A DNA stretch of 36,613 nucleotides from a virus. Positions 1 to 36,613 of the stretch are shown here, piece after piece. The stretch is taken from IMG/VR virus record IMGVR_UViG_3300034418_000974, positions 1 through 36,613 of that record; one strand, 5' to 3'. The notes under the pieces were generated by a model. It did no database searches. It worked only from the letters and a program-made list of their open reading frames with translations, and was not told the DNA's origin. Numbering within the stretch: the stretch's first letter is position 1; the number at the start of each line of letters is the position of its first letter. The translations under genes and the position numbers were made by a program.

Positions 1-328
1 CAGTTGTGTTTGAGGCTAACCATGACCAACTTGCGTATGTTCTGGTATTTTCATTAACACTACCATTACCCAAAGAAAACCCATCTGAATCAAAACTTGT
101 AACATTAGTTGTAACTGTTGCTTCAGCATCTGTTCCATTTGAAAATAAATATTTAGTATTTCCTCTTACTGCATCTACAAGTCTATGACTACCAACTTCA
201 CTTCTAACTTTGAACCAAATCCAATCAGGTTGAAAATTAACTCCAGTTATACTTTGTGTGCTACCATTACCTGTATAAAGTTTAGTATTAAAATAATCTG
301 ATGGTTTGTCTATATCTGTGTAAGCCAT
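1..328 (-). CDS. Tail/fibre protein, 3' end cut by window start
   Basis: The reading frame starts at the ATG complementary to 326-328 and stays open for 109 codons to the window edge, so the C-terminus is missing. It begins MAYTDIDKPSDYFNTKLYTG. It carries the pattern 'GVNFQPDWIWFK', then 'HRLVDAVRG', 'KYLFSN' and 'TSFDSDGFSLG', ending in an aromatic 'YASWSWLA'. I recognise this from memory as a tail-associated domain of marine phages (catalogued as DUF7483), usually placed beside LamG-type fibre domains. The start shares one base with the stop of the upstream LamG/SPRY gene (TAATG), so translation is probably coupled. The role in adsorption is inferred from position among fibre genes. Confidence 0.8.
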   Translation of the reverse strand, partial: MAYTDIDKPSDYFNTKLYTGNGSTQSITGVNFQPDWIWFKVRSEVGSHRLVDAVRGNTKYLFSNGTDAEATVTTNVTSFDSDGFSLGNGSVNENTRTYASWSWLASNTT

Positions 329-1749
329 TATCCAAACTCCGCTAAATTTTTTGTGTTAAGTGCATAAAAAGATTTTGAAACACCATCAAATGTTCCAGCA
401 CTTGGGTCATATTCAAAATTTCCATATCCATTAGGGTCAGTATTACCTGATGAAATTGTAAATGTTGGATTGCCAAAATTTGCTTCCCAAGTACCAGATG
501 TTCCACTTGTACCATCAGATACACAGAAAAAATAATTTCCTGTTGATGTACTTGCTGGACTAGTTATTGATATTCCTGTTCCACTATTTTGTATTGTTCC
601 ATTTTTTGCAAAATATAATTTGTTGTTATCTAAATCTAAATAAACTCCAATTATATCTCCTGTAGTATAAGTGCTTCCATAAGCAGAATCTCCTATGTTA
701 TTATATATTCTTCCATCAGATAATTTATATCCCCATTCAAATTCATCATTTGCACCACCATTAGTTAAAAAAGTAGTATTATCATCTGGTGCATCTACAC
801 AAATTCCAATATATCCATGTTCCATAGCACTTGTTAATTTTGCCTCAAAATACCATTTTCCTGTTGAAACACCTATTATTGATCTACCCCAGAAATAATG
901 ACTATTAGTTGTAGTAGACCATTTTAAATTACCCTCTGAATAAGTAGCACTAGATTGTGCATTGTCTAAAACATTTAATGTTGCAAAATTATTAGTAGGA
1001 GTATCTGTTACTTGGTCTATGCTAGTTAAATTATTAACTGTAAAGTTATTTCCATTACCTGATTGGTCAGCACCTAAGCTACCGCTATTCTCAAAGTCTA
1101 AATAGAAACCATTTGTTCCGTATGTACCTGTGTAAGCGATAGGTTTCCATATTCCACTATCTTCATCAAATTCTCCAAAGTCAGTAGGTGTTAATTGCTG
1201 TCCGTCAATGAAATATGTTTCTGACATGTAGCCATTAAAACTAGCACTACCACTTATAGCTTGTCCAATTTTATGATTTGTATTTCCATTAACAAAACTT
1301 GTAGTGTTTAAAGGTGGGTTTGTATCAGTTTCAAATGAAGTTACTTCTTCTCCATTTACATACAACCTCATTCTGTTTCCAGCAGTTGCATTTGTAGTAT
1401 CCCAAACAAAAACTATATGATACCAAGCAGAAACATCTCTATATCTTGCATTTGTATAAATAATTCCATTAACACTCCCACCACTTCTATTAAAAAATTC
1501 TATTTGATCAGTTGCACCAAAATTAAGTTGCATATCATTTCCCCCGCTTGGACTTGCCATAAGTATCATTTGTTGAGAAGAACTTATGTTTGCTCTTTTA
1601 ATCCAAGTTGAAAAAGTCCAAGTTGTTAAACTTCCAGAACTTGCTGGAGTTCTATTTAGATAATCACTACTACCAGAATTAAATCGTAATGAATTAGCTA
1701 TCTCATAACCACCAACAGCTAAAGAATTTGCTGGGAGTATTAAACTCAT
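328..1749 (-). CDS. LamG + SPRY-type receptor-binding/tail protein
   Basis: A 473-residue protein with two beta-sandwich regions. Residues ~15-190 read as a concanavalin A/laminin-G fold ('WTFSTWIKRA', 'WYHIVFVWD', 'MRLYVNGEEV', 'IGQAISGS', 'FNGYMSETYFIDG'). Residues ~270-440 read as a SPRY/B30.2-like fold ('GKWYFEAKL', 'GYIGICVD', 'GDIIGVYLDLDNNKLYFAKNG'). Such modules bind glycans or proteins, and in marine phages they sit at the end of the tail operon as adsorption proteins. Both junctions are one-base TAATG overlaps, with the gene starting at 1749 and the one ending at 328. The target receptor cannot be read from the sequence. The C-terminus ends 'NTKNLAEFG', a common ending of this family. 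Confidence 0.85.
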   Translation of the reverse strand: MSLILPANSLAVGGYEIANSLRFNSGSSDYLNRTPASSGSLTTWTFSTWIKRANISSSQQMILMASPSGGNDMQLNFGATDQIEFFNRSGGSVNGIIYTNARYRDVSAWYHIVFVWDTTNATAGNRMRLYVNGEEVTSFETDTNPPLNTTSFVNGNTNHKIGQAISGSASFNGYMSETYFIDGQQLTPTDFGEFDEDSGIWKPIAYTGTYGTNGFYLDFENSGSLGADQSGNGNNFTVNNLTSIDQVTDTPTNNFATLNVLDNAQSSATYSEGNLKWSTTTNSHYFWGRSIIGVSTGKWYFEAKLTSAMEHGYIGICVDAPDDNTTFLTNGGANDEFEWGYKLSDGRIYNNIGDSAYGSTYTTGDIIGVYLDLDNNKLYFAKNGTIQNSGTGISITSPASTSTGNYFFCVSDGTSGTSGTWEANFGNPTFTISSGNTDPNGYGNFEYDPSAGTFDGVSKSFYALNTKNLAEFG

Positions 1750-2360
1750 TAGATTACCTCTTTAGGAAATGTAGGTAATGGTCTTGCAGTTGTTCCGTCT
1801 TGTTGTTTGGTATATTCGTATAATGCTTTTAGTTCATCAACAGTAGTACAAGCATCAATCATACTTTCCATTTCATTAGATTTAGTTCTTACTTCTGCTC
1901 TAAACGAAGATATGTTAGCTGGAATAGTATAACCTTCAACTTCACTAGCTTTGACTACATACCAATCAGTTGGTGCAAGTAATCCACTAGCTTGTTGTTT
2001 GATAATAGATTTCTTTTGAGATTTTAAACCTTTGATGACTACTTGTTTTCCATCTTGAAGAATAGGTTTGTTATCTTCATCTACTGCATTTTTATCTTCT
2101 AATGCTTTAGGTGTAGCAGTACCAAAATAAGATATTACTTTATTGTTCTCAAACTTAAATTGCTCATTAGTATTGATGTAGTATTCTTCATCTTTTTTAT
2201 TAGAGTGATTAAATTCTACTTCATAAATTCCGATAGCTTCTTTTTCTGCTTTAGACCATTTAGTAAATATATCTGCTGGGTATTGATTACCATTTAATAC
2301 AAATCCTTTTGGATAAGCAAAAAGTTTTTCAATAGAGTTCTTAATTACAAGTGCGTACAT
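1749..2360 (-). CDS. Tail-fibre assembly-like protein
   Basis: A 203-residue protein with an N-terminal 'YALVIKNSIEKLFAYPKGF' segment, a hydrophilic middle, and a C-terminal helical region ('LLAPTDWYVVKASEVEGYTI', then 'SNEMESMIDACTTVDELKAL'). The 'LAPTDWYVVKA' motif resembles tail-fibre assembly/DUF4376-type proteins, where it precedes the chaperone helix; this is family-level recollection. It lies between two fibre genes and shares single bases with both (2360 and 1749, TAATG). A fibre chaperone or small accessory tail protein is the best inference. Confidence 0.6.
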   Translation of the reverse strand: MYALVIKNSIEKLFAYPKGFVLNGNQYPADIFTKWSKAEKEAIGIYEVEFNHSNKKDEEYYINTNEQFKFENNKVISYFGTATPKALEDKNAVDEDNKPILQDGKQVVIKGLKSQKKSIIKQQASGLLAPTDWYVVKASEVEGYTIPANISSFRAEVRTKSNEMESMIDACTTVDELKALYEYTKQQDGTTARPLPTFPKEVI

Positions 2361-2989
2361 TAGCTTAATACCAAGTTAAGGTTTCTACCTACTTCTAACC
2401 ATTTAGCACCATTATATCTAAAGGTAAATAAATCGCCGTAGTTAGCAGTAGTAGTTAGAGTTGGTGCGGTATCTGCTGTAAATTCAAATACTGCGTTCCA
2501 TGTTAAAGTTCTTGAGCCAGTTCCATCTTGTATCACTAGCAAAGAAATAAATTGTCCAGCAACACTATTAGAAGGTGCATTTAAAGTTCTGTTTCCACCT
2601 AATGTTACTTTAGCAATAGGTGATGATTGTGCGTTCCAACTAATGTTTGCACCATCAGTTAAAGTTGCTTCTGCATAACTAAACTTAGAAGCGGTTACTG
2701 TGTTATCAGAAGGTACTCCAATGTTTAAAGTATCTCCTAGTACAGTTATAAAATCTATTGAATCCGAAGCTGTAAGTGCAGATGAGAAAACAATGTTAGA
2801 ACCTGAAATAGAATATGAATCAAAAGGTGCTTGAATAACTCCGTTTAACGATACAATGCAGTTAGCTGGAGAATGAGGATATACTGCAACAGCACCTTTA
2901 GTTAAAGTATAAGTGTCAGTAGTCGTAGCTGTAAGTGGATCAAGTACAGTATAATTTCCTACAAGTGGTTGTTTGCCGATATAAGCCAT
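2360..2989 (-). CDS. Short tail-fibre protein (MAYIGKQP type)
   Basis: A 209-residue, Ser/Thr/Gly-rich, beta-predicted protein starting 'MAYIGKQPLVGNYTVLDPL', a widespread N-terminus of marine phage fibre proteins. It continues with 'CIVSLNGVIQAPFDSY' and 'VLGDTLNIGVPSDNTVTASK', and ends with a domain holding 'GQFISLLVIQDGTGSRTLTW' and 'DLFTFRYNGAKWLEVG', seen in many tail fibres. The conserved N-terminus shared with the gene at 3237-3863 ('MPFIGNQPTAVPL') suggests a common attachment tag to the tail. One-base overlaps occur on both sides. Confidence 0.8.
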   Translation of the reverse strand: MAYIGKQPLVGNYTVLDPLTATTTDTYTLTKGAVAVYPHSPANCIVSLNGVIQAPFDSYSISGSNIVFSSALTASDSIDFITVLGDTLNIGVPSDNTVTASKFSYAEATLTDGANISWNAQSSPIAKVTLGGNRTLNAPSNSVAGQFISLLVIQDGTGSRTLTWNAVFEFTADTAPTLTTTANYGDLFTFRYNGAKWLEVGRNLNLVLS

Positions 2990-3240
2990 TATTTTCTAAA
3001 TGCCTCTACTTCCGCATCAGTTAAACCTAATGCTTTTAGTTTATTAATAGCTGATTGTTCAGCTTGTTGTTTATCTAATTTTGCTTGTTCCATTTCAGCT
3101 TTTACAACTGGTATCATAGCTTCTATTTCTGATTTTGATATTGGTGTTGTTCCGTTATGCCAAGTTATTTCATTTAAATTTTCATTAGTTACACTTACTT
3201 TTGCATTAGGATTAATTTTTAAAATAGCTTCTACAATCAT
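2989..3240 (-). CDS. Small XkdW-like tail-associated protein
   Basis: 83 residues: 'MIVEAILKINPNAKVSVT', then 'LNEITWHNGTTPISKSEIEA', then a charged helix rich in Gln/Lys/Ala and a C-terminal 'ALGLTDAEVEAF'. The 'ILKINPNAKV...ITW..GT.PI' pattern resembles the XkdW family of phage small tail proteins. The gene sits between two fibre genes, overlapping the upstream one by 4 bases (ATGA) and the downstream one by 1 (TAATG). It may be a fibre assembly factor; that is inference. Confidence 0.65.
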   Translation of the reverse strand: MIVEAILKINPNAKVSVTNENLNEITWHNGTTPISKSEIEAMIPVVKAEMEQAKLDKQQAEQSAINKLKALGLTDAEVEAFRK

Positions 3241-3863
3241 GCTGAAATCTCCATAGCTGTAATTTCACAAGAACCTCTTTCATAAAAATATGGACTTCCT
3301 GATGAATCATTAACAGTTCTATTTATATATAAAGTTCTTCCTGATGTTTTTGCATAGGCAGTCAGATAATATGTTAATGAACTTGTTAAAGATGGAGAAT
3401 CTAAATGATGAAAATATACTGTATCTGGTGTACTTGCATTATCTGTACTTGTAGCTGAATCCACAGGAATTGATATTCCGTAAGTCCTATCTCCAGCACT
3501 AACAGCACCGCCAATTTCTACACTATCTCTTTTTAAACCAAACATAGCATCTTGTGGATCTCCACTAAATTCTCCAAAAAATCTACAATAAATTAAAATT
3601 TTATTTGATGTAGAAGATGGAGTAATAGATACATTAACCCCAGTTACATTTGTTATTGTATTTTGTGAAATAGATTGAGATGTAGCAGTTGTATATAGTG
3701 TAGATACTACTTGCAAAACCTTACCACCTACTCCTGATGGTAATGTAATTGTTTTAGAAGATAAATCTAAAGTAGTTGCTAATTTAGCTGGTGTAATAAT
3801 TCCATCAGTTATGTCAGCACTTGATAAAGGTACTGCTGTTGGTTGGTTACCAATAAACGGCAT
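3237..3863 (-). CDS. Short tail-fibre protein
   Basis: A 208-residue, Ser/Thr-rich beta protein. The N-terminus 'MPFIGNQPTAVPLSSADITD' followed by 'GIITPAKLATTLDLSSKTIT' is a common marine-phage fibre start. The remainder ('GKVLQVVSTLYTT', 'ITPSSTSNKILIYCRF', 'YYLTAYAKTSGRTLYINR') matches the C-terminal beta-sandwich of many short tail fibres. The minus-strand sequence just before the ATG holds AGGAGAAAATAA, a clear ribosome site, so this gene may begin a translational subgroup whose three followers (2989, 2360, 1749) are coupled by overlap. Confidence 0.8.
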   Translation of the reverse strand: MPFIGNQPTAVPLSSADITDGIITPAKLATTLDLSSKTITLPSGVGGKVLQVVSTLYTTATSQSISQNTITNVTGVNVSITPSSTSNKILIYCRFFGEFSGDPQDAMFGLKRDSVEIGGAVSAGDRTYGISIPVDSATSTDNASTPDTVYFHHLDSPSLTSSLTYYLTAYAKTSGRTLYINRTVNDSSGSPYFYERGSCEITAMEISA

Positions 3864-3873
3864 TTATTTTCTC

Positions 3874-4200
3874 CTATGAACTAATTGCATCAACTGTGGA
3901 AACCCAAACATCTAGTGAACTTGCAGTATTAGAAATAACTTTTAAAGCATCTCCTGATTGTACTACAAATTTTGCTCCACCATCTAATACTTGTAATGCA
4001 GATCCTGCTGGGATTGGTGCATCTTTTACTAGATAGATGTCGTTTGTTCCATCGTTGATATAAACCGAAGCTGTTACACTTGAAGCAGTAACATTCGCTA
4101 CTGAAATACCTACTACTGTATCGTAACTGTCAGATGTAAATAATGTTGCAGCAGATGTTCCTACATCGTTGCTTGTGTATCTTCTAAAATTTTGTGCCAT
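3874..4200 (-). CDS. Small beta-rich tail protein
   Basis: The start was set at 4200 (MAQNFRRYTSNDVG) rather than the longer in-frame ATG at 4242, because AGGAG lies about 7 nt before it and the longer version would overlap the upstream fibre gene. 108 residues with 'YDTVVGISVANVTASSVTAS', 'VKDAPIPAGSALQVLDGGAK' and 'VVQSGDALKVISNTASSLDV'. The last segment aligns by eye with the C-terminus of the partial gene at the right end of the window (36455-36613), so the two look paralogous. Small jelly-roll-like proteins of this type are virion structural components in marine phages; the exact location in the particle is unknown. Confidence 0.75.
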   Translation of the reverse strand: MAQNFRRYTSNDVGTSAATLFTSDSYDTVVGISVANVTASSVTASVYINDGTNDIYLVKDAPIPAGSALQVLDGGAKFVVQSGDALKVISNTASSLDVWVSTVDAISS

Positions 4201-4213
4201 ATAAACTCCTATA

Positions 4214-5998
4214 TTATAATGCGATTGCCATAGCAATAGCAAATCCTGGACTTGCTGCGTCTATGCCTGTTAATTGACTACCATCTACAGCAGGTAGTTG
4301 TGCTGATCCATTTAATTGTACTATATTATTAGCAGATGTTCCAACGTCTAAAGTAGCTGCTGTTCCTAGTCCAGATATTTTAGCATTACTAATACTATTA
4401 ACCGCTAAACTTATAGTTCCTGAAGATGTAATAGGTGAACCTGTTACAGTAAATTCTGAAGCACCTGAATCTGCTACTGCTACTTGTGTTACTGTTCCAC
4501 CAGATGATGGAAACACTTTAGTAAATGTAATATCAGAAACTCCTAATGAAGCTGAGGTGTCAGTTGTGCAAAGGTATAAATCATCACCATTAGTTGTACC
4601 TTCTTGGACTACTACAATTTGTCCAGCTAATTCTGCAATAGTATCATAGTCTGTATTTCTAGTTGCAGCACCACTTGCTACTACATCATAAATACCATTA
4701 GCACTTGCTGAAGTTTGGTTTTTAACCAAAACTTTATTACCTGTTACTAGTGTAATACCATCTAAGGTATCACCATTTTCTAAATCAGTAGATAAATTAA
4801 TATTAGCAGTAGTTGCTACTCTAACGATAATTCTTGTTTTAAGTCCTGTTACTAAATTATCAACGTAAGTTTTAGTAGCTGCATCTGAACCTGCACTTGG
4901 ACTTCCTAATCCTGTTACAGTTCCGCCAGATATAGAAACATTGTTTGCATTTTGTACTGCAATAGTTCCTAATCCTAAAGTTGTTCTTTGAGCAGAAGCA
5001 TCTGCGTCATCTAATAGAGCTTTACCAGCAGTTGTTAAATCATAAGTTGCTGCTGTGCCTGAACCAGTAAATTGAATACCTTTATCTGCTGCTGAAGTTA
5101 ATCCTGCAATTGCTTGTAGTTCAGCATCATATGCTTGTACGTTAGTTCCAATTGCTACACCTAAATTAGTTCTAGCAGTAGCAGTATTGGTTAAGTCAGA
5201 TAAATTATTTGCTTTAACAAGTTTAGCATCTAATTGAGTTTGGATATTAGAAGATACATTATTTAAGTAACCAAATTCTGTATTAGAAATACTACCATCA
5301 TGAATTTTTGTTGCGTCAATTGTTGCACTAGCATTAATGTCTGCATTAACAATAGTTCCATCAGCGATCTTAGCTGAAGTTACACTTGAGTCTGCTAGTT
5401 TGGCAGTTGTGATTTGTGAGTCTGCAATATGTGCAGTATCAATAGAACCATCTACATAATGTTCTGAGTCAATACTATCATCTGCAATTTTAGAACCATT
5501 GACAGCATCTGCTGCAATCTTGGCCGTAGTAACAGATCCATCTGCTAATACAGAAGTTGAAACTGAACCTGCTGGTATAGAAGTATTAGTTGCAGATAAA
5601 GCACCAACATAAACTGTAATGCTTTCATTTTGAATTGCACCTGAATCTAAAGTTACATTAACAGTTGTATTAGTTGAAAATGAAGATGAACTAATTGTTC
5701 CGTAGATAGTTCCTGTAGAAGAGCCTACAATTTTAACTCTACGATTTGCATGATAAAAAGATGTTACGTCTGTACTTGCTACAGTAAATGATGTTGCACT
5801 AGCATAGGCAAAAGTAAATGACGCATCGCCATCTCCATAAATAACCCATTGACTATCGTTATACCATTCTCTTGTATCTGCAAGAATAGCTCTTAATGCG
5901 TTATTAATATTAGAAGGTAACATACCTTCTGCAATACTGACTCCACCTACTGCTGTATTATTTGCTGCTGTACTTGAATAATCTTTAATTCCTGACAT
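4214..5998 (-). CDS. Major tail fibre with decapeptide repeats
   Basis: A 594-residue fibre. The N-terminal ~45 residues ('[20 protein letters not shown]') form the usual virion-anchor region of podovirus fibres in this group. Residues ~142-238 are about ten copies of a 10-residue repeat of the form '[I/L]ADgSV[T/D]taK' (for example '[10 protein letters not shown]', '[10 protein letters not shown]'), typical of a triple-stranded beta-helical shaft. Residues ~245-400 hold '[18 protein letters not shown]' and '[20 protein letters not shown]', seen in many fibres. The C-terminus is Ser/Gly-rich and ends '[11 protein letters not shown]'. The role is host attachment; the receptor is unknown. Confidence 0.85.
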
Positions 5999-6001
5999 TT
6001 A

Positions 6002-6154
6002 TTATCCTATAAACCATGCAAAAACTTTGTCAGTTTCTACATTATTTTTATTAATTAAACTATTAACTGATTCTTCCAATTGTCTTTGGAAAAATTCTTG
6101 AGTTTCAAAACTATATCTAACATTATCTATATCTCGTTCAACAACGTCAGCCAT
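6002..6154 (-). CDS. 50-aa protein between nozzle and fibre genes
   Basis: An overlooked small gene: MADVVERDIDNVRYSFETQE followed by a helical, Gln/Glu/Asn-rich stretch and 'TDKVFAWFIG' before TAA. It fills the gap between the nozzle and major fibre genes exactly. Its ATG shares one base with the nozzle stop (TAATG), and its stop lies 3 bases before the fibre ATG. No family is recognised. Position suggests a fibre-to-tail connector or assembly peptide. The clean fit to both neighbours is the main evidence that it is real. Confidence 0.7.
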   Translation of the reverse strand: MADVVERDIDNVRYSFETQEFFQRQLEESVNSLINKNNVETDKVFAWFIG

Positions 6155-7620
6155 TATCTTAAACCTGCTTTACTTGCTATTATATCAATACCTTGAGCGT
6201 GAGTAAACAAAGTGCCAGAAGGTACTTTTATATTTGCTTTAAAATATCTACCAGATTGTCTAACTGGGTTAATACCTGTGCTATTCATGATAACTGATGA
6301 AGATTCTGTAGCAGTATCAGCTAATCTATCTCTAGTTTTTATAGTAACAGTTGCTTCAGCATCTACAATAGGTCTTATTCCTTGTACACTTGCACGTAAT
6401 CCTGGGAATATTTCAAATTCTCCTGTTTCAATTTCAGCCTCATTTGAAGTTCCTGAAAATATAGCTGCTTTATAATTAGTATCAATAGCACCTAAATATT
6501 TTTGTCCACCAGCCCAAAAATCTGTATCTAATGCAATATTAATATTTTCTAAGTTTTCAGAAATAATATCCATTAATTCTACAGTATAAGCTCCCACAAA
6601 CTGTGAAAATATAAATGATGCATTAGCTTCTGCTAATGACCATTTTTGTGTACTGTAATTATAAATTAAAATTCTATCACAAATACCTGTAGTATTATTA
6701 GTATTTTGAGAGGAAGGATATAACCATAAAGCTAATTGATTAAAAGGATCTGTAGTAGCTACAATTCTATCAGAAAATGCTTTGTTTAAATCTAGTTCAA
6801 AAAATCTATTTACTTTTTCTGCTCCAATAGGAACAACGCTATCACCATTAATTTGATAAAATCCATCATCTGCATAAAAGAATACTTGTCTATTATCTTG
6901 ACAAACAGTTTGACCATATACAGCTCCTCTATTAGGAGAGATAACTGAAAATCTAAATACAGTAGCTCCACCTACAAAGTCCATACGAACTATTTGGTTT
7001 TGTCTAAATATATAACCTACTTCTCCAGAAGTTATAGCAACGATTTCACCTCCTGAACCTGGCAGATCTTGATAATCTGCTAATTTTTTTCCAGGAGTCC
7101 ATGTTCCAATATCATTAATTCCAGACCATTGTACTCTATTAGTATTACCTGATTGATTACCTGTAACTAAAAAATCTCGTATAACACCACTTGTTCTAAA
7201 TACTGGTGGAGTACCATCTGTAGCAATTGTAGATAAGTCTGCAAAATTAGTAGACGTACCCATTAAAAAATATTGAGGATTATCTACACCATTACTTGCT
7301 ATAATATAATTACCAAATTGGGTAAATGTCCAAAAGTCTGTATTGTCACCAGTCAATGATCCTTTTTTTGAAGTAAAAGTTCCACCATCTAATTGATAGA
7401 TATTAGTATTATTAGCAACAAAGTTATAAACATTATTGGAACCATCTCTAAATGAACCTCCTCCTCTACAATCTGCACCAATATTATTAGACGAATAACT
7501 AACTAATGATGGAAATCGTTTGTATGAATTTAATGCATAATATACATTAGTTGCTACATTAGATCCAGGATTATTATGACTTGGTTGATCTGGTAACCAT
7601 TCGCCAAAAGGAATTTGCAT
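6154..7620 (-). CDS. Tail nozzle protein (P22 gp10 / T7 gp12-like)
   Basis: A 488-residue beta-rich protein. The start 'MQIPFGEWLPDQPSHNNPGS' is characteristic of nozzle/tail tube proteins that announce the number of coordinates to a beta-propeller. Further features are 'FWTFTQFGNYIIASNGVDNP' (~residues 93-112), 'GGEIVAITSGEVGYIFRQNQ', 'FFYADDGFYQINGD' and 'LALWLYPSSQ', all typical of the P22 gp10/T7 gp12-like family that extends the tail below the adaptor. It directly follows the adaptor gene (7 bases apart), as expected for a short-tailed phage. Confidence 0.85.
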   Translation of the reverse strand: MQIPFGEWLPDQPSHNNPGSNVATNVYYALNSYKRFPSLVSYSSNNIGADCRGGGSFRDGSNNVYNFVANNTNIYQLDGGTFTSKKGSLTGDNTDFWTFTQFGNYIIASNGVDNPQYFLMGTSTNFADLSTIATDGTPPVFRTSGVIRDFLVTGNQSGNTNRVQWSGINDIGTWTPGKKLADYQDLPGSGGEIVAITSGEVGYIFRQNQIVRMDFVGGATVFRFSVISPNRGAVYGQTVCQDNRQVFFYADDGFYQINGDSVVPIGAEKVNRFFELDLNKAFSDRIVATTDPFNQLALWLYPSSQNTNNTTGICDRILIYNYSTQKWSLAEANASFIFSQFVGAYTVELMDIISENLENINIALDTDFWAGGQKYLGAIDTNYKAAIFSGTSNEAEIETGEFEIFPGLRASVQGIRPIVDAEATVTIKTRDRLADTATESSSVIMNSTGINPVRQSGRYFKANIKVPSGTLFTHAQGIDIIASKAGLR

Positions 7621-7627
7621 AAGACTC

Positions 7628-8302
7628 CTAACTTGATGCTTTTCTACGATAGAAAGATAAATCTGTTCCTACATCTGTTCTTTGTACAACAGGTGCTGCA
7701 CCATAAGAGTCTGTTCTATCATTGTTCTCACATCTTTCTAAATTTACTTGATACATAGCTAACCATTGTTGTTGTTGGTTAGGATCGATACCACCCAAAA
7801 AATTAGATGAATGATACAAGCTACCATAAAGATAAATACCAGGATGATTGGCAAGGATATAGTTACTAGCATTTCCAGAAGATAAACTAGGAAACGCTTT
7901 ATAATATTGTAAGTATCCTGTATACGAAAGATCAGGTGATGGAGCAAATCTAAAACTTTCTGTAGCATTATCAGATTCTATACCATAAACTCTAGGTATG
8001 CCAGAAGTACTTGCTCCTCTAGTTTTAAACATATTTGCTGGAGATATATATTCTAATTGATATTTAGTTCCTCCAGATAAAATATAAAATGATCTTACGC
8101 CAATAAATCCAGTAGGAACAGTTATTGTTTCAGCATTAATAGTTACTTCATCAATCTGTTCCATTTGTCTAATTCTAAGTTTAGCATTAAAATCTGCTTC
8201 ACAAAGTTTGATAAAGTCTTCAGATATTTCTGAAGTTAGATCAGATCTATTAAGCCAATTAGCTATTGATGCTTTTAATTCTGTATAAGTTGTTAATGCC
8301 AT
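7628..8302 (-). CDS. Head-to-tail adaptor
   Basis: 224 residues. 'MALTTYTELKASIANWLNRS' followed by 'IPEDFIKLCEADFNAKLR'-type helices is the usual N-terminus of the podovirus adaptor family (P22 gp4 / T7 gp11 role). 'ITVPTGFIGVRSFYI' and 'LQYYKAFPSLS' follow, with a terminal 'LSFYRRKASS'. The protein is expected to form a ring between portal and nozzle. It overlaps the upstream gene by one base (8302, TAATG). The order adaptor-nozzle-fibre supports the call. Confidence 0.85.
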   Translation of the reverse strand: MALTTYTELKASIANWLNRSDLTSEISEDFIKLCEADFNAKLRIRQMEQIDEVTINAETITVPTGFIGVRSFYILSGGTKYQLEYISPANMFKTRGASTSGIPRVYGIESDNATESFRFAPSPDLSYTGYLQYYKAFPSLSSGNASNYILANHPGIYLYGSLYHSSNFLGGIDPNQQQQWLAMYQVNLERCENNDRTDSYGAAPVVQRTDVGTDLSFYRRKASS

Positions 8303-8631
8303 TAAAATCTTCCTGATGCAGTTCTAAAATATTTATAATCACTGCTATTTAATTTTTGTTTTAAAATTTTACTTCTAGTTTCTTGTGGTAAGGCAAACCA
8401 ATTGTTTGTACCATTGTATTCTTTAGTCCAAAGAGTTAATACAAGTGTAGGTATACTTGCAACACGCTTCATATCTTTACCTACATTATATCCAGAATCT
8501 CCTTGGTTATATAAATTTTTATTTTTTTTTAAGATAGCATCTGTATTTTGGGATTGCTTAATAGTAAGCTTTCCATCATCTTCAAAATAGTACTTAGTAC
8601 CATCTGGATCTACAGATCTTAAAATACTCAT
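8302..8631 (-). CDS. Small virion-associated protein
   Basis: 109 residues: 'MSILRSVDPDGTKYYFEDDG', then 'DAILKKNKNLYNQGDSGYNV' and 'MKRVASIPTLVLTLWTKEYN', with a basic C-terminus. The 'AILKKNK.LYN' plus 'ASIP..V...W' pattern occurs in small proteins encoded just before the adaptor in many short-tailed marine phages; their role is unknown. It is coupled by one-base overlaps to both neighbours, which places it in the head/neck module. Confidence 0.7.
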   Translation of the reverse strand: MSILRSVDPDGTKYYFEDDGKLTIKQSQNTDAILKKNKNLYNQGDSGYNVGKDMKRVASIPTLVLTLWTKEYNGTNNWFALPQETRSKILKQKLNSSDYKYFRTASGRF

Positions 8632-8897
8632 TACTCACTTAATTCAGTTACGTATAAATTCACAGTTCCAATTACAGCTACTTTTTCTCCTTGAGAAACT
8701 TTAAAAATTTCAGAAGTTTTAGATTCCATAAATATTTTAGATGTAGTTGCTGTAGGGTTTACACCAAATTCTATATGACAATCAGCATCTGGAATAACTC
8801 TTACATATTCAATGTTAGCTCCAAAAGCTGCGGATTGTGCAGAAGAACCTGCTGAATTAACTTTTTGTGTAGTTACTGGTCGCATAGCTATATGCAT
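8631..8897 (-). CDS. Small beta-rich structural protein
   Basis: 88 residues: 'MHIAMRPVTTQKVNSAGSSA', then 'VRVIPDADCHIEFGVNPTAT' and 'EKVAVIGTVNLYVTELSE'. The pattern resembles a small jelly-roll head or neck protein. The ATG is preceded by a GC-rich hairpin (8918-8935) ending 20 nt upstream and an AGGAGAA ribosome site. It lies between the putative decoration protein and the adaptor module. The specific function is unknown. Confidence 0.65.
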   Translation of the reverse strand: MHIAMRPVTTQKVNSAGSSAQSAAFGANIEYVRVIPDADCHIEFGVNPTATTSKIFMESKTSEIFKVSQGEKVAVIGTVNLYVTELSE

Positions 8898-8917
8898 ATT
8901 TTCTCCTAATAGTTAAC

Positions 8918-8935
8918 GGGGGTGTTTCCACCCCC
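8918..8935 (-). other. GC-rich RNA hairpin with GAAA loop
   Basis: On the minus strand GGGGGTG-GAAA-CACCCCC forms a perfect 7-bp stem with a GNRA-type tetraloop. It stands out in this AT-rich genome. No T-run follows, so it is not a classical terminator. It ends 20 nt before the ATG at 8897. A stabilising, processing or insulating RNA element is the inference. Confidence 0.75.
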
Positions 8936-8942
8936 TAAAAGA

Positions 8943-9290
8943 TTATCTTCTAATTACGAATGTTATCATACATTCACAAGCAGTTGAAGATCCACCATCA
9001 GTAATTACTTCGATAGCTTCTCCTTCTTCTACTCTATTATTTGCAGAAGGTGTTGAAGAATCAACATCTCCAGCAGCAGAACCATCATAACCAATAGTGA
9101 TACCACCATTAGTTACTGCTGTTCCACCAATCTCAAATGATAATGCAGCATTAGCTGTAGTAATAGCATTTTTGATTGTACTGTATATTTTAACAATGTT
9201 ACCGCCATCAGGTACTGCAACAAATGTGCTTCCTGCTGTACTAACGTCAGTAATTTTAACTGTTAAAAAATAGTCGTTTAATGTTCTCAT
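8943..9290 (-). CDS. Putative head decoration/structural protein
   Basis: 115 residues directly downstream of the major capsid gene: 'MRTLNDYFLTVKITDVSTAG', 'VPDGGNIVKIYSTIKNAITT', 'LSFEIGGTAVTNGGITIGYD' and 'VEEGEAIEVITDGGSSTACE'. It is beta-rich, small and acidic in the middle, consistent with a capsid decoration or spike protein, which in many phages follows the capsid gene. The transcript would carry GC-rich hairpins on both sides (9342-9370 and 8918-8935), suggesting it is processed or expressed separately at high level. A good ribosome site (TAGGAGAAACAAA) precedes the ATG. Confidence 0.65.
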   Translation of the reverse strand: MRTLNDYFLTVKITDVSTAGSTFVAVPDGGNIVKIYSTIKNAITTANAALSFEIGGTAVTNGGITIGYDGSAAGDVDSSTPSANNRVEEGEAIEVITDGGSSTACECMITFVIRR

Positions 9291-9341
9291 TTTGTTTCTC
9301 CTACGTTCCGTCTATATCTCCATAAGACTTCATAGTTTAGC

Positions 9342-9370
9342 TGGGGGAGAACAAAGGGAGAACTCCCCCA
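9342..9370 (-). other. Hairpin after the capsid gene
   Basis: The minus strand carries TGGGGGAG, 13 nt, then CTCCCCCA: a perfect 8-bp inverted repeat starting 15 nt past the capsid stop. There is no T-tract on either strand. The position matches the place where phages such as T7 have a terminator or processing signal just after the capsid gene. It may be a partial terminator or a 3'-end stabiliser for the capsid message. Confidence 0.7.
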
Positions 9371-9384
9371 ATATTATTTAGTTA

Positions 9385-10326
9385 TTATGCAGTTGTTAGA
9401 TCGTAAACTCCACCTGAAGCAGCTTCGTTTCTAGAGATCAATGTGAATTCGACAAGCATTTGTCTTTTCTCACTGTCACCAGTCTTAGCTAATTCATGCA
9501 TAGTGAAATCTCTCAAGAATCCAATAGACCAATAGTCCATGTCTAGGACATGAGCATCTCTATCTCTTGAGAATCTGTTAGGTACAACTTCTAGATCACC
9601 GAAGTCTGAAGAATATACATCAATAGAAGTATATAAAGTTTTATCTTCAGAAGCATCGAATCTAGTAGATCCACCAGTAAAACCAGAAATTTTCTGTTTA
9701 TTGAATGGGCCTACCATGATGATAGAAGGATTACCGCCAGCGTTCCATACGTTTTTGATAACTGTTTTCAAGTTAGCTTCAGTTAACGCTACTTGAGTAC
9801 CATCAGTTCTAGCTGTATTACCAGCACCGCCTGAAGCACCATCAGCCGCAAATACGTCATTAGATGCAATCCAAGAGTTAATAGATCCAAATTTTCTAGC
9901 TGTTGAACTATCGCCAGAAACTTCAGCTTGGTTAGCTAACAATGTAGCTTCCATATCTCTTTTAAGCTCTTTAGATTTTTTAGCGATTTGGTACGCTAAT
10001 TCTGATGCTCTACCAGCTTTGTCAACTGATTCTTGAGTACCAGTGATCACGACAGTTTTGTCCATGATCTGAGTTGTGTTTGATAATCTAGATGTTGCAG
10101 TTACAGCATCTAGACTTGCATCGTCACCTTCAACTACTGCGTTAGAAGTAGAAGCTGCAGCTAAACTATCAGTTTGCCACTCATGCAATGTGTTTCTTAC
10201 TGCTTCTCTTGCTGCTGAACTCATAAATGGAGTGTCAGTAGGAGAGATAGAGTAAATAACATCTTGCAAATCTTCTCTAATACCTACAGCATCGTAAGTG
10301 TCGAATGTATTAGTTGGTTGTGCCAT
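9385..10326 (-). CDS. Major capsid protein (DUF5309 / SU10 type)
   Basis: 313 residues. 'MAQPTNTFDTYDAVGIREDL' then 'DVIYSISPTDTPFMSSAARE' and 'LHEWQTDSL' are the hallmark N-terminus of the DUF5309 HK97-fold capsid family. 'NTTQIMDKTVVITGTQESVD' and 'ELAYQIAKKSKELKRDMEAT' (E-loop/long helix region) follow, then 'IIMVGPFNKQKISGFTGG'. The C-terminus 'RDFTMHELAKTGDSEKRQML' is also typical. The gene sits directly behind the scaffold gene and has a strong GGAGAA ribosome site. It forms the icosahedral head. Confidence 0.92.
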   Translation of the reverse strand: MAQPTNTFDTYDAVGIREDLQDVIYSISPTDTPFMSSAAREAVRNTLHEWQTDSLAAASTSNAVVEGDDASLDAVTATSRLSNTTQIMDKTVVITGTQESVDKAGRASELAYQIAKKSKELKRDMEATLLANQAEVSGDSSTARKFGSINSWIASNDVFAADGASGGAGNTARTDGTQVALTEANLKTVIKNVWNAGGNPSIIMVGPFNKQKISGFTGGSTRFDASEDKTLYTSIDVYSSDFGDLEVVPNRFSRDRDAHVLDMDYWSIGFLRDFTMHELAKTGDSEKRQMLVEFTLISRNEAASGGVYDLTTA

Positions 10327-10344
10327 TTTATTTTCTCCGTTAGG

Positions 10345-11355
10345 TTATTTAGTTAACATACCTAAAATAGCAGATTGAGCATCTTCAATTCGCCCACTCT
10401 TCTTTAGTTTAGATATCTTGTTCCTTACGTCAATCCTCTTAGAGTTTTCTGATTTAGCAATACCAGGTTTGATAATTTTAGGTGCGTTTGCAATTTTCTT
10501 TTGAACAATAGGTTTAGAATTTTTTAAACCTTTGTAAGACATTGCATCCTTGATAACCATTAACATTCTATGATCTGCTAATGATGCTATTTCTTGATCT
10601 GAAAAACCATAAGTTTTTAAAGTAGATTTAATTCCACTTTTAAATCCTTCAGATTTTACAGGATCACTAAATTCAGGGATACGCTCCTGTGCCAATCTTC
10701 TTTGTTCAGCTAGATATGCATTATATTGTGCTTGTGCTGCTTGATTTGCTTTTAATTTTGTTTGGTTGATCTTTTCTTGTTGCTGTCTAAGTTGAAAGTC
10801 ATACTTAGCTGCTTGAGCAGGATCTTCCTCATAAAGTTTTTGCAATTCAGCAGGGTCTAGTTGTTGTCTGGTAAGTGATTCAGCACTAGCAATTGCTTCA
10901 TTCAATTCTCTAAGTTTTATGTCGTATTGTTGACGCAAAACACTTTTCTCTTCTTCAATTTGTTTTCGTTCTAAAGAAAGAGAATGAGTTTTTTGTCTAT
11001 AGTCGGAATCTCTAGAATAACCTGCTTTAAGTTCGTCAAGTGTAACCTCTAGCTCTTGACCTTGTACTTTGACTCGGTGGAGATTGGGTTTCTCGACTTC
11101 TACTTCTGACGCAGTTTCTTCTGTTACTTCCTCATTTACAGTAGCTTCGACTTCTGCTGGAGCTTCTTCAGACAAAGATTGGCTCTCTTGAGATGTAACC
11201 TGTTCCTCTACAGGCTCTACTGCTGGTTCTGCTGTTACTTTAGGTTCTGATTGTCCTTCAGTCTGTTTTGACTCTTTTGGAGTTTCAGGCTGAGGATTCA
11301 GTAATCCTAAAATTTTATCAGCAGCACCTTTTACTGATTGATCAGTTACTTGCAT
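10345..11355 (-). CDS. Capsid scaffolding protein
   Basis: 336 residues. The N-terminal ~110 residues are very acidic and rich in Glu/Pro/Val/Ser. A short conserved element follows ('HRVKVQGQELEVTLDELKAG', then 'YSRDSDYRQKTHSL'), then a long Gln/Glu/Arg-rich coiled coil (~130-240) and a basic C-terminus ('KNSKPIVQKKIANAPKIIKP'). This order of acidic tail, 'VTLDEL..GYSR..DY..KT' and coiled coil is standard for scaffolds located between portal and capsid genes. The basic tail likely contacts the inner face of the shell. The ATG at 11355 follows AAAGGAGC. Confidence 0.85.
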   Translation of the reverse strand: MQVTDQSVKGAADKILGLLNPQPETPKESKQTEGQSEPKVTAEPAVEPVEEQVTSQESQSLSEEAPAEVEATVNEEVTEETASEVEVEKPNLHRVKVQGQELEVTLDELKAGYSRDSDYRQKTHSLSLERKQIEEEKSVLRQQYDIKLRELNEAIASAESLTRQQLDPAELQKLYEEDPAQAAKYDFQLRQQQEKINQTKLKANQAAQAQYNAYLAEQRRLAQERIPEFSDPVKSEGFKSGIKSTLKTYGFSDQEIASLADHRMLMVIKDAMSYKGLKNSKPIVQKKIANAPKIIKPGIAKSENSKRIDVRNKISKLKKSGRIEDAQSAILGMLTK

Positions 11356-11378
11356 TATATGCTCCTTTGTTAACGCTA

Positions 11379-11651
11379 CTATTCATTTGTAGTTTGGCGT
11401 GTTAAGTTTTCTAGCTCCGAGGAGGCTAGTTTACCTGTTTCCATGACAGTTATTAAATGCCCTTTTATTTTGTTTAGCAAATTATATGCCATCCAAAGAA
11501 CTTGGCGTTGTTCATGGTCATTGTAACTCGTATTAAAAATCTCTTTTTTATATTCTTCAAAGAGATATTCAAAAGCTTCTTTTAGTAAAGGTTCATCCAA
11601 TAGGCGTTTCGCCTGATGACCCTTCTGTATTTGTTTGTCCAGATTGCTCAT
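11379..11651 (-). CDS. Small helical head protein
   Basis: 90 residues starting 59 bases inside the 3' end of the portal gene. The helical pattern 'QAKRLLDEPLLKEAFEYLFE' and 'DHEQRQVLWMAYNLLNKIKG' recalls a common small phage protein family encoded next to portal or scaffold. Its role is unknown. The overlapping start suggests translational coupling to the portal gene. Confidence 0.7.
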   Translation of the reverse strand: MSNLDKQIQKGHQAKRLLDEPLLKEAFEYLFEEYKKEIFNTSYNDHEQRQVLWMAYNLLNKIKGHLITVMETGKLASSELENLTRQTTNE

Positions 11652-13737
11652 TGTTTTTAAAAAACTTTTCTTGTCCTTCCATTATTTTTTTAAATATATC
11701 ACCTGATTGTCTAACTTGTTGTTGTTCTATCATAGATCTATTTTTGATAGCAAGTTCATCAATCTTAGTATTATATTTAAGTTCCATATCTTTAACTTGA
11801 AGTTCAAAGTCTAATAATTTTTCTCTCATTTTAGCTTCAAGTTTTTTGATCTCTACTTGAGATTGTAATACAGCTCTTTCATTTTCACCTTGTACTTGAG
11901 CCAATGTAACCTTCTCAAATTCAGTAGGCCCTTTAGGTGGAAGTTGAGGCATTTGTGCTTGACCAACTTCAGGATCCATAAAGTATGGTTCAACATTACC
12001 TAATCCAGCATTTTCTACTAGTTTACGTAAAGTATGATAAATGTTTTTAACATTAACAACTGGGCCAAATACGTTTTGTTGTAAGTTAATTGCTTGTAAT
12101 TGACGTTCTAAAATAGAGTTTAATAAAATTAATTGTTGTTCTTTAGAACCTGTACCTAATCCTACAGCTACAGTAATGTTCATTCTATCTCTCCATTCAT
12201 ATGGTCGCATAGGAATAAACTTACCTCTAATACGAACAATTTTTTCTTTTTGTTGGTATTTGCAAACTAATTCAAATATTTTTTTAGCTAAATCTTTAAC
12301 ACCTGTTTCAGCAAATACTCTAGCAACTAATTCCATTCTCATTTGAGATTGGGTTAATATTTGATTAATACCTGTTGCAGTTTTAGTATTTAATGTATCT
12401 GGCATTAAACCTTGTGATTGTCTAGTTTGACCAGTTCTAGATTCTTTTACAGCATCTAAATAATTTAACATTCCTGATGCTTGATCAGTAATAGGTTGTG
12501 CTTGTAAAGGCATGATAACATTTTGTGGTGGTTGTTTAGTTCTAACAATTCCACCTGGTCTATTAGTTAATAAATCATCCATAGCAACTTGACCATCTTG
12601 AATAGCTATACGATTATTATTAGTTAGATACATGTTGTCTAACATTTGACGCATAACAGTAGATTTAATTAATTGTATATCTTCAACAAGTTCTGCAATA
12701 GATCTTCCATAAAATCTATGTGGCATTAAGATTGGAGTTACAGAAATAAATGGCATAGAATCAATTTCTTCAATACCTAATATTTTATATGCTGCATCAC
12801 CAGCTATACAAACTTTAACTAATTCTGATTTACCATCACCATTAATATCAATTCTTGCATAACATTCATGTATTAATATTTCATCAGTAGATGAGTCACC
12901 TTTATCTTGTGGTGCAGAAAAATCTGTATCTTGAAATCTAACATGTCTATCTTCAGAATAATAATTAGTATCACCAACTGGCAATGTCATAACTACTTCT
13001 GGATCATAACCCATTTCAATTAATTGAGTTCTGCTCATGTTAGTTCTATGAGCTATAAAATTTGCATCTTCAATAGACTTAGCTCTACGTTCAATTAAAA
13101 ATTCTTCAGGTGGTACTGGTTCAATTTTTACTTTGCCATATTTTTGTGTTTTATGAATTACACAATCATGCAATTTAATAGTGTCAATTATTTCATCATT
13201 ATCATCTTTTAATTCTTCTTCATATTCAGAATGTTCTGTAACAGATACTTCTTCATCAATTACTAATTGATTAAACTCATCATCAGTTAGTCGTTTATAT
13301 TCTTCTCTAGATGTTTTTTCAGACTCATCCCAGAATACTTTTAAGATTCCATTTTTTTGAATTAATGCATCTTTAAAAGCTGTATATAAACTTATAAAAC
13401 CATTGTTCTCTTTATAAAAAATATAATTTAAATAATCAGTAGCTTGTTTAGCTAATTCTTCATCTTCTGCTCCAACTGGTTCACATTCAAATACATTATC
13501 ACTTGCAGTGAAGATACGCATTAAAGATGGCATTAAAGATTCTACTGTATCTGAAACATCAGTAGATATAACTTGAGATCTTCCTTCTTGTTCATTACCA
13601 AAAGGTTTGCCAAGATAATATTCTAAAGATCTTTTTCTACGACTTACTATTTCACCACCAATATAACCTGATGATGCTCTAATTTCTCTATTAATGATGG
13701 ATAAAATTTCTTGTTCTGTTTTTTCTTTTTTTATCAT
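11593..13737 (-). CDS. Portal protein
   Basis: 714 residues, the right size for a short-tailed phage portal of the P22-like/head-tail connector class. Visible signs: 'RSLEYYLGKPFGNEQEGRSQ' near residues 37-54, 'SLMPSLMRIFTASDNVFECE' (~67-86), a stem/wing region with 'PPEEFLIERRAKSIEDANFI' (~209-228), and the near-invariant 'PHRFYGRSIAELVEDIQLIK' (~339-358). The C-terminal ~100 residues form a Gln-rich coiled coil (barrel) ending in a Ser/Gly tail. It overlaps the terminase gene by four bases (ATGA). The dodecameric portal is the DNA entry/exit channel. Confidence 0.92.
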   Translation of the reverse strand: MIKKEKTEQEILSIINREIRASSGYIGGEIVSRRKRSLEYYLGKPFGNEQEGRSQVISTDVSDTVESLMPSLMRIFTASDNVFECEPVGAEDEELAKQATDYLNYIFYKENNGFISLYTAFKDALIQKNGILKVFWDESEKTSREEYKRLTDDEFNQLVIDEEVSVTEHSEYEEELKDDNDEIIDTIKLHDCVIHKTQKYGKVKIEPVPPEEFLIERRAKSIEDANFIAHRTNMSRTQLIEMGYDPEVVMTLPVGDTNYYSEDRHVRFQDTDFSAPQDKGDSSTDEILIHECYARIDINGDGKSELVKVCIAGDAAYKILGIEEIDSMPFISVTPILMPHRFYGRSIAELVEDIQLIKSTVMRQMLDNMYLTNNNRIAIQDGQVAMDDLLTNRPGGIVRTKQPPQNVIMPLQAQPITDQASGMLNYLDAVKESRTGQTRQSQGLMPDTLNTKTATGINQILTQSQMRMELVARVFAETGVKDLAKKIFELVCKYQQKEKIVRIRGKFIPMRPYEWRDRMNITVAVGLGTGSKEQQLILLNSILERQLQAINLQQNVFGPVVNVKNIYHTLRKLVENAGLGNVEPYFMDPEVGQAQMPQLPPKGPTEFEKVTLAQVQGENERAVLQSQVEIKKLEAKMREKLLDFELQVKDMELKYNTKIDELAIKNRSMIEQQQVRQSGDIFKKIMEGQEKFFKNNEQSGQTNTEGSSGETPIG

Positions 13738-15074
13738 ACTATATATTTTGTATCTATTTTAATTGGTTTATCCCAATCTGTAGATAGTATGGGATCATGA
13801 ACAGCACCATATCTAAATGCATCTGCAGCGTGTGAGCACCAATCATGTAGGGGTTTGTTCTTAAAAACTTGATTTTTTTCATCCCATTGTTTTCTATATT
13901 GTCGCAATGCATCAATACCAAGTTTACACTTTTCCCTATCAAACCAGCAATATGGTAACATATTTCTTACAGATTCGATACCATGATCTACTTCTAATTT
14001 AGGTGCTATCTCAAAGTCAATACCTAGCTCTCTAGATACTTCTAATCTTGATTTTCCAGTACCTAATTCTCTAGCTTGAATATCATGGGGTGCTACATGT
14101 CTAGAATATAAATATTGTTTATTTTCTAATACATCTGCATAATGCATTAAGCTTTCTCCACTATTTTCATAATAATCTATTACATGTATTTCGTCACCAA
14201 TTCGTTGAACAAACCATATAGCAGTACTATCTCCAATACCTAAATCCCACCATGTTTCTACTCCTGCATGTTCATCGCATGGTACAGATCCAATTCTTCC
14301 TTCATTATCTGCAGCAGTCATAAGTTTACCAAAATAAGATCCAGATACTGCAGCAGTGAAAGAACATTCAAATTCTTGATTATATTGTTCTTCTGTCATG
14401 ATAGATTTAGCTTGTGCTAATTCTTCTGGATCAACAACTCCTGTTTCACTAGCTCTATATAAAGCTCCAAACCAATCTTGATGCCCACGCAATGCATAGT
14501 CGTATACTTCCCAAAATTGATTATGTCCCATTGGCGTACCAATAAAAATTACAAATCCTTTTGTATCTGCAATAGCAGGTCGAATAATCTCAGTCCAAGT
14601 TCTTGGAGCCATAATGGCATACTCATCCATAACCACGCCATGAAAACCCATACCTCGAAGTGAGTCTGCATTGTCTGCACCAAATATTTGTATTCTAGAT
14701 TCATTCCAAAAATCTACACGCAATTCAGATTCATTTCTTTGTCCACCTAAATCCATTAAAGGTTTGGTATAATATTTTAGATAATCCCAAACAATAGATT
14801 TACCTTGTCTATAGGTTGGTGCTATGTATGCAAGTTTTTGTCTAGGTTCTTTTGTTGCAGCTAAAATTAATTCGTTAATTGCTAAAACAGATTTACCAAA
14901 TCGTCTATGACAAACTAATACATTAAAACGCTTTAATGATTTGTGTACTTCTTTTTGAAGAGGTCTTGGCTTATAGGGAATTTTAATATTTACTTGTTTA
15001 ATCTTCCCACTTGAGATCGACTCTAATTGGGGAAGTTTCGATTCTATTTGTTGTTGGAGCTTTTCCATGTACAT
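13734..15074 (-). CDS. terL: Terminase large subunit
   Basis: 446 residues. The ATPase motor shows Walker A 'CHRRFGKS' (residues 55-62), the adjoining 'LAYIAPTYRQGKSIVW', and Walker B 'GVVMDE' (146-151) followed by the coupling motif region 'FIGTPMGHNQFWEVY'. The nuclease domain shows 'WWDLGIGDSTAIWF' (catalytic Asp near 277) and a C-terminal 'DWCSHAADAFRYGAVHDP' with the second acidic site near D418. The protein cuts and pumps concatemeric DNA into the prohead. Alternative start: the Met at residue 3. It overlaps the small-subunit gene by 77 bases. Confidence 0.95.
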   Translation of the reverse strand: MYMEKLQQQIESKLPQLESISSGKIKQVNIKIPYKPRPLQKEVHKSLKRFNVLVCHRRFGKSVLAINELILAATKEPRQKLAYIAPTYRQGKSIVWDYLKYYTKPLMDLGGQRNESELRVDFWNESRIQIFGADNADSLRGMGFHGVVMDEYAIMAPRTWTEIIRPAIADTKGFVIFIGTPMGHNQFWEVYDYALRGHQDWFGALYRASETGVVDPEELAQAKSIMTEEQYNQEFECSFTAAVSGSYFGKLMTAADNEGRIGSVPCDEHAGVETWWDLGIGDSTAIWFVQRIGDEIHVIDYYENSGESLMHYADVLENKQYLYSRHVAPHDIQARELGTGKSRLEVSRELGIDFEIAPKLEVDHGIESVRNMLPYCWFDREKCKLGIDALRQYRKQWDEKNQVFKNKPLHDWCSHAADAFRYGAVHDPILSTDWDKPIKIDTKYIV

Positions 15075-15282
15075 AAGGTGCAGCTTTTTCTGCTGCGTAA
15101 AGTTTTCGTTCAGGTGAACTTAATGGATGGTTTAACACAGAAAGTAAATAATCTAAAGGGGATGTTTGATATTTAACTGCAAGTTCTTGCATATCTTTCC
15201 ACTTTTTACGGAAAGAAGATCCTTTAGGTCTACCTGCACCTTCTCGTTTACCACCTCTTTTAGTTTTTACTTCTTCAGTCAT
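14998..15282 (-). CDS. terS: Probable terminase small subunit
   Basis: 94 residues. The N-terminus carries 'KRGGKREGAGRPKGSSFRKK', a DNA-binding AT-hook-like motif common in phage small terminases. A helical part, 'SPLDYLLSVLNHPLSSPERK' then 'YAAEKAAPYVHGKAPT', follows, with the 'R..AA..AAPY.H' signature known from small terminase subunits of many marine phages. It immediately precedes terL and overlaps it. It would recognise the packaging site; no pac or cos site could be identified here. Confidence 0.82.
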   Translation of the reverse strand: MTEEVKTKRGGKREGAGRPKGSSFRKKWKDMQELAVKYQTSPLDYLLSVLNHPLSSPERKLYAAEKAAPYVHGKAPTTNRIETSPIRVDLKWED

Positions 15283-15584
15283 TAGTAATAATTTTTATAC
15301 CCCATAGAAACAATAGTATCTTGTAGATCTCTATCTTCGCCCCATTTAGGTGCTTGTTCATATCTTCTAGAAGATGCACCTGAAGCATATAAAGCTCCAC
15401 CAGCTAATGCTCCTGCAGCTCCAAATTTAATTCCTTTTTTAACTACTGCTCCAGTGCTTTTTAAAACTTTTCTACCAACTCCTCTAATAGCTTTCCCACT
15501 TCTTTCAAAAAAACCAGGTTCAGGCATTTTAGTTCTTTTAGCTGGTAATGTACTTACAGGTACTGGTGCATAAAATTTAGGCAT
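15282..15584 (-). CDS. Basic protein with Gly/Ala-rich hydrophobic segment
   Basis: 100 residues, not recognised. A Pro-rich N-terminus is followed by a strongly basic middle ('FFERSGKAIRGVGRKVLKST', 'GAVVKKGIKFG'), a short Gly/Ala hydrophobic stretch ('AAGALAGGALYASGA', ~residues 56-70) and a polar C-terminus. It shares this basic-plus-glycine-zipper design with the proteins at 16239-16463 and 16579-16887. It overlaps both neighbours by one base (TAATG). A membrane- or DNA-contacting role is only a guess from composition. Confidence 0.75.
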   Translation of the reverse strand: MPKFYAPVPVSTLPAKRTKMPEPGFFERSGKAIRGVGRKVLKSTGAVVKKGIKFGAAGALAGGALYASGASSRRYEQAPKWGEDRDLQDTIVSMGYKNYY

Positions 15585-15724
15585 TATTTTTTCTTACCTT
15601 TCTTAGGAAAACCTTTTTTCATATTAGCATAAGCTTTAGCACTAACAGTGCTTTTGCTTTTAGGTCTAGATATTCCTAGTTTTTTTCTTTTGTTGATATT
15701 GTCGTAGAGTCCTTTTTTTTTCAT
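15584..15724 (-). CDS. 46-aa basic protein
   Basis: A small gene in a perfect one-base-overlap chain. It starts 'MKKKGLYDNINKRKKLGISR', continues with Lys/Ser-rich sequence, and ends 'MKKGFPKKGKKK'. The 'KKGLYDNI..KRK' beginning belongs to a very common tiny phage protein family (often 'KKGLWDNIHAKRKR') of unknown function found near terminase genes. About 40% of residues are Lys or Arg. Start and stop are both fixed by TAATG junctions at 15724 and 15584. Confidence 0.85.
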   Translation of the reverse strand: MKKKGLYDNINKRKKLGISRPKSKSTVSAKAYANMKKGFPKKGKKK

Positions 15725-15885
15725 TATTTTTTTCCTTTTGCTGCTAGTTGTTGAAATTTTTTTTTACCATATTTTTTTCTTCCAATAGCTGCAGCAAGTG
15801 CTTTTGGATCACGTACACCTTGTTTTTTTAACTTAGTAGTTAATTGTTTAAATCTAGTTCCTGTTCCTAGTTTTGCTTTTTTCAT
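15724..15885 (-). CDS. 53-aa basic protein ('GTGTRF..AAAIGRKKYG')
   Basis: MKKAKLGTGTRFKQLTTKLK, then 'GVRDPKALAAAIGRKKYGKK' and 'FQQLAAKGKK'. This matches a widespread tiny phage protein ('GTGKRFAALKKKLAKKGA..PAALAAWIGRKKYG'); its function is unknown. The ATG at 15885 overlaps the upstream stop (ATGA) and follows GAGGAGGACATAAT, the strongest ribosome site in this part of the operon, so it is probably made in quantity. The TAA at 15724 overlaps the next ATG. Confidence 0.87.
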   Translation of the reverse strand: MKKAKLGTGTRFKQLTTKLKKQGVRDPKALAAAIGRKKYGKKKFQQLAAKGKK

Positions 15886-16016
15886 ATTATGTCCTCCTCA
15901 TCTAAGTATAGATCATCATCATTATCAAGTATATCTTCTATCTTGGATATGATCTGTTCTTGTTCATATTGCAATTCTTTAAGTTCTTCAAGTAGATGTC
16001 CTAAAGTTTTTCGCAT
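15882..16016 (-). CDS. 44-aa acidic helical protein
   Basis: MRKTLGHLLEELKELQYEQE followed by 'QIISKIEDILDNDDDLYLDE' and a short end. It is a strongly acidic coiled-coil-like peptide, opposite in charge to its neighbours. It could pair with one of the basic proteins beside it (inference from charge). The start shares one base with the upstream stop (16016) and its TGA overlaps the next ATG at 15885. Confidence 0.75.
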   Translation of the reverse strand: MRKTLGHLLEELKELQYEQEQIISKIEDILDNDDDLYLDEEDII

Positions 16017-16252
16017 TATCTTAACAAACCTCGCATAGCCATATCTCTAGTAGTTGGTGGCTGCATAGGCATTGCCTGAGGTTGCCCCATTTGAGCAGTT
16101 TGAGGATTAGCTGCTTGTTCATCTAATAATGCTTTTTGTTTTTCTACTTCAGGCATCATTTTAGCTTTAATGACTATTGCTAATTGTTCTGACTCTTCTG
16201 GTGATAAATTAATTAATTGATCTGCTAAAGATTCTATTTTATTTTTTGCCAT
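16016..16252 (-). CDS. 78-aa protein with Pro/Met/Gln-rich tail
   Basis: Not recognised. The N-terminal helix is 'IESLADQLINLSPEESEQLA', the middle is charged, and the tail is rich in Gln, Pro and Met ('MGQPQAMPMQPPTTRDMAMR'). It overlaps the previous gene by 14 bases and the next by one. Similar Met/Gln-tailed helical proteins appear near portal/terminase genes of marine phages; no function is known to me. Confidence 0.7.
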   Translation of the reverse strand: MAKNKIESLADQLINLSPEESEQLAIVIKAKMMPEVEKQKALLDEQAANPQTAQMGQPQAMPMQPPTTRDMAMRGLLR

Positions 16253-16463
16253 TCTTTTTTCCTAAACCATAACCAGCAGTAAATATAGCTCCTGATCCTA
16301 AACCCATAGCTATAGATTTTTTATTTTGTTTTGCAAATGATTTTACTTTTTCTGCTGTTTTTGCAGTTTTTCTTTTAAAAGATCCATAAGCATCTTTAGC
16401 TTTCATTTTTAAAGACTTAGGTCTTTTGAATACGTTTATATATTTGGATATATTTTTAATCAT
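16239..16463 (-). CDS. 74-aa basic protein with glycine-zipper end
   Basis: Not recognised. Residues 1-50 are strongly basic ('INVFKRPKSLKMKAKDAYGS', 'FKRKTAKTAEKVKSFAKQNK'). Residues ~52-68 form a Gly-rich hydrophobic run ('IAMGLGSGAIFTAGYGLGKK') and the end is basic. The layout resembles small membrane-active or scaffold peptides. Its ATG overlaps the upstream TGA (ATGA). Confidence 0.7.
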   Translation of the reverse strand: MIKNISKYINVFKRPKSLKMKAKDAYGSFKRKTAKTAEKVKSFAKQNKKSIAMGLGSGAIFTAGYGLGKKNGKK

Positions 16464-16579
16464 GGTCTTCCTTGTCCTCTATAATTATTCTTATCTTTTT
16501 TGCTATGTCTGCCTGGGCGTTTGCGTCTTTTGTTTTTTATATAATTATTAACGCCAAACCCCTTGGCTTTTTTAGCCAT
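16460..16579 (-). CDS. 39-aa highly basic protein ('KRPGRHSKK')
   Basis: A small gene filling the gap exactly: MAKKAKGFGVNNYIKNKRRK then 'RPGRHSKKDKNNYRGQGRP'. The '(K/R)RPGRHSKK...YRGQGR' pattern is one of the commonest tiny phage proteins and is often found near the start of late operons; its function is unknown. Junctions: TAATG at 16579, ATGA at 16463. The GC content of its middle (GACGCAAACGCCCAGGC on the coding strand) is locally higher than its surroundings. Confidence 0.85.
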   Translation of the reverse strand: MAKKAKGFGVNNYIKNKRRKRPGRHSKKDKNNYRGQGRP

Positions 16580-16887
16580 TAATACTCGTCTTCATCATCC
16601 CCTGCAAGAAACGATCCTAAAGCAAAACCGCCCAATCCTGACATGGTAGCTTTTCTTCCTGCTGAAGTACCTAATGTTCCGCCATAAAGCTTCCTGTAAC
16701 CTTCATATCCCTTTTTGGCAGCACCTTCTATACCGCTAATCAGTTTTGCTTCTCCTGATGCGTATTTTGTGCCTTTAAACGCAGGTTTAACTGCCTTCTC
16801 ATATGCAGGTGATAATATCTTTTTTACTTTGCTTGGTCGTAATGCTTTTGCAATACCATAACCAAATCTAGCTAATGCTGTATACAT
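16579..16887 (-). CDS. First gene of the late operon; basic/glycine-rich protein
   Basis: 102 residues, not recognised. A basic amphipathic N-terminus ('LARFGYGIAKALRPSKVKKI') is followed by a Lys/Tyr/Gly-rich middle ('GAAKKGYEGYRKLYGGTLG'), a Gly-rich hydrophobic stretch ('SGLGGFALGSFLAG', ~84-97) and an acidic end ('DDEDEY'). It has GGAG 7-10 nt before the ATG and sits about 20 nt behind the candidate extended -10 promoter at 16916-16924, so it should be the most promoter-proximal late gene. Confidence 0.78.
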   Translation of the reverse strand: MYTALARFGYGIAKALRPSKVKKILSPAYEKAVKPAFKGTKYASGEAKLISGIEGAAKKGYEGYRKLYGGTLGTSAGRKATMSGLGGFALGSFLAGDDEDEY

Positions 16888-16915
16888 AATTTTTTTCTCC
16901 AGTATTTTTAGGATT

Positions 16916-16924
16916 ATTATAGCA
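16916..16924 (-). promoter_or_regulatory. Candidate late promoter (extended -10)
   Basis: Minus strand TGCTATAAT is a perfect extended -10 element (TGnTATAAT). A transcript from it would begin near 16909 and reach the GGAG and ATG of the first late gene (16887). No good -35 is present, which is acceptable for extended -10 promoters. It implies use of host sigma-70 RNA polymerase. Confidence 0.6.
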
Positions 16925-16974
16925 AACCAATAATTATAATTCTACTATATGTAAACAAACCCCCCCTATTTATT

Positions 16975-16987
16975 TGTAGTATCTACA
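16975..16987. promoter_or_regulatory. Dyad TGTAG-TAT-CTACA
   Basis: A perfect 5-bp inverted repeat with a 3-bp centre, between two runs of C. It lies about 50 bp upstream of the late -10 element, in a position suited to an activator or repressor site. The early HTH protein (18745-19029) is a possible binder; this is a guess. Confidence 0.4.
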
Positions 16988-17055
16988 TTACCCCCCTATA
17001 TATCATTCAACACCTATATCCAATATCGCTTGGGGTAACTTACAAACCCGTCATT

Positions 17056-17106
17056 CGCTGTTGCTCATGACTTCTTGTTGTTACTCATGTAACTCGCTGT
17101 TGCTCG
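17056..17106. repeat. Three ~20-bp imperfect tandem repeats (iteron-like)
   Basis: The core TGTTGCTCATG (from 17059), TGTTACTCATG (from 17079) and TGTTGCTCG (from 17098) recurs with a spacing of 20 then 19 bp. The first and third also share a preceding CGC. Period close to two helical turns puts all copies on one DNA face, as in iterons or operator arrays. They are too short and diverged for CRISPR. Confidence 0.6.
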
Positions 17107-17119
17107 TTGCATTGATATT

Positions 17120-17158
17120 GGTAAGGTTTCACCTTGCCCGCTATCCTTACAGGTAAGG
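17120..17158. promoter_or_regulatory. GTAAGG/CCTTAC dyad cluster
   Basis: GGTAAGGT-TTC-ACCTTGCC (17120-17138) is an 8-bp inverted repeat with one G-T pair. A perfect dyad, CCTTAC-AG-GTAAGG (17145-17158), follows. Together they give four similar half-sites in 39 bp, upstream of the early operon. A protein-binding operator is likely; the first dyad could also fold as RNA. Confidence 0.5.
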
Positions 17159-17184
17159 AAGCGGTCAAGTTGTATGATTATAAG

Positions 17185-17210
17185 ATATCCACATCTGATT
17201 GTTATCCCCA
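17185..17210 (+). promoter_or_regulatory. Two DnaA-box-like sites
   Basis: ATATCCACA (17185-17193) and TTATCCCCA (17202-17210) each match the TTATCCACA consensus in 8 of 9 positions, same orientation, 17 bp apart. Chance matches are not rare in AT-rich DNA, but a pair in the strand-switch region of a phage that also encodes a DnaA-type DNA-binding domain is suggestive. The second overlaps a TGTTAT-CCCC-ATAACA hairpin (17200-17215) ending 20 nt before the first early ATG. Confidence 0.4.
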
Positions 17211-17235
17211 TAACATAACAAGAAAGGATAATCCC

Positions 17236-17403
17236 ATGTATAAAGTAGTACACACAAATGAGGCACAATACTCACTATTTGATATAAGTGAATTGCCTAT
17301 AACACCACTACCAAACAAAAAGAAACATCCTCATGATCTTAGAAAAGAACAGAAGAGGAACATAATAAGTACTTATCTAACTAAGTATAAAGCAAACAAA
17401 TAA
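17236..17403 (+). CDS. First early gene, 55-aa protein
   Basis: MYKVVHTNEAQYSLFDISEL, then 'PLPNKKKHPHDLRKEQKRNI' and a Lys/Tyr-rich end. The start was set at 17236 because AGAAAGGA precedes it; a longer in-frame ATG at 17134 lies inside the control region and has no ribosome site. Not recognised. A leading early gene of a phage often encodes a host-takeover peptide; here that is inference from position alone. Confidence 0.7.
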   Translation: MYKVVHTNEAQYSLFDISELPITPLPNKKKHPHDLRKEQKRNIISTYLTKYKANK

Positions 17404-17415
17404 GGAGGTCTTACA

Positions 17416-17547
17416 ATGATGACTTTGTTAATGTGGTTAATGGCGATTTATTTAACCATTCAAATAGGTAGCTTTGTAGTAAGTGTAGTATTTGGTTATT
17501 TAATAGCCAAAGAATTAAAAACAAAAGATAACAATGACACTAATTAA
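17416..17547 (+). CDS. 43-aa membrane peptide
   Basis: MMTLLMWLMAIYLTIQIGSF, then 'VVSVVFGYLIAKELKTKDNN' and a short tail. Residues 3-33 are almost wholly hydrophobic (one long or two short membrane helices), with a charged C-terminus. TAAGGAGG, a near-perfect Shine-Dalgarno, lies 7 nt before the ATG. It overlaps the next membrane-peptide gene by 14 bases. Function unknown; an inner-membrane effector is plausible. Confidence 0.75.
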   Translation: MMTLLMWLMAIYLTIQIGSFVVSVVFGYLIAKELKTKDNNDTN

Positions 17548-17701
17548 TATAGTTCAATTAGTAATTGCATTGTTAATTACTGTTCTGGGTATTGCCACTG
17601 CAATCTTTGGTAATACTCAGATAGGTATTATGTCAGCTAGTGCTGGAATAATTGCTGGATATATTACCATAAAAGAATTACGCAATCAAGCTGACCAGTA
17701 A
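17534..17701 (+). CDS. 55-aa two-helix membrane protein
   Basis: MTLINIVQLVIALLITVLGI, then 'ATAIFGNTQIGIMSASAGII' and 'AGYITIKELRNQADQ'. Two hydrophobic helices (~3-25 and ~30-45) and a polar C-terminus. The ATG is inside the preceding membrane-peptide gene in another frame. Both have the same 'I.KEL' exit from the membrane, so the two may be related or act together. Its stop lies within a 10-bp hairpin (17682-17710). Confidence 0.7.
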   Translation: MTLINIVQLVIALLITVLGIATAIFGNTQIGIMSASAGIIAGYITIKELRNQADQ

Positions 17702-17710
17702 GCTGATTGC
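17682..17710 (+). other. RNA hairpin with one bulge
   Basis: GCAATCA-(A)-GCT, an 8-nt loop, then AGC-TGATTGC: ten base pairs with a single bulged A. It ends 26 nt before the ATG at 17737 and lacks a T-tract. One of a series of hairpins placed before early genes. Confidence 0.65.
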
Positions 17711-17736
17711 TAATAAACCAAACAGAAAGGAAACAA

Positions 17737-17904
17737 ATGGAAAACAAAACAGAAACAAAGCCAATCAATGAGAAAGCTCAGTGGATTAGAAATAACTTTG
17801 ATCCTACTAAGCATGTATCTTATGTACAGTCCATCTTTAATAAAAGAATGGAAACAAAGTTAGATACTATTGAGCAGTTATTAAAATCTTTAATAATTAA
17901 ATAA
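17737..17904 (+). CDS. 55-aa hydrophilic protein
   Basis: MENKTETKPINEKAQWIRNN, then 'FDPTKHVSYVQSIFNKRMET' and 'KLDTIEQLLKSLIIK'. The ATG follows AGAAAGGA by 7 nt. A TTG upstream at 17707 is in frame but has no ribosome site. The C-terminal half could form an amphipathic helix. Not recognised. Confidence 0.7.
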   Translation: MENKTETKPINEKAQWIRNNFDPTKHVSYVQSIFNKRMETKLDTIEQLLKSLIIK

Positions 17905-17912
17905 ATATAGAT

Positions 17913-17946
17913 GTGCTAAGCCCCGCTAAAATGTGGGGCTTAACAC
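17913..17946 (+). other. GC-rich RNA hairpin
   Basis: TAAGCCCC (17917-17924), a 10-nt loop, then GGGGCTTA (17935-17942), extended outside a mismatch by GTG/CAC. No T-tract follows. It ends 18 nt before the next ATG (17965), which has AAAAGGATATAC in between. Confidence 0.75.
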
Positions 17947-17964
17947 TATAATAAAAGGATATAC

Positions 17965-18270
17965 ATGTTAGACAAACAAATATCACAAAAATTAATAGAT
18001 TATATTAAAAAATATAACAATCAAGCTCGTAAATACAATGAAGAAAACAAAGCCAAAGGCAATTGGAAAAGCTTGATGGTAGAAGATGTTGATCATTGGG
18101 TAGAGTGTGGTATTTTTAATTTAAGAGATTTAGTTAGATATAATTTAATTAATTATATATGGGATGAATATAAATCTGTACATGGTATTAGACCAAGATT
18201 TATGGATTTTAATAAAATGTCTATTAAACAATTAAGAAAAGAAATAAATTATTTAATAAAAGAAGGTTAA
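17965..18270 (+). CDS. Conserved phage protein ('YKSVHGIRPRF')
   Basis: 101 residues. The C-terminal half contains 'YIWDEYKSVHGIRPRFMDFN' followed by 'KMSIKQLRKEINYLIKEG', a pattern I recognise as a conserved family of unknown function in many phages ('W..Y...HG.RPR..DF..MS..EL'). The N-terminal half is helical and charged. The start is preceded by AAAAGGA and by the hairpin at 17913-17946. Confidence 0.78.
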   Translation: MLDKQISQKLIDYIKKYNNQARKYNEENKAKGNWKSLMVEDVDHWVECGIFNLRDLVRYNLINYIWDEYKSVHGIRPRFMDFNKMSIKQLRKEINYLIKEG

Positions 18271-18300
18271 CCCCCCGCACACGATTGGGCAGGGGATTAA
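18267..18300 (+). other. C-rich/G-rich hairpin
   Basis: TTAACCCC and GGGG-(A)-TTAA can pair over a ~17-nt loop. The stem begins at the previous gene's stop codon and ends 16 nt before the next start (18317). It is weaker than its siblings because of the bulge and long loop. Confidence 0.5.
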
Positions 18301-18316
18301 CAAAAAGAAAGGATGT

Positions 18317-18484
18317 ATGACTAAATATAGCACAGATAAACTAACCAGTCTACTAGATATGGTAGAAAAAATTGATGATCCTATCATCAGATTAAAAATA
18401 TATATAAACATGAAAGAATGGGTAGAACAAAATGCGATTGATAATATTCAAAAACAAATTCTCGAAAAAGAAAATAGGAATTAA
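18317..18484 (+). CDS. 55-aa helical protein
   Basis: MTKYSTDKLTSLLDMVEKID, then 'DPIIRLKIYINMKEWVEQNA' and a charged helix to the end. GAAAGGA precedes the ATG; the ATG four bases earlier is followed at once by a stop. Not recognised. Confidence 0.7.
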   Translation: MTKYSTDKLTSLLDMVEKIDDPIIRLKIYINMKEWVEQNAIDNIQKQILEKENRN

Positions 18485-18497
18485 ACGAGGATTGGAA

Positions 18498-18794
18498 ATG
18501 ATTTACAATCTAGAGTTTACTGGATTTGTTCAAATAGAAAGGATGTGGTGGTGGCGAAATTATATAGAGTACACCACCTATGTAGAAATAGAGTGGCCTA
18601 AGCCAGGATTTCTAAGTTTAGTGCGACTAAATAGCACTCATAAACATCCTAATACTATTAGAGCATTGACGAGAAAACAAATAGATTCAGACAAGCGTGA
18701 ACTATTTGTATTAAATAAATTATATGGAAAAGAGGAAGAAATGTATGAAAGAAGAAGAGTGTTCAAGGAAAATAGGGTGGCTAATACGAAATAA
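18498..18794 (+). CDS. 98-aa protein with Trp cluster
   Basis: The start was set at 18498 (MIYNLEFTG), behind ACGAGGATTGGAA; upstream in-frame starts overlap the previous gene. 'ERMWWWRNYIEYTTYVEIEW' is an unusual Trp/Tyr-rich stretch with beta character. The second half is basic and helical ('RALTRKQIDSDKRELFVLNK'). It overlaps the HTH gene by 50 bases. Not recognised. Confidence 0.6.
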   Translation: MIYNLEFTGFVQIERMWWWRNYIEYTTYVEIEWPKPGFLSLVRLNSTHKHPNTIRALTRKQIDSDKRELFVLNKLYGKEEEMYERRRVFKENRVANTK

Positions 18795-19029
18795 AAGAAA
18801 ACATTTAAATTTAACCCAAAGTGAACTTGGTAAATCTATAAATGTTTCATTTCAACAAATACAAAAATATGAAAAAGGAAAAAATAGAATAGTATTTCCT
18901 AAATTAATATTATTATTTAAAGCCCTTAACGTAAAATTTGCAGAATTAGATTTTATGTTTGCTGATGTACAGCCTACAAGTAAGCTGTCCATGCAGCAGG
19001 AAAGGACTAATGATGTGGAACATAATTAG
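18745..19029 (+). CDS. Cro/C1-type HTH regulator
   Basis: 94 residues from the ATG at 18745, which has AGAGGAAG before it; an in-frame ATG at 18724 is possible. Residues ~9-65 form an XRE-family helix-turn-helix: 'RNKRKHLNLTQSELGKSINV' then 'SFQQIQKYEKGKNRIVFPKL'. The signature 'LTQSELG...NVSFQQIQKYE.G' is clear. It probably binds operators in this genome, for example the dyads at 16975, 17120-17158 or 24289-24358. No lysogeny genes accompany it, so it is more likely an early/late switch or autoregulator than a prophage repressor. Confidence 0.88.
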   Translation: MKEEECSRKIGWLIRNKRKHLNLTQSELGKSINVSFQQIQKYEKGKNRIVFPKLILLFKALNVKFAELDFMFADVQPTSKLSMQQERTNDVEHN

Positions 19030-19201
19030 ATTTGTAGGTTACACAATAGGTGGGTATGCCTTGAGAGCAAGTTATAACTGGCTAACTCAAGATGTAGACC
19101 CCAAGCCTGGAACAAAAGAATTTGCACAAGAATATAGAAAAACTTATGCAAAGTATCAACGACTAAGGAGGAAGTATGATGCGTATAAACAAAATAACTG
19201 A
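19010..19201 (+). CDS. 63-aa protein, helical, basic C-terminus
   Basis: MMWNIIRFVGYTIGGYALRA then a polar middle and 'YRKTYAKYQRLRRKYDAYKQ'. The first ~25 residues are amphipathic to hydrophobic; the rest is basic and Tyr-rich. The start was chosen for the AGGAAAGGA ribosome site; longer versions run into the HTH gene. It overlaps both neighbours. Not recognised. Confidence 0.65.
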   Translation: MMWNIIRFVGYTIGGYALRASYNWLTQDVDPKPGTKEFAQEYRKTYAKYQRLRRKYDAYKQNN

Positions 19202-19343
19202 TGTGGCAATTAAGATAATTACATTGCCTATCAGAATAGGTATAGGAATTGTCAATGCAATTGATAAAAATATGCCTGAAAAACTAACTATACCATTTGA
19301 AGTGAAAAGAAAGGAGAGCGAAAATGGAACAACCAATAGTTAA
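19176..19343 (+). CDS. 55-aa protein
   Basis: MMRINKITDVAIKIITLPIR, then 'IGIGIVNAIDKNMPEKLTIP' and a charged tail. A strong AAGGAGGAAG precedes the ATG; the second ATG (19179) is also usable. The middle is hydrophobic and could associate with membrane. It overlaps genes on both sides by 20-26 bases. Not recognised. Confidence 0.6.
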   Translation: MMRINKITDVAIKIITLPIRIGIGIVNAIDKNMPEKLTIPFEVKRKESENGTTNS

Positions 19344-19614
19344 AAAAAGTCAAAAAGAAAGAGTAGATGAAAAATATGGGAATATGATTGACTACTATGC
19401 TAACGTATTAGCTAGATGTCATTATGCTGTAAGTAGAAATGAATACTTAAGCAAATTAGATCCCATGGGACAGAAGACTTCAGCTACCACACTATTCATT
19501 AGAGTGTGCAATAGAATGGATGAATCTGATAAATCTAAATCTTTTACGCCTGAAAAACTTATGGATATTTCAGCTAAATATGCTGAAAGTATTGATAAAG
19601 TAGTTCAAGCATAA
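19324..19614 (+). CDS. 96-aa early protein
   Basis: MEQPIVKKSQKERVDEKYGN, then 'YYANVLARCHYAVSRNEYLS' and 'LFIRVCNRMDESDKSKSFTP'. Helical, charged, with two Cys. Preceded by AAAGGAGAG. It is followed by the hairpin at 19625-19659. Not recognised. Confidence 0.7.
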   Translation: MEQPIVKKSQKERVDEKYGNMIDYYANVLARCHYAVSRNEYLSKLDPMGQKTSATTLFIRVCNRMDESDKSKSFTPEKLMDISAKYAESIDKVVQA

Positions 19615-19624
19615 ATAAAAAATT

Positions 19625-19659
19625 GGGTGATGTGCTGTCCCCACAGGTAGCCATCACCC
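19625..19659 (+). other. RNA hairpin with CCCC-loop inner stem
   Basis: GGGTGATG (19625-19632) pairs perfectly with CATCACCC (19652-19659). Inside, CTGT-CCCC-ACAG forms a second stem. There is no T-run, so termination is unlikely. It ends 16 nt before the ATG at 19676, with AGAAAGGA between. Confidence 0.75.
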
Positions 19660-19675
19660 TAATAAGAAAGGATAT

Positions 19676-19843
19676 ATGACAACATTAACAATTATAGCTA
19701 GTGTATTTGCAGTATTATTTGCAATTATAGTTTTATTATTATTAGTTCAAACTTATTTGCAAAACGAAGAAATACATAAATTAAACAAACTAAAAAGTGA
19801 ATTATATTTACAAGAAACATATAAACGATTGGAGAACAAATGA
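19676..19843 (+). CDS. 55-aa single-span membrane protein
   Basis: MTTLTIIASVFAVLFAIIVL, then 'LLLVQTYLQNEEIHKLNKLK' and a Leu-rich charged coil. Residues ~4-26 form a clear membrane helix; the C-terminal part is probably a cytoplasmic coiled coil. Its TGA overlaps the following ATG. Function unknown; the architecture resembles a small holin- or spanin-like or superinfection-exclusion peptide, but the early position argues against lysis. Confidence 0.72.
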   Translation: MTTLTIIASVFAVLFAIIVLLLLVQTYLQNEEIHKLNKLKSELYLQETYKRLENK

Positions 19844-20385
19844 TGCAAGAATTAGATTTAATTAAAGATTATCAAATCAAAAATAAAGATGATTATGGAT
19901 GGTTTGATGAAAGATCAAGATTAGAAAAGAAATTTAATAACAATGATCTTAAAGAAATATTAAATGAATTTAAAGATGAATTTAAAGAAGCAGGTATCAA
20001 CTATTTAGTTGGTCAGTTTGCTGGAGGTCATGATGAAGGAGGTTTTGATAAAGTATATTTTAGCAATAAACCTGAAGAAAAAGAAATAAAATACAATTTC
20101 AGTAAAAAATGGATATATCAAAATAGATTGTTTTTTTATAGAAATAAAAACAATGTTTTGTTTTATCATATAAAAGAACATAAACCAATAGATCTAAATG
20201 ATATAGATTTAGTAGAAAATTTGTTATGGAAGACAGGATGTTTAGAACGATTTGGAAGCTTTGCTTTTGAAGGACATTGCAGTGGTACAGTATATTTAGA
20301 TGTACATACTGGTAAATGGACTATGAGTGGAGAAGAAACATTCGAAACATATGAATCATTTGATGAGGAAGGAGAAGCAGCATGA
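19840..20385 (+). CDS. DUF6878-like protein
   Basis: 181 residues. 'YLVGQFAGGHDEGGFDKVYF' (~residues 55-74) and the C-terminal 'FGSFAFEGHCSGTVYLDVHT' (~137-156) are the landmarks, recalling DUF6878-type phage/plasmid proteins with a 'GGxDeG.i..v' motif and a 'G.F..EG...GTV.LD' beta hairpin. This is family resemblance from memory. It overlaps DUF932 by four bases (ATGA), so the pair is co-translated; DUF932 and DUF6915 genes are often found nearby in phages and plasmids. Acidic C-terminus. Confidence 0.65.
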   Translation: MMQELDLIKDYQIKNKDDYGWFDERSRLEKKFNNNDLKEILNEFKDEFKEAGINYLVGQFAGGHDEGGFDKVYFSNKPEEKEIKYNFSKKWIYQNRLFFYRNKNNVLFYHIKEHKPIDLNDIDLVENLLWKTGCLERFGSFAFEGHCSGTVYLDVHTGKWTMSGEETFETYESFDEEGEAA

Positions 20386-21275
20386 GTGCAGAACTAGCAG
20401 TAGAAAAAGCATATAAACTATATCAATTACCAAATGATATAGATTTTAAAGTAATTAAAAAACCTATTTACTTTTTAGATTCAAATGAAGAATCTAGACA
20501 AGAAATAGAAATACCTAATAGATATGCATTAATCAATGAAGCAACTAAACAACCATTAAGTGTAGTATCTAATAAGTACAAACTAAGAACATATAGAGCT
20601 TTGGTATGGAAAGTTAGCAATGCAATTAGAGAAGCTAATATGACTGATAACATTACTATCAAAGATTGGGTAAATCCCAATGGTACAAAATTTAAACGTG
20701 ATGTTTATTTCTGGAATAATGGTATTCCAGTAAAAGACAATTACAAAGAAAAAGCTGTACCGCACTTGAGAATATATGCAAGTTATGACTCAAGTTGGGC
20801 AGAACAAATTATATTTGGTTCTGTATATGTTCTTTGCATGAATGGTTTAGTTAGACCAGAATGGCAATTTAAAGTATATAATAAACATAGTGCTGCAAAT
20901 GACACAGATTACACAGTCGAAATGTTTAAACAAGGTTTAAATGCTCAAAAAGACTTAGGTAATGAGTTATTTAAGTACATACAACGAAAGGTAAGTAACA
21001 ATGAAGTCGAGTATTTATTTAAAAATACAATCGCTAAATTGGAAACTACGCTTAATGCAGGCCGTTTCAGTGATAATGTTATGTATGATCTTAGCAATTT
21101 ATGGGATAAATATAGGAATAGCTATGGTAATACAGTTTTTGCAGTATACCAAGCAGTTACTGACTGGTCTTCACACCCTGTTACAAGAGGTTCAAAGGAA
21201 CTTGTTAAAAGACGTAGAGAACAAAAGGTAATAAATATGTTAAACAGTAATTACTGGTTAACATTAACTAATTAA
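20382..21275 (+). CDS. DUF932 protein
   Basis: 297 residues. The family signature is clear: 'KQPLSVVSNKYKLRTYRALV' (~50-69), 'LRIYASYDSSWAEQIIFGSV' then 'YVLCMNGLV' (~127-157), and the late 'VYQAVTDWSSHPVTRG' (~250-265). DUF932 proteins are widespread in phages and plasmids and lie near replication or recombination genes; their biochemical role is not established. It follows the DUF6878-like gene by overlap and is followed by the structured noncoding region. Confidence 0.88.
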   Translation: MSAELAVEKAYKLYQLPNDIDFKVIKKPIYFLDSNEESRQEIEIPNRYALINEATKQPLSVVSNKYKLRTYRALVWKVSNAIREANMTDNITIKDWVNPNGTKFKRDVYFWNNGIPVKDNYKEKAVPHLRIYASYDSSWAEQIIFGSVYVLCMNGLVRPEWQFKVYNKHSAANDTDYTVEMFKQGLNAQKDLGNELFKYIQRKVSNNEVEYLFKNTIAKLETTLNAGRFSDNVMYDLSNLWDKYRNSYGNTVFAVYQAVTDWSSHPVTRGSKELVKRRREQKVINMLNSNYWLTLTN

Positions 21276-21667
21276 AAATTTTGGTGCTTAGTGCGTAATA
21301 CTAGTTTAGTAAAGTTAAATGACAACGATTATATGCAAACGCTTGTACAGCCAAAAAAAACAATGTTACCATGACAACAAAGTGTGTATAGGTAATAGGT
21401 AATGCTAAACTTACGGTTCACACCATTGTTTAATAGAGGTGATACAGAAAACCTGTATTTTGCGTATTCTCATAAACTTTGTTTATGGCCCTGGTAGAGG
21501 GGAACACAAAGAAACAGAACTACCAACGTAAAATACAGAAAACCTACTAGCTCAAAAATTGCCGCTATTTAATAGCCGCCTTATAGAGCAGTTAAAATAC
21601 TGTGATCGGTTAGGGTATGACCAAGGGGAGTTTCCCAAACTATACCCACAACAAAGAAAGGAACAAA
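21276..21667 (+). ncRNA. Structured noncoding region (candidate ncRNA or long 5' UTR)
   Basis: 392 bases with no credible gene. Plus-strand RNA can form: P1, CTGTATTTTGCGT (21453-21465) with ACGTAAAATACAG (21526-21538), 13 pairs including one G-U; P2 inside it, CATAAAC-TTT-GTTTATG (21471-21487); P3, TGGTAG (21492-21497) with CTACCA (21520-21525), directly abutting P1. Alternatively ATACAG (21442-21447) pairs with CTGTAT (21453-21458) and breaks P1. Downstream are GCTAT/ATAGC (21564-21576), CAGT/ACTG (21589-21602) and a two-level stem (21613-21647). The sequence ATACAGAAAACCT occurs twice (21442, 21533). No known RNA class was recognised. Confidence 0.6.
21613..21647 (+). other. Two-level hairpin before the DUF6915 gene
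   Basis: GGGTAT (21613-21618) pairs with ATACCC (21642-21647), enclosing GGGA-GTT-TCCC (21626-21636). It ends 20 nt before the ATG at 21668, with AGAAAGGA between, matching the hairpin-spacing rule of the other early genes. Confidence 0.65.
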
Positions 21668-22012
21668 ATGGCAACACCAGTACATCATGCAATGTCTAGT
21701 GTAAATAACTGGAAAGGTACATTAGAAGATTATTTACCAATACATAATTGGTTTGACGATACCAAAGCTTATCATCCAGATTTTAGGCATAGAGCATTGC
21801 GACATCATTCTCATGGAATTAAAGAATGTATTGAAAAATTTGGAGATTACATTATAAATTCTGATGGTAAAAGAGTACCCACAAAATTAATAGCAGAACA
21901 ACATGTTGTTGAAGATTGTGGATACATACCATCATTATCAGATTGGCTTAGGCACATAACGCCACAGACGTTTATGTACCAAGCCAAAAAATTATCAAAG
22001 GAGGTAGCGTGA
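21668..22012 (+). CDS. DUF6915 protein
   Basis: 114 residues: 'MATPVHHAMSSVNNWKGTLE', 'DYLPIHNWFDDTKAYHPDFR', 'HRALRHHSHGIKECIEKFGD' and 'EQHVVEDCGYIPSLSDWLRH'. This matches the DUF6915 family ('A..SVKK.GG...DYLPIH.WFD..K....D.RHRALRHH..G'). The His-rich core suggests metal binding. The start was placed at 21668 for AGAAAGGA; an upstream in-frame ATG at 21617 falls in the hairpin region. Function unknown; the family is common in phages. Confidence 0.88.
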   Translation: MATPVHHAMSSVNNWKGTLEDYLPIHNWFDDTKAYHPDFRHRALRHHSHGIKECIEKFGDYIINSDGKRVPTKLIAEQHVVEDCGYIPSLSDWLRHITPQTFMYQAKKLSKEVA

Positions 22013-22170
22013 AGTTAGATAACGAACTTAGAGAAATGGAAATAATACGTAGAGTGAGTGAAGAAGCTATAGAAGAAATGAATTTAAAATCACAAAAATT
22101 TAGTGCAATTAAAGATTTTCTTCATTGGATAGAGTTAATGAGAAATAAACTTTTAAAATATATGAATTGA
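22009..22170 (+). CDS. 53-aa helical protein, GTG start
   Basis: (M)KLDNELREMEIIRRVSEEAI, then 'EEMNLKSQKFSAIKDFLHWI' and a basic tail. The GTG overlaps the DUF6915 stop (GTGA) and follows AAAGGAGG by 4 nt, which decides the start. Predicted all-helical, charged. Not recognised. It is followed after 8 bases by the DnaA-like gene. Confidence 0.7.
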   Translation: MKLDNELREMEIIRRVSEEAIEEMNLKSQKFSAIKDFLHWIELMRNKLLKYMN

Positions 22171-22178
22171 GGGACACA

Positions 22179-22703
22179 ATGAAATTAATACACAAACAAG
22201 AATTAAAACAAAGATTAAAACCTGTACAATTTCAAAACATATCTAAAGAAGATAGCTTTATGTACAAAATGGGTGTTAAAGCTGGTTATAGATTAGCTTT
22301 GCAACAACTTAATAATAATAAAGAATCATTACCGACAAGAACAAAAGTAGAACATATAAAAAGCAATTATAATACGGCAGAAATGAACAGATTAATTGAA
22401 TTTGTAATTAATTCTGCATGTCTACAATTTAATGTAAATAAAGATAATTTATTAAGTGATAATAGATTTAGAAAATATGTAAGACCTAGATCAGTTATAA
22501 TAAATGTATTAAGACATGTATCTAAATTCAGTACTCTACAAATAGCTACTGCAATTAATAGAGATCATACAACTGTATTACATCATCTTAAATCCAAAGA
22601 TAATAAAAATTATTGTTGGAAAGATAGTCCAGAAGGTAAAACCTGTTGGAAAGTATATGACATCATTAGTCATCAATTAACGCAAAATAAACAAATAGCA
22701 TAG
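22179..22703 (+). CDS. DnaA domain-IV-like DNA-binding protein
   Basis: 174 residues from the ATG at 22179 (GAGGGA before it). Residues ~69-145 match the C-terminal DNA-binding domain of DnaA: helix 'LIEFVINSACLQFNV', then 'RSVIINVLRHVSKFSTLQIA' (~104-123) and the signature loop 'INRDHTTVLHHLKSK' (~126-140), equivalent to DnaA 'gg.dHsTVlha...i'. There is no AAA+ ATPase, so it is not a full DnaA. Freestanding domains of this type may bind DnaA boxes to start replication, recruit or block host DnaA, or regulate genes. With no polymerase or helicase seen here, a role in recruiting host replication is attractive but inferred. Confidence 0.82.
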   Translation: MKLIHKQELKQRLKPVQFQNISKEDSFMYKMGVKAGYRLALQQLNNNKESLPTRTKVEHIKSNYNTAEMNRLIEFVINSACLQFNVNKDNLLSDNRFRKYVRPRSVIINVLRHVSKFSTLQIATAINRDHTTVLHHLKSKDNKNYCWKDSPEGKTCWKVYDIISHQLTQNKQIA

Positions 22704-22711
22704 GAGGATAA

Positions 22712-22915
22712 ATGAGTAAATTAGAACTTAATATTAACAAAACACAAAGAGAATTAAATGAATTACAAATATTAGTAAATGCTTGGAATATGTGTGAATA
22801 TAGCAATGCTTTGCATAAACATATGGAAATTGGAGATCAAGTAGCTTTACATAAGATAATAAATACGCTAGAAGAAAGGTTAAAAGATATACAAGAAAAG
22901 GTAGATGCAATATGA
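22712..22915 (+). CDS. 67-aa coiled-coil protein
   Basis: MSKLELNINKTQRELNELQI, then 'NMCEYSNALHKHMEIGDQVA' and 'LEERLKDIQEKVDAI'. Two heptad-like helices around a polar linker. AGGAGG precedes the ATG by 5 nt. It overlaps the next gene by four bases (ATGA). Not recognised. Confidence 0.72.
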   Translation: MSKLELNINKTQRELNELQILVNAWNMCEYSNALHKHMEIGDQVALHKIINTLEERLKDIQEKVDAI

Positions 22916-23094
22916 AAGAAAAACTATTACAAGCTAACATTAATAAACTTTTGTCTGAAAAACACGAGTATAAAAAAACAATAGATAATTTATATCGTGA
23001 AATTGAAGAATTAAAAAATCATAATTTATTATTAGAACAAAAGTTGAACAAGAGTAAAAAGAAAGATAATAAGGATGGACAGCAAAATAACTAG
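22912..23094 (+). CDS. 60-aa coiled-coil protein
   Basis: MKEKLLQANINKLLSEKHEY, then 'IDNLYREIEELKNHNLLLEQ' and a Lys-rich end. A canonical Leu/Ile heptad pattern spans residues ~5-48; the tail is basic and low-complexity. ATGA overlap with the previous coiled-coil gene suggests the two products pair. No function assigned. Confidence 0.7.
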   Translation: MKEKLLQANINKLLSEKHEYKKTIDNLYREIEELKNHNLLLEQKLNKSKKKDNKDGQQNN

Positions 23095-23338
23095 GTTAAG
23101 ACATAGATATCAAGGATTATCTAGAGTAGCTGCAGCTATAAATGATTTATACATATATGGTATATATCCAGGAAATTTTCCAATATTAACTGCAGAATTA
23201 GAAAAAGCAAAAGATATTGTTAAAGAAGCAATAACTGAAACTAAAAAAGATATAGCTGAAATAGAAGGATTTGAACCTACAGATCCAGAACCAACTGATC
23301 CATTAAAGAAAAATTTAATAGATAATTATAGTGTTTAA
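23075..23338 (+). CDS. 87-aa early protein
   Basis: MDSKITRLRHRYQGLSRVAA, then 'INDLYIYGIYPGNFPILTAE' and 'LEKAKDIVKEAITETKKDIA', with a Pro/Asp/Thr-rich tail. It starts inside the coiled-coil gene. Its TAA and the TAA of the opposing gene at 23335 share the palindrome GTTTAAAC, so the two transcripts meet tail-to-tail with no spacer. Not recognised. Confidence 0.7.
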   Translation: MDSKITRLRHRYQGLSRVAAAINDLYIYGIYPGNFPILTAELEKAKDIVKEAITETKKDIAEIEGFEPTDPEPTDPLKKNLIDNYSV

Positions 23339-23610
23339 ACTATCCAAGTTTTTGGAATACAAATAACTTCACCAAACTCAATTGATTGAGATTCTTCATC
23401 AATAGAGTATGTACCAAATAATTTAATAAATTTATTATTTTCTTCATAAACCCAAGCATTAGTATGACATAATGCTGGTTCATGCTTATTCATTTCATCT
23501 AATGTTAACCAACCAGAATCAGAATTAGCATCATACCAAGATATAGATATCTTTTTATAAGGAAAATCAACTTTAGATTTTATTTTTTTAGTGGATCGTT
23601 TCTTTGCCAT
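23335..23610 (-). CDS. 91-aa protein of the minus-strand island
   Basis: A basic start 'MAKKRSTKKIKSKVDFPYKK', then 'ISISWYDANSDSGWLTLDEM' and 'HTNAWVYEENNKFIKLFGTY', ending 'VICIPKTWIV'. The beta pattern 'I.W.DA.S..GW..L.E.....P......G.V..E....I.L' resembles a small phage family of unknown role, sometimes encoded near replication genes. It overlaps the upstream island gene by 23 bases. Confidence 0.7.
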   Translation of the reverse strand: MAKKRSTKKIKSKVDFPYKKISISWYDANSDSGWLTLDEMNKHEPALCHTNAWVYEENNKFIKLFGTYSIDEESQSIEFGEVICIPKTWIV

Positions 23611-23845
23611 AAGAAGTTAGAAAATCTATAGGTTCTTCAAATAAACTTTGACAAGAATAGTTTTCTTCTTCACAAACCATGGAAAGATATGTCGAATAAA
23701 TCATTGCTAAAGACATGGCAGCAATTATTCTTTCAGGAAGATCTGGATGTTGTTCAGTAAGATATTCTGATATAGATTTAGGATTAACTTTATCTATAAA
23801 GTTTTCAGATCTATTTTTACCTGTGAATTTGTAGATTTTAGCCAT
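23588..23845 (-). CDS. 85-aa protein of the minus-strand island
   Basis: 'MAKIYKFTGKNRSENFIDKV' then 'ISEYLTEQHPDLPERIIAAM' and 'SLAMIYSTYLSMVCEEENYS'. The centre is helical and mildly hydrophobic, with two Cys late. Not recognised. It sits between an HNH nuclease gene and the 91-aa gene, all leftward from the divergent region at 24242-24394. Confidence 0.65.
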   Translation of the reverse strand: MAKIYKFTGKNRSENFIDKVNPKSISEYLTEQHPDLPERIIAAMSLAMIYSTYLSMVCEEENYSCQSLFEEPIDFLTSYGKETIH

Positions 23846-23866
23846 AATTAAAAGAATTAAACTATT

Positions 23867-24241
23867 CTATTTGACTGAAGTTAAGAAATCAATATTAGCT
23901 TTAATTAAAGGTGTAACCTTTTTATACATATTTTCCCACAAATATTGATCATATTCTAATTTATTTTGATTATAAGTAATATATAACAATTCAGAATAAA
24001 ATTTAGGATTTATACCTAATTTTTGCCAAAACTTACGTTCACCTGTCATATGTAATAAATGATGATGTGGATAACATAAGGGTATAGTGTAATTATCAGA
24101 TACCTTTTGACCAAAACCTCTATGTTCAGCAATTGTAATATGGTGTGCTTGGCAAGGTTCTGTCATGCATAATAAACAAGGTTTATTAGCAACCCACATC
24201 AAATACTTTTTACTTCTAAATTTTTTTTGTTTAGGGATCAT
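23867..24241 (-). CDS. HNH-type nuclease (DUF968/Ref-like)
   Basis: 124 residues with a zinc-ribbon HNH layout: 'KPCLLCMTEPCQAHHITIAE' (C22, C25, C30, H33, H34), then 'DNYTIPLCYPHHHLLHMTGE' (C56, H59-H61, H64), then 'KFWQKLGINP'. The 'C..C....C.AHHI....G...K.SD...IPLC..HH...H..GE..FW' pattern is that of DUF968/Ref-type phage HNH proteins, linked to recombination or Holliday-junction/single-strand processing. It may alternatively be a homing-type endonuclease, but no intron or split gene is nearby. It is the first gene of the leftward island. Confidence 0.82.
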   Translation of the reverse strand: MIPKQKKFRSKKYLMWVANKPCLLCMTEPCQAHHITIAEHRGFGQKVSDNYTIPLCYPHHHLLHMTGERKFWQKLGINPKFYSELLYITYNQNKLEYDQYLWENMYKKVTPLIKANIDFLTSVK

Positions 24242-24288
24242 ATTACATTAATACGTATTTTAAAAAAAAAGTCTAGAAAAGAATAGTA

Positions 24289-24358
24289 TTATATTAACTA
24301 GCTTGTGTAGTTAATATAACACAAAAAGATTGCTAATTAACATTAAATAGTTAATGTT
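24289..24358. promoter_or_regulatory. Tandem dyads in a divergent intergenic region
   Basis: Between the leftward HNH gene and the rightward nuclease gene lie TTATATTAACTA-7-TAGTTAATATAA (24289-24319, perfect 12-bp arms) and AACATTAA-ATAG-TTAATGTT (24339-24358, perfect 8-bp arms). TAGTTAAT recurs at 24308 and 24348 and its complement ATTAACTA at 24293. Placed to control both directions, these look like operators, and the RNA would also fold. The rest of 24242-24394 is AT-rich with no gene. Confidence 0.6.
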
Positions 24359-24394
24359 TATTTAAGTGATTTGTTTTAAAAATAAAGGAGATAT

Positions 24395-25189
24395 ATGAGT
24401 ATATTACGAGAAGATTATAGGCATAGTGCTAGTAGAGGCAATGCTTTTATAGATAGTCCAGCATATTGGATTATAACAGAATTATATGATTATAATGAAC
24501 CAGCAAACCCAAGAATGATTATGGGTTTAGCTGCAGAAGAAGCTGCACAAGAAGGATTAAAAGCAGAAACTACAGAAGATCTAATTAAATCTGATGCTGA
24601 ATCTGCATTTAGAAGATTGTATGCAGAAGCACATAATACTAAAACAAATGCAGAAGAAATAGAATGTGAAGAATTACATTGGTGTCAAGAAATTGCTGTA
24701 CGATTTACTAATTCATTAAAAGAATTTGGTAAAGTTGTTTCATATCAAAATGAAAAAATAATTAATATAAATACATTAAAATATCCTATTAAGTGTATTA
24801 CAGACTTTGAGTTTGAAGATGTAATTATAGATACTAAAGCAACAGCTTATCTTAAAAGATTAAAATCTGGTAAATTAGATGCTAATTGGTATCCAAAAGA
24901 TAGTGATGTAAGACAACAGTATTTATATAAAAAGATGTATAACAAACCAACTATGTTATTGTATACGTCTGCAAAAGACCAAGAAGCCATAGATATGGTA
25001 GATAGAATTCCAAGTATAGATTTGGTGCAAGTATTTCATTCCATAGAACATATTTGCTCTATAGCTAAATCTAAAGAAGATGTTGTTAAAATGTTTCCAT
25101 TAACAATGGATAACTTCCGTTGGGGAAAAGGAATGACATCAGCTAAAGAATTTGCTATGAATATTTGGAATAAAGCATGGAAAATATAA
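24395..25189 (+). CDS. PD-(D/E)XK nuclease (exonuclease-like)
   Basis: 264 residues. RecB/lambda-exonuclease-type motifs in order: 'RMIMGLAAEEAAQEGL' (motif with E48), 'YPIKCITDFEFEDVIIDTKA' (D137, D146, K148 as catalytic D...D-x-K), then 'DVRQQYLYKKMYNKPTMLLY' with the Q-x-x-x-Y motif (Q175, Y179). The family resects or trims DNA ends for single-strand annealing recombination. The neighbouring SSB-like gene supports a recombination module. AAAGGAGA lies before the ATG. No annealase (RecT/Erf) was seen. Confidence 0.87.
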   Translation: MSILREDYRHSASRGNAFIDSPAYWIITELYDYNEPANPRMIMGLAAEEAAQEGLKAETTEDLIKSDAESAFRRLYAEAHNTKTNAEEIECEELHWCQEIAVRFTNSLKEFGKVVSYQNEKIININTLKYPIKCITDFEFEDVIIDTKATAYLKRLKSGKLDANWYPKDSDVRQQYLYKKMYNKPTMLLYTSAKDQEAIDMVDRIPSIDLVQVFHSIEHICSIAKSKEDVVKMFPLTMDNFRWGKGMTSAKEFAMNIWNKAWKI

Positions 25190-25224
25190 AACGTATAATA
25201 AACAAAATAAACAAAAGGAGAACA

Positions 25225-25713
25225 ATGAGTGAAAATGTTGAGTCGTATGAAGCTACGATACAGGGGTTAAAAGACATTCATGATGATGAGAATCCAGTCA
25301 AGTATTGGTTATCTGTCAAATTGGATGACCAAACAGATAGAAAATTATTTGTACCTCAGAATTGTAGACAAATGAACAAAGGTGATAGGGTAAAAGTAAC
25401 TGGCTATAAAATTAAAAAAGCTGGTTCTAATAATCAATCATGTATAAAGATTGAGCCATTAGATTGGAGTGAAGCTAAAGAAAGCAAACCACAATCTATA
25501 ACATCATCTACAACTGCAGTAAAAGTTTCTAGTGTTCAGAATCCAACTGATCAGTGGAAAGAAAAATACAGATTAACTATGTCTAATTTGTTATCTTCAG
25601 TATTGCCACATAAAGAAGCTAGTGAATACGACAATGTGTTTGTAGAAGTAGATAAACTTTCTAGAAAAATTTTATCTGCTGAATTGGGAACTTCAGAAGA
25701 AGTACCATTTTAA
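25225..25713 (+). CDS. SSB-like OB-fold protein
   Basis: 162 residues from the ATG at 25225 (AAAAGGAGAACA before it); a longer in-frame start at 25177 overlaps the nuclease gene. The first ~90 residues are OB-like ('YEATIQGLKDIHDDENPVKY', 'WLSVKLDDQTDRKLFVPQNC', 'KGDRVKVTGYKIKKAG'). A disordered Ser/Thr linker and a helical part follow, ending 'LGTSEEVPF'. The acidic tip ending Pro-Phe mirrors the C-terminal tip of bacterial SSB (DDDIPF), which recruits partner proteins. Single-strand binding and recruitment of host replication/repair enzymes are inferred. Confidence 0.75.
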   Translation: MSENVESYEATIQGLKDIHDDENPVKYWLSVKLDDQTDRKLFVPQNCRQMNKGDRVKVTGYKIKKAGSNNQSCIKIEPLDWSEAKESKPQSITSSTTAVKVSSVQNPTDQWKEKYRLTMSNLLSSVLPHKEASEYDNVFVEVDKLSRKILSAELGTSEEVPF

Positions 25714-25723
25714 ATTAAACTTA

Positions 25724-25754
25724 CGTACCTCTTAGATCCCCTCTAGGAGGTACG
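25724..25754 (+). other. 13-bp RNA hairpin, loop TCCCC
   Basis: CGTACCTCTTAGA pairs with TCTAGGAGGTACG over a TCCCC loop: 13 consecutive pairs with a single G-U. It is the strongest of the early hairpins, lies 10 nt past the SSB stop, and ends 17 nt before the ATG at 25772. No T-tract follows. The stem contains AGGAGG, so this Shine-Dalgarno-like sequence is sequestered. Confidence 0.82.
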
Positions 25755-25771
25755 CCAATAATGAGGAAAGA

Positions 25772-26017
25772 ATGTTATTAAAAACTGTTAAAAAATTATG
25801 GCAAGGCAAATATGCATCTATTAGAGATTATGAACATAGAGCAGCAATTAAAGAAGGTGGTATTGAATTAAGGTATAATGATGATGTCATGACTATGACA
25901 GCAACAGAATTATTAAAATACAAACCTGGTAATAAAGAGTTTGCTTCTAAGTTTGGCAAACCATATAAATTAGTAGATTTGCCATTTGTACCAAGAGAGG
26001 AATCATTTGATGAATAA
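25772..26017 (+). CDS. 81-aa early protein
   Basis: MLLKTVKKLWQGKYASIRDY, then 'RAAIKEGGIELRYNDDVMTM' and 'KYKPGNKEFASKFGKPYKLV'. Compact alpha/beta, ends acidic. GAGGAAAGA precedes the ATG. Not recognised; similar short 'W.GKYASIRDY' proteins occur in marine phages near nuclease/SSB genes, as far as I recall. Confidence 0.7.
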   Translation: MLLKTVKKLWQGKYASIRDYEHRAAIKEGGIELRYNDDVMTMTATELLKYKPGNKEFASKFGKPYKLVDLPFVPREESFDE

Positions 26018-26177
26018 TTATAATTGTATATTAACTTGGAATACGCATTGTAACAAAGAAGAAATTGAAGCAATGAAAAAAGAATTGTATAAATGTATTG
26101 AACTTAAATTTTGGAATGTTACTAAATTAGAATTAAACTATAGAAAGGATAATAATGATAACGGAAAAAAGACTTGA
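26010..26177 (+). CDS. 55-aa protein
   Basis: MNNYNCILTWNTHCNKEEIE, then 'AMKKELYKCIELKFWNVTKL' and a charged tail. Three Cys and one His occur, without an obvious zinc-finger spacing. The start overlaps the previous gene by 8 bases, with AGAGAGGAA upstream. Not recognised. Confidence 0.6.
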   Translation: MNNYNCILTWNTHCNKEEIEAMKKELYKCIELKFWNVTKLELNYRKDNNDNGKKT

Positions 26178-26481
26178 AGAAGCTTTAAAGTTTATATCAG
26201 AAACTGATGAAGAACATGCTAAATTGTCTTCAGGATTAGAGTATTTAAAAGATAAATCTAAAAGAGATAAAGCTTTAAATATTATAAATAATGATACTGA
26301 TAATTCAATATCATTAAAAGAACAAAGATTTTATGCTTCTGATGTATATAAACAACATATAGAAGAGAAAGCTGCTTTAGCTGAAAAAGTAGGTGCAATG
26401 GAAAATAAAAGAGCTAAAGAACAATTAATTATAGATGTATGGAGAACTTTAGAAGCTAGTCGTAGAAATAATAAAATATGA
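26155..26481 (+). CDS. 108-aa helical protein
   Basis: MITEKRLEEALKFISETDEE, then 'AKLSSGLEYLKDKSKRDKAL' and 'GAMENKRAKEQLIIDVWRTL'. All-helical and highly charged, with 'LEASRRNNKI' at the end. The pattern resembles a conserved marine-phage protein of unknown role located downstream of nuclease/SSB genes (recollection, not proven). It overlaps both neighbours. Confidence 0.7.
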   Translation: MITEKRLEEALKFISETDEEHAKLSSGLEYLKDKSKRDKALNIINNDTDNSISLKEQRFYASDVYKQHIEEKAALAEKVGAMENKRAKEQLIIDVWRTLEASRRNNKI

Positions 26482-26669
26482 TCTATCTATTTAAACATTA
26501 TACAACTATGATGGGAACTATAGAAATAGATGCAAAAAACGAAAAAGAAGCGATGGAAAAATTTAACAAATTAAAAACATCAGATTTAAAGTGGCGTTCT
26601 GATGCAAGTGGCAAATATAGAACAACTTATGAAGTCATTTGTAAAGACACTATTAAACCCATCGAATAA
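26478..26669 (+). CDS. 63-aa protein
   Basis: 'MIYLFKHYTTMMGTIEIDAK' then 'NEKEAMEKFNKLKTSDLKWR' and 'KYRTTYEVICKDTIKPIE'. Beta-alpha-beta pattern, compact; resembles small 'DUF-type' phage proteins with 'A.s.eeA...a'. Starts at an ATGA overlap (26478-26481). Not recognised. Confidence 0.62.
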   Translation: MIYLFKHYTTMMGTIEIDAKNEKEAMEKFNKLKTSDLKWRSDASGKYRTTYEVICKDTIKPIE

Positions 26670-26976
26670 AATAAATAAAGAAAAAAGACTTTTCTGTGCA
26701 ATTATTATTCAAGCTATTGAAGATGCTTCATATAAAGGTTTGGATAAAAGACATTTAAAATACAAACATGAAGCTATAGAATGGTTAACTACCATGTCTG
26801 AAGACTTTTGTTATATAACAGAAATAGCAGGATATAATCCAGAATATATAAAAGATAAAATAAAAAACTTAATGTTCATTGGTTATTATCAATTTACACA
26901 AGAGCAGTATGACGTATTATTTTATACTGGAAATAATAAACGAATAGTTGTAAAACTAAATAATGACAAATCCTAA
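26629..26976 (+). CDS. 115-aa helical protein ('WL...SEDFCYITEIAGYNP')
   Basis: The start was set at 26629 (MKSFVKTLLNPSNKI); an in-frame ATG at 26602 adds 9 residues, and neither has a clear ribosome site. 'LFCAIIIQAIEDASYKG' then 'EAIEWLTTMSEDFCYITEIA' then 'GYNPEYIKDKIKNL' match a common phage pattern ('A..D....... A..WL...DF...C.lAG..p..v') of unknown role, possibly nucleic-acid binding. It overlaps the DUF3310 gene by 14 bases. Confidence 0.7.
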   Translation: MKSFVKTLLNPSNKINKEKRLFCAIIIQAIEDASYKGLDKRHLKYKHEAIEWLTTMSEDFCYITEIAGYNPEYIKDKIKNLMFIGYYQFTQEQYDVLFYTGNNKRIVVKLNNDKS

Positions 26977-27187
26977 ATTTTTTAATGTAACAACTGATAA
27001 ACAAATTGGCGGATCTCATTATAAAGATATGGTTATACAACCAGCAACATTTATAAATAGTAATAAACTTCTATTTGCAGAAGGTAATGCTATTAAATAT
27101 ATATGTCGCCATAAAAATAAAAATGGCAAAGAAGATATATTAAAAGCTATACATTATTTAGAGATGATATTAGAGAGGGATTATTAA
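26963..27187 (+). CDS. DUF3310 protein
   Basis: 74 residues with the complete family signature: 'DKQIGGSHYKDMVIQPATFI' then 'FAEGNAIKYICRHKNKNGKE' then 'DILKAIHYLEMIL'. DUF3310 proteins are frequent in phages and are sometimes annotated as nucleotide kinases; the biochemical role is unproven. Last gene of the rightward operon. Confidence 0.9.
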   Translation: MTNPKFFNVTTDKQIGGSHYKDMVIQPATFINSNKLLFAEGNAIKYICRHKNKNGKEDILKAIHYLEMILERDY

Positions 27188-27314
27188 ATGTTTTACAATA
27201 ACAATCCCAACATAGTCTTTTACGATTTGCTAATACAATAAAAGTTGTATTATTAAATATATTTTTCCAACAGTCATTACACTTGCCAATTAGTAATATA
27301 CTATTTTTTTTCAT
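27147..27314 (-). CDS. Possible 55-aa zinc-ribbon-like protein
   Basis: MKKNSILLIGKCNDCWKNIF, a hydrophobic middle, then 'NRKRLCWDCYCKTFNNPSLI'. The C-x2-C ... C-x2-C-x-C layout suggests a zinc ribbon. Against it, there is no ribosome site and it overlaps the last 41 bases of DUF3310 on the other strand. A GTG at 27353 is an alternative in-frame start. The remaining intergenic bases to 27377 show nothing else. Confidence 0.4.
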   Translation of the reverse strand: MKKNSILLIGKCNDCWKNIFNNTTFIVLANRKRLCWDCYCKTFNNPSLISSLNNV

Positions 27315-27377
27315 TAATGCATTTACATTGTTTAAGTAAACAACAAAATCCACAATAAAGTTTATATATACAGTTCA

Positions 27378-27500
27378 TTAAAAAAAGTGATGTGAGAATA
27401 AATACCACATAATTAAATAGATAATAAAAAATTGTAAGGGTGTGATCCCTTTATTTTTTGGTTTATTTCTAATTCCAAAAGGATCATCACCAAAAGTCAT
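27378..27500 (-). CDS. 40-aa membrane peptide coupled to the holin
   Basis: MTFGDDPFGIRNKPKNKGIT, then 'PLQFFIIYLIMWYLFSHHFF' and stop. The ATG overlaps the holin TGA (ATGA). Residues ~22-37 are a strongly hydrophobic, aromatic-rich membrane helix. This tight coupling to a holin gene suggests an accessory lysis peptide (antiholin- or spanin-like), though no lipobox is present. A hairpin with flanking T-runs lies inside its coding sequence. Confidence 0.65.
   Translation of the reverse strand: MTFGDDPFGIRNKPKNKGITPLQFFIIYLIMWYLFSHHFF
27436..27459 (+). terminator. Intrinsic terminator for the early operon
   Basis: AAGGG-TGTGAT-CCCTT followed by TATTTTTT is a short but standard rho-independent terminator for rightward transcripts. 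On the minus strand the same stem is followed by ACAATTTTTT, so it may work both ways. It is at the convergence of the early operon and the lysis/virion operon, inside the coding sequence of the 40-aa peptide. Confidence 0.65.
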
Positions 27501-27910
27501 TTATTAACTAATGTCCTTGCAATAGATTCACCAGATCTGCCAATGACATATCCACCAAGTCCAATTTGTAATAAAGTCCAAACATCTCCAGGCAACTCAA
27601 ATGTAATAATAGTTCCTGTAAATAGTTTTAATACAGGCCCTAGTATGTAATTCCAAATAAGAATAAATATTAATACATACATTAAAGTAGGTCGCCATCC
27701 AGCAACAAACCAATTAGACTTAGCTTCTGCTTCTACTATAGATGCGGCAGCTTTAAGTTCTTCAGTTCCCGATTGTAGTAATTGTGTATTTAATTGTGCT
27801 TTTAATTTTTCAGCCTGATCTTTATCTAAAATAGCTTTATCAACTGTATTAAATAGTATTTTGGCTAAAGGTGCAATTATATTTAAAGCAGGTAACATTA
27901 ACAATTCCAC
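27497..27910 (-). CDS. Holin (3-TM, GTA/phage type)
   Basis: 137 residues. The N-terminal hydrophobic segment is at ~4-22, then an amphipathic helix rich in Gln/Leu ('DQAEKLKAQLNTQLLQSGTE') and the family hallmark 'AEAKSNWFVAGWRPTLMYVL' (~61-80). Membrane helices lie at ~75-98 and ~110-127, with a short basic tail. The 'EA.S..WF.AGWRP' motif defines the 3-TM holin family (pfam11351 type). It would permeabilise the inner membrane and release the endolysin encoded just upstream (28173-28595). Confidence 0.88.
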   Translation of the reverse strand: MELLMLPALNIIAPLAKILFNTVDKAILDKDQAEKLKAQLNTQLLQSGTEELKAAASIVEAEAKSNWFVAGWRPTLMYVLIFILIWNYILGPVLKLFTGTIITFELPGDVWTLLQIGLGGYVIGRSGESIARTLVNK

Positions 27911-28179
27911 TTTCTTAAAGATTTATTAATTCTTGAATTAGGATCTCTAGCTGTTTTGGCAGAAGTTAATCTGCGTTTCATACCAGACATTCTAGCGCAA
28001 AATGATTTTCTACGTTTTGCTGCTTTAGATCCAGGTTTAAGTTTAGATGGCTTGGTAGTTACTGCCATGCTTAATTTAGATCCTGGGTTTTGTCTTCTAT
28101 ATGAAGCAATACCTTTACGATTTAAACCACCTTTAGGATCTTTACCTTCTTTGCGTTGCCATGCTGCTGTTTTTACCAT
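27898..28179 (-). CDS. DUF6321 basic protein
   Basis: 93 residues: 'TAAWQRKEGKDPKGGLNRKG', 'IASYRRQNPGSKLSMAVTTK', 'KPGSKAAKRRKSFCARMSGM' and 'TARDPNSRINKSLRKWNC'. This is a near-perfect match to the conserved DUF6321 family, very common in marine podoviruses. Strongly basic with Cys, so nucleic acid contact is plausible; the role is unknown. Overlaps the holin gene by 13 bases and the endolysin by 7. Confidence 0.92.
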   Translation of the reverse strand: MVKTAAWQRKEGKDPKGGLNRKGIASYRRQNPGSKLSMAVTTKPSKLKPGSKAAKRRKSFCARMSGMKRRLTSAKTARDPNSRINKSLRKWNC

Positions 28180-28595
28180 GCGAGTTTCATTCCTTCTATA
28201 ATTGTTTCTTCATCATATGGCATTGTGCCATTTTCCATTACAATAATTGCTTTAACTACAGGTAAATAATCATCTATAGTAAATTTAATTTCTTGTAACA
28301 TTCCATAACCTGTTTCATTTACTAAATAGTTTTTATATGCTTCAGTATTATTTTCAGATGAAGGAGCATATCTTTCAACAATAGACCAAATGTTAGTTAA
28401 TCCATGTTGAAATCTGTAGGTTAATAGAATTTTCATTAAAGCTCTAATACCATATTTGGCATCAGTAAATTGAAAAAAGGTTTCGTCATTTTGTTCTTCA
28501 GACAAACCTAACCAACGAACATTATTTTTTTTAATGTTTCCTGGGTTATTATTTCTAACTCCTCTAGGAGTAAATTTTTCCGCACCATCTGCCAT
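28173..28595 (-). CDS. Endolysin / lysozyme-like protein
   Basis: 140 residues: 'FTPRGVRNNNPGNIKKNNVR', 'WLGLSEEQNDETFFQFTDAK', 'YGIRALMKILLTYRFQHGLT' and 'IVERYAPSSENNTEAYKNYL'. This is the well-known phage family with 'RG.RNNNPGNI...W.G....... F..F....G.RA....L..Y....G..T...I..R.AP..EN.T..Y', often annotated structural protein P5 or lytic transglycosylase/endolysin. No signal peptide is visible, so export would need the holin. The location beside the holin favours lysis over virion function. Confidence 0.82.
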   Translation of the reverse strand: MADGAEKFTPRGVRNNNPGNIKKNNVRWLGLSEEQNDETFFQFTDAKYGIRALMKILLTYRFQHGLTNIWSIVERYAPSSENNTEAYKNYLVNETGYGMLQEIKFTIDDYLPVVKAIIVMENGTMPYDEETIIEGMKLAW

Positions 28596-29265
28596 GTTTA
28601 TCTAAGACCATTGGTATTAATTTTGGTAATCCATCAATTATAGCACCACATCCAATAAGAGGTCTAGCACGTTGTGTTTTATTATATCTAAAAGCTAAAG
28701 AATCTTTGTCAATTAAACAACCAACTTGTAAACCAAAATATAAACCTAAACTATTTCCATAATATTTAATATTAAAACTAGAATGATAATGTCCTTGTAC
28801 GCAAGACATACCCATAGATTGAGCAAGTTTTAATACATCAGCTACTTTGCCATGACAAAAATAAACTGGGCCAGTAGAAGTTTTAATAGTAAGATCGTCA
28901 TGCCAAACCCAACCTTTGCCAACATTTAAAAAATCATTATAATGTTTTAAATAAGCTTTAGGTATTCCGTATTTGAGTGATCGTCTATACACTAAACTTC
29001 CATGATTAGAATCTAATAAATCTACTGCAGGGAATATGTTTTCTAATTGTTTAATAATTGGTAATGATATTTTTAATTCATCTCCAGCACTAGGTAAATC
29101 AGGATCACTATCATGAAATGACATTGCATGTTTATCTAATTCATCACCAATGTGAATAACACGATCTGGTTTCATAATTTCTTTAAGATCTTTTAAAAAA
29201 GGTATTAAATCTTTATGATGATATGGAATATGAGTGTCAGATATAATTAATACTGATTTGTTCAT
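28564..29265 (-). CDS. Calcineurin-like metallophosphatase
   Basis: 233 residues with all metallophosphoesterase blocks: 'ISDTHIPYHH' (D10, H12), 'HIGDELDKH' (G40-D41), 'LDSNHGSLVYRR' (N87-H88), 'VYFCHGK' (H138) and 'QGHYHSSF' (G158-H161). The enzyme uses two metal ions to hydrolyse phosphodi- or monoesters. Homologues are common in marine phages next to lysis or packaging genes; the substrate is unknown (nucleic acid ends or nucleotides are possible). It overlaps the endolysin gene by 32 bases. Confidence 0.9.
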   Translation of the reverse strand: MNKSVLIISDTHIPYHHKDLIPFLKDLKEIMKPDRVIHIGDELDKHAMSFHDSDPDLPSAGDELKISLPIIKQLENIFPAVDLLDSNHGSLVYRRSLKYGIPKAYLKHYNDFLNVGKGWVWHDDLTIKTSTGPVYFCHGKVADVLKLAQSMGMSCVQGHYHSSFNIKYYGNSLGLYFGLQVGCLIDKDSLAFRYNKTQRARPLIGCGAIIDGLPKLIPMVLDKHGRWCGKIYS

Positions 29266-29298
29266 AATACAATTTATACTAGTATTTGTTTTAAAAAG

Positions 29299-29520
29299 CT
29301 ATACTTTTTTAGAGTCTTGTTCAATACACATAAACTTAATAATAGTAAGTTCATTGTTCATAATATCATCATCAAATTGTTTAATTATTTTAGTAGATTG
29401 TTCAAGTCCATGAACAACACATTTTTTATAAGTACTAAATTCTTTATAATCTGTATAGTAATCAGAACATATACCAGACATATTAGAACAAAGTTGTATA
29501 AATAATATAAATACTTTCAT
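29299..29520 (-). CDS. 73-aa conserved phage protein with hydrophobic N-terminus
   Basis: 'MKVFILFIQLCSNMSGICSD' then 'YYTDYKEFSTYKKCVVHGLE' and a C-terminal 'IIKFMCIEQDSKKV'. It is a common small family with four spaced Cys and a short hydrophobic start; a secreted disulfide-bonded or membrane-attached peptide is suggested by composition. The ATG shares a base with the stop of the large virion gene (TAATG). The sequence AAAAAG-TATAG-CTTTTT at its stop is a weak hairpin. Confidence 0.75.
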   Translation of the reverse strand: MKVFILFIQLCSNMSGICSDYYTDYKEFSTYKKCVVHGLEQSTKIIKQFDDDIMNNELTIIKFMCIEQDSKKV

Positions 29521-32500
29521 TAAAATAATGTTTCATATGGAGATCTAGCTAGACCTGCAAGTTTATATTGACTGGTTCTTGGCCCTTTATATCTAGGATG
29601 TCCAGTTTGTCCTAATATAAAATCTACTGCTACATCTGTAGCAAGATCAGCACTAATACCTTCTTTCTGCAATCTGTCAGAAATGGTACGAGTTGATTGT
29701 AATAGCCAAATAGGTAAAAACTTTTCACCTGCTTTGCCACCAATTTTAAAAAATTTCTCTATAGCAGTATCATCATTATTAGTAATATTAGGTGACCATT
29801 TAGTAGTCAAATATTCTTTATTGGTAAGTATTTCTACAACACTGCGTGGTAATGATCCTAGTTTTTTTAAACCAGTTCCTTGAGGATCTGTAATCCAATG
29901 GAATGGTTCCATTAATTGTTTACTAAAAGTAAGCACTTGTCCATTGCCCATATCAATTCTAGTAGGATCTTTATTTTCTAATTGAGAATGTCCAGTAAAC
30001 ATATAGTTTAATGCAGTACCAACAGTTGCATACATCATAGCTGCACGTGCAAAATAGTATTGATACATACGTCTAGATGTTGGATCTGAGTTAAATCCAG
30101 GTAATGATTTACCAATAATACGTAAGTTAGATATTGTCCAATCTGGTGCAAACATAAGTAATTGCATATAACCTCTAGATGCAGGTTTAAATAATGTTTG
30201 TGCAAATTTTTTATAAGTAGGATTTACAATGCTTTGTGTAATAGCTTCCCAATTTTGTCCACCAAAAGCATCATTAGTAAATTGTGCTGCAGTTCTAGCT
30301 TTAGTATAAATACTGCTCATGGTATCTCCAGGTTGAACAATATTATCTAATTGTTTTAAAAATGTATAAAGTTTAGCTTGGCTAAATAAACGATCCCATG
30401 TAATACGATCAAACCATTTATATACTTTTTCAACTTTGGCCATAGGTTTAATACCAAAGTGTGGTTTTAAAAAATCATTATCTATTTTTTGTAAAATTGC
30501 ATAGAATCTATCATAGCCTACATCTTCAGGAGTAGAGATTTCTAATCTTGATGCTCTAGCAAATGATACTATATCTTTAAAACCTAATCGCTCAGATGCT
30601 TCTTTAGCAAATGTAAAATTTTCTAATGTTAAATTAGGATTATCTATTAAAGACATAATTTGATTTTTAGATCTAGGTTTTAAAAATTCTTTAATTACTT
30701 TAAAGGGTACGCCAGCAAAAAACATAGATTCAACTAATGCACCAGCATGAAAAAATGAAAAACCAACAGCAGATCGTTTCATCATTAAATTGGTATTAAA
30801 GATTGCACCCATTAATTCATTTTCATTTTTAGCATCAAATAACATATTAAGAGATTTCATTATATCTTGATGTACAAAATAAGAATTATTATTATCTAAT
30901 AAAGGGTGTCTAAATTCTTTAAAGTATGGTTTAAATGTTTCAGGAATTATACTTTGTGAATCATACATTATAGAGTGTGACATAGGAGAACCTGCTCTAT
31001 TTTGTCCATAGACATATCTATGATTTTTTAAATAATGAACTATATTTTTATTAGCTAAAGCTTTAGATGCAGCAAATGTATATACTTGTAATAATTTAAC
31101 TGGATCATCCATTCCTGGTTTTAATACATTACCAGCTTCTAATGCATCATTAATATTATCAAATATACGTTCTTTAAAAAACCTAGATGATTTTTGTGAA
31201 GATCCAAATATACGTTCACTAAATTCTTTTGCAGTTCCTGAAGTAAAATTTTGAAATACTAAGGGAGTATATGCAGAACGATAATTAATTTGAAATCCAA
31301 GATTATCTAATTCTTTAGTTAAAGTGTTATACATAGTATCAAAATAAGATAATACATGTTCTTTAAATTGTAATTGTTCTAATGTGAGTGCTGAGTCTGG
31401 AATTATAGAACCAGTTTTACTGTATTCTAAATTAGAATTTACTTTAGTTTTATTTATATTATGAAATACTTTAATACGATCAGAAATATCAGGTAATAGA
31501 TCTTTTAATGAACTTGTAAATTTAACAGCATTACTATTAACTTTATTTTGTTGTATTAAAATAGTATCTGATATTCTTTCAAAATCTAATTCCATAGAAG
31601 ATAATTTATTTGCTTGATTAAATAGTTTGCTAGTACCTTTTAATAATCCATAAATAGCTGCACCAGCAGCAAAACCTTTTATAGATTCATATACTTTATC
31701 TTTTTCTTCTGTAAGAAATTGTGCTGTTGCACCAATAGCACCAAAAGTTCCAGCTTTAACTAAACTAGATTTAATACTATCTCTACCATTTTCTAAAACT
31801 TCTCTAACAGAAGTATCTATTTTAGCTTTAAATGCTTCAATTTTTTGTGGTGAAAAATCTTTAAGATCTGATTTAATATCATTAAATAAATCATCAGTAA
31901 TTTTATAATTACCATTATCTGTAATTTTAATACCATCATCTAATTTAGAATATTTGTTAAGTCTATTAATAATGGCTTGATTAATTTTAGGTTGATTAAC
32001 AAATGTAGTTTTAGATGTCATTGCAGATATACCACCTAAAGCTGTAGATATTAATAAACCTGCAGTAGCACCAAATGTTGTTTCTGCAGTAGTTCTATCT
32101 GCATCAATTTCACCAGTTTCTCCAAGTTGTAATCCAGTACTAAATGCAAATGGTAATAATGTAGAAGCCATTGCTCCTACTTTAATATCACGTTTAGCTT
32201 GTTGCATAGCCAATGCTTTAACACGTTTAACACGTTTAAATTTATCAACATAAGATAATTTAGTAGCATTAACAATTCCTCTACCTAATCTTGAAAACAT
32301 AGTAGATGGAAGTAATAATAAATATGGATCTGCAATAAGCATATTAACTAATTCAGCACCCATTACACTTGGATACTTTTTAGCCATATTAAGAATTTCT
32401 TTAGCATCAAAAGAATGTTCTTTGTCATCTTCTAATAGGTATCCAAATTTTTTGTAGATACGTAAAGCTTCATTGTATTGTCCTGTACCTTCTAATTGTG

Positions 32501-32741
32501 GATAAGTTTGCAAAAACTTTAATGCTTTTTCAGCTTGTACTTTTTTAGTATTACCAGTTACCCACTGGTATAAAGAAGCAGGTAAAGATTCTTCAAGCAT
32601 TAATTCTACAGGATTACGTAGTGATGAAAAGAAACCAGGAGGTGATTGTTCTTGAGATTGTGTAGGATCTTGGATCCCGTCTTTAAGGTCGTTTATAGGA
32701 TCGTTAAGTTGTGTATCATTAAGATATAACTCATTGGACAT
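29520..32741 (-). CDS. Large internal virion / DNA-ejection protein (T7 gp16-like)
   Basis: 1073 residues, the largest gene. Mostly helical with several Gly/Ala hydrophobic stretches ('ATAGLLISTALGGISAM' ~228-245, 'GTFGAIGATAQFL' ~333-345, 'GFAAGAAIYGLLKG' ~357-370). The C-terminal third carries 'VNPTYKKFAQTLFKPASRGY' and 'MQLLMFAPDWTISNLRIIGK', typical of the large inner-core proteins of podoviruses. No transglycosylase motif was found, unlike T7 gp16. Such proteins form the ejection channel across the periplasm. One-base overlaps join it to both neighbours. Confidence 0.85.
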   Translation of the reverse strand: MSNELYLNDTQLNDPINDLKDGIQDPTQSQEQSPPGFFSSLRNPVELMLEESLPASLYQWVTGNTKKVQAEKALKFLQTYPQLEGTGQYNEALRIYKKFGYLLEDDKEHSFDAKEILNMAKKYPSVMGAELVNMLIADPYLLLLPSTMFSRLGRGIVNATKLSYVDKFKRVKRVKALAMQQAKRDIKVGAMASTLLPFAFSTGLQLGETGEIDADRTTAETTFGATAGLLISTALGGISAMTSKTTFVNQPKINQAIINRLNKYSKLDDGIKITDNGNYKITDDLFNDIKSDLKDFSPQKIEAFKAKIDTSVREVLENGRDSIKSSLVKAGTFGAIGATAQFLTEEKDKVYESIKGFAAGAAIYGLLKGTSKLFNQANKLSSMELDFERISDTILIQQNKVNSNAVKFTSSLKDLLPDISDRIKVFHNINKTKVNSNLEYSKTGSIIPDSALTLEQLQFKEHVLSYFDTMYNTLTKELDNLGFQINYRSAYTPLVFQNFTSGTAKEFSERIFGSSQKSSRFFKERIFDNINDALEAGNVLKPGMDDPVKLLQVYTFAASKALANKNIVHYLKNHRYVYGQNRAGSPMSHSIMYDSQSIIPETFKPYFKEFRHPLLDNNNSYFVHQDIMKSLNMLFDAKNENELMGAIFNTNLMMKRSAVGFSFFHAGALVESMFFAGVPFKVIKEFLKPRSKNQIMSLIDNPNLTLENFTFAKEASERLGFKDIVSFARASRLEISTPEDVGYDRFYAILQKIDNDFLKPHFGIKPMAKVEKVYKWFDRITWDRLFSQAKLYTFLKQLDNIVQPGDTMSSIYTKARTAAQFTNDAFGGQNWEAITQSIVNPTYKKFAQTLFKPASRGYMQLLMFAPDWTISNLRIIGKSLPGFNSDPTSRRMYQYYFARAAMMYATVGTALNYMFTGHSQLENKDPTRIDMGNGQVLTFSKQLMEPFHWITDPQGTGLKKLGSLPRSVVEILTNKEYLTTKWSPNITNNDDTAIEKFFKIGGKAGEKFLPIWLLQSTRTISDRLQKEGISADLATDVAVDFILGQTGHPRYKGPRTSQYKLAGLARSPYETLF

Positions 32742-33340
32742 TAATAACCCATATCACGTTTTAACTTTTTAATAAACTCATCTTCTCGTCTATTAACTGC
32801 GGGAACATCTTGTTTTTTAGAATAAAAAGAAATTGGTCTATCTTTAGGTTTGGTTACAAACACACCTAATTTTTGTTCCATTTTAGTTTGTGCTTTAGAT
32901 CCTCTAATATCAGCTAATTTAATTGCTTTAGTTTGTAAAGTAGCTACTTTAGATTTAACACGTTTTGCAAATGCAGTAGGTTTTAAACTATAGTTAGTAC
33001 GTTGAAACATTTTAGTTTTTTCTTTACCAAATTCTGCACGTCTTGCTTTTATTCTAGCAGCAGCAGCTTGTCTAATTTTAGATATTCTTTGTAAACCTTT
33101 TTCTGTTACACGTCTTCCAACTTTTTCTGCTCTTTCTTTAGCAAGAGAAAATACAGGTGGTTTTTCATAAAATGATTTAGGCATATCAGTGCCATAAAAT
33201 GTTCTTAATCTTTTAGTTTTAGATTCATCTAATAGTTGAGAAAAAGATGTTTCATTAAATTTTGGTGTTTTTTGAGCAGGTAACTTTTGTATTGGAACAT
33301 TACCTGTAACTTTAAATTTATAAAATTTAGTAAATTTCAT
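32741..33340 (-). CDS. Basic internal virion protein
   Basis: 199 residues, very rich in Lys/Arg with helical Ala/Arg/Gln stretches ('ISKIRQAAAARIKARRAEFG', 'KEKTKMFQRTNYSLKPTAFA', 'KLADIRGSKAQTKMEQKLGV'). Located between the large core protein and the next ejection protein, with TAATG at both ends. A DNA-contacting internal head protein is the simplest reading. No family recognised. Confidence 0.68.
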   Translation of the reverse strand: MKFTKFYKFKVTGNVPIQKLPAQKTPKFNETSFSQLLDESKTKRLRTFYGTDMPKSFYEKPPVFSLAKERAEKVGRRVTEKGLQRISKIRQAAAARIKARRAEFGKEKTKMFQRTNYSLKPTAFAKRVKSKVATLQTKAIKLADIRGSKAQTKMEQKLGVFVTKPKDRPISFYSKKQDVPAVNRREDEFIKKLKRDMGY

Positions 33341-34437
33341 TAGAAATAATCAGGAAATCTTGCTTTCAAGATTTTTACTGCTCTGGCTCTAGATACGTTT
33401 TTAAGTTGTGGGTTAGACTCTAGTAACATGTTAATAACTTTAGAGTCGTCATTTTTTATAATATTTCCATCTACTTCAGGTACAAACATTTCTGGCCCTT
33501 CTTCACCAACAATGTAATCTTCACCTTTTGTTACTGGGCCACCTTTAGCTAAACCTTTAGCAGTAGATTGTATGCCTCTACCAAAGAAGAAACTTAAAAA
33601 CCCTTTTTCATCAAAATTAATTATACCTTGGTCTTTTAATTGTTTAACAGCAGTTTCAATATGTCTTCTATCTAATCTAACTTCTTGACCACCTCTTTGT
33701 GCAGATTCAGCTTTAGCTAATTTTAATGCTCTATCAGCTACGTCATCTAATGCACGTCTATTAAGAGCTTCTGTATTTTTACCTTTAAATAAATTTTTAA
33801 TTTTAGTAGATACATCTGCTGTTTCTGCTAAATCACTTTCAGCTAATACTGATCTTACCATATCACGTTGAGCATCTGTAACTGGCCCTAATACACTTGC
33901 TCGTGATCTAATTCTATCAGCGTACTGTGAAGATATTGCACCAGATTTAACAGCTATGTCAAATATATCTGATCCAATTGGTTTACCTTGTGCTGAAGAT
34001 TGAATAATTCCAAGACCTAATAAAAATGCAGGGTTAGCCATTAATCCTTCATAACCACCTTTGTCTTGCCAATTTTTTGCAAAAGTTTTTGTATCCATAC
34101 CAAAAATTCTTTCAAACATTCCAGGATTTTTTGCCATTTCAGCAATATCATTTGGTTTTTTAGATGGAGTCATAGGACTTATGCTTTGATCTACTTGTCC
34201 ATTAATCATTCGTTTACCAGTTTTTGGATCTATAGTAAAAGGAGTAGGTTGTTTAATATTTCCATAATATGGATTTTTAGTAGTAGTAGTAGTATATGGA
34301 TCTTTAAATTTTTGTTGAGGATCATATGATACATCCATAGATGTTTCATCTGTACTTTGTTGACCAGTAGCTTTATCAGCTAATAACCCAGACATAAGAC
34401 CTGTTGAATTTTTAAAAAGATCTTCTAAAATTCCCAT
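33340..34437 (-). CDS. Putative internal virion protein
   Basis: 365 residues. Polar, repeat-poor N-terminus ('YDPQQKFKDPYTTTTTKNPY'), then 'FLLGLGIIQSSAQGKPIGSD' (~residues 138-157). The C-terminus holds 'KGLAKGGPVTKGEDYIVGEE' then 'GPEMFVPEVDGNIIKND', a motif otherwise common at the end of tape-measure and virion proteins in many phages. It belongs to the ejection-protein block. One-base overlaps on both sides. Confidence 0.72.
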   Translation of the reverse strand: MGILEDLFKNSTGLMSGLLADKATGQQSTDETSMDVSYDPQQKFKDPYTTTTTKNPYYGNIKQPTPFTIDPKTGKRMINGQVDQSISPMTPSKKPNDIAEMAKNPGMFERIFGMDTKTFAKNWQDKGGYEGLMANPAFLLGLGIIQSSAQGKPIGSDIFDIAVKSGAISSQYADRIRSRASVLGPVTDAQRDMVRSVLAESDLAETADVSTKIKNLFKGKNTEALNRRALDDVADRALKLAKAESAQRGGQEVRLDRRHIETAVKQLKDQGIINFDEKGFLSFFFGRGIQSTAKGLAKGGPVTKGEDYIVGEEGPEMFVPEVDGNIIKNDDSKVINMLLESNPQLKNVSRARAVKILKARFPDYF

Positions 34438-35177
34438 TATATAATTCCTTTTTCTTCTAAATAAGGTTTAAACAATCCTTGAAGTGGTTGTCTAGATTGT
34501 CCAATATTTCTTTCTTTCATGAAATTATAGAATGGGTTGCCTTGCAATGCAACTTCTCCAAATATTGAACTTGGGGATTCTATCATTTCAGCTACTTTTT
34601 TTTTAGCATTTCCATAATCATTTAATAGACCTGCACTTAATGAGTTATCTGCTCCATTATAATAAGATTGAAGTACTGATCTTGTATTATATTCAGAAGC
34701 TGGTGATTTACTATATTTACCTGCAGCTACATCTGCTAAAATGCTACTCATACTAGATAATACATTTTGACCAGTTTGTCCTAATTGTTGAGATTCTTCA
34801 GGTCTACTAGTAGCATAATTAGCTAATGCGTTAATTGCAGAAGAAGCTATTTTATCCCATCCTTGTGTAACATCTGGCATTTGACCTCCTCCAACATTTA
34901 CATCTTGAAAACCAAATCCACCTGTAGTTGGATCATAAAAAGCTGCAGGATTAAATCCTAGTTTTTCATCTATAGATGTTGATGCTACAGCAGCAGCTAT
35001 AGGATTTCCTGTTAAAATATAAGTAAGTGCAGCATCTTTAATATCTATATTTTTTGCAACATCTCCTACAACATCTGCAACGCCACCAACAACATCTCCT
35101 GCTGTATCTAAAACTCCACCAACAACATCTCCAACACCGCCTACAATGTCGCCTATGAAACCTCCACCGCCAGACAT
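34437..35177 (-). CDS. Internal virion protein with Gly/Val amphipathic repeats
   Basis: 246 residues. Residues ~4-42 are a tandem Gly-Asp-Val pattern ('GFIGDIVGGVGDVVGGVLDT' then 'AGDVVGGVADVVGDVAKNID') with period about 7-11, typical of membrane-inserting or pore-lining segments. 'YILTGNPIAAAVASTSIDEK' follows. The rest is Ser/Asn-rich and helical. Similar N-termini occur in podovirus ejection proteins encoded beside a gp16-like gene. A pore component during DNA entry is an inference. Confidence 0.72.
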   Translation of the reverse strand: MSGGGGFIGDIVGGVGDVVGGVLDTAGDVVGGVADVVGDVAKNIDIKDAALTYILTGNPIAAAVASTSIDEKLGFNPAAFYDPTTGGFGFQDVNVGGGQMPDVTQGWDKIASSAINALANYATSRPEESQQLGQTGQNVLSSMSSILADVAAGKYSKSPASEYNTRSVLQSYYNGADNSLSAGLLNDYGNAKKKVAEMIESPSSIFGEVALQGNPFYNFMKERNIGQSRQPLQGLFKPYLEEKGII

Positions 35178-35278
35178 TATATAACTCCAGTTATAATAAT
35201 GATTGCTAAAGCTATAAGATAATATTTAAGAGGTTTGTTTTTAAACTTTTGTTCTATATCGTAATAAAATTTTTTCAT
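35177..35278 (-). CDS. 33-aa single-span membrane peptide
   Basis: MKKFYYDIEQKFKNKPLKYY then 'LIALAIIIITGVI' and stop. It closes the 100-base gap exactly: its ATG shares one base with the upstream stop (35278) and its TAA shares one base with the downstream ATG (35177). The basic N-terminus and 12-14-residue hydrophobic end suggest an N-in membrane anchor. Not recognised. The position inside the ejection-protein operon suggests a virion or assembly role. Confidence 0.72.
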   Translation of the reverse strand: MKKFYYDIEQKFKNKPLKYYLIALAIIIITGVI

Positions 35279-36021
35279 TATATTAATCCAAATCCACCAT
35301 AAAATTGTGAAGGATTTACACCACCACCAAATCCACCTCCAAGAATATATGGATTTGTTCCACCACCAAACATTCCACCTTGTGAAAGTATAGCTCCACC
35401 TGCAGTTAAACCACCTAAAGCCATTCCTAATCTATTAGGTGCTGGTGGCAATGTGGTAGAAACTTGACCACCACGTGCAATAGGATTAACAATGTTTGCA
35501 TAATTAGTTAATGATGTTAATGGAGCAGCAATTCTTTGTTGCTCATAACCTTCTAATGTTTGACCAACAGAAGTTAAACTAGGCAATGCTTGTGCAGCAG
35601 ATAGTTGCCTTTGTCTTTCAGATCCGTATTCTTGAAATGCATAAGGTAATGCTTTAGCCGCAACTTGTGAAATAACTTCTTGTTGAGCCATTGGAGAAGT
35701 AGGTGTTCTACCTGCTCCACTAAATTGAGAAGCAACACCAGAATAAACATCTTGGGCTGCTTGTTGAATAATTGGTGATAAAAATGGATTAGAATATTGA
35801 CCAGAAAGTGTATTTGCAATTTGAGTATAACCTTGTCTAGCTAATGCTTCTTGTTGTGCAATACCTTCTAATGTAGTAGCACTTGGTGCAACATATTGTG
35901 GGCCTTGTCCATATATTGTAGATGCTTCAGATAATATTTGATTTAAAGCAGGTTGTGATGGTGCGTATGGTTCTTGTTGAATTACTGTTGACTGATTTCC
36001 ACTTGTTCCTGAACTGGACAT
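35278..36021 (-). CDS. Virion protein, Gly-rich C-terminus (ejection-type)
   Basis: 247 residues. The N-terminus 'VIQQEPYAPSQPALNQILSE' followed by 'ASTIYGQGPQYVAPSATTLE' is a conserved start of virion proteins in short-tailed marine phages ('..PYAP.QP.L..IL..A..LY'). The middle is Gln/Ala-rich and helical ('EALARQGYTQIANTLSGQYS'). The C-terminus is Gly/Pro/Phe-rich ('MFGGGTNPYILGGGFGGGVN'). The position resembles the T7 gp14 slot in the ejection module. It overlaps the GNAT-like gene by 40 bases and has AAAGGAG before the ATG. Confidence 0.75.
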   Translation of the reverse strand: MSSSGTSGNQSTVIQQEPYAPSQPALNQILSEASTIYGQGPQYVAPSATTLEGIAQQEALARQGYTQIANTLSGQYSNPFLSPIIQQAAQDVYSGVASQFSGAGRTPTSPMAQQEVISQVAAKALPYAFQEYGSERQRQLSAAQALPSLTSVGQTLEGYEQQRIAAPLTSLTNYANIVNPIARGGQVSTTLPPAPNRLGMALGGLTAGGAILSQGGMFGGGTNPYILGGGFGGGVNPSQFYGGFGLI

Positions 36022-36455
36022 TTATTCTCCTTTAAATATTTATCTAATACTACATGGGATTTAATATAATTAAATTCTTTCAAAACCCGTTCCCATCCAG
36101 GTCTAGCAATAAGCTCCATTTTATCACATCTTTGTTTTATAGCAAAGTCTTCTATTTTTTTTATATGATGCTGCCATTGTAATCTATCTTTGCCAACCAT
36201 GATACGTATATTGCATATTCTATATAGTGGTCTTTTGACTATTTCAGTTATAACAACACCATAGTATCTATTGGCAGAATCTACTGTTTTATCCCATAAT
36301 ATCCACAATTGACATTTGCCATTTAAACACCATGATTTAAAATGATCAGAATTAGCATAATTACCTGATCTATTTAAAGCATTTTGAACATCATTTTCAA
36401 CTACACTCCATACTTTATTAACTAAGTTATTTGGAATGCTAATTAATTCAACCAT
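35982..36455 (-). CDS. GNAT-like phage protein
   Basis: 157 residues. 'CQLWILWDKTVDSANRYYGV' and 'VITEIVKRPLYRICNIRIMV' form the beta core; 'IKKIEDFAIKQRCDKMELIA' then 'RPGWERVLKEFNYIKSHVVL' is the late GNAT pattern ('A...GC..ie...R.GW...L...Gy'). The canonical acetyl-CoA loop (Q/R-x-x-G-x-G/A) is not visible, so it may be a catalytically dead fold used structurally, as suggested for T7 gp13-position proteins. Starts by one-base overlap with the truncated gene to its right. Confidence 0.7.
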   Translation of the reverse strand: MVELISIPNNLVNKVWSVVENDVQNALNRSGNYANSDHFKSWCLNGKCQLWILWDKTVDSANRYYGVVITEIVKRPLYRICNIRIMVGKDRLQWQHHIKKIEDFAIKQRCDKMELIARPGWERVLKEFNYIKSHVVLDKYLKENKCPVQEQVEISQQ

Positions 36456-36613
36456 TAAAAATCTATTTCTAATGTACTAATAAAACCTTTCATTGCGTTT
36501 GCTGTATTTGATTGCATCCTTAAAATATCTCCAGCTTCTAAAACAAGAGTATGAGTAATCATATTTTGATATGTTTTAGATGAAAAAACACTATGAGATA
36601 TTTCGTATTCTGT
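36455..36613 (-). CDS. Small virion protein, 5' end cut by window end
   Basis: The open frame runs 52 codons from the window edge to TAA at 36455-36457 and ends 'TLVLEAGDILRMQSNTANAM' then 'KGFISTLEIDF'. This C-terminus parallels that of the gene at 3874-4200 ('VVQSGDALKVISNTASSLDV'), so the two look like paralogous small beta-rich tail proteins. The start is outside the window. It is coupled by TAATG to the GNAT-like gene. Confidence 0.75.
   Translation of the reverse strand, partial: TEYEISHSVFSSKTYQNMITHTLVLEAGDILRMQSNTANAMKGFISTLEIDF

Follow-up and report, generated by a model that had tools for sequence, protein, structure and literature searches.

The window analysed here, from a marine phage, covers positions 1 to 36,613 of IMG/VR record IMGVR_UViG_3300034418_000974. 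Between a DUF932 gene (20382-21275) and a DUF6915 gene, whose ATG lies at 21669, it holds a gap of 393 nt (21276-21668). This gap had been singled out as the largest gene-free stretch of the genome, which is correct when ORFs of at least 50 aa are counted; raising the cut-off to 60 aa makes a 431-nt stretch (15585-16015) the larger one. A 28-bp palindrome (ATGTTAAACAGTAA/TTACTGGTTAACAT, 93% complementary) lies at the end of the DUF932 gene, at 21237-21264. On the other side of the gap, 22167-22703 codes for a protein carrying the C-terminal domain (domain IV) of DnaA; in pelagiphages, its relatives bear the annotation of DNA replication initiation protein. Elsewhere in the window, a divergent intergenic region at 16888-17236 contains C-rich and A+T-rich stretches, with DnaA-box-like words (ATATCCACA, TTATCCCC) near 17187-17210, and is a possible origin or early promoter region.

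The gap contains the following elements:

21276-21357, + strand: module A, a conserved noncoding leader that begins directly after the DUF932 stop codon; its ends, TTTTGG and CCAAAA, can pair
21358-21436, + strand: module M1, a stem-loop domain with the closing stem AAACAATG/CATTGTTT (21358-21365/21424-21431); absent from the sister phage L002
21437-21602, + strand: the whole pseudoknot unit, from the S1 5' strand to the S2 3' strand, enlarged in the window by a probable inserted arm
21437-21439, + strand: S1 5' strand AGG, partner of 21452-21454
21442-21454, + strand: first copy of the 13-nt direct repeat ATACAGAAAACCT
21445-21447, + strand: S2 5' strand CAG, within the S1 loop, partner of 21600-21602
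21452-21454, + strand: S1 3' strand CCU, first copy
21455-21545, + strand: 91-nt extra arm containing the 13-bp stem, a probable insertion into P2; absent from other units
21533-21545, + strand: second copy of the ATACAGAAAACCT repeat, at the end of the 91-nt arm
21546-21592, + strand: P2 of the window in its likely pre-insertion form (ACT/AGT + GCTC/GAGC), corresponding to the GCTC..GAGC arm of L024
21593-21599, + strand: third loop UAAAAUA, invariant
21600-21602, + strand: S2 3' strand CUG
21605-21650, + strand: module C, the 3' hairpin GGGTATG..CTATACCC, without a U run, ahead of the DUF6915 ribosome site

Comparison with close relatives shows the block to be an indel. L002, about 85% identical to the window, fuses window position 21357 to 21605; despite missing the intervening 247 nt (21358-21604), it retains module A, module C and both flanking genes. 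L024, found through its DUF932 protein, has module A, a different block and module C. Module A is found at the equivalent place with 97% identity in L002, 86% in L024 and 79% in L013; module C is identical in L002 and about 85% identical in L024, and hairpins occupy the same place in other units. The blocks of the window and L024 have a common core, GTGATACAGnAAwCyTGTAT...AGyTAAAATACTGT, and the same core stands at another position in L017, after an SSB-like gene. L002 and L013 are both without the block, which is thus dispensable in the window's phage group. Module A forms a second conserved noncoding element (GTAATACTAGTT, TTTTGG/CCAAAA), and its identity between the window and L002 is above that of the adjacent coding DNA (about 80-88%).

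A first search pattern, which fixed only the 5' half of the core, recovered nine viral contigs, and AAAATACTG lay downstream in all nine even though the pattern had left it out. Two relaxed patterns enlarged the set to 59 loci, a figure that includes near-duplicate contigs and corresponds to about 35 distinct unit sequences. The 59 contigs, aquatic phage sequences with the window among them, each carry one copy of the unit, and the gene contexts vary. Two relaxed-pattern matches (L051 and L056) were dropped as chance matches, the CAG..CCT core being absent from them. A pattern search of bacterial and archaeal genomes gave eight matches, about the number expected by chance on a rough estimate, none of them with the 3' motif. 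No convincing unit was found in the cultured phages HTVC106P, HTVC027P, HTVC033P, HTVC023P, CRP-125, CRP-4, CRP-2, 023Pt_psg01 and DSL-LC04 or in part of Seuss; weak matches there (E 0.03-0.1) were taken as chance. At least one carrier, L071, has a terminase that shares 61-73% identity with the terminases of 023Pt_psg01 and HTVC023P-type pelagiphages.

The conserved core is an H-type pseudoknot, in which a loop pairs with a downstream strand and both helices show compensatory change. In the window its strands lie at 21437-21454 and 21600-21602. The core consists, in order, of S1 (AGG/CCU), whose loop reads UGAUA-CAG-NAAW, a variable hairpin P2, the loop UAAAAUA, and the 3' strand CUG, which pairs with the CAG of the S1 loop to form S2. 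S1 occurs naturally as GGG/CCC in L045 and L063 and as AAG/CUU in L024. When both sides of S2 were left free in the pattern, the variant UAG/CUA was found in ten contigs (three distinct sequences); the single S2 exception is L088 (CAG/CUA). The pair counts are AU 32 and GC 2, and GC 33 and AU 1, for S1, and CG 30 and UA 3, with the one exception, for S2. These compensations (AU to GC and GC to AU in S1, CG to UA in S2) fall at positions that were free in the search pattern, and each is supported by a small number of distinct sequences (2, 1 and 3). P2 has a closing G-C pair followed by U-G or C-G; its length and sequence differ between units, and it shows covariation. The loops UGAUA, AAW and UAAAAUA, in contrast, hardly change across many phages. 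UAAAAUA is invariant in alignment A2, most of the loop having been fixed in the two relaxed patterns, and it is present in nine of nine contigs from the pattern that did not require it.

Over 34 distinct sequences, 97.6% of cells are paired, against 92% in shuffled and at most 53% in slid controls, in a comparison where several core pairs are invariant and hence uninformative and where the patterns used to find the loci already specified much of the core. The same sequences contain 21 compensated cells against 5 expected, counted as sequences and not as events, in an alignment fitted to the model. A MAFFT alignment that was not fitted to the model gave the same picture, with 13 against 2.6. 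GU cells number 42 and AC cells 2, and because GU lies so far above AC, the folding strand is the + strand RNA. The sequence around the core folds strongly, with a median z of -3.4 (47 loci). In L017, a very stable series of hairpins lies upstream of the core at 4456-4690, and a 435-nt stretch there has a z of -6.

In the window itself, fold energy relative to dinucleotide shuffles gave z values of -2.6 for 21421-21650 and -3.4 for 21440-21550; a differently bounded 475-nt stretch of the region reached only -1.5. The earlier note had described a 13-pair stem enclosing two further helices in a three-way junction. The stem (21453-21465/21526-21538) is present, 92% complementary, and included in the minimum-energy fold together with the 21471-21487 hairpin. 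The helix 21492-21497/21520-21525, which the junction requires, is absent from that fold, and the stem with its inner arms was found in no relative. The duplication of ATACAGAAAACCT at 21442 and 21533 is there, as had been reported. Model R1 matches the window unit as two halves, 21437-21478 (E 3e-4) and 21530-21604 (E 2e-3), because the 91-nt arm, flanked by ATACAGAAAACCT, sits inside it. The window copy is the weakest member of the family, at 18-22 bits per half, and agrees with it in order, in spacing in the L024-like context and in both invariant strands. We infer that the arm is an insertion into P2, accompanied by a 13-nt duplication and specific to the window. Either copy of ATACAGAAAACCT would allow S1 and S2 to form, and it is as these two possible pseudoknot registers, not as a switch between ATACAG and CTGTAT, that the notion of alternative folds may be retained. 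The earlier note had counted it against an RNA if relatives kept the flanking genes without compensatory changes in the stems. Here the outcome is mixed: L002 has the flanking genes without the block, and elsewhere compensatory changes do occur, in helices that had not been identified before. No conserved peptide was found in the block, which is missing from L002 and whose core sits between genes.

The proposal of a multi-helix noncoding RNA outside the known families holds up well. The gap matched no Rfam family, cmscan of the window, 12 loci and L071 gave no hit to the GOLLD or ROOL covariance models, and neither ARAGORN nor Rfam detected a tRNA or tmRNA in the window. The riboswitch models of Rfam, among them preQ1-I and SAM-II, gave no match to 21200-21750 at E up to 10 or to L071 at E up to 3. 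Similarity searches of phage records with the gap and with the L071 RNA returned nothing, and those with L029 and L030 returned only marginal, chance-like matches. A literature search with most subscription journals outside its range found no published account of the RNA. The pseudoknot-core RNA is a structured RNA family absent from Rfam.

Among known RNAs, preQ1-I (RF00522) is similar in fold only: it too is an H-type pseudoknot of small size, short-stemmed and with a third loop rich in A. The new RNA differs in having a hairpin inserted after S1 and no constant downstream gene. In outline, the closest resemblance appears to be to GOLLD, likewise a large phage-encoded structured RNA without an assigned function, with a conserved part and variable flanks (PMC12286853). 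The new RNA has a smaller conserved core, and its modules are exchanged between phages. ROOL, an RNA of phages and prophages that contains several pseudoknots and has no assigned function (PMC12286853), differs in its core. GOLLD and ROOL often lie near tRNA genes, whereas ARAGORN, run on the window only, found neither a tRNA nor a tRNA island.

The cultured pelagiphage HTVC027P encodes a related mosaic RNA that lacks the pseudoknot core and has modules in common with L046, L068 and L077. The Rfam Flavobacterium-1 RNA (RF02976) sits in the 3' part of this mosaic (L096, 3477-3597), just upstream of gp34 and gp33; its model gave one match in HTVC027P and none in the window and 11 other virus records. 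HTVC027P gp33 is GP88-like, and gp34 and gp33 form a separate expression cluster that is high at 6-9 h (PMC12753301). The position of this cluster downstream of the related RNA is suggestive only. A published RNA-seq time course of HTVC027P infecting SAR11 makes the expression of this relative checkable from existing data.

The modules around the core are exchanged between phages, either through ordinary phage recombination or through some dedicated process. A 60-nt segment of M1 (21365-21424) is 100% identical in L060 and L072, with which we found no other DNA or protein similarity of the window; M1 stands before the core in the window and after it in L060 and L072, on different closing stems. 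Blocks common to several loci sit at differing distances from the core or on opposite sides of it, and two recurrent modules were seen by eye (TGATCCCTGGTC...GACCTGGGATCA and AAAAAGTACGAGATGCCTGTCATGGTGGTACT). Near-identical GGGTGGGCCCCGCCCAC-type hairpins flank the RNA region, on one side or on both, in L048, L053, L066, L071 and L074.

Downstream of the core, the loci differ in both gene content and 3' end. A GP88 gene (PF17338) lies within 1.5 kb in 38 of the 59 loci, downstream in 30 and upstream in 8, some neighbourhoods being cut by contig ends; none was detected in the window. The downstream gene is not fixed, and the unit therefore lacks the constant downstream gene class expected of a riboswitch. 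In L066, L070, L076, L088 and others, a hairpin that ends in a U run and resembles an intrinsic terminator lies after the core. In the window, L024, L027, L047, L048 and L052, the hairpin after the core leads on to a ribosome site and then an ATG.

We assign a probability of about 0.58 to the reading that the gap encodes a trans-acting phage noncoding RNA with a pseudoknot core and exchangeable hairpin modules; among the options offered by the earlier note, a trans-acting phage RNA fits best. The RNA would be a discrete + strand transcript closed by a stable 3' hairpin, which would serve as an intrinsic terminator in some members of the set. Its action in an infected cell would most likely be in trans, with the invariant loop residues binding a single conserved partner, from host or phage, and the variable modules adding stability or secondary contacts.

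Several findings count against this reading: some core pairs are invariant, the compensations come from few distinct sequences, L002 and L013 do not have the block, and the core is missing from the cultured phages examined. Moreover, in a number of loci, the window among them, the RNA has no U run and continues into a ribosome site and a gene, as expected of a leader. The pseudoknot and hairpin might then act in cis, controlling translation or stability of the next gene (DUF6915 in the window), possibly in response to a ligand, and known aptamers include H-type pseudoknots with A-rich loops. We consider this unlikely, at roughly one chance in four. The downstream gene varies between loci, in other loci an intrinsic terminator that does not overlap the core stands between RNA and gene, and no core strand overlaps a terminator or ribosome site, leaving no visible expression platform. 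We favour a trans-acting RNA over a riboswitch because there is neither a fixed downstream gene nor a visible expression platform.

Compact pseudoknots and hairpins could also block exonucleases and stabilise phage transcripts with no specific partner, as the tandem stable modules, the 3' hairpins and the weak sequence constraint outside the core would allow. This we regard as improbable, since the near-invariance of UGAUA, AAW and UAAAAUA exceeds what mere stability needs, and there is only one core per contig. A replication origin, packaging site or recombination hot spot, with the hairpins acting as DNA, would suit the nearby DnaA-domain gene and the recombining modules; we rejected it as very improbable on the GU and AC counts, which point to one strand folding as RNA, and no single replication or packaging gene consistently accompanies the unit. 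Least credible of all is the attenuator proposed earlier, which treats ATACAG/CTGTAT and the 13-bp stem as conserved folds that compete: the window could form either pairing, but CTGTAT is not kept in relatives (CCCGCT in L045, CCTGCT in L047), for which reason an early idea of ATACAG/CTGTAT as a conserved hairpin was also dropped, and the 13-bp stem is confined to the window.

Large phage noncoding RNAs make up a short list, to which the pseudoknot-core RNA adds a family not yet on it. More tentatively, and at somewhat less than even odds, aquatic phages may draw on a common pool of self-folding RNA domains and recombine them around one invariant pseudoknot. The resulting mosaic noncoding RNAs would evolve in the manner of tail-fibre proteins, by shuffling domains, with host factors presumably exerting the pressure. 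RNA evolution through the swapping of intact domains between phages that are otherwise unrelated would, if true, be unusual.
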